A stretch of 31,814 nucleotides of DNA from a virus, in the IMG/VR virus record IMGVR_UViG_3300031772_002235, positions 1 through 31,814 of that record; one strand, 5' to 3'. Shown piece after piece: positions 1-31,814 of the stretch. The notes under the pieces were generated by a model, which worked only from the letters and a program-made list of their open reading frames with translations, searched no databases and was not told where the DNA came from. The translations under genes were made by a program, and so were the position numbers. Position 1 is the first letter of the stretch. Each line of letters begins with the position of its first letter.

Positions 1-1
1 C

Positions 2-220
2 TCCCGTAAAGGAAAGCCAAAACCACCAAAGGAATGGGCTGATTATCTTATTGAAGAGGCAAGGCGTGTCGGCGCACGCGTGTTTATTAAAGACAATTAT
101 GGCTACCCGGAACTTATTAAGGAAATGCCGTTATATTCAGAAGGGAGCGTGAGTCAAAGTGGGAAACGAAAGAACAATGGAAAATCTGGCATATACGGAT
201 CTGGGAATCCCAACTTGTAA
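2..220 (+). CDS. C-terminal part of a DUF5131 (phage Gp37/Gp68-like) protein
   Basis: This reading frame is open from the window edge to a TAA at 218, so only the last 72 residues are present. It contains a stretch reading PPKEWADYLIEEARRVGARVFIK followed by a DNxGYPELIKEMP-like motif split here only for brevity. That pattern resembles the C-terminal end of the DUF5131/Gp37-Gp68 phage family, in which a helix is followed by a hydrophobic strand ending in F-x-K-D-N and an IREFP-like segment. The family is phage-encoded, related to radical SAM proteins, and of unknown exact role. The last 62 bases overlap the next gene in another frame. The family assignment rests on a short tail only, so it is tentative. 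Confidence 0.55.
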   Translation, partial: SRKGKPKPPKEWADYLIEEARRVGARVFIKDNYGYPELIKEMPLYSEGSVSQSGKRKNNGKSGIYGSGNPNL

Positions 221-383
221 AGTAATAGAAATGCCGAAGAAGATAACTGTTACTTATATGGGGAAGATTGACTTTGATCTCGAAGCTCAGATAAATCGTG
301 TTATGTTGACGATTGATTACCATATATATTCTACTTATCTTAATGATGAAGAACGAATATTAAAATTTAAGAAGGAAGTTTAG
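159..383 (+). CDS. Small hypothetical protein, 74 aa
   Basis: The start is a GTG at 159, preceded by AAGGGAG at about 141-147. The 74-residue product is acidic to neutral with no signal peptide or membrane segment. I do not recognise the family. The gene starts inside the end of the preceding DUF5131-like gene and stops immediately before the TTG start of the thymidylate kinase, so the three genes look translationally coupled in one operon. It could be a small regulator or an accessory subunit, but nothing in the sequence says which. Confidence 0.6.
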   Translation: MGNERTMENLAYTDLGIPTCKVIEMPKKITVTYMGKIDFDLEAQINRVMLTIDYHIYSTYLNDEERILKFKKEV

Positions 384-1001
384 TTGGCTAAAAGTAAGTT
401 CTTTGTATTTGAGGGCATTGATGCTTGTGGTAAGTCCACACAGATTGAACTGCTTAAACCGTGGTTAGCGGAAAAGTGTATAAAGTTCTTTGCCACGAAA
501 GAACCCGGCGGGACTGACGTAGGAAATATCATTACAGAAATTGCCGCAACTGCTGACGGACAAGAGATGAATAGGATAGCAAGGTTTTTCGGTTTCCAGA
601 TGTCCAGATCGCTGCTTGCGCCAAAGATAGCAGGCCATTTGGCAAGAGGTTATAATGTCTTTTGTGATAGATGGCTGTATTCTACGATAGCATATCAGAT
701 GTTTGGCGACAAGCTGCCTTCATATTTAGTGAATGTATGCAACATAATATCTAGTTTGAATCTCCATACGGACCGTGTGTATCTAATTGATCTTTCTGCT
801 GAAGCAGCATTATCGAGGTGCGAAAAGAGGGATGACATTTGGTTCAGACGGACGGAGGAATATCTAAAAAGAGTTCGGGATGGCTACTTGGAGTTAGCAG
901 GCAGGAATGAGAAGTGGCTTGTGATTGATGGTGAGATGGATAAGGATGAGATACAGAAATGTATCAGGCAGGATGTTAAACGAATATTAGGGGAGGTTTG
1001 A
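384..1001 (+). CDS. tmk: Thymidylate kinase
   Basis: A 205-residue protein that should phosphorylate dTMP to dTDP using ATP in the cytoplasm, feeding dTTP synthesis during phage replication. The P-loop GIDACGKS is at residues 11-18, directly after the first beta strand (FFVFE). The family's DR[YHW] motif appears as DRWLYS at 95-100, followed by the thymidine-binding S-x-x-A-Y-Q stretch. An arginine-rich lid region (CEKRDD...RR) lies near 145-155. The length is normal for the family. The start is TTG at 384, which abuts the previous stop at 381-383, with GAAGG upstream. A small membrane-peptide gene follows after 4 bases. I am confident of the family; whether it is specific for dTMP is inferred. 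Confidence 0.93.
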   Translation: MAKSKFFVFEGIDACGKSTQIELLKPWLAEKCIKFFATKEPGGTDVGNIITEIAATADGQEMNRIARFFGFQMSRSLLAPKIAGHLARGYNVFCDRWLYSTIAYQMFGDKLPSYLVNVCNIISSLNLHTDRVYLIDLSAEAALSRCEKRDDIWFRRTEEYLKRVRDGYLELAGRNEKWLVIDGEMDKDEIQKCIRQDVKRILGEV

Positions 1002-1005
1002 TCGT

Positions 1006-1086
1006 ATGATTGAAAAGATTACTAATGCGTCAATAGGGGAACAGGTTCTCTTGTTACTGGTAGTCTTTATTTCTCTTTTAATTTGA
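1006..1086 (+). CDS. Tiny membrane peptide, 3' end replaced by a mobile element
   Basis: An ATG at 1006 follows GGGGAGG (990-996) at good spacing, just after the thymidylate kinase stop. It encodes 26 residues: a polar start, then a hydrophobic run (VLLLLVVFISLLI) that could span the membrane. The last five codons and the stop lie inside the 161-bp transposable element that begins at 1071. Joining the flanks at the inferred TTAT insertion point restores a 27-residue peptide ending in VLMRY. The gene was therefore probably a short single-span peptide before insertion, and remains nearly unchanged in length. Function unknown. Confidence 0.45.
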   Translation: MIEKITNASIGEQVLLLLVVFISLLI

Positions 1087-1231
1087 ATACCCCTAGCTTT
1101 AGCTATGGGGATGAAAAATTTAAGAGTTGGGGCATCAACTCTTGGGCTAGGAGATGTAAGTCCATTGCAAACAATGGCTATCTCTGCTTGAATCCAGAAT
1201 CCCCTGCCTTTAGGCATGGGGAGTATGTCAA
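1071..1231 (+). mobile_element. 161-bp non-autonomous IS200/IS605-type element (copy 1)
   Basis: The element is bounded by a TTAT target (1067-1070) on the left and TCAA (1228-1231) on the right, the layout known for IS608-like transposons. The left hairpin 1090-1110 (CCCCTAGC..GCTATGGGG) and right hairpin 1201-1221 (CCCCTGCC..GGCATGGGG) each carry one unpaired T, as in single-strand transposon ends. Between them lies a copy of the last 23 codons of tnpB, still in frame to its stop. It differs from the copy at 30605 at only two bases. It has no transposase of its own; TnpA encoded at 13964-14365 is a plausible helper in trans, although the hairpin stems differ in sequence from that IS. Confidence 0.9.
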
Positions 1232-1234
1232 AGT

Positions 1235-1261
1235 CCTAATGCGTTACTAACACGCATTAGG
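1235..1261. other. 9-bp hairpin next to mobile element
   Basis: CCTAATGCG (1235-1243) and CGCATTAGG (1253-1261) form a perfect 9-bp stem with a 9-base loop. It begins four bases after the end of the 161-bp element and lies just upstream of the AAGGAGG of the next gene. No T-run follows, so it is not an obvious terminator. It may be an mRNA structure or a feature that attracted single-strand insertion. If the element produces a guide RNA, the left arm falls in its guide. Confidence 0.6.
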
Positions 1262-1289
1262 TAAGTATCAAAGGTTAAGGAGGATTATG

Positions 1290-1817
1290 ATGAAATTGTT
1301 TAGGACTAGATTTAGCAATGGCAAGCAAGAAGGCGAAGTGTATACAGGAGACTTCAGTTTTTCCTTTAAGGGCAAATATCAAGCAAATGATATGGGTAAC
1401 TTTTTGGAATATATCCGAAATTATGATCCTGGTTGGAAAAAAAACAAGACTCAAATTCCAGCAGATAAGTTTACCCAAGTGATAATAACTATTAGTGAAC
1501 CGATCAGTAGAAATGCCGATGGTGAACTTGAAATCTCAGATGAGTTTGCAGAAGCTATCCTAAAAAAAATTGATGAAAATATTGACTTTAAGTTATTAAA
1601 TGGAGAAAGGGTTGTTTCTGATCTTGCTATTGATGCTCTTAGAAAGAAGATTGAACCCTCAAATCGGATAGCTCTAAAAGACAGCAAAGGTATTATTCAC
1701 GATCTTGTGTTTATGTCGGATAAATATGATGGTGAATTTGTGATAACGAGTAAATTCATGGATACCATTATAAAAGAATTAAATAAAGAACAATGTCTTA
1801 ATAAGCGGGGTGGTTGA
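1290..1817 (+). CDS. Hypothetical protein, 175 aa
   Basis: The start is chosen as the second of two adjacent ATGs (1287 and 1290), because AAGGAGG at 1277-1283 is six bases from 1290 but only three from 1287. The 175-residue product is soluble and rich in charged residues, with alternating strands and helices and no recognisable motif. It lies directly upstream of the nuclease-recombination fusion gene, overlapping its GTG start by 8 bases, which suggests coupled translation and a role in the same recombination or DNA metabolism step. I do not recognise the family. Confidence 0.75.
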   Translation: MKLFRTRFSNGKQEGEVYTGDFSFSFKGKYQANDMGNFLEYIRNYDPGWKKNKTQIPADKFTQVIITISEPISRNADGELEISDEFAEAILKKIDENIDFKLLNGERVVSDLAIDALRKKIEPSNRIALKDSKGIIHDLVFMSDKYDGEFVITSKFMDTIIKELNKEQCLNKRGG

Positions 1818-4047
1818 AATTCCAGTAAAATGGTTCGTATGCCCTGACGGAGAGCAGATAGAAATAATCAAATGTCTTGATTCCGACCATTATGATTGCA
1901 GAATGAAGCGAAGGTGTGCAAGTCGGCAGTATTTGAATTTTATTAGTCAGGAGCGTCCACGAAAATATTTATGCCCAAAATGCAGAAAGGAGTTGCTTGT
2001 TACACTTTGTCCTGATTGTAATATTGAGGCAATTCCCCGCTTTTCCACAACCCAACTTATTAATGGAACGATGTCAGCCTTCTTGAAGCTTACAGAAGAT
2101 TATGCAATTGCACCAGATGCCAGGGCGTTTATGGCGCATGGGACAAAAGCCCACTCAGCATTAGAAACCAGTGGAGACGATCTTTCGATTTTAGAAGAGC
2201 GATTGGAGATGAATGATATTACTGGGATTGCGGATGCACTTGAAGAAGAAAACGGTGAGTTAAGGTTAATTGACACAAAAACTTCTGGTTCCTACAAGAT
2301 TGCAAAGGCATTAGGATTATTTACTTATGACATGAGAACTGGTGAAGTCTACAAGTCAGGACCAAGGAAAGGGGAGCCAAAGACTGTAAAGGGATTAAAA
2401 TTTGGTGTAGATAATATAGACATGGTTGACTGGGAGATGCAGTTAAACGCATATCGTCTGATGTATCTTGAGAATGGATACAAAATAGACAAAATGTATA
2501 TTATGGCTGTCGTAAGAGACGGCGGATCAAGATCAGCATTAAGCAGAGGGATAGTTAAAAACACGTACATGATCCCTGTTAAAATCATGGCTGATGATGT
2601 TGTTCGGGATTATTTCAATGATAAGAAAATAAAATTATTACAGGCATTAGAGCAAGGGTATTGGACAGAGGCTTGTAATGAGGTAGAGAATTGGGCGGGT
2701 AATAAGTGTAAGAAGTATTGTGAGGTATGGGAACATTGCTCGATGGGCCGAATTATACACGAGCAAAAAGATGAGGAGGACGAAGATATGCCAGTAGGTT
2801 ATACAAATAATATTAGAATTCAGAATGGTGGCAGAATTAAACTAGGTGAAATAATAACAAATGAAAATGGGAAGGAACAAACCATAGAATTTTCATATTT
2901 TAGGCTTGAGCCAAAAACACAAGACGTAAAAGAGAGGGAACGTCTGATAACAGAATTTGAGGCTGCTTTTGGTAAAGACCCAACAACTATTGAGGCTATG
3001 CTGCCTTGGGGATTGAAGTCTAATAACGTAGAGGAAATTCTTGGTACTGAAGACAATCCAGACCCTAATTTTGAGAATGTGTTTCCGCAGAACTATTATC
3101 GCACATCACACAAGTCAGGTCTAACGCTATGTTCAAATGCTCGCATGCCGATTGGTCAAGCGAAATGTATTGATCGCAAATACACCAACGATCAGCTTGA
3201 AGTAATATCCTCCAAAAAAATAACATATCCTAAAAATCCACAGGCAAACCGTGAGGAATGTATGGTTAGATGCCTGATGGAGGATTGTCCTTTCCGTAAT
3301 ACCGAACCTTACGCTCAATGTGTTCCAACGGCGTTCCTTAATGTCATGATCCCTAAAATAAACTCTATGGATAACTGGACAATAAAAACAGGATCATATA
3401 ACTCCATCTGCAATATTAATGGTTTTCTAGCAAAGACGGCATTTATGCTGTCTCATACGGGCATATATTCTGTGTCTGGCGTACCAATACGGTTAGAGCG
3501 CAGACCCCAAAAGATGAATCATGCAGGCACCATTTCAGAGCATTATCCAATCTTCGTTGATTCGCAGCAGGAAATAAGTATTAGTAAATTCTTGGAAATG
3601 GCTACTAAATCTAAGGATGAGGTCAAGAGATACATAGGTATGGAAATGCCGAAAATGCTAGAGGCGGAAGATGGGAATATAATTGCCGAAGATGCTGGTA
3701 TTCCTGAATTACCCCCTTCTAATGCAACCACGGTTGTTGATGGTGATACGGGAGAGGTTCTTGATCAATCTACTGAACCACCTATGGATAAACCTGAAGA
3801 TAACGTGAATGATCAGCAAGACTTAAGCGCAGATATGCTGCCTAAAATCACAAGAGATTTAGCCAAAGTTATAAATACACAGGTTTCGTCTTTAACTAAA
3901 TACAGTTTACAAATATACAAAGAGCCTTTTGATGCTGTGATAGATTTTAATAAGGCATTGCATGATCCTGATTATCTCATTGCGCTCAATGAGAAGTTTT
4001 CTACATGGATAGCTGCAACACAGGATAATTTGTTCAAAAATGAATAA
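1810..4047 (+). CDS. Cas4/RecB-like nuclease fused to Gp3-like (RDF-type) domain
   Basis: A 745-residue protein in three parts. Residues 1-75 are cysteine-rich (C11, C22, C30, C36, C55, C58, C67, C70) and may bind zinc. Residues about 105-315 look like a PD-(D/E)XK nuclease: H110-GTKAHS, D142, the IDTKTS core (D155, K157), and QLNAYR at 211-216. Cysteines C300, C304 and C310 are reminiscent of the Cas4/AddB iron-sulfur cluster. Residues 327-600 match the phage family related to the phiC31 Gp3 recombination directionality factor, with MLPW and FPQNYYR segments, paired cysteines, a WTIKTGSYNSI..N motif and IPIRLERRP-like strands. The nuclease could resect DNA ends and the second domain act in recombination. 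The GTG start overlaps the previous gene by 8 bases. The C-terminal 120 residues are acidic, with no clear domain. Confidence 0.72.
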   Translation: MVEIPVKWFVCPDGEQIEIIKCLDSDHYDCRMKRRCASRQYLNFISQERPRKYLCPKCRKELLVTLCPDCNIEAIPRFSTTQLINGTMSAFLKLTEDYAIAPDARAFMAHGTKAHSALETSGDDLSILEERLEMNDITGIADALEEENGELRLIDTKTSGSYKIAKALGLFTYDMRTGEVYKSGPRKGEPKTVKGLKFGVDNIDMVDWEMQLNAYRLMYLENGYKIDKMYIMAVVRDGGSRSALSRGIVKNTYMIPVKIMADDVVRDYFNDKKIKLLQALEQGYWTEACNEVENWAGNKCKKYCEVWEHCSMGRIIHEQKDEEDEDMPVGYTNNIRIQNGGRIKLGEIITNENGKEQTIEFSYFRLEPKTQDVKERERLITEFEAAFGKDPTTIEAMLPWGLKSNNVEEILGTEDNPDPNFENVFPQNYYRTSHKSGLTLCSNARMPIGQAKCIDRKYTNDQLEVISSKKITYPKNPQANREECMVRCLMEDCPFRNTEPYAQCVPTAFLNVMIPKINSMDNWTIKTGSYNSICNINGFLAKTAFMLSHTGIYSVSGVPIRLERRPQKMNHAGTISEHYPIFVDSQQEISISKFLEMATKSKDEVKRYIGMEMPKMLEAEDGNIIAEDAGIPELPPSNATTVVDGDTGEVLDQSTEPPMDKPEDNVNDQQDLSADMLPKITRDLAKVINTQVSSLTKYSLQIYKEPFDAVIDFNKALHDPDYLIALNEKFSTWIAATQDNLFKNE
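2773..2790 (+). promoter_or_regulatory. Internal ribosome binding site and ATG inside the fusion gene
   Basis: GAGGAGG at 2773-2779 lies 8 bases before an in-frame ATG at 2788 (codon 327), exactly at the junction between the nuclease part and the Gp3-like part. The site encodes the acidic linker DEEDEDM. Starting here would yield a separate 419-residue Gp3-like protein ending at 4047 and beginning MPVGY. The spacing and strength of the site match those of real starts in this window, so two products from one gene are plausible. Confidence 0.6.
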
Positions 4048-4279
4048 TCATGAATTAGCGGCTGTCCGTATGCGGGTAGTCGCTATCGAAACATTTTTGT
4101 CGCTGGCTGAAATTGACAATTTCAATGTCGGGAGGAGAAAATTGAATGCACGGAAGAAGTATCTTCAGACGCAATACCTTACCAACGCTGACCAAACGAA
4201 ACTCGAAGTCTATGAAAAATACCTTAAAGGTAAGTTTCCGAAGACAGAAATACAAAATAGCATTCTTGATGGTTTGTAG
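4040..4279 (+). CDS. Hypothetical protein, 79 aa, helical
   Basis: The ATG at 4040 overlaps the end of the nuclease fusion gene (ATGAATAA arrangement), suggesting termination-reinitiation. The ribosome binding site is weak, as expected for a coupled start. The product is basic and predicted mostly helical, with no known motif. Its second half shares DNA with the next membrane-protein gene in another frame, over 134 bases if that gene starts at 4146. Unusually long overlaps like this make one of the two starts uncertain. Confidence 0.5.
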   Translation: MNNHELAAVRMRVVAIETFLSLAEIDNFNVGRRKLNARKKYLQTQYLTNADQTKLEVYEKYLKGKFPKTEIQNSILDGL

Positions 4280-4442
4280 CGTATTGCAGGTATGTGCTGT
4301 TAAGGTATTTGTTGTTACGATTGTAGAATATCTTAATGGTACTGCTTTGGTGCCGCAGTTATTTGCGACTGGTGTTTTTGTAATATTGTCAGGGTGGGCT
4401 TGTATCGCATGTTTTTTTAACCTTTACAAAAGGAGTAATTAA
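4146..4442 (+). CDS. Small two-span membrane protein
   Basis: The ATG at 4146 lies 9 bases after GGGAGGAG (4130-4136). It encodes 98 residues: a basic N-terminus (RRNT, KRNSK, RRQK) and two hydrophobic stretches at about residues 37-62 and 68-92. It should sit in the host membrane with the basic end inside. A later ATG at 4212 would give a shorter form that keeps both spans and reduces the overlap with the gene at 4040. The stop TAA shares its last A with the next ATG. Function unknown; small two-span proteins in early phage operons are often host-interaction or superinfection factors, but this is only a guess. Confidence 0.5.
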   Translation: MHGRSIFRRNTLPTLTKRNSKSMKNTLKVSFRRQKYKIAFLMVCSVLQVCAVKVFVVTIVEYLNGTALVPQLFATGVFVILSGWACIACFFNLYKRSN

Positions 4443-4537
4443 TGCCAGTTCAAATTCTAAGTGGTCAAGTTTGGGTAAATGATAACGAGGAGGTAAATGA
4501 TGGAATCAAAACGAACAACATTGATAAATCAGGTTAA
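4442..4537 (+). CDS. Very small protein, 31 aa
   Basis: AAAGGAG, correctly spaced, precedes an ATG at 4442 that overlaps the previous stop (TAATG). The peptide starts MPVQILSGQVWVNDNEEV and ends at a TAA at 4535-4537. It overlaps the first 38 bases of the following gene, whose own GAGGAGG lies inside it. It is either a real short protein or a translated leader that keeps ribosomes flowing into the next gene. No family recognised. Confidence 0.4.
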   Translation: MPVQILSGQVWVNDNEEVNDGIKTNNIDKSG

Positions 4538-4814
4538 TGCGTTAGCTAAAAAGGATCGCATTAAGGCACTCAAGAAATATCAAGGGAATAAGGAAGGTTA
4601 CCTTGCAAAGGCAAGGATTTTCTATGCTGGACTCGAAGAACAGGGCATAAACACAAGCGCCGATAAAGTAGAATCAATTAATATGTTTGTGCCCTATGTG
4701 TTTTCCCCTGACGAGAGAAGAAAATCTACACAGAAAGGCAATAAATTGAAATTCCTACTAGGGATATTAGGATTTGCCTTTCTAATAATCGGCATATTAT
4801 TGAGCCGAAGGTAA
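4500..4814 (+). CDS. Tail-anchored hypothetical membrane protein, 104 aa
   Basis: Two ATGs occur at 4497 and 4500; GAGGAGG at 4487-4493 is best spaced for 4500. The protein has a basic, helical cytoplasmic part (about 80 residues) and one hydrophobic segment near the C-terminus (LKFLLGILGFAFLIIGILL) ending in SRR. That is the layout of a tail-anchored membrane protein with its bulk in the cytoplasm. It is followed after two bases by the MazG-like gene. No family recognised. Confidence 0.65.
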   Translation: MESKRTTLINQVNALAKKDRIKALKKYQGNKEGYLAKARIFYAGLEEQGINTSADKVESINMFVPYVFSPDERRKSTQKGNKLKFLLGILGFAFLIIGILLSRR

Positions 4815-4816
4815 TC

Positions 4817-5380
4817 ATGACAATAAAAGATTATATTGAAGTTGCACATCAGAACGCTGTTGATAAAGGATTTTGGGATAAGCCTAGAAATGATGGTGAA
4901 ATCATTGCTTTGTTACACTCAGAATTATCAGAATGTCTGGAAGCTATGCGAAGCAAAGAACCTGATGCGAAGGAAAGAATTGCAGAGGAACTTGCTGATT
5001 TCTGTATACGGTTATTCGATTACTGCGGTGGCAGGGATATTGACTTGGATAGTGAATTGCGACCTCACCTCGAAAATGATGAAGCACCTTTAACTTTTGC
5101 ACGTTTAAGTAAACATGCTGAATTAAAGATTGGCTTTGGAGAGGAGAAAGTTCCTTTTAATGATGGTACGATTATAGCCGATCTTCATTCTTTAGTAAGT
5201 CAATATTATGAAGATATAAATCCAATGTATAAGAAGAACAAAGGAGAGCCTAGAATTGATCTGATTTTAATGGGTGTAATTTTATATGCTTTTAGTAAAG
5301 AGATTGATCTAGAGAAAGCCATAGTTGAGAAAGTGAAACGTAATCAGAGTAGACCGAGATTGCACAATAAGAAGTTTTGA
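4817..5380 (+). CDS. MazG-like nucleotide pyrophosphohydrolase with degenerate tandem half
   Basis: A 187-residue all-helical protein. The first half carries the MazG metal-binding pattern: HSELSECLEA gives an E-x-x-E pair and EELADFCIRLFD supplies the E-x-x-D pair. Proteins of this type hydrolyse (d)NTPs to monophosphate and pyrophosphate, and in phages may clean the nucleotide pool or counter alarmone signals. The second half (IADLHSLVSQYYED... then RIDLILMGVILYAFSKEIDLEKAIVEKVKRNQSRP) looks like a second copy of the fold that has lost most of the acidic residues, apart from the closing helix with KVKRNQSRP typical of the family. The gene follows the previous one by two bases. Confidence 0.82.
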   Translation: MTIKDYIEVAHQNAVDKGFWDKPRNDGEIIALLHSELSECLEAMRSKEPDAKERIAEELADFCIRLFDYCGGRDIDLDSELRPHLENDEAPLTFARLSKHAELKIGFGEEKVPFNDGTIIADLHSLVSQYYEDINPMYKKNKGEPRIDLILMGVILYAFSKEIDLEKAIVEKVKRNQSRPRLHNKKF

Positions 5381-5391
5381 AAGGAGATATT

Positions 5392-5730
5392 ATGTTTACT
5401 ACAGAAGAAATGCAAGAAATTGTTAATAAAGCAAAAACAGAGGCGATTGCTACGATGTCCTCTCAGATTATTAATGCCATAGACTATTCAGTAAAACACG
5501 CTATCGGAACAGTGATTCAAGCAGAGATAGCCAAAACGGTAGAAAAGGATATTGAAGCAATTGCCAAAGAGGAATGGGATAAAGTCTGTCCGCAGGTACG
5601 GGGGATTATTGCTCAGGCTTTTCTTACGATTGCTGAGTCATTAGGGAAAGCAATGACAGCACAGGCTGTAAAGAATCTGGATAGTTATAATCGCAAGGAC
5701 ATTATCAAGAAGCTATTTGATATATATTAA
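5392..5730 (+). CDS. Hypothetical helical protein, 112 aa
   Basis: The start is taken at ATG 5392, since AAAGGAG at 5380-5386 is five bases upstream; an in-frame upstream ATG at 5377 overlaps the previous stop and has no good site. The product is predicted helical and amphipathic (MQEIVNKAKTEAIATMSSQI...), probably coiled-coil or bundle forming. It is the last gene before the replication module, followed by a 129-base non-coding leader. No family recognised. Confidence 0.7.
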   Translation: MFTTEEMQEIVNKAKTEAIATMSSQIINAIDYSVKHAIGTVIQAEIAKTVEKDIEAIAKEEWDKVCPQVRGIIAQAFLTIAESLGKAMTAQAVKNLDSYNRKDIIKKLFDIY

Positions 5731-5744
5731 GAAAGATTTGAACA

Positions 5745-5850
5745 CAGAATCGCCGGAGTAGCCAACTCGCCCCACTCCCTTGCAAGGGGGCAGGAGGTTG
5801 AGGCTGATGAGAACTTCGGCGACCCTCTTATCTCATCAAGAGGATGTGGT
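5745..5850 (+). other. Candidate structured 5' leader RNA before the replication initiator gene
   Basis: This intergenic stretch is unusually G+C-rich and full of inverted repeats. CGCCG (5751-5755) pairs with CGGCG (5817-5821). Inside, AGCCAAC (5760-5766) pairs with GTT..GGCT (5797-5805, two bases bulged) around CCCTTGCAAGGG (5777-5788). TGATGAGA (5805-5812) pairs with TCTCATCA (5831-5838), and CCTCTT (5824-5829) pairs with AAGAGG (5838-5843). The last two stems compete, since one puts the other's arm in its loop. The end lies next to the GGTGG ribosome site of the 5860 gene. It may be a leader that controls initiator synthesis; I do not recognise a known class. Confidence 0.45.
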
Positions 5851-5859
5851 GGCATAATT

Positions 5860-6906
5860 ATGTGTGCATCGCCGCAAAAAGAAAATGGATTTACCCCAAT
5901 AGCGCATGAAATATTAGAAGCACTCGCAAGAACAAAATTAACTACGCTAGAATCACAAGCTATATTTTTGATCTTGCGTAATACATACGGTTATAAGAGA
6001 AAAGTTTGGCAGATCAAGAAATGGAAAGTATTTGAAGATTTCGGTATTAATAAATGTTTGGTTAAAGAAACATTATTCAAATTAGCCGAAAGGCAAATAA
6101 TTGAATTGGATTGGAAGCAGAAAGAAATAGTATTCCAAAAAGATTATGAACAATGGCAAAAGATTGTACCTCGTCAAGCAATACGAGAACGAATATTAGA
6201 ACAAAAAGTTTGTCAGGTGACAAACAATAAAGTTTGTCAAGCGACAAACTTTCCTAATCACAAAGATAAAGAAGTTTGTCAGGTGACAAACAATAAAGTT
6301 TGTCAGGCGACAAACTCAAAGTTTGTCACTGGACAAACTCAAGTTTGTCAGGTGACAAACTCGACCCCCTCTAACCCCGCACTATCATTAGCGTTGCCAG
6401 ACCTTAGAGATAACTTAGATATAGATCTAAATATAGATCTAAGAGATATATCTATTTCTAAGGATCCAAGTACTGGTTATGATAAAAAAGTAAAAAAAAA
6501 TAATAATTATGAAAAAACTTGCAAGCTGATACAGACCAAATTCAATCAGTTCACAATACAGTCAAAACCTATAAAAGACGCCTTAATAAAAATATCGGAG
6601 TATCCAGAGGAACAGCAGGTTGCGGTATTAGAAAAAGGCAGTCTCGAATCTAATCAGCAGAAGATCGTATCATACATGCTATATGGATTAGAGCAAGGGT
6701 GGTATGCCAAAAAGGAACAGCTAAAAGGTCGCTCTAATCCACTTGAATGGGTTCCTCCTAAATGGGAAGATCCGCATTTAGAACCTGAGTACCAGAAAGA
6801 GTTAGGTAATTTATTTAAGTTAGCAGGAATGGGTGTAGAAGGTGCGCAAGAACAAATGAATCAACTTATAGAGGATTATAAAAATGGCAAGTGGAATAAG
6901 ATTTGA
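5860..6906 (+). CDS. Phage replication initiator (O-like) with origin iterons in the gene
   Basis: A 348-residue protein. Residues 9-110 resemble the Phage_rep_O N-terminal winged helix: the GFTPIAHEILEALARTKLTTLESQAIFLILRNTYGYKRK pattern (broken here by position: 10-48), then an LVKETLFKLAERQIIEL recognition helix. It should bind the origin and recruit helicase. Residues about 116-167 are repeats of VCQVTN and VCQATN, encoded by six palindromic DNA iterons at 6208-6360. A polar, low-complexity linker follows, and then a C-terminal region that probably contacts the helicase, ending in a 23-base overlap with dnaB. The start ATG 5860 has GGTGG at 5848-5852. The layout matches lambda O, where the origin lies inside the initiator gene. 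Confidence 0.82.
   Translation: MCASPQKENGFTPIAHEILEALARTKLTTLESQAIFLILRNTYGYKRKVWQIKKWKVFEDFGINKCLVKETLFKLAERQIIELDWKQKEIVFQKDYEQWQKIVPRQAIRERILEQKVCQVTNNKVCQATNFPNHKDKEVCQVTNNKVCQATNSKFVTGQTQVCQVTNSTPSNPALSLALPDLRDNLDIDLNIDLRDISISKDPSTGYDKKVKKNNNYEKTCKLIQTKFNQFTIQSKPIKDALIKISEYPEEQQVAVLEKGSLESNQQKIVSYMLYGLEQGWYAKKEQLKGRSNPLEWVPPKWEDPHLEPEYQKELGNLFKLAGMGVEGAQEQMNQLIEDYKNGKWNKI
6208..6360. repeat. Six palindromic iterons: probable replication origin
   Basis: Six 18-bp sites of the form GTTTGTC-N4-GACAAAC occur at 6208-6225, 6232-6249, 6274-6291, 6298-6315, 6321-6338 and 6343-6360. All twelve arms are perfect; only the central four bases vary (AGGT, AAGC, AGGT, AGGC, ACTG, AGGT). Start-to-start spacings are 24, 42, 24, 23 and 22. 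They lie inside the initiator gene, upstream of an A+T-rich tract. This is the arrangement of the lambda origin, so these are probably the initiator's own binding sites. Confidence 0.85.
6405..6530. other. A+T-rich tract beside iterons, possible unwinding element
   Basis: Starting about 45 bases after the last iteron, the sequence becomes strongly A+T-rich, with repeated ATAGATCTAA-like blocks (around 6420-6452) and a long A run followed by AATAATAATTATG near 6487-6511. In lambda-type origins the duplex opens at such a tract next to the iterons. It encodes a low-complexity Asp/Ile/Lys/Asn linker of the initiator, consistent with selection on DNA rather than protein. Confidence 0.55.
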
Positions 6907-8215
6907 TAGAGTGCCTCCGGTATGTATAGCCGAAGAAGTGGCTGTGTTGGGGGCTTGTATGCTGCCGGAAAGCTCCCTGATGACTGTAGCGGAAATCATA
7001 GAAATTATAAAGGGGAAGGATTTTTATAAAGAAGCGCATGAAAAGATATTTAATGCCATACTTAGTCTTTACCAGAAGAATATACCCCCTGATTGCTTGA
7101 TGATTGTTAGAGAATTAGATAATGCTGGGGAGTTAGAAAAAGTCGGTGACGTAGGCTATATTTCCAGTCTCATTGATAGCACCCTATATCTTCCCAATGT
7201 AACGCATTATGCTGAGATAGTAAGAGATACTGCACGTAAGAGAAATCTAATAAGAGCATCCGTAGAAATATATAATAACAGTTATGATGATACACTTGAA
7301 ACAGAAACATTGTTAGATATGGCGGAGAGTTCGATATTAAACATAAAGGACGTGTCGCCACAACAGTTTGTAACTGCGAAAAGTATGGTAAATGGAGTGT
7401 TAGATAAAATTAATCTTGCAATTAGCAGTAAATCTTCGGTGGCTGGCATTCCAACAGGGTTTAATAAATTAGATTATCTTACAACAGGGATGTATCCGGG
7501 AGATTACATTATTGTTGCAGCAAGAACAAGTATGGGGAAGTCTGTATTTGTGAAAGACATTGCAACGTTTTTGTCATTAGTTGAAAAAATACCAGTTGGA
7601 TTTTTTACCCTTGAAACTTCTAAAGAGCAATTGATGTTACGAATAATATCTTCGTTAAGTGGGTTAGATAGTTTTTTATTAAAAACAGGGCATCTTAACG
7701 AGACCGACTTGACAAAGGTAACAAATGCAGTCAATGAAATCTATAAAGGCAGTTTAATAATTGATGATTCTTCGGGACTGACTGATATGGAACTGCGGTC
7801 AAGGGTGCGCAGAATGAAGCACCAATACGGTGTGGAATTAATTATTATAGATCAAATTGGGCAATTAAAATCGCATAAGAAAGTCGAGAATAGGCAGCAG
7901 GAAGTGTCTGCAATTTCTCTTTCATTAAAGCAGATTGCAAGGGATTTTAAGATACCTGTTATAGCAGTTGCGCAGATTAATAGGGGACCAGAAGAAAGGT
8001 CAGATAAGCGCCCTTTACTATCAGACTTGAGGGAAAGTGGGAGTTTGGAGATGGATCCAGATACCGTTTGTTTTCTATACAGAGAGTCATATTATGATCG
8101 GGATAACCAGGATAATACAACAGAGATAATAGTAGCAAAGCAAAGGAATGGGCCTATTGGGACAATAAAGCTGGATTTTGACCTGAGATGCACAAAGTTT
8201 ATCAATAAGGAGTAG
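6884..8215 (+). CDS. dnaB: Replicative DNA helicase DnaB
   Basis: A 443-residue hexameric helicase that should unwind the phage replication fork. Residues 15-115 are the N-terminal helical domain (EEVAVLGACML... through DFYKEAHEKIFNAI). The RecA-like C-terminal domain has Walker A AARTSMGKS at 212-220, a Walker B-like LIIIDQIGQL near 323-332, a VAQINR motif (H3/sensor) and LSDLRESGSLEMDPDTV before the arginine-finger region. This is standard DnaB order and near-standard length. The ATG at 6884 is inside the end of the initiator gene (23-base overlap, GAGG upstream), so helicase and initiator are coupled. No separate loader gene is evident next to it. Confidence 0.95.
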   Translation: MASGIRFDRVPPVCIAEEVAVLGACMLPESSLMTVAEIIEIIKGKDFYKEAHEKIFNAILSLYQKNIPPDCLMIVRELDNAGELEKVGDVGYISSLIDSTLYLPNVTHYAEIVRDTARKRNLIRASVEIYNNSYDDTLETETLLDMAESSILNIKDVSPQQFVTAKSMVNGVLDKINLAISSKSSVAGIPTGFNKLDYLTTGMYPGDYIIVAARTSMGKSVFVKDIATFLSLVEKIPVGFFTLETSKEQLMLRIISSLSGLDSFLLKTGHLNETDLTKVTNAVNEIYKGSLIIDDSSGLTDMELRSRVRRMKHQYGVELIIIDQIGQLKSHKKVENRQQEVSAISLSLKQIARDFKIPVIAVAQINRGPEERSDKRPLLSDLRESGSLEMDPDTVCFLYRESYYDRDNQDNTTEIIVAKQRNGPIGTIKLDFDLRCTKFINKE

Positions 8216-8217
8216 CC

Positions 8218-8601
8218 ATGTTTCCTGATTTAATAAGGACAAACTATTATGTAATATCAACACCAGAACTAATATTGGGAATAAAGGATGGTGAGCTAGG
8301 GGAATGTCTGCTTGCATGGTCGAAAAGATATAATGCTGAATTATATCTTAATGAGATTCTTCCGTTGACCGATATAAAGACTCAATTTGCAGTAATCAAG
8401 GTAAGATATGGGGATATGGTTCTTACAGCAATGGAATCAAAAGTAGGGATTATTATTGATGAGTTGCCTGATGATAGGTGGTTAGACTACGTTGATGTTA
8501 AAAAATGGTTATCGGATTATCCGCTCGATATGAACAGTATTCAATGGTTGGTCAATAACCCCCGCATAAATGCGGAGGCTTGTAAAAGCTTGATTGACTA
8601 G
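8218..8601 (+). CDS. Hypothetical protein, 127 aa
   Basis: The ATG at 8218 starts two bases after the DnaB stop, with AAGGAG at about 8206-8211. The product is a soluble, acidic alpha/beta-looking protein with no motif that I recognise. It might be a helicase partner because of its position, but this is inference. The IscB element begins in the intergenic stretch after it, and separates it from the sliding clamp gene. Confidence 0.7.
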   Translation: MFPDLIRTNYYVISTPELILGIKDGELGECLLAWSKRYNAELYLNEILPLTDIKTQFAVIKVRYGDMVLTAMESKVGIIIDELPDDRWLDYVDVKKWLSDYPLDMNSIQWLVNNPRINAEACKSLID

Positions 8602-8659
8602 AGGGTGTTTAATTACACAGCAGTTGGTTAAGAGAAATACATACACACCTACGAATATT

Positions 8660-8798
8660 ACGCAAGTTTGTAGCTCTGTGGTCTGCCATTAAAAGTTCTG
8701 AGGGTAGGAACGGTGTGGCAGACTTAAAAACCTTTTCCAACAATCTCGATGCGTCTCTAACAGGAGCAATCCTGTATTACTCTGAAAGGAGTTTTTTT
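8660..8798 (+). ncRNA. HEARO / IscB omega RNA (candidate)
   Basis: IscB nucleases use an omega RNA encoded just upstream of their gene (the HEARO RNA class). Here GTCTGCCA (8681-8688) and TGGCAGAC (8716-8723) form a perfect 8-bp closing stem, and ACAGGA-GCAA-TCCTGT (8760-8775) forms a hairpin with a GNRA tetraloop. That is followed by CTGAAAGGAG, which also serves as the ribosome site of iscB. The hairpin-then-GAAAGGAG ending is a feature I associate with this class. The guide would be the roughly 16 bases before 8681. The 5' limit is approximate, and 8602-8660 shows nothing I can identify. Confidence 0.75.
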
Positions 8799-10028
8799 GT
8801 GGTATATATAATTTCAAAAACAGGTAAACCATTAATGCCGACCAAAAGGCTAGGTAGAGTCAGACACTTGTTAAAAGACGGTCTGGCTAAGGTTGTGCAG
8901 AGAACACCATTCACGATCCAACTACTTTACGAGAGTGAGGAATATACTCAACCAATAACGCTTGGAATAGATAGTGGCTACCAGAATATAGGAGTATCAG
9001 TTGTAACAGAAAAAGAAGAGGTTTTTAGTGCAGAAGTGAAACTAAGAACCGATATAATTAAGCTCAATTCTGAGAGAAGGGCATATCGAAGAACGAGACG
9101 TAACCGCAAGACTTGGCATCGTAAACTGAGATTCCTTAATCGTAAAAAGGACAAGGGCTGGTTAGCTCCTTCTATACAACACAAGATTGATTCTCATATC
9201 AAGTTGGTGGATATGGTAAAACGGATTCTCCCGATAACAAAGATTAATGTTGAGGTCGCTTCTTTTGACATACAAAAGATAAAGAATCCTGATATAGAGG
9301 GCGTGAATTATCAGAATGGTGCACAGTTGGGATTTTGGAATGTCAGAGAATATGTCCTTCACCGAGACGGACATATTTGTCGGCACTGCAAGGGTAAATC
9401 TGGAGATAAGATACTTAATGTTCATCATCTAAAATCCAGACAGACTGGTGGCGATAGACCAGAAAATTTGATTACGTTATGCTCTAACTGTCATCAACTT
9501 GTATCAAAGGGAAAGTTAAAACTAAACATAAAGGTTTCTAGCGGGTTGAAGGCAGAGACTTTTATGACGATGATTAGATGGCGTATTGTTAATCTATTGA
9601 GACAAACAAATACTAATGTCTCACATACTTATGGCTATTTGACTAAATGTAAACGTATAGCGTTTGGTATATCAAAAAGTCACGTAAACGATGCCTTTGT
9701 AATAGCCTGCGGTACGATTCAACAACGTATGGATGGGTATGCCATGCAACAGGTGCGAAAGTGCAACCGCAAGCTCTATAAAGGTATACGAAGTCATATT
9801 AAGAATACAGCACCTCGATTGGTGTTTGGTTTTCAACGTTTTGATAAGGTATTGTGGAAAGGTATTGAGTGCTTTGTATTCGGTAGAAGGACTCGTGGGT
9901 ATTTTGATATACGGCGTCTTGACGGTACAAAGTTGAATACTGATGTTAAATATACAGAATTAACATTGTTAGAAACATTTAGAACATTTTTAACAGAAAG
10001 GAAAGTCGGCAATTCCTCACCCGCATGA
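8799..10028 (+). CDS. iscB: IscB RNA-guided DNA nuclease
   Basis: A 409-residue IscB, the family from which Cas9 derives. From the GTG at 8799 (GAAAGGAG at 8784-8791) the protein begins with the PLMP domain (SKTGKPLMPTKRLGRVRHLL, residues 6-25). Then come RuvC-I LGIDSGYQ with D58, an arginine-rich bridge helix RRAYRRTRRNRK (93-104), RuvC-II NVEVASFD with E152, and an HNH domain (CRHC at 194-197, VHH with H209/H210, GGDRPENL, LCSNCH). RuvC-III SHVNDA contains D298, and the C-terminal region is basic. All catalytic residues are present, so it should cut both strands. The frame is open upstream of 8799, but that part lies in the RNA. It sits between dnaB and dnaN. Confidence 0.95.
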   Translation: MVYIISKTGKPLMPTKRLGRVRHLLKDGLAKVVQRTPFTIQLLYESEEYTQPITLGIDSGYQNIGVSVVTEKEEVFSAEVKLRTDIIKLNSERRAYRRTRRNRKTWHRKLRFLNRKKDKGWLAPSIQHKIDSHIKLVDMVKRILPITKINVEVASFDIQKIKNPDIEGVNYQNGAQLGFWNVREYVLHRDGHICRHCKGKSGDKILNVHHLKSRQTGGDRPENLITLCSNCHQLVSKGKLKLNIKVSSGLKAETFMTMIRWRIVNLLRQTNTNVSHTYGYLTKCKRIAFGISKSHVNDAFVIACGTIQQRMDGYAMQQVRKCNRKLYKGIRSHIKNTAPRLVFGFQRFDKVLWKGIECFVFGRRTRGYFDIRRLDGTKLNTDVKYTELTLLETFRTFLTERKVGNSSPA

Positions 10029-10055
10029 ATGCAGGTGTCCCCTTGCCGAAATATT
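10005..10055 (+). mobile_element. Right end of the IscB transposable element
   Basis: The sequence GGCAATTCCTC, an imperfect hairpin CACCCGCATGAATGCAGGTG, then CCCCTTGCCG matches the typical right end of IscB and IS605-type elements, in which GGCAATTCCTC and CTTGCCG flank a palindrome. The outer CGGCAA and TTGCCG are also complementary. The iscB stop codon (10026-10028) lies within this structure. The exact cut site is not determined, and no transposase gene accompanies this element, so it depends on a TnpA supplied in trans. Confidence 0.75.
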
Positions 10056-10074
10056 ATGGAAAAGGAGTTTAAAA

Positions 10075-11232
10075 ATGAAGTTAGTATTTGAAAGTTCGGT
10101 ATTGGCTAAGATATTGGCAGACGTGGCAAGTGTGGCGGCGCAAAGAAATACATTGCCAATCCTGAGTAATGTATTGTTGAAGGCACAAGGAATTATTCCT
10201 ATACAAGGCACAACGCGCACAACGAGATCAAAAATAACGATTGCTGCAACAGACTTAGAAATTGGAATGGTAATGGAGGTCGAAGGAGAAGTAGAGGAAG
10301 ATGGTGAAATAACTATTCCTGCTAAGAAGCTGCTAGATATTGTCAGAGAAGCTTCGCCTGATGACAAGGTAACTATCGAGACGTTATCGAGTGACAGGAT
10401 AGCAATTGAGTATGGAACAGCGAAGTTCAAAATAGCTGGCTTGGCTAGTGACGAGTTTCCTCCAGTGCCAAGTATTAGTGATGGCGGAGTGAAGATCAAG
10501 GGTGAGAAACTTTGCACACTACTGAGGAAAGTTGTTTCTGGTGCGTCTACTGAAGAAATAAGGTATTTTCTGAATGGTGTATATGTGATAATTGAAAGAT
10601 TCAAAGATATAAGTACAGACGGATCAATAACTGCGGTAGGAACTGATGGCAAACGACTGATGGTAGCCACACAGATTACTGGAGGGGCTATTACAAAGAA
10701 AATTACTGGCATTATTCCGGTAAAGGCAGTAAAAAAGATAGTAAGCATGTTTGACCATGCTGATATGATTGACGTGAACCTGCTAGAATCGGAACTGGTT
10801 ATTGGTGGTGAAGGGATAGTGTTTATCACAAGATTAATCGAAGGTGAGTATCCTGATTATCAGGCAGTAATCAATCCAGTCAAGAACAATGATTTAGTTC
10901 TTGATCTTGATAAGGAATCATTTATATCAGTGATAAAGCGTGTAAGCCTATTAGCCAATCCTAAAACGCCCTCAGTGCGATTGGAAGCGGTGGAGGGTGT
11001 TCTTACTATCACCTCTAGTACACCAGATCTTGGTGAAGCAGTGGAGTGCCTTCCTGTTGATTATAGTGATGCGTCTATAATCATTTCTCTGAATGCGAGG
11101 TATCTTTTGGATATTTTGCAATCGGTTACGGGAAAAGTTACGTTGAAGTTTAGGGATAGTTTGAGTCCTGTTTTAGTTTTGGATAATGACGATATTGGGT
11201 TTATTGGCGTGATTATGCCCATGAGATTGTAA
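10075..11232 (+). CDS. dnaN: DNA polymerase III beta subunit (sliding clamp)
   Basis: A 385-residue clamp, normal for bacterial DnaN. It starts MKLVFESSVLAKILADVASVAAQRNTLPILSNVLL-type (the family's N-terminal pattern, residues 1-34). The three repeated clamp domains follow: DLEIGM near 62, KLLDIVREA, a GTDGKRL motif at about 200, EGEYPDYQ near 258, and a C-terminal VLVLDNDD..IGVIMPMRL. It forms the ring that tethers polymerase to DNA. The ATG has AAAAGGAG immediately upstream, seven bases away. The gene follows the IscB right end with almost no gap. A phage-encoded full clamp suggests that the phage also encodes or recruits a Pol III-type polymerase. Confidence 0.95.
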   Translation: MKLVFESSVLAKILADVASVAAQRNTLPILSNVLLKAQGIIPIQGTTRTTRSKITIAATDLEIGMVMEVEGEVEEDGEITIPAKKLLDIVREASPDDKVTIETLSSDRIAIEYGTAKFKIAGLASDEFPPVPSISDGGVKIKGEKLCTLLRKVVSGASTEEIRYFLNGVYVIIERFKDISTDGSITAVGTDGKRLMVATQITGGAITKKITGIIPVKAVKKIVSMFDHADMIDVNLLESELVIGGEGIVFITRLIEGEYPDYQAVINPVKNNDLVLDLDKESFISVIKRVSLLANPKTPSVRLEAVEGVLTITSSTPDLGEAVECLPVDYSDASIIISLNARYLLDILQSVTGKVTLKFRDSLSPVLVLDNDDIGFIGVIMPMRL

Positions 11233-11238
11233 TGTCTT

Positions 11239-11317
11239 GCGTGGGGGAGCGAAGTGCTGAAAATCCAGCATCAGACTCTCAAGTGTGGTTGGTCTGATAT
11301 TTGCGATGATCCCACGC
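11239..11317 (+). other. Candidate three-stem structured RNA
   Basis: GCGTGGG (11239-11245) and CCCACGC (11311-11317) form a perfect 7-bp closing stem. Two hairpins lie inside: TGCTG-N6-CAGCA (11255-11270) and, sharing one base, ATCAGAC-N15-GTCTGAT (11270-11298). The element lies seven bases after the dnaN stop. The 7-bp outer stem recalls a tRNA acceptor, but no T arm, anticodon loop or CCA tail fits. The run ending in TTTTGATTTTTT after it is only weakly terminator-like. I do not recognise the RNA class. Confidence 0.5.
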
Positions 11318-11365
11318 CATTCTTTTGATTTTTTAAATGATTACGAAGATAAGGAGGATTAGAAA

Positions 11366-11518
11366 ATGGCTAAAAAGTTTTCGGATGCGTTTCTGTACTG
11401 TGCCAATTATGAAATCTTAAAAATACATGCCAAGAACGATTGTCGGAATTGCAAGAAATCAACAGACAAAAAAGAGTTCAAACCGGGTAAATGGTGTCTG
11501 AATTATAAAGGAAAATGA
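11366..11518 (+). CDS. Small cysteine-containing protein, 50 aa
   Basis: The ATG at 11366 is preceded by AAGGAGG (11351-11357) at eight bases. The 50-residue basic product has four cysteines (C12, C26, C29, C44), with a CRNC pair in the middle, which suggests a single small zinc site. The stop is one base before the ATG of the HNH gene, so they are probably translated together. Similar short zinc proteins are common in phage DNA metabolism modules; I do not recognise a named family. Confidence 0.65.
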   Translation: MAKKFSDAFLYCANYEILKIHAKNDCRNCKKSTDKKEFKPGKWCLNYKGK

Positions 11519-11519
11519 A

Positions 11520-12365
11520 ATGTCAGAAATTGCATTACTTGAAAATAATGATTATTATCCAGAGCTTCTAAAAGAATGTATGCAAGCTTACGAACCGATA
11601 GAGAATGCGAAGTGGCTGCTTATTCTTGGATATTTCAAAGTAGGAAACACTATATTGGAGTATATGCGTCAAGGTAAGATTAAGAGCGAGTATGGTAATT
11701 CGACAATGGTACGGTTACAGGAAGATATGAGAAAAGCAGGACACCCTATGGACATTTACCGTGCAGTGCAACATGCTAAGTTATTTTTGACAGAGGAGAA
11801 GCTGATACTTTACTACAAGGAGAATCCGGGTTGTACATGGACATTTATTCGAGAGAACGTTCTCCCGAAGGCTACTGATCATCCTGAACGCTATGGTGGT
11901 GTGGAAAATGTAGCTAACGAGGTTATGAATAAAGTAGAGAAGTTGGGTTTGGAACTTGAGGAATTGCGGGTGATGATTCATAACGAGGACGTGCCTCTGG
12001 AGACAAGAGAGGAAGCAGTTGGTGTTATGCAGAAAGCTTTTGAGGTTATGGGGGAACTGTCGGAAACTAGATATTTGCCGAAGACTAAAATTGAACGCAG
12101 TCTTGGTTATCTTGATTATCTGCATGGTTTCCCCTGTATGATATGCAACAAAACTCCAGTTGACGCTCATCATGTTGAGAAAGCAGGGGTGGGGTTAAAA
12201 GGCAGCGATTATATATCGGTTCCATTATGTAGAGAGCATCACGATCAGATCGAGGAACTTGGGTGCGATAGTTTTGAGAGGCTTCACGTGGTAGATTTTT
12301 ATGAATATATTTGTAAGTATCTAACTACATACATTCAATTATTGGAACAGGGGCGAAATGGCTGA
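11520..12365 (+). CDS. HNH (DUF968-like) nuclease-type protein with helical N-terminus
   Basis: A 281-residue protein. The first 190 residues are helical (KWLLILGYFKVGNTILEYM; YGNSTMVRLQEDM; HPMDIYRAVQHAKLFL) and vaguely resemble a DUF1016-type or ParB-helix segment. Residues about 200-270 form a DUF968/NinX-like HNH domain: CMICNKTPVDAHHVEKAG, then SVPLCREHHDQIEELG, giving two metal-binding Cys pairs or Cys/His pairs and the catalytic His. Such proteins are thought to cut branched or single-stranded recombination intermediates. The ATG at 11520 follows AAAGGAAA. The end overlaps the next gene by 8 bases. Confidence 0.7.
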   Translation: MSEIALLENNDYYPELLKECMQAYEPIENAKWLLILGYFKVGNTILEYMRQGKIKSEYGNSTMVRLQEDMRKAGHPMDIYRAVQHAKLFLTEEKLILYYKENPGCTWTFIRENVLPKATDHPERYGGVENVANEVMNKVEKLGLELEELRVMIHNEDVPLETREEAVGVMQKAFEVMGELSETRYLPKTKIERSLGYLDYLHGFPCMICNKTPVDAHHVEKAGVGLKGSDYISVPLCREHHDQIEELGCDSFERLHVVDFYEYICKYLTTYIQLLEQGRNG

Positions 12366-12912
12366 AACGACTGCCCGTGTATTCCCACGGAAAACAAATT
12401 TAACGCCAACTGATGAAAATGCCTATGTTGGTCCGCCTGATTTGCTGACACCGCATTATGACGAAGTGCGTATAAGTGTTACTTTTACTTATGATAAATC
12501 TTATGCAGAACAGTTGGCGGATCAATGGAATCTTTATGCAGACAAGATATTGCTTGGCGGGATTGCTTATGGTGACGCTGGAACAGTATTTACTCCGAGA
12601 GAATACGTTAAGTTTGGTGGGGTTATGACCAGCCGGGGATGCCCTAATGCCTGTTTTTTCTGTGATGTACCTGATAGGGAAGGTGATATTCGAGAGTTGC
12701 CCATAACAATGGGGTGGAATTTATTGGATTCCAACATTCTTGCATGTTCTGAAGAACATATCAGGGCAGTATTTGAAATGTTCAAGGTATTTGACACACT
12801 CCCACGACTAAAGCTCGTGGGATTCTGGATTCAAGCAGAGATAGCCAACATTTCTATTGGACTTACATCTCCTAGCCCAAGAGTTGATGCCCCAACTCTT
12901 AATATATTATAG
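12358..12912 (+). pseudogene. Radical SAM gene interrupted by the IS200/IS605 element
   Basis: From ATG 12358 the frame encodes about 144 native residues and then runs into the IS at 12791, ending at 12912. The native part has the radical SAM cluster motif C-x3-C-x2-C in SRGCPNACFFCDVP (residues about 93-106), which binds the [4Fe-4S] cluster that cleaves S-adenosylmethionine. GVMTSRGCPNACFFCDVP resembles phage radical SAM proteins that are normally much longer. Removing the IS joins the frame to CKFGGRA and a stop at 14505-14507, a 151-residue protein whose TGA overlaps the next GTG start. Even the uninterrupted gene would lack the usual C-terminal half, so it may already have been a remnant. 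Confidence 0.7.
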
Positions 12913-12960
12913 CTGGCGTTGCGGTCTCTGTCGTGCAATGTTGCACATTCAGGACAACGC
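12771..12960 (-). ncRNA. TnpB omega (right-end) RNA and guide, approximate limits
   Basis: TnpB works with an RNA made from the tnpB 3' end and the transposon right end, whose last bases come from the flanking DNA and act as guide. In RNA orientation this region has stems AAGAGTTG/CAACTCTT (12900-12893 with 12886-12879), CCAATA/TGTTGG (12860-12855 with 12850-12845) and the right-end hairpin (12821-12801), then TCAA at 12791. The guide would be the 20 or so bases of flank (12790 down to about 12771), i.e. the pre-insertion radical SAM sequence. The 5' limit is not visible. Confidence 0.7.
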
Positions 12961-13967
12961 CATTCTCGTTCTTTTAGTTCTAGGTCTTTATAGATATAAC
13001 CACAGACAGAACAAGTCTTAGACGAAGGTTCAAAACGACCAATGCAGAATATAGTTTTACCTTTAACTGACGATAGATACTTGAGTTTCAGCATGAACGA
13101 ATAGAAACCAAGATCGCATATCTTTTTACCCCAAAGCATTTGCATTGCCTTGATATTGAGGTTCTCAAAGAACATGAAATCATATTTGTCAGTTAATTCG
13201 TTAGCTAGTTTCCAGTGGAAGTCAGACCGTTGGTTAGCGATTCGTTTGTGTAGTCGTTCCAGACTCTTACGTGCTTTGCGTCTGTTATTAGAATGTCGCT
13301 GTTTCTTTGATAGTTTGCGGTTAGCCTTGCGAACTGCGTTACTGTTCTGGTGGAAAAACAAAGGAGATTCTATATCATTATCATTGGACGCTGTTAGAAA
13401 TGTTTTGAGACCAAAATCAAACCCGACAATTTCACCTGTGCGTGGTGCGGTTCTAGTCTCAACAAAATCCGTCACAATGTGGATATAAATATCCCCAAGT
13501 TTATCACGTTTGACTGTGATAGTTTTTACGTTACCTTGTATGTCTTGAGATTTGAAATACTTGAATATTTTGTTACCAATCTTGATTTTGTTATCTTCAA
13601 GCAGTTTATATCCTGCTTGTTTCAGTGTGAATGATTTATAATTTCTGCGTTTCTTAAAGTTAGGAGTTCCTGACTTGATTCCGTGCTTCTGATTCCTAAA
13701 GAATAGCTTGTAGGCTTTGTCAATTCTGTCTGCTATATCCTGTATTGCTTGAGAACCAAGTTGATTCCAGTGAGAATATTTATCTAATTTCTTGAGTTTT
13801 GTCAGGTGCTTTTGTAGTGAATAGGCGTTCAGAGATTTCTTATACATCCGATAATATCGTTTATGCAAAGCAATACAATGATTGTAGATTTCACCAGCAA
13901 CCGATATTTGGTTATGGAGATACCTGTTCTTTTTGGAATTGTAGATTTTGAAACAAAAGGTTTTCAC
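12831..13967 (-). CDS. tnpB: TnpB RNA-guided nuclease
   Basis: A 378-residue TnpB, a normal length for a compact intact member. It has a helical and WED-like N-terminal half, RuvC-I VGFDFGLK (D184), RuvC-II FFENLNIKAM (E268), a four-cysteine zinc finger (C319, C322, C338, C341) and RuvC-III HDRDRNASYNI (345-355). The C-terminal tail GASTLGLGDVSP is encoded by the omega RNA region. All catalytic residues are present. The GTG start at 13967 overlaps the TGA of tnpA (GTGA), which indicates coupled translation. The protein should cut the empty donor site next to a TTAC-like motif using the right-end guide and so favour element retention. Confidence 0.95.
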   Translation of the reverse strand: MKTFCFKIYNSKKNRYLHNQISVAGEIYNHCIALHKRYYRMYKKSLNAYSLQKHLTKLKKLDKYSHWNQLGSQAIQDIADRIDKAYKLFFRNQKHGIKSGTPNFKKRRNYKSFTLKQAGYKLLEDNKIKIGNKIFKYFKSQDIQGNVKTITVKRDKLGDIYIHIVTDFVETRTAPRTGEIVGFDFGLKTFLTASNDNDIESPLFFHQNSNAVRKANRKLSKKQRHSNNRRKARKSLERLHKRIANQRSDFHWKLANELTDKYDFMFFENLNIKAMQMLWGKKICDLGFYSFMLKLKYLSSVKGKTIFCIGRFEPSSKTCSVCGYIYKDLELKEREWRCPECATLHDRDRNASYNILRVGASTLGLGDVSPIEMLAISA

Positions 13968-14365
13968 TGGTTCTTTTGATCCTCAATGTATTTTTTAACA
14001 GTACTTTCGGAAATATGACCAACGCTTTCAATATAATAGCTTCGAGTCCAAAGAGTTGGTACTCTTGTTTTTAGCTGTGAAAATTCTTGTCTAAGAATCC
14101 TTGATGTGTATCCTTTGAGTTGTTGAACAATGAAATGTGGACTATCAACAGGAGATGATTTGATGAACAAATGCACATGGTCAGGCATTATTTCGCAAGT
14201 TTCGATTGTCAAACCAATTTCATCGGATTTTTGGTATAACAATTCTCTAAGGCGTGTTTCAACTGAATTAGTCAACAGTTTTCGCCGATACTTAGGACAC
14301 CAGATAATGTGGTATCCTAGATTATAAACAGCTTTATTACTTGTAGTCCAACGTTTATTTTCCAT
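13964..14365 (-). CDS. tnpA: IS200/IS605 TnpA transposase (Y1 HUH)
   Basis: A 133-residue single-tyrosine HUH transposase that excises and inserts single-stranded DNA at hairpin ends. It has YHIIWCPKYRRKLL near the start, the HUH pair H63 and H65 in MPDHVHLFIK, TLWTRSYYIESVGHISE, and the catalytic tyrosine in KKYIEDQ (Y126). The length is normal. No ribosome site precedes the ATG at 14365; instead a perfect promoter ends eight bases upstream, so the message should be almost leaderless. It may also mobilise the two 161-bp elements and the IscB element. Confidence 0.95.
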   Translation of the reverse strand: MENKRWTTSNKAVYNLGYHIIWCPKYRRKLLTNSVETRLRELLYQKSDEIGLTIETCEIMPDHVHLFIKSSPVDSPHFIVQQLKGYTSRILRQEFSQLKTRVPTLWTRSYYIESVGHISESTVKKYIEDQKNQ

Positions 14366-14372
14366 GCTATTA

Positions 14373-14401
14373 ATTATAGCATAATGTTATTTAATTGTCA
14401 A
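14373..14401 (-). promoter_or_regulatory. Consensus sigma-70 promoter of tnpA
   Basis: On the - strand, TTGACA (14401-14396) and TATAAT (14378-14373) are separated by exactly 17 bases, a perfect consensus promoter. Transcription would begin about 14366, one base or so before the tnpA ATG at 14365. An inverted repeat GCTAT-TAATT-ATAGC overlaps the -10 box and could allow regulation. Confidence 0.85.
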
Positions 14402-14503
14402 GTGTATAATATCTGCATTTAGGAAAAATGCAGGAATCATTCATCCAACGACTGAAGTTCGTTGGCTTTCTGATTCAGGAGATCGTAAATTTGGGGGTAG
14501 AGC

Positions 14504-14848
14504 GTGATTGAAACGGAACAAACGACTAAATCAAGAAGACATATTGTGGTTGGAGAAGGCATGGCTGTGATACAGGGAGATCGCAAGCCAAAGGATAATT
14601 ACAAAGACAAGTATCCTGATTGGTTTAACGCCGGGCTTGTTGCTGGTAGTTATGGTGGTTTGAGAGAGCGGTTCAGGGATATATACATACAATGCAAGGG
14701 CATGATGATTGAAGCTAGAGACGCTTTGTATCAAGAAAAAGCATACAAAGAAGATGTAAAAGGATTGAATGAGGTGGAAAGGTGTGCTTGGCTTTTGGGG
14801 TTTCTTAATAAGGCAATTGACGCTGAGTTGAATCGTCAAATTTGTTGA
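14504..14848 (+). CDS. Hypothetical protein, 114 aa
   Basis: The GTG at 14504 is preceded by GGGGG (14492-14496). Its first bases overlap the stop that the radical SAM gene would have without the IS, so the two were adjacent before insertion. The product is soluble and helical in its second half (GLRERFRDIYIQCKGMMIEARDALY). The KPKDNYKDKYPDWFNAG stretch recalls small phage proteins of unknown function. No motif gives a function. Confidence 0.65.
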   Translation: MIETEQTTKSRRHIVVGEGMAVIQGDRKPKDNYKDKYPDWFNAGLVAGSYGGLRERFRDIYIQCKGMMIEARDALYQEKAYKEDVKGLNEVERCAWLLGFLNKAIDAELNRQIC

Positions 14849-14859
14849 GGGGGTAGAAA

Positions 14860-15030
14860 ATGAGAATCACTAGGGTAGACATATCGGAAAGGATTCATAT
14901 TTTGGACGAGTACAATTGGGATTTGGAGAATTTGATTGACAAAATAATCGAATTGCAGACTGAGAATGATGTGTTACAAGACAAAATTTGGGGACTAGAA
15001 AACAGGATTGCCGAATTTGAAAAGGAATAA
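14860..15030 (+). CDS. Small coiled-coil protein, 56 aa
   Basis: The ATG at 14860 has GAGGGGG six bases upstream. The product has a heptad-like pattern (LDEYNWDLENLIDKIIELQTEND broken at 15-37, then VLQDKIWGLENRIAEFEKE), so it should form a short coiled coil, probably a dimer. The stop is directly before the ATG of the methyltransferase at 15032, whose AAAGGA lies inside this gene. It may be a methyltransferase partner or a small regulator. No family recognised. Confidence 0.65.
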   Translation: MRITRVDISERIHILDEYNWDLENLIDKIIELQTENDVLQDKIWGLENRIAEFEKE

Positions 15031-15031
15031 T

Positions 15032-17341
15032 ATGTTTGATTGGGTAGATACAATGGTTGCGGGTGATACAAGACAGGTACTCAGAGGATTGCCTGATGGA
15101 TGTATATCAGCTTGCGTTACCTCGCCCCCTTATTTTAATAAACGTCTTTTTTCAGTCCAACCTCTGCTATGGGGGGGCGATCCTGAATGTGACCATGACT
15201 TTTCATTAGCTACAATTGGTGGGGATTTCAGAGTTAATAAAGTAGGTGCTACTACAACGGTAGGTGCGAATAAGGCTATGGCAGATTGGGCAGAGAAGAA
15301 GCATGGGAATGAATACCGAAACCATTTAGGTCCGCTTGCTAGTCCTTATGCCGAAGGTGTTGCGCAGGGACATTATATACATCAAGGCTCAACTCAGTCT
15401 GATATTGTTTCTGGTGGTCAGATTACGGACGGATTTGTAGAGGAAGCGTATTGTATTAAGTGTGGATGCTGGCGGGGATCGCTAGGGAATGAACCCAACA
15501 TCAGCCAATTTATTTCAAACCTTATGGAGATTTTTTGCGAGGTATATCGGGTGCTTCGTGCTGACGGATCATGTTGGGTGAATCTTGGAGATACTTTTTG
15601 GGGTGGCGGGCATGGTGGGAATACTTTATATTCTGCTGCGGATGGTGACGTTAAGTCATTGAAGCAAGGTAATTCTAGTGTCTATGTACCTACTGTCAAG
15701 TGGGGGAATGAGTATCCTAATAAGTGCTTGTGTATGATACCTGAGAGATTTGCGATAGCAATGCAGGAACATGGTTGGATAGTACGTCAAGTGATTGCAT
15801 GGACGAAAACTAACAGTATGCCGGAAGCGGTCACGGATCGATTTTCAAGTAGCTGGGAGTATATCTATCATTTCGTGAAGCAAGGTAAATATTTCTTTGA
15901 TCAGCAATTTGAGCCACAAGGAAGTGATACACATTCAAAAGGCTTGAAATTAGAGAATCCTGTAAAAGACAGAGGTAGTTATAAAGATTGGGCTAAATAC
16001 ACTCCTGTGACTTATCTTGCCAATGGTCGTAATCAAAGAAATATTTTTAACGTCAATACCAGTCCGTGTGATTGGGAATTTTGTAATGATTGCAAGAGGC
16101 TATATGTCAGGGCAGAACGTAGAGAAATCAAGATTGAGAAATGGACTAATGATAAGGGTATTGAGAGAAGAAAGCGAATCTGTGTTTGTGGGTCATCAAC
16201 TGGGTGGATAGACCATTTCGCTTCATATTCAACTAGACTAATCGAACCATTGATCAAGGCTAGTGTTCCAAAAGAGATTTGCTGCAAATGCGGAAAACCT
16301 AGAGAGGCTATATATGAAAAGACTGGTGAGGTAATTCAACAACGTTGGTCAAAAACGTCAAAATTGGCGGAGTTACAAGGTTTGTCTGAAAAAAGTGGAA
16401 TATATCGTCAAGGTGTATTAGAAAAGAAATTATCTGGGTACAGTGATTGTGGATGTAAGGATTATTATTGTAACAACTGCAAAACGTTCTTGACAAAAAA
16501 CGTAATAAATAGTATAATTACCATGAAAGGAGATGGTGATTATGCCATTCAAGGACATAGAGAAGCGCAAAGTATATCTGAGGAACTGGGCAAGAAATCA
16601 TTATCAAAAAATGAAGGAATCGGGTGCGGAGATGTCCGACCTCAAAGGTTACAAGGAAAAGGATTGCTTAATTTGTGGGATGAAATTTTATGCAAGAAAG
16701 ACGCAACAGACTTGTTCGAGGAGTTGCGGAGCAAAATGGCAGGTATTGAAAGGAAATCACAACAGTTGGAATTTGAAAGGGGACAAAAATCCACATTGGA
16801 AGGGGGGGAGGAGACCGCACAATTCGGGTTATGTTTACATTTGGATTCCGGATCATCCATTTGCAACCAAACAGGGATATGTGATGGAGCACAGGTTGGT
16901 AATGGAAAAGTATCTAGGGAGATATTTGAACAAAAACGAGAATGTTCACCACAAGAATGGGATAAAGGACGACAACAGGATAGAGAACCTCGAAGTCCTG
17001 ACACACAACAGCCACAAGGGGCAAGTTGTATGTCCCTTTTGTCTGCAAACTTTTACGGTGAAATAGCGTGTCCTTTCTGCCTATCATCCAATATTGATAT
17101 ATTGCCTTCACCTCTTGAACCAGGTATAGGATTAGATCCGTTTATGGGATCAGGCACTACTGCGATAGAGTTGATAAGACAAGGGAAACATTACTTTGGG
17201 ATTGATCTTAATGCAGATTATGTGGGTGTGGCAAATGCCCGGTGTGAAAGAGAGAAAGAGGACCAGGCATTGCTGTTGCCGAAGAAGCAGAAGATGATTA
17301 AGACAGAGGTTATTCGGGATAGTCAATTGGAGTTTTTTTGA
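15032..17341 (+). CDS. Beta-type DNA methyltransferase, with an HNH gene nested inside
   Basis: A 769-residue reading frame for an N4-cytosine or N6-adenine methyltransferase. The catalytic motif TSPPY is at residues 30-34 and the S-adenosylmethionine motif DPFMGSGTT at 702-710, followed by [15 protein letters not shown]-before-I is the beta-class order. Zinc-ribbon cysteine pairs lie between them (CIKCGC, CNDC..CVCG, CCKCG, CNNC, CPFC). Residues 503-678 are read from the same DNA as an HNH gene in the next frame and look like low-complexity linker. Without them, CNNCKTF and ACPFC could form one ribbon. The ATG at 15032 has AAAGGA upstream; an earlier in-frame codon at 15008 lacks a site. Methylation may protect phage DNA from host restriction. 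Confidence 0.85.
16490..16518 (+). promoter_or_regulatory. Consensus promoter of the nested HNH gene
   Basis: TTGACA (16490-16495) and TATAAT (16513-16518) are separated by exactly 17 bases, a perfect sigma-70 consensus, inside the methyltransferase gene. AAAGGAG (16526-16532) and the ATG at 16542 follow. The HNH gene therefore carries its own expression signals. Confidence 0.85.
16542..17066 (+). CDS. HNH homing endonuclease nested out of frame in the methyltransferase gene
   Basis: A 174-residue free-standing HNH endonuclease. Residues 42-62 hold a four-cysteine zinc motif (CLIC..CSRSC). The catalytic domain is at 113-158: [17 protein letters not shown], then [17 protein letters not shown] with H136/H137 and N149, and a final H155. 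It ends in [11 protein letters not shown], which mirrors CPFCLSSN of the methyltransferase just downstream. ATG 16542 is chosen because AAAGGAG is nine bases away; an ATG at 16533 abuts that site. The enzyme should cut methyltransferase alleles that lack the insertion and so copy itself between phages. Confidence 0.92.
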
Positions 17342-17355
17342 TAGGTGTATTAATT

Positions 17356-17781
17356 ATGTTGAAAGTTATAATGGCTTATAGCGAAGCTTTGTATCTCAGT
17401 AAAAACAAAGCCAAGAAGGTAACTCGGAAGTGGGGCAATATCTATGGTAAGGCAAGGACATATACAACAGAAGAGCACTTGTTGGCAAGAAGGACGTTAT
17501 TTTGGCTAATCAAGCAGCAAATGATATTGACCGGGTGGATAGCAATGAAAGAGAAAACGTTTGTAGAGATTCACTTATTTAAGCCTACGCAGAGGGGCGA
17601 TTCAGGTAATTTTGTAGATTCTGTACTAGACGTAATTCAGGAAGTTCTTGGAATTAACGATTCATGGTTTATTCCGTCAGCTCCATGGGATATAGATAAA
17701 AAGAGTCCTAGATTGGAAGTGACTATATGGCAGGAGGAAAAGGGCAATGTTTTTTTCGAGCAAGGTAACAGAGAGAATTAA
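17356..17781 (+). CDS. RusA-like Holliday junction resolvase
   Basis: About 141 residues. The C-terminal half has the RusA-type pattern KPTQRGDSGNFVDSVLDVIQ, then LGINDSWF, which resembles the family's KPDxDNLxKxxLDxL...DDxxV with conserved acidic residues. RusA cuts four-way junctions symmetrically and in phages helps recombination and debranching before packaging. The ATG at 17356 is preferred over a TTG at 17338 that overlaps the methyltransferase stop; neither has a strong site. The end overlaps the following gene by 35 bases. I am fairly sure of the fold, less so of activity. Confidence 0.7.
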   Translation: MLKVIMAYSEALYLSKNKAKKVTRKWGNIYGKARTYTTEEHLLARRTLFWLIKQQMILTGWIAMKEKTFVEIHLFKPTQRGDSGNFVDSVLDVIQEVLGINDSWFIPSAPWDIDKKSPRLEVTIWQEEKGNVFFEQGNREN

Positions 17782-18253
17782 AAAGGCGTTTGCGGAATGT
17801 AGGATGAAAATTATCGGTGACATAAGCATGGGTAAACTTTTCTCGTCGTTGGGGGATCTACCTAAACTAGAGCAAGAGGGCAGGATCGGTGTATTAAATT
17901 CATGGACTGAACTTCCTAACATGCCGAAACCCAAAGCTGGACAAGATACAATTAGAAGAAAGGCGTATATATGCTGTGCTATCTCTGGTGATGTAGAGCA
18001 TAATCTGGATAATGCCAAGACGTATTGTAGATTAGCGTACAATTTTGATTATATTCCCATCTGTCCTGCATTAATGTTTTTGCAATTCATGGACGAAATT
18101 AATGAGCGTGAAGAAGGTATATCAATGGCTATGGAATTGCTAAAGGATTGTTCGGTGTTGTTAGTTTTTGGTAATGTAATAACTGTTGGTATGCAAAAAG
18201 AGATTGACTGGTGGCAAGAAAATAAGCAATACCATTCGATACAATATTTATGA
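17747..18253 (+). CDS. DUF4406-like (nucleoside deoxyribosyltransferase fold) protein
   Basis: A 168-residue protein. After a helical N-terminal extension, residues about 72-160 read KAYICCAISGDVEHNLDNAK, then IPICPALMF, then MELLKDCSVLLVFGN and an MQKEIDWW end. That is the strand-helix order of DUF4406/DUF7768-type proteins, which share the fold of nucleoside 2-deoxyribosyltransferases and may handle modified nucleosides. The catalytic residue cannot be confirmed. The ATG at 17747 has AGGAGG 11 bases upstream and is inside the end of the RusA-like gene. Confidence 0.7.
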   Translation: MFFSSKVTERIKKAFAECRMKIIGDISMGKLFSSLGDLPKLEQEGRIGVLNSWTELPNMPKPKAGQDTIRRKAYICCAISGDVEHNLDNAKTYCRLAYNFDYIPICPALMFLQFMDEINEREEGISMAMELLKDCSVLLVFGNVITVGMQKEIDWWQENKQYHSIQYL

Positions 18254-18297
18254 AGGATGAGGGATGAAGGATGAAGTTGAAGGAGAAGGAATTGAAT
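18253..18297 (+). repeat. Purine-rich GGATGA repeats before a gene
   Basis: Units of GGATGAG/GGATGAA repeat three to four times, followed by GTTGAAGGAGAAGGAATTG, immediately upstream of the ATG at 18299. The same kind of repeat precedes the genes at 21671, 23411 and 23697. Each unit contains a ribosome-site-like AGGGA or AAGGA and an ATGA. Confidence 0.6.
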
Positions 18298-18298
18298 T

Positions 18299-19465
18299 AT
18301 GCAAAAAGACAGGGAACAAGGGATAATTAGGGCAATGAGTTGGGAGTTAATCTTGCAGGGGGCAAAGCAGTTGGGGGATGAGTATAAGGAGTTTTTGGGC
18401 AATATAGGGCGTGACGCTGTGATGAAGATAATGCAGACTGCGCGTGCTATGTACAGTGAATCATCACAGATGAATCCTGATGAGGCGGCGCTGGCGCTAT
18501 ACAGATATTTCAGTGCCACGTCTGACAGGACGACTAACGACTTGGAGAGGGATAAGCTAATACGGTTATACTTTAACCTATACTGGAATAAGAATCGGGT
18601 AATGTCTGAATTGCAGTTGCTAACTATGGGACCGGGGGATGCGCTGCCGGGAATGAAACAGGTTGAGAGTATAGAAGGGCTGTTGGATACAATCGGATTT
18701 CCCCGCATGCTTAGTAAAACCGATAGCGCCAAGTTTTCTGGGGACTATGCGTATGGAGCGGAAATACAGCAATATTTATATGACTCGCAGGATATGATAA
18801 TAAAGTTGAAGGCGGCGCTGATGGAGATCAAGACGGATCTGAGGTCGGTGAGCGGGGGGAAGCCGCCGGTTGATAACAAGCTGGTAGCTACATTAGAGAA
18901 ACGGCTTAAACAGGTCAATGACGAGATAGAGGCGCTGGAGAAGGAATTAAACTTGAAGGTTAGGCACGGGGAAGACAGCGCAACGGATAAATTACGGCAA
19001 GTACAGTCGAAATTGGAAAGGTTTGCGGCGGCTAACAGTGGGTTATTCGAGGTAAGGTGTGAGTCTTGCGGATGGCATGGCCCTATAGAGAGAAGGCGAC
19101 CACAGGATTCGCCGGTGAATACATTACATATCAAGTGGACTTGGCAATGTCCCGGTTGTAAAACCATAATGGCATTGGATAGGAAGCACCCGTATTTTGA
19201 TGGCAATGTTCCTTGGAGCCATAAGGCGTGGGAATTGGTTGAAGCTGGTGATAAGTTTACTATACTCGGTATGGCATATATATTGGGCGTAGCGCCCGAG
19301 GGCATAATGTGGGTGGCAAAAAGGGTATTTAATAAAGCTATACCGGATCACGTGCAGGAGGACTATGACAATTATGAATCAACATATCTACAGGCTGGTA
19401 ATAGGGGAATGTCCGAGGAAAGCGAAATGCCCGATGCTGCAAGAGATGAGGAATCAGAATTATGA
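18299..19465 (+). CDS. Hypothetical protein with coiled coil and zinc ribbon; possible small terminase
   Basis: A 388-residue protein. Residues 1-130 are helical. Residues about 160-245 form a long charged coiled coil (LKAALMEIKTDL; TLEKRLKQVNDEIEALEKEL). A zinc ribbon follows: CESCGWHGP at about 257-265 and CPGCKT at about 286-291. The C-terminal part is short and acidic. It lies in the last gene block before the large terminase and could be the DNA-recognition (small) terminase subunit or a DNA-bridging protein, but three other genes lie between. The ATG at 18299 follows AAGGAGAAGGA. No named family recognised. Confidence 0.55.
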   Translation: MQKDREQGIIRAMSWELILQGAKQLGDEYKEFLGNIGRDAVMKIMQTARAMYSESSQMNPDEAALALYRYFSATSDRTTNDLERDKLIRLYFNLYWNKNRVMSELQLLTMGPGDALPGMKQVESIEGLLDTIGFPRMLSKTDSAKFSGDYAYGAEIQQYLYDSQDMIIKLKAALMEIKTDLRSVSGGKPPVDNKLVATLEKRLKQVNDEIEALEKELNLKVRHGEDSATDKLRQVQSKLERFAAANSGLFEVRCESCGWHGPIERRRPQDSPVNTLHIKWTWQCPGCKTIMALDRKHPYFDGNVPWSHKAWELVEAGDKFTILGMAYILGVAPEGIMWVAKRVFNKAIPDHVQEDYDNYESTYLQAGNRGMSEESEMPDAARDEESEL

Positions 19466-19658
19466 TGCTAGGCTACCGGAATTGGGCTGTATAGATTGCG
19501 CATTAGGCGACCATATTGATAAATTATTAGGTGGCAGATACCTTGGTGATGTGGCGAGTATGGAGGTGACTAGAATTGAGGAAGTCGAGTCTGGATCTGG
19601 TGCAGTTGCGGTTTCTGTGGAGGAACAAGTTTCGCCTCACACGAAACCAGATAGCTGA
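19365..19658 (+). CDS. Hypothetical cysteine-containing protein, 97 aa
   Basis: The ATG at 19365 is preceded by AGGAGG with only three bases between; a second ATG at 19374 is a little far. The first 101 bases overlap the preceding gene. Residues 15-45 contain four cysteines (ECPRKAKCPML...GCIDC), suggesting a small metal-binding domain. The C-terminal third is acidic and probably disordered. It overlaps the next gene by 83 bases. No family recognised. Confidence 0.5.
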   Translation: MTIMNQHIYRLVIGECPRKAKCPMLQEMRNQNYDARLPELGCIDCALGDHIDKLLGGRYLGDVASMEVTRIEEVESGSGAVAVSVEEQVSPHTKPDS

Positions 19659-19989
19659 TTCGCTGCATTGTAGCTATGGATGCGTTGCATACAATATGAG
19701 ACGGTATGAGTTTGAAGGGATTAATATGAAACAAAGATGGACACGAGAGGAAGAATCTGTACTGTTGGCAGGGGGATTATTGAATCGGAGTGAGGCAAGT
19801 ATAAGGGTTAAACGATGGAGACTAAGCGGGAAAGGGAATGATTGTGATAAGAAGCCAAAGGAGATACAGGTTACGAATTGGCTGGATATGAAGGATTTGG
19901 AATCGGTTAAGAATGGGTTAATCGGAAAAGGGATAGAGATTGAGGTTAGAGAAAAGAAGGGGAAGTTGGCTATTTTTAGATTCGTTTAA
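19576..19989 (+). CDS. Helix-turn-helix DNA-binding protein, 137 aa
   Basis: The start is TTG at 19576, supported by GGAGGT at 19562-19567. Residues 20-45 look like a helix-turn-helix (RLTRNQIADSLHCSYGCVAYNMRR) and residues 51-85 look like a second SANT/Myb-like one (KQRWTREEESVLLAGGLLN..SIRVKRWRL). The protein is basic and should bind DNA, possibly as a late-gene regulator or terminase-associated protein. It overlaps the previous gene, and its stop is 11 bases before the second methyltransferase. A later ATG at 19728 would give only the second helix-turn-helix. Confidence 0.6.
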   Translation: MRKSSLDLVQLRFLWRNKFRLTRNQIADSLHCSYGCVAYNMRRYEFEGINMKQRWTREEESVLLAGGLLNRSEASIRVKRWRLSGKGNDCDKKPKEIQVTNWLDMKDLESVKNGLIGKGIEIEVREKKGKLAIFRFV

Positions 19990-20000
19990 GAGGTTTGTAT

Positions 20001-21488
20001 ATGTCTGAATTTAACAGAGTGATACTTGGAGATTGCCTACCTATTATGCAGGATATGGAAGATTATTCAATCTCTTTAATATTTACAGATCCGCCATACG
20101 GTCTTGGTAGTGAACTTATTATACGTCCAGATGGCAGACCTGATTACAAAAAGGCATCGGATTTTATGAATAAATGGGATATGCCAACGGGTGATTTTTG
20201 GGCGACATGGTTTAAGGAATCGTTTAGATTGCTGAAGTATGGTGGATATTGTTTGATGTTTGGCATCGATCGTCAACTTTTGCTATTCAAATACTATGCT
20301 GCGTTGGCTGGATTTCAGGAACGTCAAAGTTTATATTGGTATTTTATTTCATCGTTCCCCAAAGCTACTGATTTAAGCAACATGATAGATAGCAACTTTG
20401 GTGCGGAAAGAAATGTTGTTGGTAAAAGAAAGGTTTCTCCTTCGGATTTAGGGCAATCAAGTGGTTGGAATTATACGGATACAAGTTCTGGTGGATATAA
20501 TTATACTGCACCATCAACTGGTCTTGCAAAGAAATATGATGGTTATAAATATTCAGTATCCCCACTAAAGCAAACTAATGAGACGATCATGGTATTTCAG
20601 AAGCCATATAAAACAGGGTCATGTTTGCATGATGTATTGGCTTATGAGGCTGGCGATATGGAATGTGGTTGTGGAATGCTGGATATTGATAGTGGTAGAG
20701 TGTCTGTCGATCCTATAAGAGACAAATCGCAATTAAGAACAATGAATCGCAATAAAAAGACTTGTAATGATGGTTGGGGAATGAATAACAATATGGCTGA
20801 TATTCCGCAAGTTGTAAACGAATCGGGCCGTTATCCTTCGCAGCTGTTTATTGATGGCCGTACTGCTGAAATACTTGATAGTCAAAGCGGAGTGCTTAAA
20901 TCAGGATTTATGAAAGCAGGACAATCGTACGAACAAGGCACAGGGCAAAATGTTTATGGTGATATGATAGGTAAAACCAAAAGAGATACTTATGGCGATA
21001 GTGGTGGTTGTAGCAGGATTCTTCATCAATGTGAATACGAATTTGGTGAATATGACTTATATTTTTATTGTCCGAAAGTAAGTAAAAAAGAAAGAAATGC
21101 AGGATTAGATGATTTCCCTGAGAAAGAGATTGCGTATTCTGAATATAGAGAAAATTATGATACAACAAAAAGTTGGGTTTCGGAATATCCCGATGGTACT
21201 CCAAGACCTATGAATGATGCAAAGAACAATCATCCTACCCTTAAACCAGTTTCCTTAATAACCCGCATTCTGAAACTGTTTACTACACCAGATACACAAA
21301 TAATATTGGATCCTTTTCTCGGAGCAGGAAGTACCGCAATCGCTTGTAAAAGGCTAAATAGAGACTATATCGGAATTGAGATAAATCCTGAGTATGTAAA
21401 TATAGCAAATAAACGTATAGAAGCAGAACAATGTCAACTGGAGTTACAATTAACAAATGGAGTTACAATTAACAAATGGATAAAATAA
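20001..21488 (+). CDS. Beta-type DNA methyltransferase (DPPY)
   Basis: A 495-residue N6-adenine (or N4-cytosine) methyltransferase. DPPYGLG is at residues 30-36 in the catalytic motif, and DPFLGAGSTAIAC near 439-451 is the S-adenosylmethionine motif, then DYIGIEINPEYVNIANKR. HPTLKPVSLITRIL precedes it, a typical feature of the class. A roughly 200-residue central insertion, rich in Gly, Tyr and Asn, probably recognises DNA. The ATG at 20001 has AGAGG upstream. A 19-bp tandem duplication at the very 3' end has lengthened the C-terminus. It is unlike the methyltransferase at 15032, so the phage may methylate two different sites. Confidence 0.9.
   Translation: MSEFNRVILGDCLPIMQDMEDYSISLIFTDPPYGLGSELIIRPDGRPDYKKASDFMNKWDMPTGDFWATWFKESFRLLKYGGYCLMFGIDRQLLLFKYYAALAGFQERQSLYWYFISSFPKATDLSNMIDSNFGAERNVVGKRKVSPSDLGQSSGWNYTDTSSGGYNYTAPSTGLAKKYDGYKYSVSPLKQTNETIMVFQKPYKTGSCLHDVLAYEAGDMECGCGMLDIDSGRVSVDPIRDKSQLRTMNRNKKTCNDGWGMNNNMADIPQVVNESGRYPSQLFIDGRTAEILDSQSGVLKSGFMKAGQSYEQGTGQNVYGDMIGKTKRDTYGDSGGCSRILHQCEYEFGEYDLYFYCPKVSKKERNAGLDDFPEKEIAYSEYRENYDTTKSWVSEYPDGTPRPMNDAKNNHPTLKPVSLITRILKLFTTPDTQIILDPFLGAGSTAIACKRLNRDYIGIEINPEYVNIANKRIEAEQCQLELQLTNGVTINKWIK
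21440..21479 (+). repeat. 19-bp tandem duplication at the methyltransferase 3' end
   Basis: GGAGTTACAATTAACAAAT occurs twice in a row (21440-21458 and 21459-21477). Because 19 is not a multiple of three, the second copy is read in another frame. With one copy the gene would end ...LTNG followed by TAA. The duplication looks recent since both units are identical. Confidence 0.9.
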
Positions 21489-21512
21489 AAGTATATAATA
21501 TAAAAAAAGGGC

Positions 21513-21540
21513 TTGCGTTCTTTTTTACATTGGATATAAT
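21513..21540 (+). promoter_or_regulatory. Probable promoter upstream of a terminator
   Basis: TTGCGT (21513-21518) and a perfect TATAAT (21535-21540) are separated by 16 bases, in an A+T-rich gap after the methyltransferase. Transcription would start near 21547, about 28 bases before the terminator hairpin. It could drive the late genes by readthrough or make a short RNA. Confidence 0.5.
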
Positions 21541-21574
21541 TATCATTGATTAGTTTGGTAATATGCTTTTGATC

Positions 21575-21616
21575 AAAGGCATCTGTTAGTTCAGCGCTGA
21601 CGGGTGCCTTTTTTTT
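21575..21616 (+). terminator. Strong rho-independent terminator
   Basis: AAAGGCATCTGT pairs with ACGGGTGCCTTT over 12 bp (two G-T pairs), with a loop containing CAGCGCTG, followed by a run of eight or more T. It is the clearest terminator in the window and separates the DNA-metabolism genes from the head genes that begin at 21671. Confidence 0.9.
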
Positions 21617-21670
21617 GTTTAAATGTTAAGGGAGAGTGACGGGTGACGGGTGATGAGAGAAGGATAATGG

Positions 21671-23383
21671 ATGGAAGAGATTGCAGAATGGGAATGGCAG
21701 TGGTGGGAAATAATTCATCACCCTGGGTTATTTCAGATGTTTATAACACCTATCAACGAAGCTGGCACAGACGTATTGCCGTTTGATGATTGGTTTGAGG
21801 AAGACCATTGGGGCAATATACGGACGTACCAGATACCGATGCTGCCCTGGGATCATCTGCTGCCATCGAGGGTGCCGATAGATCGTGCCAGACGTGCTAA
21901 TTATCACGGAATAGATAGAAAGAGTCTTGGCGATATAAGCGTATTTGGTGGTCGTGGTATGAGCAAGTCATTTGGGTTTAGCCATGACGTGACGCAGACT
22001 GCGATAGTAAGGGGGGGGGAAATATCCTTACCGACATGCAGGGACGAGGGGCATTTACAGCAGAGGGTAGAAGGGGTATTTAATTATGCGGAGAAGCATC
22101 CGCTTATAAGCATGTTTGTTGAGTCAAAGCGTGGAACAGCGCCGTATCCGAGGATAGTGTGGGTGACAGGGCATGAGACAAACTTCGTTTTTGAAAGCAC
22201 CAATGGAGAGGGTGAGAACTATCTGGGGCATCACGTCCACAGGATTTACATAGATGAGTATCAGTTGACGAGTCAGAAGGCGTTGAAAAGGCTGCATGAT
22301 GCAGTAGTGCCTGACACGGGGGCAGTCATACGGACGTTTGGCGTGAGCGATGGAAGGCGTGATACGCCGGCGCATGACGTCAGGAATGATCCTAAAGAAG
22401 CCAAGAAGGTATATCAGTTACCGCAATATTTGAGAGAATCATGGACGCCATTGACCAAGCAAGCGGCTATCAAGTCATATCACGGTGATGAAACGCTCGA
22501 GTACGTGACAAACGTTGGTGCGGAAGAAGGAGAGCCGACTTCTGGCGTGTGGAATATGACTGACATACGTGCCTGTGTGGAGATTGTGCCGGCTGATTTG
22601 AAGGACACGAAGAAGGCGGTTAGTGAAAAGCGTAAGATAGTGTGTCCGATCGTGGTAATTACCGGTGAGGAACTAAAGACGAAGGAGCTATCGGATATAG
22701 AGTTCCCCAAGGTAAGGGAATTAGAGAAAACTGTTGTCTTATCTATGGACGTGGGGAAATCGGAACACCCATCAGTGATTGGTATATGGGGTATTGACGA
22801 GGATACAGAGAAGGCTGTAAACGATCTAGGGCGATACATCCCTAGGCAATGGGGTAAGGTGGTGCTTTGGCGGGTAGGATACATAGATCAGGCGCAGATA
22901 GCACTGAGAATGATAAGAAGATATGGCGCAAGCAAGTTTGGGATAGACAAGACCGGGGCTGATGGCGATGCTGTTGTGGAGAACATGCGGAAATTTAACG
23001 AGGCGGATAACCTTGAGTTTGAGCTAATACCGTTTGACAGTAGAAAAACATTAGAAGTAGAAGTGGCAAGGATAAGTGAGGATGATAAGGGAGTCAAGAA
23101 AGTTGGGGCTAAGTATTTTGTAACTGAGCGATTGATGAGGAGGTTTTCAGAGAGATTTATTCACATATTATATGATCAGATAGCGGAATTGGAGTTTGAG
23201 ACGGAAGTTAGCAAGGTATCTAGTGGGGTCAACCAGATGAGCTATGCGGGGCCGCAGGGGGATCATACGATAGATACGATGCGAATACTGGAGTTTATTC
23301 TATATAAGATGTCGGAATCGAAGAAGATAGTCAAGCGTGCGATTCGGTTTGCGAGTAAGGTATGGAAGATAGGGCATATGTAG
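21671..23383 (+). CDS. terL: Terminase large subunit
   Basis: A 570-residue packaging motor and nuclease. The ATPase domain has Walker A GGRGMSKS (93-100), a Walker B-like RIYIDEYQ near residue 193, and a coupling motif region after it. The RNase H-like nuclease domain has VLSMDVGKSEHPSVIGIWG (first Asp near 359), FGIDKTGADGDAV (second Asp near 421) and GDHTIDTMR near the end, supplying the last acidic residue. It should translocate DNA into the prohead and cut it to length. The ATG at 21671 has AAGGA eight bases upstream. It starts the head module just after the terminator. Confidence 0.92.
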   Translation: MEEIAEWEWQWWEIIHHPGLFQMFITPINEAGTDVLPFDDWFEEDHWGNIRTYQIPMLPWDHLLPSRVPIDRARRANYHGIDRKSLGDISVFGGRGMSKSFGFSHDVTQTAIVRGGEISLPTCRDEGHLQQRVEGVFNYAEKHPLISMFVESKRGTAPYPRIVWVTGHETNFVFESTNGEGENYLGHHVHRIYIDEYQLTSQKALKRLHDAVVPDTGAVIRTFGVSDGRRDTPAHDVRNDPKEAKKVYQLPQYLRESWTPLTKQAAIKSYHGDETLEYVTNVGAEEGEPTSGVWNMTDIRACVEIVPADLKDTKKAVSEKRKIVCPIVVITGEELKTKELSDIEFPKVRELEKTVVLSMDVGKSEHPSVIGIWGIDEDTEKAVNDLGRYIPRQWGKVVLWRVGYIDQAQIALRMIRRYGASKFGIDKTGADGDAVVENMRKFNEADNLEFELIPFDSRKTLEVEVARISEDDKGVKKVGAKYFVTERLMRRFSERFIHILYDQIAELEFETEVSKVSSGVNQMSYAGPQGDHTIDTMRILEFILYKMSESKKIVKRAIRFASKVWKIGHM

Positions 23384-23411
23384 AAAAGGATGAAGGATGA
23401 GGGATGAGGGA
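23384..23411 (+). repeat. GGATGAA/GGATGAG heptamer repeats between head genes
   Basis: AAAGGATGAAGGATGAGGGATG and continuing heptamers fill the gap between the terminase stop and the ATG at 23411, which is itself part of the last unit. A shorter version (AAGGGATGAAGGATGA) precedes the portal gene at 23697 and gives its start codon too. The unit combines a ribosome-site-like AGG with ATGA. Confidence 0.65.
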
Positions 23412-23686
23412 TGAAGATAATTAGATTTAGAAGATTAAACAGAGAAAAGGAATATATTAAGACTATTTCGCATAAAATAGATGGGTCTATTGTTGAAGGT
23501 AAAATTCCTTTACAGAGATGGGAAATTGCTTTTACTGTAAGAGAATTGCAGGAAAAGCTAAATGGTGAGTTGGTGGAAGTGATGATGCCTTCAAAAGCAT
23601 GGTATATCCAATTATATAGAAAGTTCTTTCCGTTAAAAGGAATTGAATTGAATGTTGGAGAAACGGGGGAATTGATATGCAATTAA
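23411..23686 (+). CDS. Hypothetical protein, 91 aa
   Basis: The ATG at 23411 is the end of a GGATGAG repeat, which also gives AGGGA as the ribosome site. The product is a small basic protein, probably mixed strands and helices (IVEGKIPLQRWEIAFTVRELQEKLN). It lies between terminase and portal, a slot where small accessory genes occur. Its A+T content is higher than that of the flanking head genes, so it may be a later addition. No family recognised. Confidence 0.65.
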   Translation: MKIIRFRRLNREKEYIKTISHKIDGSIVEGKIPLQRWEIAFTVRELQEKLNGELVEVMMPSKAWYIQLYRKFFPLKGIELNVGETGELICN

Positions 23687-23696
23687 GGGATGAAGG

Positions 23697-25850
23697 ATGA
23701 ATATTGGTGCTGATAGGATGGAGATGCAGTTCGGGGCTGTTGATGCGCAGAGGGTAGATGACACTATCAAATCCACTGCTAATGGGGTAACTATGGGAAG
23801 CAGCATACCAAAAGACAGTTTCAGGGAAGGCAACACATATCGGAATGTTCCGTTTGCCGTGATCCAACAAACTTTATTAGCGGCTGCCAATAGCTTGCTG
23901 ACGATGACTAATAGCGCCATGTCGGACATGAATAATCCGACTGATTACACAATACAGGTAAAGAAAAGTCGGGAGATATGGGGGGGCATATACAGCGATC
24001 CGATAGTGTCTATGGTGATGGATACTTACGTTTCAGCTTGTGTGGCGTTTGGCAGTGAGAATATGATCAAGCGCATCAAGGATAAAGATATTACTCCTGC
24101 AAAGGAAGTGATAGATCACTGGTTTGCAACCATCAATTCAGGATTTCCGATGGTGAGCAGTGGGCTAGACAGCATAAGGAAGCAGATGCATCGGTATCGC
24201 TGGCAGGACGGTAGGGCGGTGCCAGCGTGGTCGCAGTTGGAGACGTGTAAAACATGGTCGGGCATAACGTATCTAGCGCCAAAGCAGATGGCTGTATTTA
24301 GTGGGATAGGATTTGAGACGGTGCCATCTAATACGTTTGGCGGATTTAGGTTAAAGTTGAGGGATACAACAGTAGAGCCGTCTACCGAGACTACAAATAG
24401 AGATGACAGCGGGTCGCCAGTAAGTGTGAATATGGGAACGGATTACTTGACAGAAAATAGGTATCACGTATTTGACTGGAATAGAATGGAATCCACAGAG
24501 CAGAACCCAGTTCCTATGCTGGTTTGGAGAGGGCTTGTAACGACATGCGCTATGTTGAGGACATTATCAAGAGGGGATTACCAGACCGCTAAAAGGTTGA
24601 TCAGGGCAATATTATTGTTTACGAGAGGCTCTGATACGTGGCTGAAACAGGCGGGAAATCCTTGGAGTCCCGGTGATGTGGATTTCAGTGATATTATCAG
24701 CGCAATAAGTGAGGGTGGGGATGACAGTTTTAATAATATAATAGGTTCCGATTATACGACAAATGCCAAATGGATAGCGCCTGATATGCAGGCAATGCTG
24801 TCAGCAGATAAATTTACGCACCCGATCACAATGCTATTTGCAGGCTTGGGCATGATCAGGGTAATGGAGACAGATCAGGGGCGGAAGTTCATATATAATC
24901 CAAAGCCATTTCTTATGGAGTTTCAGGAAGCAGTCCGTGAGGATAAGAGGTTTATAGAGTCGGTGCTGATGCCGATACTATGGGAAAACAATCCGGGGAT
25001 ATTTAGCGGTATCAAGCCAGCGAATTTCTTTATTAAGCCGAATAGGATATTTTGGGATTCAGATGACAAACAGGCGGTTCAACATATATTCGAGATGGGT
25101 GGATCATGGGGGATGCTGCTGGAATTGTCTGGTGGATTGGGTATGGATGCGGAAGCTGAGGCAGGGAGAGTAGAGCAGGAGAAGGAAGATGGGTATGATG
25201 AGATATTCAGAAACAGGACGACATTTACGCAGGGGGTAGAGCCTAATGCAACTGCGGAGATAAAAGCAGAGGAAGCATTCTCATTAACGGATGATTTCGA
25301 TGGCGTCAAAAGCGAGCTATTGGATGAATTGAATAGCGATGACAGCGAAGAGAAGAAGAAATCAGTATTGAAATATATACTTCTGACTATGCTTTTAGCG
25401 TTTTGGGCTAAACAGGAAGCTTCCTTGAAACAGATATACAGTGGGCAATTTGGAGACAAGGAAGTTGATTGGAAGCAATATCTGAAACTGGCAAGCAAGC
25501 AGAAGGATAACATAGATAATCTTGGGACGGATATACTTAATAAGCTATACGCAGTCATTGGAATGGATGATAGGGTTAGTGGATTAGATGACGTATATAA
25601 TAGCATGGGACATCGGGTGTCGTTGTATGACGAGGAGCCATACAAATATGCTGAGTTTGCAGGACAGGGGGCGGTGGCATATTCCGAAGGGATGTTGTGG
25701 GGGCAGAGACATTCAGCTTTTGCAAATACTACTTGTGCATGGTGTATCGAGCATGATGGTGAATTTTTGCCGATAGACAAGATTCTTGAAGGTGATTGGG
25801 ATCATCCGCATGGACTATGCACATTGACGTTTCACAAGAAACAAGGATGA
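23697..25850 (+). CDS. Portal protein fused to a MuF-like minor head domain
   Basis: A 717-residue protein. Residues about 75-480 have portal features: a long helical stem, conserved FDWNRMESTEQNPVPMLVWRG-like hinge (split 269-289), PFLMEFQEAVREDKRF and AKWIAPDMQAML. Residues about 540-710 are a MuF/head-morphogenesis-like region ending TTCAWCIEHDGEFLPIDK then DWDHPHGLCTL, with the C-x2-C...H-P-x-G-x-C pattern of SPP1 gp7-like proteins. The portal forms the dodecameric ring through which DNA enters, and MuF domains sit inside the head and may be ejected. The fusion puts twelve copies of the MuF domain on the portal. The ATG at 23697 follows AAGGGATGAAGG. Confidence 0.8.
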   Translation: MNIGADRMEMQFGAVDAQRVDDTIKSTANGVTMGSSIPKDSFREGNTYRNVPFAVIQQTLLAAANSLLTMTNSAMSDMNNPTDYTIQVKKSREIWGGIYSDPIVSMVMDTYVSACVAFGSENMIKRIKDKDITPAKEVIDHWFATINSGFPMVSSGLDSIRKQMHRYRWQDGRAVPAWSQLETCKTWSGITYLAPKQMAVFSGIGFETVPSNTFGGFRLKLRDTTVEPSTETTNRDDSGSPVSVNMGTDYLTENRYHVFDWNRMESTEQNPVPMLVWRGLVTTCAMLRTLSRGDYQTAKRLIRAILLFTRGSDTWLKQAGNPWSPGDVDFSDIISAISEGGDDSFNNIIGSDYTTNAKWIAPDMQAMLSADKFTHPITMLFAGLGMIRVMETDQGRKFIYNPKPFLMEFQEAVREDKRFIESVLMPILWENNPGIFSGIKPANFFIKPNRIFWDSDDKQAVQHIFEMGGSWGMLLELSGGLGMDAEAEAGRVEQEKEDGYDEIFRNRTTFTQGVEPNATAEIKAEEAFSLTDDFDGVKSELLDELNSDDSEEKKKSVLKYILLTMLLAFWAKQEASLKQIYSGQFGDKEVDWKQYLKLASKQKDNIDNLGTDILNKLYAVIGMDDRVSGLDDVYNSMGHRVSLYDEEPYKYAEFAGQGAVAYSEGMLWGQRHSAFANTTCAWCIEHDGEFLPIDKILEGDWDHPHGLCTLTFHKKQG

Positions 25851-25889
25851 TTTAAATTCAATGAAGTGATAAAACAAATAAGGCACATT

Positions 25890-25948
25890 CAGTAGTAGCC
25901 ATTGGAACGTTCTTGCAAGCGTTCCGACCTTACGAATGGCTACTACTG
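25890..25948 (+). promoter_or_regulatory. Large palindrome overlapping an upstream start of the HTH gene
   Basis: CAGTAGTAGCCATT (25890-25903) and AATGGCTACTACTG (25935-25948) are perfect 14-bp inverted repeats. An inner stem GGAACG/CGTTCC lies between them, with a CTTGCAAG core. The result is a long stable hairpin or cruciform, just before the winged-helix gene. An in-frame ATG at 25936 lies in the right arm. No T-run follows, so this is more likely an operator, leader or recombination site than a terminator. Confidence 0.7.
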
Positions 25949-25974
25949 GATCTTATGTAAGGGGGATGATAGAT

Positions 25975-26337
25975 GTGCCTAAAGAGAAAGCGACTAATTA
26001 TTTACAAATTCCAAAAGATACATTATTATCAGAAAATTTTACCAAATTATCAACCAAAGCAAAAGTAACATATTTAGGTTTGTTATCTCATTGGGTTAGG
26101 AATCCTAATCATAAGGATAGAGCATGGAAAGTAAAGATAACATATAGCAGGCTAATCAAGACAACAGGATTATCTAAAACTACTTTATGGAGAGCATTAA
26201 AGGAATTATCATCAGGAAAAGAGGAAGATAGATTTATTAGTGAGATAGATAATCATTTTATATATTGTGCTAATGAATATGAACTAAATCCTAAATGGCT
26301 TACACTGATAAAGATACCTATAAAGCCTAAAAAGTAA
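25975..26337 (+). CDS. Winged-helix, replication initiator-like protein, 120 aa
   Basis: The start is taken as GTG 25975, nine bases after AAGGGGG (25959-25965); an upstream in-frame ATG at 25936 is buried in a palindrome. The product resembles the N-terminal winged-helix of plasmid RepA_N/DnaD-like initiators: IPKDTLLSENFTKLSTKAKVTYLGLLSHWV, RNPNHKDRAWKVKITYSRLIKTTGLSKTTLWRALKEL (segments at about 9-37 and 38-74). It lacks the rest of such a protein. Five palindromic repeats lie immediately downstream and are probably its binding sites. It interrupts the head gene order, between portal and a membrane protein, and looks acquired. Confidence 0.7.
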   Translation: MPKEKATNYLQIPKDTLLSENFTKLSTKAKVTYLGLLSHWVRNPNHKDRAWKVKITYSRLIKTTGLSKTTLWRALKELSSGKEEDRFISEIDNHFIYCANEYELNPKWLTLIKIPIKPKK

Positions 26338-26363
26338 CATAGTATCTGGCAATACTGCATAGT

Positions 26364-26515
26364 GTTTCAAATTGAAACCACTGGCGCTGAAAAAAAGAAG
26401 GGTGTCGTTTCAAATTGAAACCCTTAAATTGACCAGTGGTTTCAAAATGAAACCTCTCTGGTTTCAAATTGAAACCACTCGTGTTTCAAAATGAAACCCG
26501 AAAATTGATTGAAAC
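26364..26515. repeat. Five 15-bp palindromes (GTTTCAAA[T/A]TGAAAC) plus a half site
   Basis: Sites lie at 26364-26378, 26407-26421, 26439-26453, 26461-26475 and 26483-26497, with a half site at about 26509-26515. All match GTTTCAAWTTGAAAC or GTTTCAAAATGAAAC with identical GTTTC/GAAAC arms. Start-to-start distances are 43, 32, 22 and 22 bases, close to 4, 3, 2 and 2 helical turns, so all sites face the same side of the DNA. They fill most of the 273-base gap after the winged-helix gene. The remainder (26516-26610) is A+T-rich with no clear signal except AAGGGGG before the next gene. Confidence 0.88.
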
Positions 26516-26610
26516 TGGCAATGAAAAATATTGACAGCAGAATGTAAAATATGAGTCTTAAATATTTATTGAATATATCTCACGATTCGAGGATCATAAG
26601 GGGGAATATT

Positions 26611-26895
26611 ATGACAGTACAACAAGAAAAAGGGCTTGATTTGGTGCATAAGATTATCATGTGGATTGCTATGGTCTGTGTCGTGGGCATTGTTGGATAT
26701 TTTATGTCAACAGTAAGGTCGCAGGCTTTTGAGATTGAGAATATAAAGGCAGTAAACGCAAGCCAAACAACAGAGATTGAGGTATTGAAGGCAAATTATA
26801 AAAATATTGACATGAAACTTGGAGAAATATTAACTCAAATAAAGGATAATAACCGGAAGCTAGACAGGCATATCATGGGTAATAAAGATGGCTAG
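26611..26895 (+). CDS. Membrane protein with coiled coil (holin- or XhlA-like?), 94 aa
   Basis: The ATG at 26611 has AAGGGGG seven bases upstream; an in-frame ATG at 26551 has no site. One membrane span lies at about residues 13-34 (IIMWIAMVCVVGIVGYFM), followed by a helical coiled-coil region (FEIENIKAVNASQTTEIEVLKANY, residues 40-63, and onward). It resembles small hemolysin XhlA or spanin-like lysis proteins, but with the span first. Its place between the portal and protease genes is unusual for a lysis gene, so a head-associated membrane role is also possible. Confidence 0.55.
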   Translation: MTVQQEKGLDLVHKIIMWIAMVCVVGIVGYFMSTVRSQAFEIENIKAVNASQTTEIEVLKANYKNIDMKLGEILTQIKDNNRKLDRHIMGNKDG

Positions 26896-26928
26896 TTTGG
26901 CAATTATAAATTATGGTGGGGTGGAAGT

Positions 26929-28614
26929 GTGGAACCGATAAAATTTAGTGCAAGGGTAATTGACGTTATCCAGAAGGTCAGTAAGAAAGAGGCGTCACTG
27001 GCGCTGCAAGCTACATCACTGGATGACTTGCGGAAGAAGCCTGTCATTAGTGTAACGCTGTTGCTGGCTGTGCTGGATGTTAAGAATCTCAATGGGCATT
27101 ATCTACCGCTAGAAGAGGCAAACAAGATGGTGGAAGCATTGTCAGAGCATCCATATCTACCGGGGAATTGTAATCACGATATGGTAGCTAGAGCGACAAG
27201 CATTTTGCTGTGGGTAGAGGAGTTCACCGATACTGATGGTGAGAAGCGCAGCGGGCTATACCTTAAAGGTGTGCTTTGGAACAGTTATTTTGATGACCAG
27301 TTATTTGCTAAGATATATGACGATTTTTCCAATGGGAAGTTGGGCGCTAGTTGGGAAATGAACATTTATGTCGTTGATTCTGAGAAAAAGGAAGATGGCA
27401 GCATAGTATTAAAGGACTTTATTATGAATGGCTGGGGGCTGATATTGAGCGATACGCAGCCGGCGGAGAATAGGACTAAGGGAACGGTGCAACTGGCGGC
27501 ATCTGTGAATGAGGGAATAGATCAGGCTTTTTGGGACCGCCATCTGCACGTCCTACAGGCGGAACTTGAGATGGAGTTAGTTGGGAAGGCGCTAACTTAT
27601 GAGGAGAGACAGGCATTACCGGACAGTGATTTCGCATTGATACGGCACGTGAAGGACAGCGAGGGGAATGACATCAAGGAACGGCATTTTCCGATAGATG
27701 ATGAGTCGAGACGAAAAGTAGTCCTGTCATTTTTGAAGAAGTCAAAGCAGTTTACTGGTGAGGAAAAGATAGCTATATTTAAGAAAGCCTTAGCGAAAGG
27801 CAAAAAAGAGGGCGACAAGTGGGTGACGAAGTATGACAGTTGGGATACGAGCGTCTTTCCCCCGAAGCCGCCGAAGAAGGAGGGTGTTATGGGAAAGAGT
27901 GCGACACGGAATTTGATACCGACATGGTATGCAGATGATAATTACATATTAAGGCTTTTTGAGAACATGCCTTGCCCTACTTGTAGTAGCCATTGGGGAG
28001 AAGTCAAGACGGTTGATTACGAGAATGGGGTAGCAGAGCTAGAATGTGGCGGAGATGATGACGGCAACAAGCATCGGTTTGAAGTCGCAATTACGGTTAA
28101 ATCTGTAGGTGGGCAACAGGAAGCGAAGGTTGCTATAGAATATAGGGTGGTAGCAAAGGACAACGAGGCAACGTACATAAAAAAAGAGGTGAAAAGGATG
28201 CCAGAATTTACGGATGAGCAGATCGAGGATATGAAGAAAAAGGCGGCAGTAGATGCTATTGATTCATACAAGTCTAAGGTGAAGCTGGGCGCTGCCAGGG
28301 CAGATGACATCAGCAAGTTGGTTCCGTTTGAGAGCGAAGTCAAGCGATTAGAGGCTGTCGAGAAGTATGCGGAAATGACGGATGAGCAGTATTTAATCGA
28401 GAAGAAAGAAAAGGTCTTTGACAGGAAGGAAGCGGATTATCAAGCGAAGATAGCGGAGTTGGAGAAGGCGAAAGATGCACCGCCAGTAGTTCCGGATACG
28501 CAGGTCAATGCTGGATTGGGGATACCGAAGGACCCGTTGAAAGATGATGAGAAACCAAAGGAATCGGATAAGAAAGAGGTCAAGGTTGATCTCGCTTATG
28601 CTATGAACTTTTAG
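26929..28614 (+). CDS. Prohead protease-scaffold fusion
   Basis: A 561-residue protein. Residues 1-195 resemble phage prohead proteases: N-terminal strand SARVIDVIQ, LNGHYLPLEEA, HPYLPGNCNHD (likely catalytic His region), GLYLKGVLWNSYFDDQLF, and KLGASWEMNIYVV (Ser) before WGLILSDTQPAEN. Residues about 220-295 look like a DUF6582-type domain (LPDSDFALIRHVKDSEGN..RHFPIDDE). A cysteine region (CPTC at about 350) follows. Residues 424-538 are a charged coiled coil typical of scaffolds, and the acidic C-terminus ends AYAMNF. The protease should assemble with the shell and then cleave scaffold. The GTG at 26929 has GGGGTGG upstream. The protease call is by pattern and context. Confidence 0.65.
   Translation: MEPIKFSARVIDVIQKVSKKEASLALQATSLDDLRKKPVISVTLLLAVLDVKNLNGHYLPLEEANKMVEALSEHPYLPGNCNHDMVARATSILLWVEEFTDTDGEKRSGLYLKGVLWNSYFDDQLFAKIYDDFSNGKLGASWEMNIYVVDSEKKEDGSIVLKDFIMNGWGLILSDTQPAENRTKGTVQLAASVNEGIDQAFWDRHLHVLQAELEMELVGKALTYEERQALPDSDFALIRHVKDSEGNDIKERHFPIDDESRRKVVLSFLKKSKQFTGEEKIAIFKKALAKGKKEGDKWVTKYDSWDTSVFPPKPPKKEGVMGKSATRNLIPTWYADDNYILRLFENMPCPTCSSHWGEVKTVDYENGVAELECGGDDDGNKHRFEVAITVKSVGGQQEAKVAIEYRVVAKDNEATYIKKEVKRMPEFTDEQIEDMKKKAAVDAIDSYKSKVKLGAARADDISKLVPFESEVKRLEAVEKYAEMTDEQYLIEKKEKVFDRKEADYQAKIAELEKAKDAPPVVPDTQVNAGLGIPKDPLKDDEKPKESDKKEVKVDLAYAMNF
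28198..28614 (+). CDS. Scaffold protein from an internal start (nested)
   Basis: An in-frame ATG at 28198 lies after AGAGGTGAAAAGG, a good ribosome site, and begins MPEFTDEQIEDMKKK. It would give a 138-residue helical, acidic protein identical to the C-terminal part of the protease fusion, which is the scaffold portion. Nested scaffold genes inside protease genes are well known (lambda Nu3 within C). The separate product would be made in excess over the protease fusion, as scaffold needs to be. Predicted from the site only. Confidence 0.6.
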   Translation: MPEFTDEQIEDMKKKAAVDAIDSYKSKVKLGAARADDISKLVPFESEVKRLEAVEKYAEMTDEQYLIEKKEKVFDRKEADYQAKIAELEKAKDAPPVVPDTQVNAGLGIPKDPLKDDEKPKESDKKEVKVDLAYAMNF

Positions 28615-28691
28615 TTTTTTTTGCAACCAATAAGTATATTTATTTTAATAATTGAAAAAATATACTATATGAGAATTTGGGAGGGATAGTT

Positions 28692-29144
28692 ATGGCAAGT
28701 ACATTTCCACTAAAGCCGAATGTTATACAGGGCATTTTGGGTAAGGATGGCAGTGGTAATTTCTATACTGTAGTGCCGGGAACGTTTGTATACAAAGGTA
28801 CTGACGGGGCGGGTGTCCCCAATAGGATTGTACCATGCACGGACACATCAGAGCACGTGCCAATCGGGGCTATTTATGCGGGTAAGACTGCTGATATTGA
28901 AGATTACACAAAGAATGGTGAGGTAAGCATTGCTATATGGCCGTTCGTAATGAACACTTCTAACGTTGCCGGTGGCGGCGTGCCGGAGGTTGCTGCTAAC
29001 AAGCTTGTATATTTGTTGGATGCCGGGACGCTTTCGGATACCGACACCAATACAAGCCTTTGGATTCTTGGGCAGTGTGTGGATATAAATACCGGTAATG
29101 CTGAGCCTTATACGATCAATTTCTATGGCCCATGGAAGGTATAA
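28692..29144 (+). CDS. Probable capsid decoration protein
   Basis: The ATG at 28692 has GGGAGGG upstream; an earlier in-frame codon at 28677 is worse. The 150-residue product is rich in Gly, Thr, Val and Asp and predicted all beta (GSGNFYTVVPGTFVYKGTD and later GEVSIAIWPFV), with no signal peptide. Position directly between the scaffold and the major capsid gene is the usual place for the head decoration (cement) protein, so it should bind the outside of the capsid and stabilise it. The family cannot be named from sequence alone. Confidence 0.65.
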   Translation: MASTFPLKPNVIQGILGKDGSGNFYTVVPGTFVYKGTDGAGVPNRIVPCTDTSEHVPIGAIYAGKTADIEDYTKNGEVSIAIWPFVMNTSNVAGGGVPEVAANKLVYLLDAGTLSDTDTNTSLWILGQCVDINTGNAEPYTINFYGPWKV

Positions 29145-29162
29145 CAAAAAACTGAAATTAAT

Positions 29163-29182
29163 GGGCGATTGAGGAATCGCCC
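29163..29182 (+). other. 8-bp hairpin upstream of the major capsid gene
   Basis: GGGCGATT-GAGG-AATCGCCC forms a perfect 8-bp stem with a four-base loop, located 33 bases before the major capsid ATG. There is no T-run. It may stabilise the capsid mRNA 5' end or reduce readthrough from upstream. Confidence 0.6.
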
Positions 29183-29214
29183 CTTACTGATAAAAAAACG
29201 GGAGGGGATATATT

Positions 29215-30537
29215 ATGGCAGAACCAATCACGGCGGTAACACAACCGCCAAAACTAACTATGGTAAACAACATAGCAGCGGCACTTCAGGGAAGTGGGCA
29301 TCTTGAAACACTGAAGGCACAGGTATGCGTCAATGAGCATGACCCGACGAATGAAGAAAAAGAGGCGGATAAGGAGTTAAATTCGATAGAGGATGATTAT
29401 CCGGGGCTTGTAGCGGCGATGTCAAAGACGGACAAGGCATCAGAACAGGTGGCTTGGGCGGTAAACCTTAGAAAGCACATCAGGGAGAATTTGTATATAC
29501 CTGCAATCACTGGCGAAAAGGGTGGTGTTGGCAACCTTATCAACGAGGTAGACAGCATATTGACACAGCCGAGGAGCAGGAAGGCTATACAGGCAAGTCT
29601 TGTAATGCAGCCAATAGACTACAGGCCGCCTTACAAGGCGATATGGCCCATGCTTTTGAAGAAAGGGTCTACTAAGGAGTGGTATCAGTTATCCTCTGGG
29701 GCGGATGCAATAGAGTGGGAATCACCGATAGAGGTAGGCACTGCTATGTATTGGACGCCTGGAGGCGGGAACGATCCTGCGAATTTTGTGAGTTTAACTG
29801 GGGGCAAAACAACCGCTAAGCCCTTTTTTATCAAGACGAGAGCATATTCACTGAGTGTCTTTGAGTGGGGTGAAAGGCTAATCAAACCAATAGCAATAAA
29901 GAAAATACAGTTGCAGATGGAATTGGATAAGCGAACCGATGCTGAGGTTCTTGCTGCAATAGATGCGGCTGTGCCAAACGGAACGCTTTACAGCTCACAC
30001 GCTACGCATATAACTGCGGATGCGAATGGAGCGGTGACTTTAGATCATTTTAAGGAAGCCGGGCGAAACCTGATTCATACAGCCGACAGCACAGGAATAC
30101 AGCACGTAGGCGTGAAATCGGTGGCATTATGTGACGTCAAGGCTATCTGGAATCTTGAAGACTTGGGGAATGATGACTGGTCAGAGCAGACGGTTCAGGA
30201 ATTCAATAGTCAGGGATTCCCGATTGAATACGACAGTGGGCAGATCGCTGGTATGAAAGTCAATGGATGGTCAATAGTGCAGAATCCGGCTGCAACTACT
30301 ACGTTTAAGATAAGGTACGTTGGTAGACCTGATCAAGTCGGAATGGTTATACCGGTTACATTCCAGGGGAAGAATATAGTGACAAGAAACGTGCCTTTGA
30401 TTGATGGCAGTCCTGATTTTGTGCAAATAAATCAGAGCAATACACCCCCGGGATTTGAGTTCTGGATAGAGGCTTTTCAGTCAATGGCGATAGTAGTGCC
30501 GGGATGGTATAACCTAGCGCAGTTGAATCAAACATAA
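29215..30537 (+). CDS. Major capsid protein
   Basis: A 440-residue protein with the expected size and position for the major capsid (after protease/scaffold and decoration genes). It has an N-terminal acidic helical region and a core with mixed strands: IDYRPPYKAIWPMLLKKG, ADAIEWESPIEVGTAMYWTPGG, KPFFIKTRAYSLSVFEWGERLI (residues about 199-220), a long helix DKRTDAEVLAAIDAAV, and a C-terminal FQSMAIVVPGWYNLAQLNQ. That order resembles HK97-fold capsid proteins with a peripheral-strand E-loop near 160-200. The ATG at 29215 has GGGAGGGG upstream. Codon use is richer in G+C than in the early genes, consistent with high expression. Family assignment is by position and pattern. Confidence 0.72.
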   Translation: MAEPITAVTQPPKLTMVNNIAAALQGSGHLETLKAQVCVNEHDPTNEEKEADKELNSIEDDYPGLVAAMSKTDKASEQVAWAVNLRKHIRENLYIPAITGEKGGVGNLINEVDSILTQPRSRKAIQASLVMQPIDYRPPYKAIWPMLLKKGSTKEWYQLSSGADAIEWESPIEVGTAMYWTPGGGNDPANFVSLTGGKTTAKPFFIKTRAYSLSVFEWGERLIKPIAIKKIQLQMELDKRTDAEVLAAIDAAVPNGTLYSSHATHITADANGAVTLDHFKEAGRNLIHTADSTGIQHVGVKSVALCDVKAIWNLEDLGNDDWSEQTVQEFNSQGFPIEYDSGQIAGMKVNGWSIVQNPAATTTFKIRYVGRPDQVGMVIPVTFQGKNIVTRNVPLIDGSPDFVQINQSNTPPGFEFWIEAFQSMAIVVPGWYNLAQLNQT

Positions 30538-30580
30538 CGATTGGAAGATTAGAAGATTGGAAGATTGAAGATTAGGAAAA
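30538..30580 (+). repeat. GGAAGATT tandem repeats after the capsid gene
   Basis: Four to five imperfect copies of (G)GAAGATT or AGAAGATT follow the capsid stop. The last part, GATTAGGAAAA (30570-30580), is exactly complementary to TTTTCCTAATC (30773-30783) on the far side of the 161-bp element. Confidence 0.7.
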
Positions 30581-30604
30581 AGAAGGAGGGAGATAAAAAG
30601 TTAT

Positions 30605-30765
30605 CTCTCTTTTAATTTGAATACCCCTAGCTTCAGCTATGGGGATGAAAAATTTAAGAGTTGGGGCATCAACTCTTGGGCTAGGAGATGTAAGTCCATT
30701 GCAAACAATGGCTATCTCTGCTTGAATCCAGAATCCCCTGCCTTTAGGCATGGGGAGTATGTCAA
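30605..30765 (+). mobile_element. 161-bp non-autonomous IS200/IS605-type element (copy 2)
   Basis: Identical in length to the copy at 1071 and different at two bases only. The target is TTAT (30601-30604), left hairpin 30624-30644, right hairpin 30735-30755, and right end TCAA (30762-30765). The left hairpin starts 19 bases in, as in the full IS. The tnpB-derived core with its CCATTG/CAATGG hairpin (30696-30711) is present. It lies in the loop of a larger inverted repeat after the capsid gene. The short distance in sequence implies recent spread in this phage. Confidence 0.92.
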
Positions 30766-30811
30766 TCTCTTGTTTTCCTAATCATTAAATCTTTCCGTAT
30801 GGAGATGAGAA

Positions 30812-31003
30812 ATGGATGATACTATTTTCGGGGAAGGCAAAGTAATCAGGATAGGCGAGGGAGACGGTAGGTGTCAACATCGTGATGGTAAGCGCAGACG
30901 GTGCAGGAATGATGCCGAACCTGGAGAGAAGTATTGCTCGTTTTGTCAGGAATTAATAGAAATAAGAGGGCGATTGACTAAAATTGAGAAAGCAAGCGCC
31001 TAG
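30812..31003 (+). CDS. Small zinc-binding protein, 63 aa
   Basis: The ATG at 30812 follows TATGGAGATGAG. The residues GRCQHRDGKRRRCRNDAEPGEK, then YCSFCQE (20-46) match a common phage zinc motif of the type C-x-H...G-x-x-C-R-N...G..YC-x2-C/H. It probably folds around one zinc ion and may bind nucleic acid or a virion partner. It lies between the capsid gene (and mobile element) and a repeat-rich structural gene. Function unknown. Confidence 0.7.
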   Translation: MDDTIFGEGKVIRIGEGDGRCQHRDGKRRRCRNDAEPGEKYCSFCQELIEIRGRLTKIEKASA

Positions 31004-31029
31004 AAAATAAATATGGGGGTGAGTTCAAA

Positions 31030-31814
31030 ATGTCTATAACAGTAAACTTGCCGGGATCGAGAAATAAGCATGTAAAAAAGGCTATAGAAGAAGCGTTGAG
31101 TTCTCTTAGTTTTGTCGGCATTTCGGGGGTGGGCATAGCTGATGATGACAAGATTACTCTTGGTGCATCTAGTGACGTAACAATTGAATGGGATACTGCG
31201 ATTGCGACTGACCAGTTGCAGATAGGCGCATTGGCAGATGATACTATAATAACATTTGGCATAGCAGCAGCAACACAGAAAAGTTTTGATATAACGTGGT
31301 TCGGTCATCAAGCAAGCGGGGCGTCTTATCTTTATTTTGACGCCAGTGAGGATTTGATCTATACGACAGGTGTTGATCTGCAGTTTAAGGATAATGATGT
31401 TCTTGTATTTGGAACAGGATCGGATAAAACAGGTGACGTTGCTATTACCTGGGATGGGACCAATCTGATAGTATCGGCAAAGACAGATGACAGCGTGATA
31501 GAGATTGGCGATTCTGCATCTACGCAGTTATCATTTGACATCAAATGGTATGGACATCAGGCGTCAGGTGCGTCTTACGTTTATTTTGATGCCAGTGGTG
31601 ATTTGATCTATACTACGGGTGTTGATCTGCAATTCAAGGATAATGACATATTGGTCATCGGTACGGGCGGTGGCGGTGGCGGTGACGTGCAGTTCGTATG
31701 GGATACTGCAAATCTGATAATGAAAGCCGTAGCGGATGACACGCTTTGGGAGATTGGAGACAGTGCAACACCACAGTTATCGTTCGACGTGAAATGGTTT
31801 GGCGGAACGGCGGG
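31030..31814 (+). CDS. Repeat-rich structural protein, N-terminal part (runs off the window)
   Basis: The ATG at 31030 has GGGGGTGAG upstream, and the frame is open to the window end (261 codons). After about 40 residues, the protein consists of beta-rich repeats with period 83 residues: FDITWFGHQASGASYLYFDAS, then DLIYTTGVDLQFKDNDVLVFGTG, repeating as FDIKWYGHQASG... and then FDVKWFGG at the edge. Such FD-W-G...LYFDAS...VDLQFKDND repeats look like phage head or tail decoration or fibre repeats. The gene probably encodes a large extracellular structural protein, possibly a capsid fibre, given its location right after the capsid gene. Confidence 0.7.
   Translation, partial: MSITVNLPGSRNKHVKKAIEEALSSLSFVGISGVGIADDDKITLGASSDVTIEWDTAIATDQLQIGALADDTIITFGIAAATQKSFDITWFGHQASGASYLYFDASEDLIYTTGVDLQFKDNDVLVFGTGSDKTGDVAITWDGTNLIVSAKTDDSVIEIGDSASTQLSFDIKWYGHQASGASYVYFDASGDLIYTTGVDLQFKDNDILVIGTGGGGGGDVQFVWDTANLIMKAVADDTLWEIGDSATPQLSFDVKWFGGTA
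31303..31814 (+). repeat. 249-bp tandem coding repeat
   Basis: The same codon blocks (for example the GGTCATCAAGC/GGACATCAGGC block, and GGTGTTGATCTGCA) recur at 31303, 31552 and 31801, an exact 249-base period. DNA identity is high between units one and two, with mostly third-position changes. Confidence 0.85.

Follow-up and report, generated by a model that had tools for sequence, protein, structure and literature searches.

Two 161-bp mini-elements in a phage genome fragment retain a complete TnpB omega RNA scaffold

Results

Two short elements and a full IS200/IS605 element share one phage fragment

The window analysed here, the whole 31,814-nucleotide (31.8-kb) stretch of a virus record, contains two 161-bp elements and, on the other strand, one full IS200/IS605 element. 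The two short copies are 99% identical, with internal differences at positions 1071 (T/C) and 1100 (T/C, in the loop of the left hairpin), and lie at different, intergenic sites with unrelated flanks, both on the + strand, which is the orientation of the phage genes. Neither holds a protein gene or, in particular, a transposase gene; the + strand reads LRVGASTLGLGDVSPLQTMAISA followed by a stop, 23 codons in the tnpB frame that have no start codon of their own. At either end lies a subterminal imperfect palindrome with a bulged T (1090-1110 and 1201-1221 in copy 1). A tetranucleotide (TTAT) directly 5' of the insertion, the absence of a target duplication, and a right end in TCAA, the pattern that characterizes a PATE, are found at both copies. 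The features of the short elements and of the resident insertion sequence (IS) are as follows.

1067-1070, + strand: TTAT target left of copy 1, predicted left cleavage site and TAM (read directly; common to both copies)
1071-1231, + strand: short element copy 1, 161 bp, no protein gene
1086-1089, + strand: left DNA guide AATA, 5' of the left hairpin, predicting TTAT (rule of PMC5934647 and relatives)
1090-1110, + strand: left-end hairpin, CCCCTAGC-TTTA-GCTATGGGG, bulged T (read from the sequence)
1122-1231, + strand: omega RNA scaffold of copy 1, with stem 1, a long-range stem, stem 2 with apical hairpin 1162-1177, the right-end hairpin, and a pseudoknot to the 3' end (leave-out covariance model, 114.3 bits; covariation; pseudoknot)
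1197-1200, + strand: right DNA guide GAAT, pairing with TCAA
1201-1221, + strand: right-end hairpin, CCCCTGCC-TTTA-GGCATGGGG, bulged T, UUUA tetraloop
1228-1231, + strand: TCAA right cleavage site, end of the element
1232-1247, + strand: predicted 16-nt guide of copy 1, AGTCCTAATGCGTTAC (guide length from ISDra2, PMC8612924)
12791-14484, - strand: full IS200/IS605 element; target TTAC at 14488-14485, left guide AAAG, right end TCAA
12791-12900, - strand: omega RNA scaffold of the resident IS (leave-out covariance model, 93.9 bits)
12831-13967, - strand: TnpB, 378 aa, PF01385 and PF07282
13964-14365, - strand: TnpA, Y1 transposase, 133 aa, PF01797, perfect-stem-hairpin clade
30601-30604, + strand: TTAT target left of copy 2
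30605-30765, + strand: short element copy 2, 161 bp; left DNA guide AATA at 30620-30623
30656-30765, + strand: omega RNA scaffold of copy 2 (leave-out covariance model, 114.3 bits)
30766-30781, + strand: predicted 16-nt guide of copy 2, TCTCTTGTTTTCCTAA

In the resident TnpB, residues D184, E268, and D348, which we take to be the RuvC catalytic residues, fall in columns that are invariant across 13 TnpBs. In the region 12358-14490, the resident IS sits at the 3' end of an open reading frame (ORF) with a CPNACFFCD radical-SAM-like motif, and the flank suggests that it altered the C-terminus of this ORF. Elsewhere in the window, positions 8551-10028 hold a HEARO RNA (RF02033, 128.7 bits) and an IscB gene (RRXRR, HNH), by their sequence a second RNA-guided nuclease element in the phage fragment; clustered short direct repeats with TTTGTCAGGYGACAAA-like palindromes at 6198-6360 are possibly a repeat-based binding or replication site, and two 191-nt direct repeats in the last ORF (31228-31667; 70% identical) are probably protein repeats.

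The omega RNA scaffold is complete and ends at the element boundary

A previous sequence-only reading had proposed an omega RNA within the short elements, and this was borne out by a covariance model free of window sequences: built from 14 relatives, the leave-out model matched the window exactly three times, at both short elements with a complete scaffold (114.3 bits each) and at the resident IS. The RNA core of the short elements folds at -42.9 kcal/mol (z -3.4). Covariation, which that reading had proposed as a check, was found in a core alignment of relatives from phages, plasmids, and viral contigs, where 26 of the 31 pairs show both-side changes and 88.6% of cells pair (24 distinct sequences, first model), counts that are biased upward because the 24-sequence alignment was fitted to the structure; none of 500 shuffles reached the observed values, and sliding the partners destroyed the signal. 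The pseudoknot is an independent test of omega RNA identity beside these counts. The ISDra2 TnpB structure shows an omega RNA pseudoknot between the loop of stem 1 and a strand near the 3' end (PMC10097598); both short elements have GGCAU in the stem 1 loop with AUGUC near the 3' end, and the five pairs form in all 48 family sequences with a readable loop (some of them near-duplicates), with compensatory variants such as GGCGU with ACGUC. Every scaffold feature tested was present in the short elements. Taken together with their ends, these results indicate that the short elements are almost certainly IS608-type mini-elements (PATEs) with an intact omega RNA scaffold.

The scaffold model ends at 1231 and 30765, which is the boundary between transposon and flank. 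Because no element sequence follows the scaffold, any transcript that crosses the boundary would include the flank as its guide, as in ISDra2, where a 16-nt guide is taken from the flank (PMC8612924); in keeping with the sequence-only reading, each short element would have a guide of its own. The first 12 nt of the copy 1 guide have no other match within the window, no promoter-like site for the short elements was found on the + strand, and Rfam gave no match over them at the gathering threshold.

As a separate observation, positions 5514-5534, inside an ORF (5377-5730) for which no phage relative was found, match the reverse complement of TGGCTATCTCTGCTTGAATC, an omega RNA stretch, exactly over 20-21 nt. 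Given this location, the mRNA of the ORF would be antisense to all three omega RNAs; the match could be chance, a relic, or an antagonist.

Differences from the resident core are confined almost entirely to two hairpins

Over the 110-nt core, the short and resident elements differ at 18 positions: 6 in the apical hairpin, 11 in the right-end hairpin, and a single one in the 3' strand, which turns a U-A pair of the pseudoknot into U.G. Seventeen of the 18 differences are thus located within two hairpins spanning 33 of the 110 nt (hypergeometric P ~5e-10), while the 79-nt 5' part of the core has only six, all in one hairpin (P 3e-6). Pairing is kept in the hairpins where the two RNAs differ. The apical hairpin at 1162-1177 had been described as having six changed pairs; the hairpin itself is real, but three pairs (C-G, C-G, and A-U) are the same as in the full IS and three are changed, two on both sides (A-U to U-A and A-U to G-C) and one on a single side (U.G to U-A). 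The peptides of the hairpin region, SPLQTMAISA and SPIEMLAISA, are both plausible TnpB tails, so the divergence may predate the loss of coding and perhaps arose while the parent was still coding.

Guides and hairpins separate the short elements from the resident IS

Target choice in IS608 depends on base pairing with a DNA guide tetranucleotide beside the left hairpin, TTAC with AAAG (PMC5934647). The resident IS has this same AAAG/TTAC combination, whereas both short elements have AATA/TTAT, which obeys the IS608 positional rule (bases 1 and 2 of the guide with bases 1 and 2 of the target, base 4 with base 4); the motif "TTAY", formerly used for both, masks this difference. Among relatives, the left guide and target are AAAG/TTAC in most and AAAC/TTAG in two (L007 and L031), and one decayed copy (L095) does not fit the rule. 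On the right side, relatives have GAAT/TCAA or GAAA/TCAT, and the short elements GAAT/TCAA.

The right-end hairpins also differ in design, with a bulged T in the short elements vs a perfect stem in the resident IS, and the left ends show no sequence match. The resident TnpA is 66-69% identical to the TnpA of L087 and to those of the elements read as perfect-stem (L036, L077, L078, and L112), vs about 40-47% for bulged-T elements (L009, L018, L019, L029, L030, L075, L108, L110, and L124). Hairpin type thus coincides with TnpA clade in all cases, five (the resident included) vs nine in two clades (Fisher P 5e-4, an optimistic value, as the set includes near-duplicates). The rule holds only within the two clades compared, since L084, with a more distant (34%) and oppositely oriented TnpA, also has a perfect stem. 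Since both ends of the short elements bear bulged-T hairpins, their likely mobilizer is an IS608-clade TnpA outside this fragment, and the resident IS is probably not the mobilizing partner. The earlier description of the short elements as carrying both IS ends, 23 tnpB codons, and no gene therefore stands for the copies, the codons, and the gene loss, while the ends are those of this IS type and not of the resident IS. That the short elements were derived from the IS at 12791-14484, and are moved and protected by it, is in our judgment very unlikely: the two share a contig and a closely similar 5' core, but their left ends, their hairpins, which track TnpA clade, and their targets all set them apart.

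The target difference extends to the nuclease. The empty site inferred from the insertion carries TTAT, and the resident TnpB, for which TTAC is the expected TAM, may serve such sites poorly. Weak TAMs are tolerated by TnpB in some systems (PMC11043419), and acceptance of the TTAT sites by the resident TnpB is uncertain. Its proposed role as natural partner of the short elements is weakened by this mismatch and by hairpins that belong to another TnpA clade.

Exact-pattern scans of viral contigs and 84,980 genomes found no autonomous partner or true relative of the short element. In the genomes, the pattern of left hairpin foot plus stem 1 gave five matches, all rejected as chance, in or near unrelated genes (Pseudomonas, Erysipelothrix); in viral contigs, the same junction or the short-element apical hairpin gave no match or one chance match. 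Within the phylum of an Erysipelothrix MAG, no TnpB relative was found at E 1e-60 in 392 genomes, and 295 genomes yielded only short right-end matches at the DNA level. Proteins flanking each copy led to no empty sites in related phages, and the sole near-identical contig (L005) matches positions 4694-16209 at 100%, not reaching the short elements.

Omega RNAs without TnpB recur in phages and plasmids

Whole records were searched with the first covariance model for omega RNAs without a TnpB. One viral record (L069/L162; IMGVR_UViG_3300042731_008397) carries a unit of left end, omega RNA, and right end at TTAC, on the same plan as the short elements, and another (L068; IMGVR_UViG_3300028534_000209) a solo TnpB-less omega RNA. 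A Geoalkalibacter subterraneus plasmid (NZ_CP010312) holds two short units (L056 and L060) with identical 5' and 3' boundaries, which consist of tnpB tail, omega RNA, and right end only; a candidate left end was rejected, since comparison with the full copy identified the stretch as tnpB tail. Three TnpB-less omega RNAs are located on a single phage contig (L154, L155, and L156; IMGVR_UViG_3300026522_000001), of which L154 has a consensus promoter (TTGACA-17-TATAAT) just upstream and L155 lies directly 5' of an apparent gene start. Finally, a solo omega RNA (L017; 110.7 bits) occupies positions 2234-2340 of Campylobacter fetus pCfviP3, a 4-kb plasmid with neither tnpA nor tnpB on the same record. 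Complete TnpB-less omega RNAs thus recur in several lineages, in phage contigs and plasmids, mostly beside TnpB-bearing copies.

The good promoter of the solo omega RNA L154, in another phage, would suit a scenario in which the short elements are fixed guide cassettes of the phage that serve a TnpB-like regulator or a defense nuclease, and phage-encoded, RNA-guided TldR regulators exist (PMC13418256). We nevertheless regard such domestication as highly improbable, because a near-identical pair with intact transposon ends looks mobile rather than fixed and the search of the window showed no inactive TnpB.

As a search for the omega RNA itself is biased, we also sampled blindly to the RNA, looking for the right-end sequence GGAGTAYGTCAA in 50 TnpB-carrying phage contigs. 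This gave 40 sites (none in the reversed control), of which, as read, 35 are beside TnpB and 5 are not. Only two of these five TnpB-less right ends keep the omega RNA; the other three (L157, L158, and L159, from contigs G429, twice, and G437) are single-hairpin units of about 45-54 nt that end in GTCAA, two of them clearly preceded by TTAC, and by sequence are very small IS200/IS605 derivatives. Retention of the omega RNA is therefore recurrent but not the rule, and mini-element status does not need it.

These counts bear on the simplest account of the short elements, a passive deletion derivative that lost tnpA and most of tnpB and whose right end moved with the adjoining tnpB tail, so that only the ends recognized by TnpA matter and the omega RNA is a functionless passenger. 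The layout has a published precedent, a non-autonomous PATE-like element of IS605 in Halanaerobium hydrogeniformans (PMC7290912), which likewise has a left-end hairpin, no tnpA, and a complete right end, with the last 58 nt of tnpB as its remnant; it is about 271 nt long, occurs as a single copy in a bacterial chromosome, and was described without discussion of an RNA function, whereas the short elements are 161 bp long, occur twice in a phage, and had their omega RNA tested. This precedent and the three of five TnpB-less ends without omega RNA, which make mobility independent of the RNA, favor passive descent. So does the fact that the copies are too recent to reveal selection; being nearly identical, the pair cannot demonstrate selection on the RNA after miniaturization. 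The opposite is suggested by the economy of the tnpB part, whose start lies within about four bases of stem 1, as it does in L162, and which so includes a complete omega RNA and little extra, by a scaffold intact in every part tested, and by the recurrence in several lineages. We rate passive descent as a serious contender, somewhat short of an even chance. The sequence-only view of omega RNA retention as an adaptation is weakened by the survey and by the likeness of the copies.

A different arrangement was seen in another viral record (L164; IMGVR_UViG_3300008952_000013, 31550-34100, minus strand), where a TnpB gene with D, E, D motifs is followed by 41 copies of ATGYCAA, the motif of the omega RNA 3' end, in 2550 nt (none on the other strand; shuffles expect 0.84, with a maximum of 4). 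The copies are mostly separated by unique spacers of 9-50 nt, with four omega RNA scaffolds among them, and the stretch occurs identically in a further record (L161; IMGVR_UViG_3300007508_000686). It resembles a TnpB guide array, possibly one that combines mini-repeats with a split scaffold, and may be more novel than the short elements themselves. Against the remainder of the contig, the unique spacers show only chance-level matching, no similar phage record was found, and an open-access subset of the literature yielded nothing specific on guide-only TnpB elements or TnpB guide arrays.

Discussion

The short elements combine traits of several known systems. They resemble IS608 of Helicobacter pylori in the TCAA right end, the GAAT right guide, and the choice of target via a left DNA guide (PMC5934647), and its H. 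pylori phage relative (L029) in the bulged-T hairpins; IS608, however, carries tnpA and tnpB and uses TTAC with AAAG, whereas the short elements have neither gene and use TTAT with AATA. With the reRNA, or omega RNA, of ISDra2 they share a scaffold made of the tnpB 3' end and the right end, several stems, a pseudoknot to the 3' end, the UUUA tetraloop, and a flank-derived guide (PMC8612924, PMC10097598). In contrast to ISDra2, which uses TTGAT, the short-element omega RNA is unlinked to a tnpB of its own and is found with TTAT. Standalone omega RNAs for IscB/HEARO were reportedly described by Altae-Tran in 2021; these, too, are guide scaffolds without an adjacent nuclease gene, but they belong to IscB rather than TnpB and lie outside a transposon-end mini-element of the present type.

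The explanation that we favor, tentatively and at just under an even chance, is that the short elements are PATEs with a complete omega RNA, mobilized in trans by TnpA, and that their RNA is used by a TnpB in trans. That the omega RNA acts with such a TnpB is a proposition we hold with the same reserve, passive descent being almost as likely. Mobilization of the elements via single-stranded DNA would be the work of a Y1 TnpA from the bulged-hairpin (IS608-like) clade, supplied by the host or by another part of the phage. Read-through from upstream phage genes in the same direction would then make the omega RNA, with the right flank as guide, and a compatible TnpB would cut those phage genome copies in which the site (TTAT plus guide) is still empty. 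Repair from an occupied copy would keep the insertion and spread it among co-infecting or replicating genomes; gene-drive-like activity of TnpB on multicopy DNA has been described (PMC11870625).

It is tempting to speculate further, although we consider this possible rather than probable, that the short elements are guide-only transposons that, in multicopy phage genomes, parasitize TnpA to move and TnpB to be retained and to home, with each insertion making its own guide. Equally speculatively, 161 bp would then suffice for a DNA guide determining where the element inserts (TTAT) and for an RNA scaffold with the flank as its cutting guide.

The new points are an RNA structure that was put to the test, a guide/target match by which the short elements can be told from the resident IS, and recurrence among phages. 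The covariance model is itself a tool for finding TnpB-less guide RNAs, several of which it has located in phages and plasmids. Should the RNA serve in trans, mobility and nuclease protection would be within reach of an IS200/IS605 element that has no gene of its own. This would explain the persistence and spread of short derivatives, and it would extend the role of TnpB beyond the copy that encodes it.

Follow-up and report, generated by a model that had tools for sequence, protein, structure and literature searches.

A phage DNA methyltransferase (MTase) gene that contains a complete HNH endonuclease gene in another reading frame raises the question of how both proteins can be encoded by the same stretch, and of whether the MTase frame stays open across the inserted gene by accident or by selection. 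The DNA analysed, hereafter the window, consists of one IMG/VR virus record of 31,814 bases. We consider it highly probable that a mobile HNH gene occupies a tolerant loop of the MTase, with the host frame being read through and the HNH protein being expressed one frame off.

Structure of the methyltransferase gene and of the nested HNH gene

The host gene (15008-17341, + strand) comprises 777 codons with a TTG start as listed, lies in frame 2, and is free of stops across the insert. Its product, an N4/N6 DNA methyltransferase, was assigned to the N6_N4_Mtase family (Pfam PF01555, E 1e-29), and its motifs are ordered with motif IV TSPPY first and motif I DPFMGSGTT last. The catalytic motif IV (15119-15133, + strand), invariant in alignment A1, and the AdoMet-binding motif I (17135-17161, + strand) are located on either side of the HNH gene, as described in the initial annotation of this locus. 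The same phage carries a second N6_N4_Mtase gene, encoding 497 aa, at 19995-21488.

The HNH gene (16542-17066, + strand) contains 174 codons plus a stop at 17064-17066 and is displaced by one frame from the MTase; its ORF lies in frame 0, with a first ATG at 16533 and a likely start ATG at 16542, and the host frame corresponds to frame -1 of the HNH gene. The encoded protein contains zinc knuckles (CLICG and CPFC motifs) and matches both the HNH_3 family (Pfam PF13392, E 1.5e-12) and PHROG HNH families (E 9e-31). Both the ORFs and the PF13392 match bear out the earlier claim of an intact HNH-domain gene nested in the MTase in another frame. Two more HNH endonuclease genes, both free-standing, were observed at 8715-10028 and 11520-12365.

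The probable insert (16481-17068, + strand) spans 196 codons of the loop between motif X and motif I and includes only about 60 nt outside the HNH ORF. It lies between two zinc knuckles read in the MTase frame, namely CNNC (16469-16480, + strand), directly upstream of the HNH promoter, and CPFC (17069-17080, + strand), directly downstream of the HNH stop. The former has counterparts in other inserted MTases (CIAC, CVSC, CVDC, CPRC, and CETC), and the latter in relatives (CPQC, CPHC, CPAC, CPTC, and CAKC). The ends given for the insert are approximate because the searches yielded neither a close uninserted allele nor any near relative of the window MTase; a search for phage relatives at the DNA level was likewise negative. 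A second contig (L002) is 100% identical to the window but stops at MTase residue 400, before the insert, and hence the insert in the window rests on one assembly.

The distance between motif X and motif I is 301 aa in the window vs 19-177 aa in relatives without the insert, being mostly 80-100 aa in those uninserted relatives that have a zinc ribbon. This variation among uninserted proteins indicates that the loop tolerates changes in length. An AlphaFold model of the MTase, built with 9 sequences, had a mean pLDDT of 44, which is too poor for judging tolerance to the insert. The MTase is predicted to be active with the insert in place.

Other repeated and mobile sequences of the window include an IS605-type TnpA/TnpB pair (12831-14401, - strand), a 165-nt direct repeat, 99% identical, whose copies (1067-1231 and 30601-30765) are 29.5 kb apart, and short clustered direct repeats, GTTTGTCAGGTGACAAAC within the helicase-loader gene (6198-6316) and GTTTCAAATTGAAAC at 26364-26491.

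Selection on the host reading frame

In this arrangement, a host stop arises only from an HNH codon with T in its third position that is followed by one starting with AA, AG, or GA. No host-frame stops were observed within the HNH gene, as compared to the 10-17 expected (17.0 ± 2.9 with phage codon usage, 12.2 with uniform synonymous codons, and 10.3 when the HNH gene's own codons were shuffled), and zero stops were reached in 0 of 20,000 draws of each of these three null models. The remaining forward frame of the HNH gene contains 16 stops. The absence of MTase stops is thus borne out more strongly than in the initial annotation, whose estimate of about eight chance stops was too low.

Analysis of synonymous sites revealed that T is used at none of the 44 HNH codons where it would create an MTase stop, as compared to 41 of 83 elsewhere (p=2.6e-10). 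In a control set of 207 free-standing HNH genes, the use of T was similar at critical and other sites (37.6% vs 38.9%), and 2431 stops were observed vs 2584 expected. The codon test provides direct evidence of selection for an open host frame.

Recurrence of nested HNH genes

HMM scans of fetched loci identified further nested HNH genes. In total, seven independent cases, including that of the window, were found in which an HNH gene occupies the MTase loop between motifs X and I, and none of these genes contains a host-frame stop. Synonymous T was absent from the critical sites of the other six genes: L278, on a Cloacimonadota MAG contig (0/40), L277, from Methylobacterium frigidaeris (0/35), L100 (0/36), L135 (0/41), L147 (0/29), and L160 (0/31). 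Zinc knuckles flank both sides of the nested gene in six of the seven loci, the window among them, the exception being L100. When the sole requirement of the scan was that an HNH gene be flanked by MTase pieces, irrespective of openness, every such MTase was found to be open; broken MTase alleles in inserted homologs, which the initial annotation had regarded as potential counterevidence, were not detected among the loci scanned. Outer frames were also open in L204, L144, L332, and L343; these loci lack a recognisable host gene and were treated as chance.

In a poorly resolved tree of HNH proteins, the nested genes appeared at several places among the free-standing ones, the window gene being nearest to that of L278 (68% identity over 73 columns) and L147 grouping with L160. 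These several positions suggest repeated, independent nesting of HNH genes. The host-frame peptides of divergent nested genes were mostly no more similar than implied by the HNH protein, with similarity above expectation only for L147/L160 (z 3.9), L135/L160 (z 2.9), and two pairs near 2.3, and no convincing signal of selection on amino-acid composition was detected within the insert. The openness of the host frame is conserved, but its sequence is not.

HNH matches in cultured mycobacteriophages fall under genes annotated only as methyltransferase, and here the comparison of phages with and without the insert, proposed in the initial annotation, could be made: the MTase genes of MISSy, Bipolar, and Pollywog are exactly 606 nt longer than those of Murphy or Shauna1. 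Between MISSy and Bipolar the insert is 99.2% identical and the MTase flanks are 65-77% identical, indicating that the mycobacteriophage element has been recently mobile. The window element would be mobile as well, and its HNH protein would be expected to cleave uninserted alleles in a site-specific manner. It has to be noted that ShiLan, OwlsT2W, and Harley carry a frameshift near the C-terminus of their MTases; since Harley is frameshifted yet has no HNH insert, this C-terminal break is separate from the insert. Altogether, the synonymous-site test, the seven loci in an equivalent loop, and the mycobacteriophage pairs support the earlier proposal of an HNH gene that invaded a zinc-ribbon linker, with selection preserving the open host frame.

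Out-of-frame HNH genes were observed at other sites as well. In L176 (IMGVR_UViG_3300046167_000825, 899-2818), a DNA MTase contains an apparent intein (CLSEDT...FVTGN/S), which in turn harbors an out-of-frame HNH ORF (1350-2408) with 0 host-frame stops vs about 13.6-20 expected. Cylindrospermopsis phage Cr-LKS3 (L360, 2336-4315) carries an HNH insertion at the site used by the ShiLan element of mycobacteriophages, in a cyanophage gene annotated only as DNA methylase, where about 34 positions of the target profile are matched on both sides of the insert. Orf72 of Gordonia phage GAL1 (L364, 2712-3599), annotated as nucleotide kinase, contains an HNH gene out of frame and a duplicated N-terminal motif, DPVNxPxHY, with one copy on each side of the insert. 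In a Sinirhodobacter populi contig (L297, 754-2547), an HNH gene lies out of frame near the C-terminus of a phage protein with WPTPxARD-like motifs, with 0 host-frame stops vs 5.2 expected. Segments of another kind, resembling helix-turn-helix (LRERREALGLSRSAVDAALG...), are inserted in the MTase loops of several phages (L077, L043, L368, and L369). A rule by which nesting always occurs in the -1 frame, since every NNT codon has a synonymous NNC, was discarded because the mycobacteriophages and Cr-LKS3 use +1.

Promoter and hairpin of the nested gene

The perfect promoter and the AAAGGAG previously noted ahead of the HNH gene were both confirmed. The sigma-70 promoter TTGACA-N17-TATAAT (16490-16518, + strand) has no perfect counterpart elsewhere on the + strand of the window; the only other perfect TTGACA-TATAAT promoter (14373-14401, - strand) lies just upstream of TnpA. 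The Shine-Dalgarno sequence AAAGGAG (16526-16532, + strand) is located in the loop of an RNA hairpin (16512-16545, + strand) with a 13-bp stem (16512-16524/16533-16545) and the 8-nt loop GAAAGGAG, whose 5′ arm overlaps the -10 box and whose 3′ arm contains the HNH start codon. The folding energy is -15.9 kcal/mol (z -5.0), and equally low z-scores were obtained in 2 of 76 control genes.

Transcription from the HNH promoter is predicted to start near 16524-16527, and therefore the gene's own transcript should lack the 5′ arm of the hairpin, which the MTase mRNA would carry. This geometry predicts a hairpin-based switch for HNH expression. Promoter-like sequences were also found in L278 (TTGACT-N17-TATAAT) and L100 (TTGACT-N16-TATCAT), both without a strong hairpin, and in L147 the start codon is covered by a weaker hairpin. 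Nested HNH genes do not all share the strong hairpin, which is absent in L278, L100, and L277.

Alternative explanations

The open host frame could be ascribed to chance, base composition, or codon bias of the HNH gene, given the high purine content of the insert and the low number of stops in two reverse frames as well. The codon test refutes this explanation, to which we give practically no credence: shuffling the HNH gene's own synonymous codons never yielded zero stops, the avoidance of T is confined to sites that make a host stop and is absent in free-standing relatives, and the seven loci are concordant. A frame kept open for the run-through of ribosomes, avoiding transcriptional polarity so that downstream genes such as RusA are expressed, rather than for a single-chain MTase, would fit the position of the MTase in a co-directional gene run and the overlap of a few bases with the downstream ORF. 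We regard it as unlikely, in view of the intact motif I and C-terminal half of the MTase and of the loop-length variation among relatives, which fits protein tolerance; furthermore, polarity alone would equally allow re-initiation.

It is very improbable that the insert is a self-splicing intron or intein and that the host product loses it. HNH genes are commonly located in group I introns, the region folds better than shuffled sequences (z -3.0), and a related HNH lies within the apparent intein of L176, but no Rfam intron match indicative of a group I core was obtained at the insert, which is almost wholly HNH ORF, and inspection by eye revealed neither an intein N-terminal block nor a terminal HN followed by C, S, or T. 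A stop-free host frame would moreover be unnecessary for an intron. Neither signature, either of which the initial annotation had named as an outcome speaking against its reading, has turned up; the proposed route of invasion without intron or intein is supported, but not the description of the host gene as essential, as the MTase is probably not essential. Phage HNH proteins can act in packaging, and a domesticated HNH, serving as nuclease partner of the physically linked MTase in a restriction-like pair or as packaging nuclease, was also considered in place of a homing enzyme. This is quite unlikely given that nested HNH genes are scattered among free-standing ones (in the poorly resolved tree) and occupy at least two MTase families, and that the mycobacteriophage element moves between divergent methylases.

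Discussion

The reading that we favor, a mobile HNH gene within a translated loop, suggests the following course of events. A mobile HNH homing-endonuclease gene would have entered the surface loop between motifs X and I, between two zinc knuckles, without a self-splicing carrier. The MTase would be translated straight across the insert into a single longer protein with about 190 residues of meaningless, stop-free peptide, and selection for the downstream AdoMet-binding half would have purged host-frame stops at synonymous wobble positions of the HNH gene, a depletion demonstrated statistically. Translation of the HNH protein would begin at a separate start in the shifted frame, and in the window the gene has its own promoter, with a ribosome site buried in the hairpin on the long host mRNA and free on its own short mRNA; with this arrangement, as read from the sequence, collisions between HNH and MTase translation would be avoided. 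Homing into uninserted alleles would then spread the element.

The synonymous-site test reveals a selfish gene selected letter by letter for the read-through of another gene, with no splicing. The cases described here show that such nesting, so far a curiosity known from a few actinobacteriophages, also occurs in other phages and in bacterial genomes. On balance, we think that out-of-frame nesting with a purified host frame probably represents a general, recurrent homing strategy of HNH genes, used in several MTase families and sites and even in an intein, and a third one beside introns and inteins, with one stretch of the window serving as MTase coding sequence, parasite promoter, and silencing hairpin on the host mRNA. 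Many long phage methylases in current annotations may conceal nested HNH genes.

Comparison with known systems

The closest precedent is the ShiLan domain of mycobacteriophage methylases, first noted in 2023 (PMC9957025) and published in 2025 (PMC11855218), for which neither intron or intein nor methylase-frame stops were found, active homing was inferred, and a second case, Pacc40, was described (PMC11855218). Like ShiLan, whose distribution is disjunct and actively homing, the window element is a zinc-finger HNH concealed in an alternative frame of a phage MTase, with no MTase-frame stop and no detectable intron or intein. On the other hand, it resides in another MTase family, in the motif X-motif I zinc-ribbon loop instead of the TALKP/EP site, and its host frame is -1 of the HNH, as compared to +1 in ShiLan. 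For ShiLan, no ribosome site was found, leaderless GTG initiation was proposed, and HNH translation was left open (PMC11855218); the window HNH, in contrast, uses an ATG start and is equipped with a sigma-70 promoter, a Shine-Dalgarno sequence, and a hairpin of its own, which provide a testable answer to the published question of how the hidden endonuclease is expressed. The window element is a relative of ShiLan in kind, but not the same element.

Free-standing HNH genes inserted in phage genes are also known from mobE in Aeh1 nrdA and mobA in the T4 topoisomerase gene, and mobE shares the RNA hairpin over the ribosome site; in those cases, however, the insertion divides the host gene into parts that encode separate polypeptides, whereas the window MTase is a single open frame (PMC2988022). 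The hairpin logic was established for T4 I-TevI, whose ribosome site is sequestered on long host transcripts and free on the transcript from its own promoter, and similar arrangements have been reported for segB and Aeh1 mobE (PMC2988022). The geometry of hairpin and promoter in the window resembles that of I-TevI, its switch being a prediction; unlike the window HNH, I-TevI is a GIY-YIG enzyme located in a group I intron (PMC2988022). Inteins with an in-frame homing endonuclease likewise leave the host gene translatable through the insert, but the window insert has no protein-splicing blocks and its endonuclease lies in another frame. To judge from the literature consulted, the MTase family, the site, and the frame are new, as are the further cases in other phages and in bacterial genomes, the evidence of selection from synonymous sites, the promoter with a plausible expression switch, the ShiLan-site insertion in cyanophage Cr-LKS3, and an HNH gene nested out of frame inside an apparent intein.
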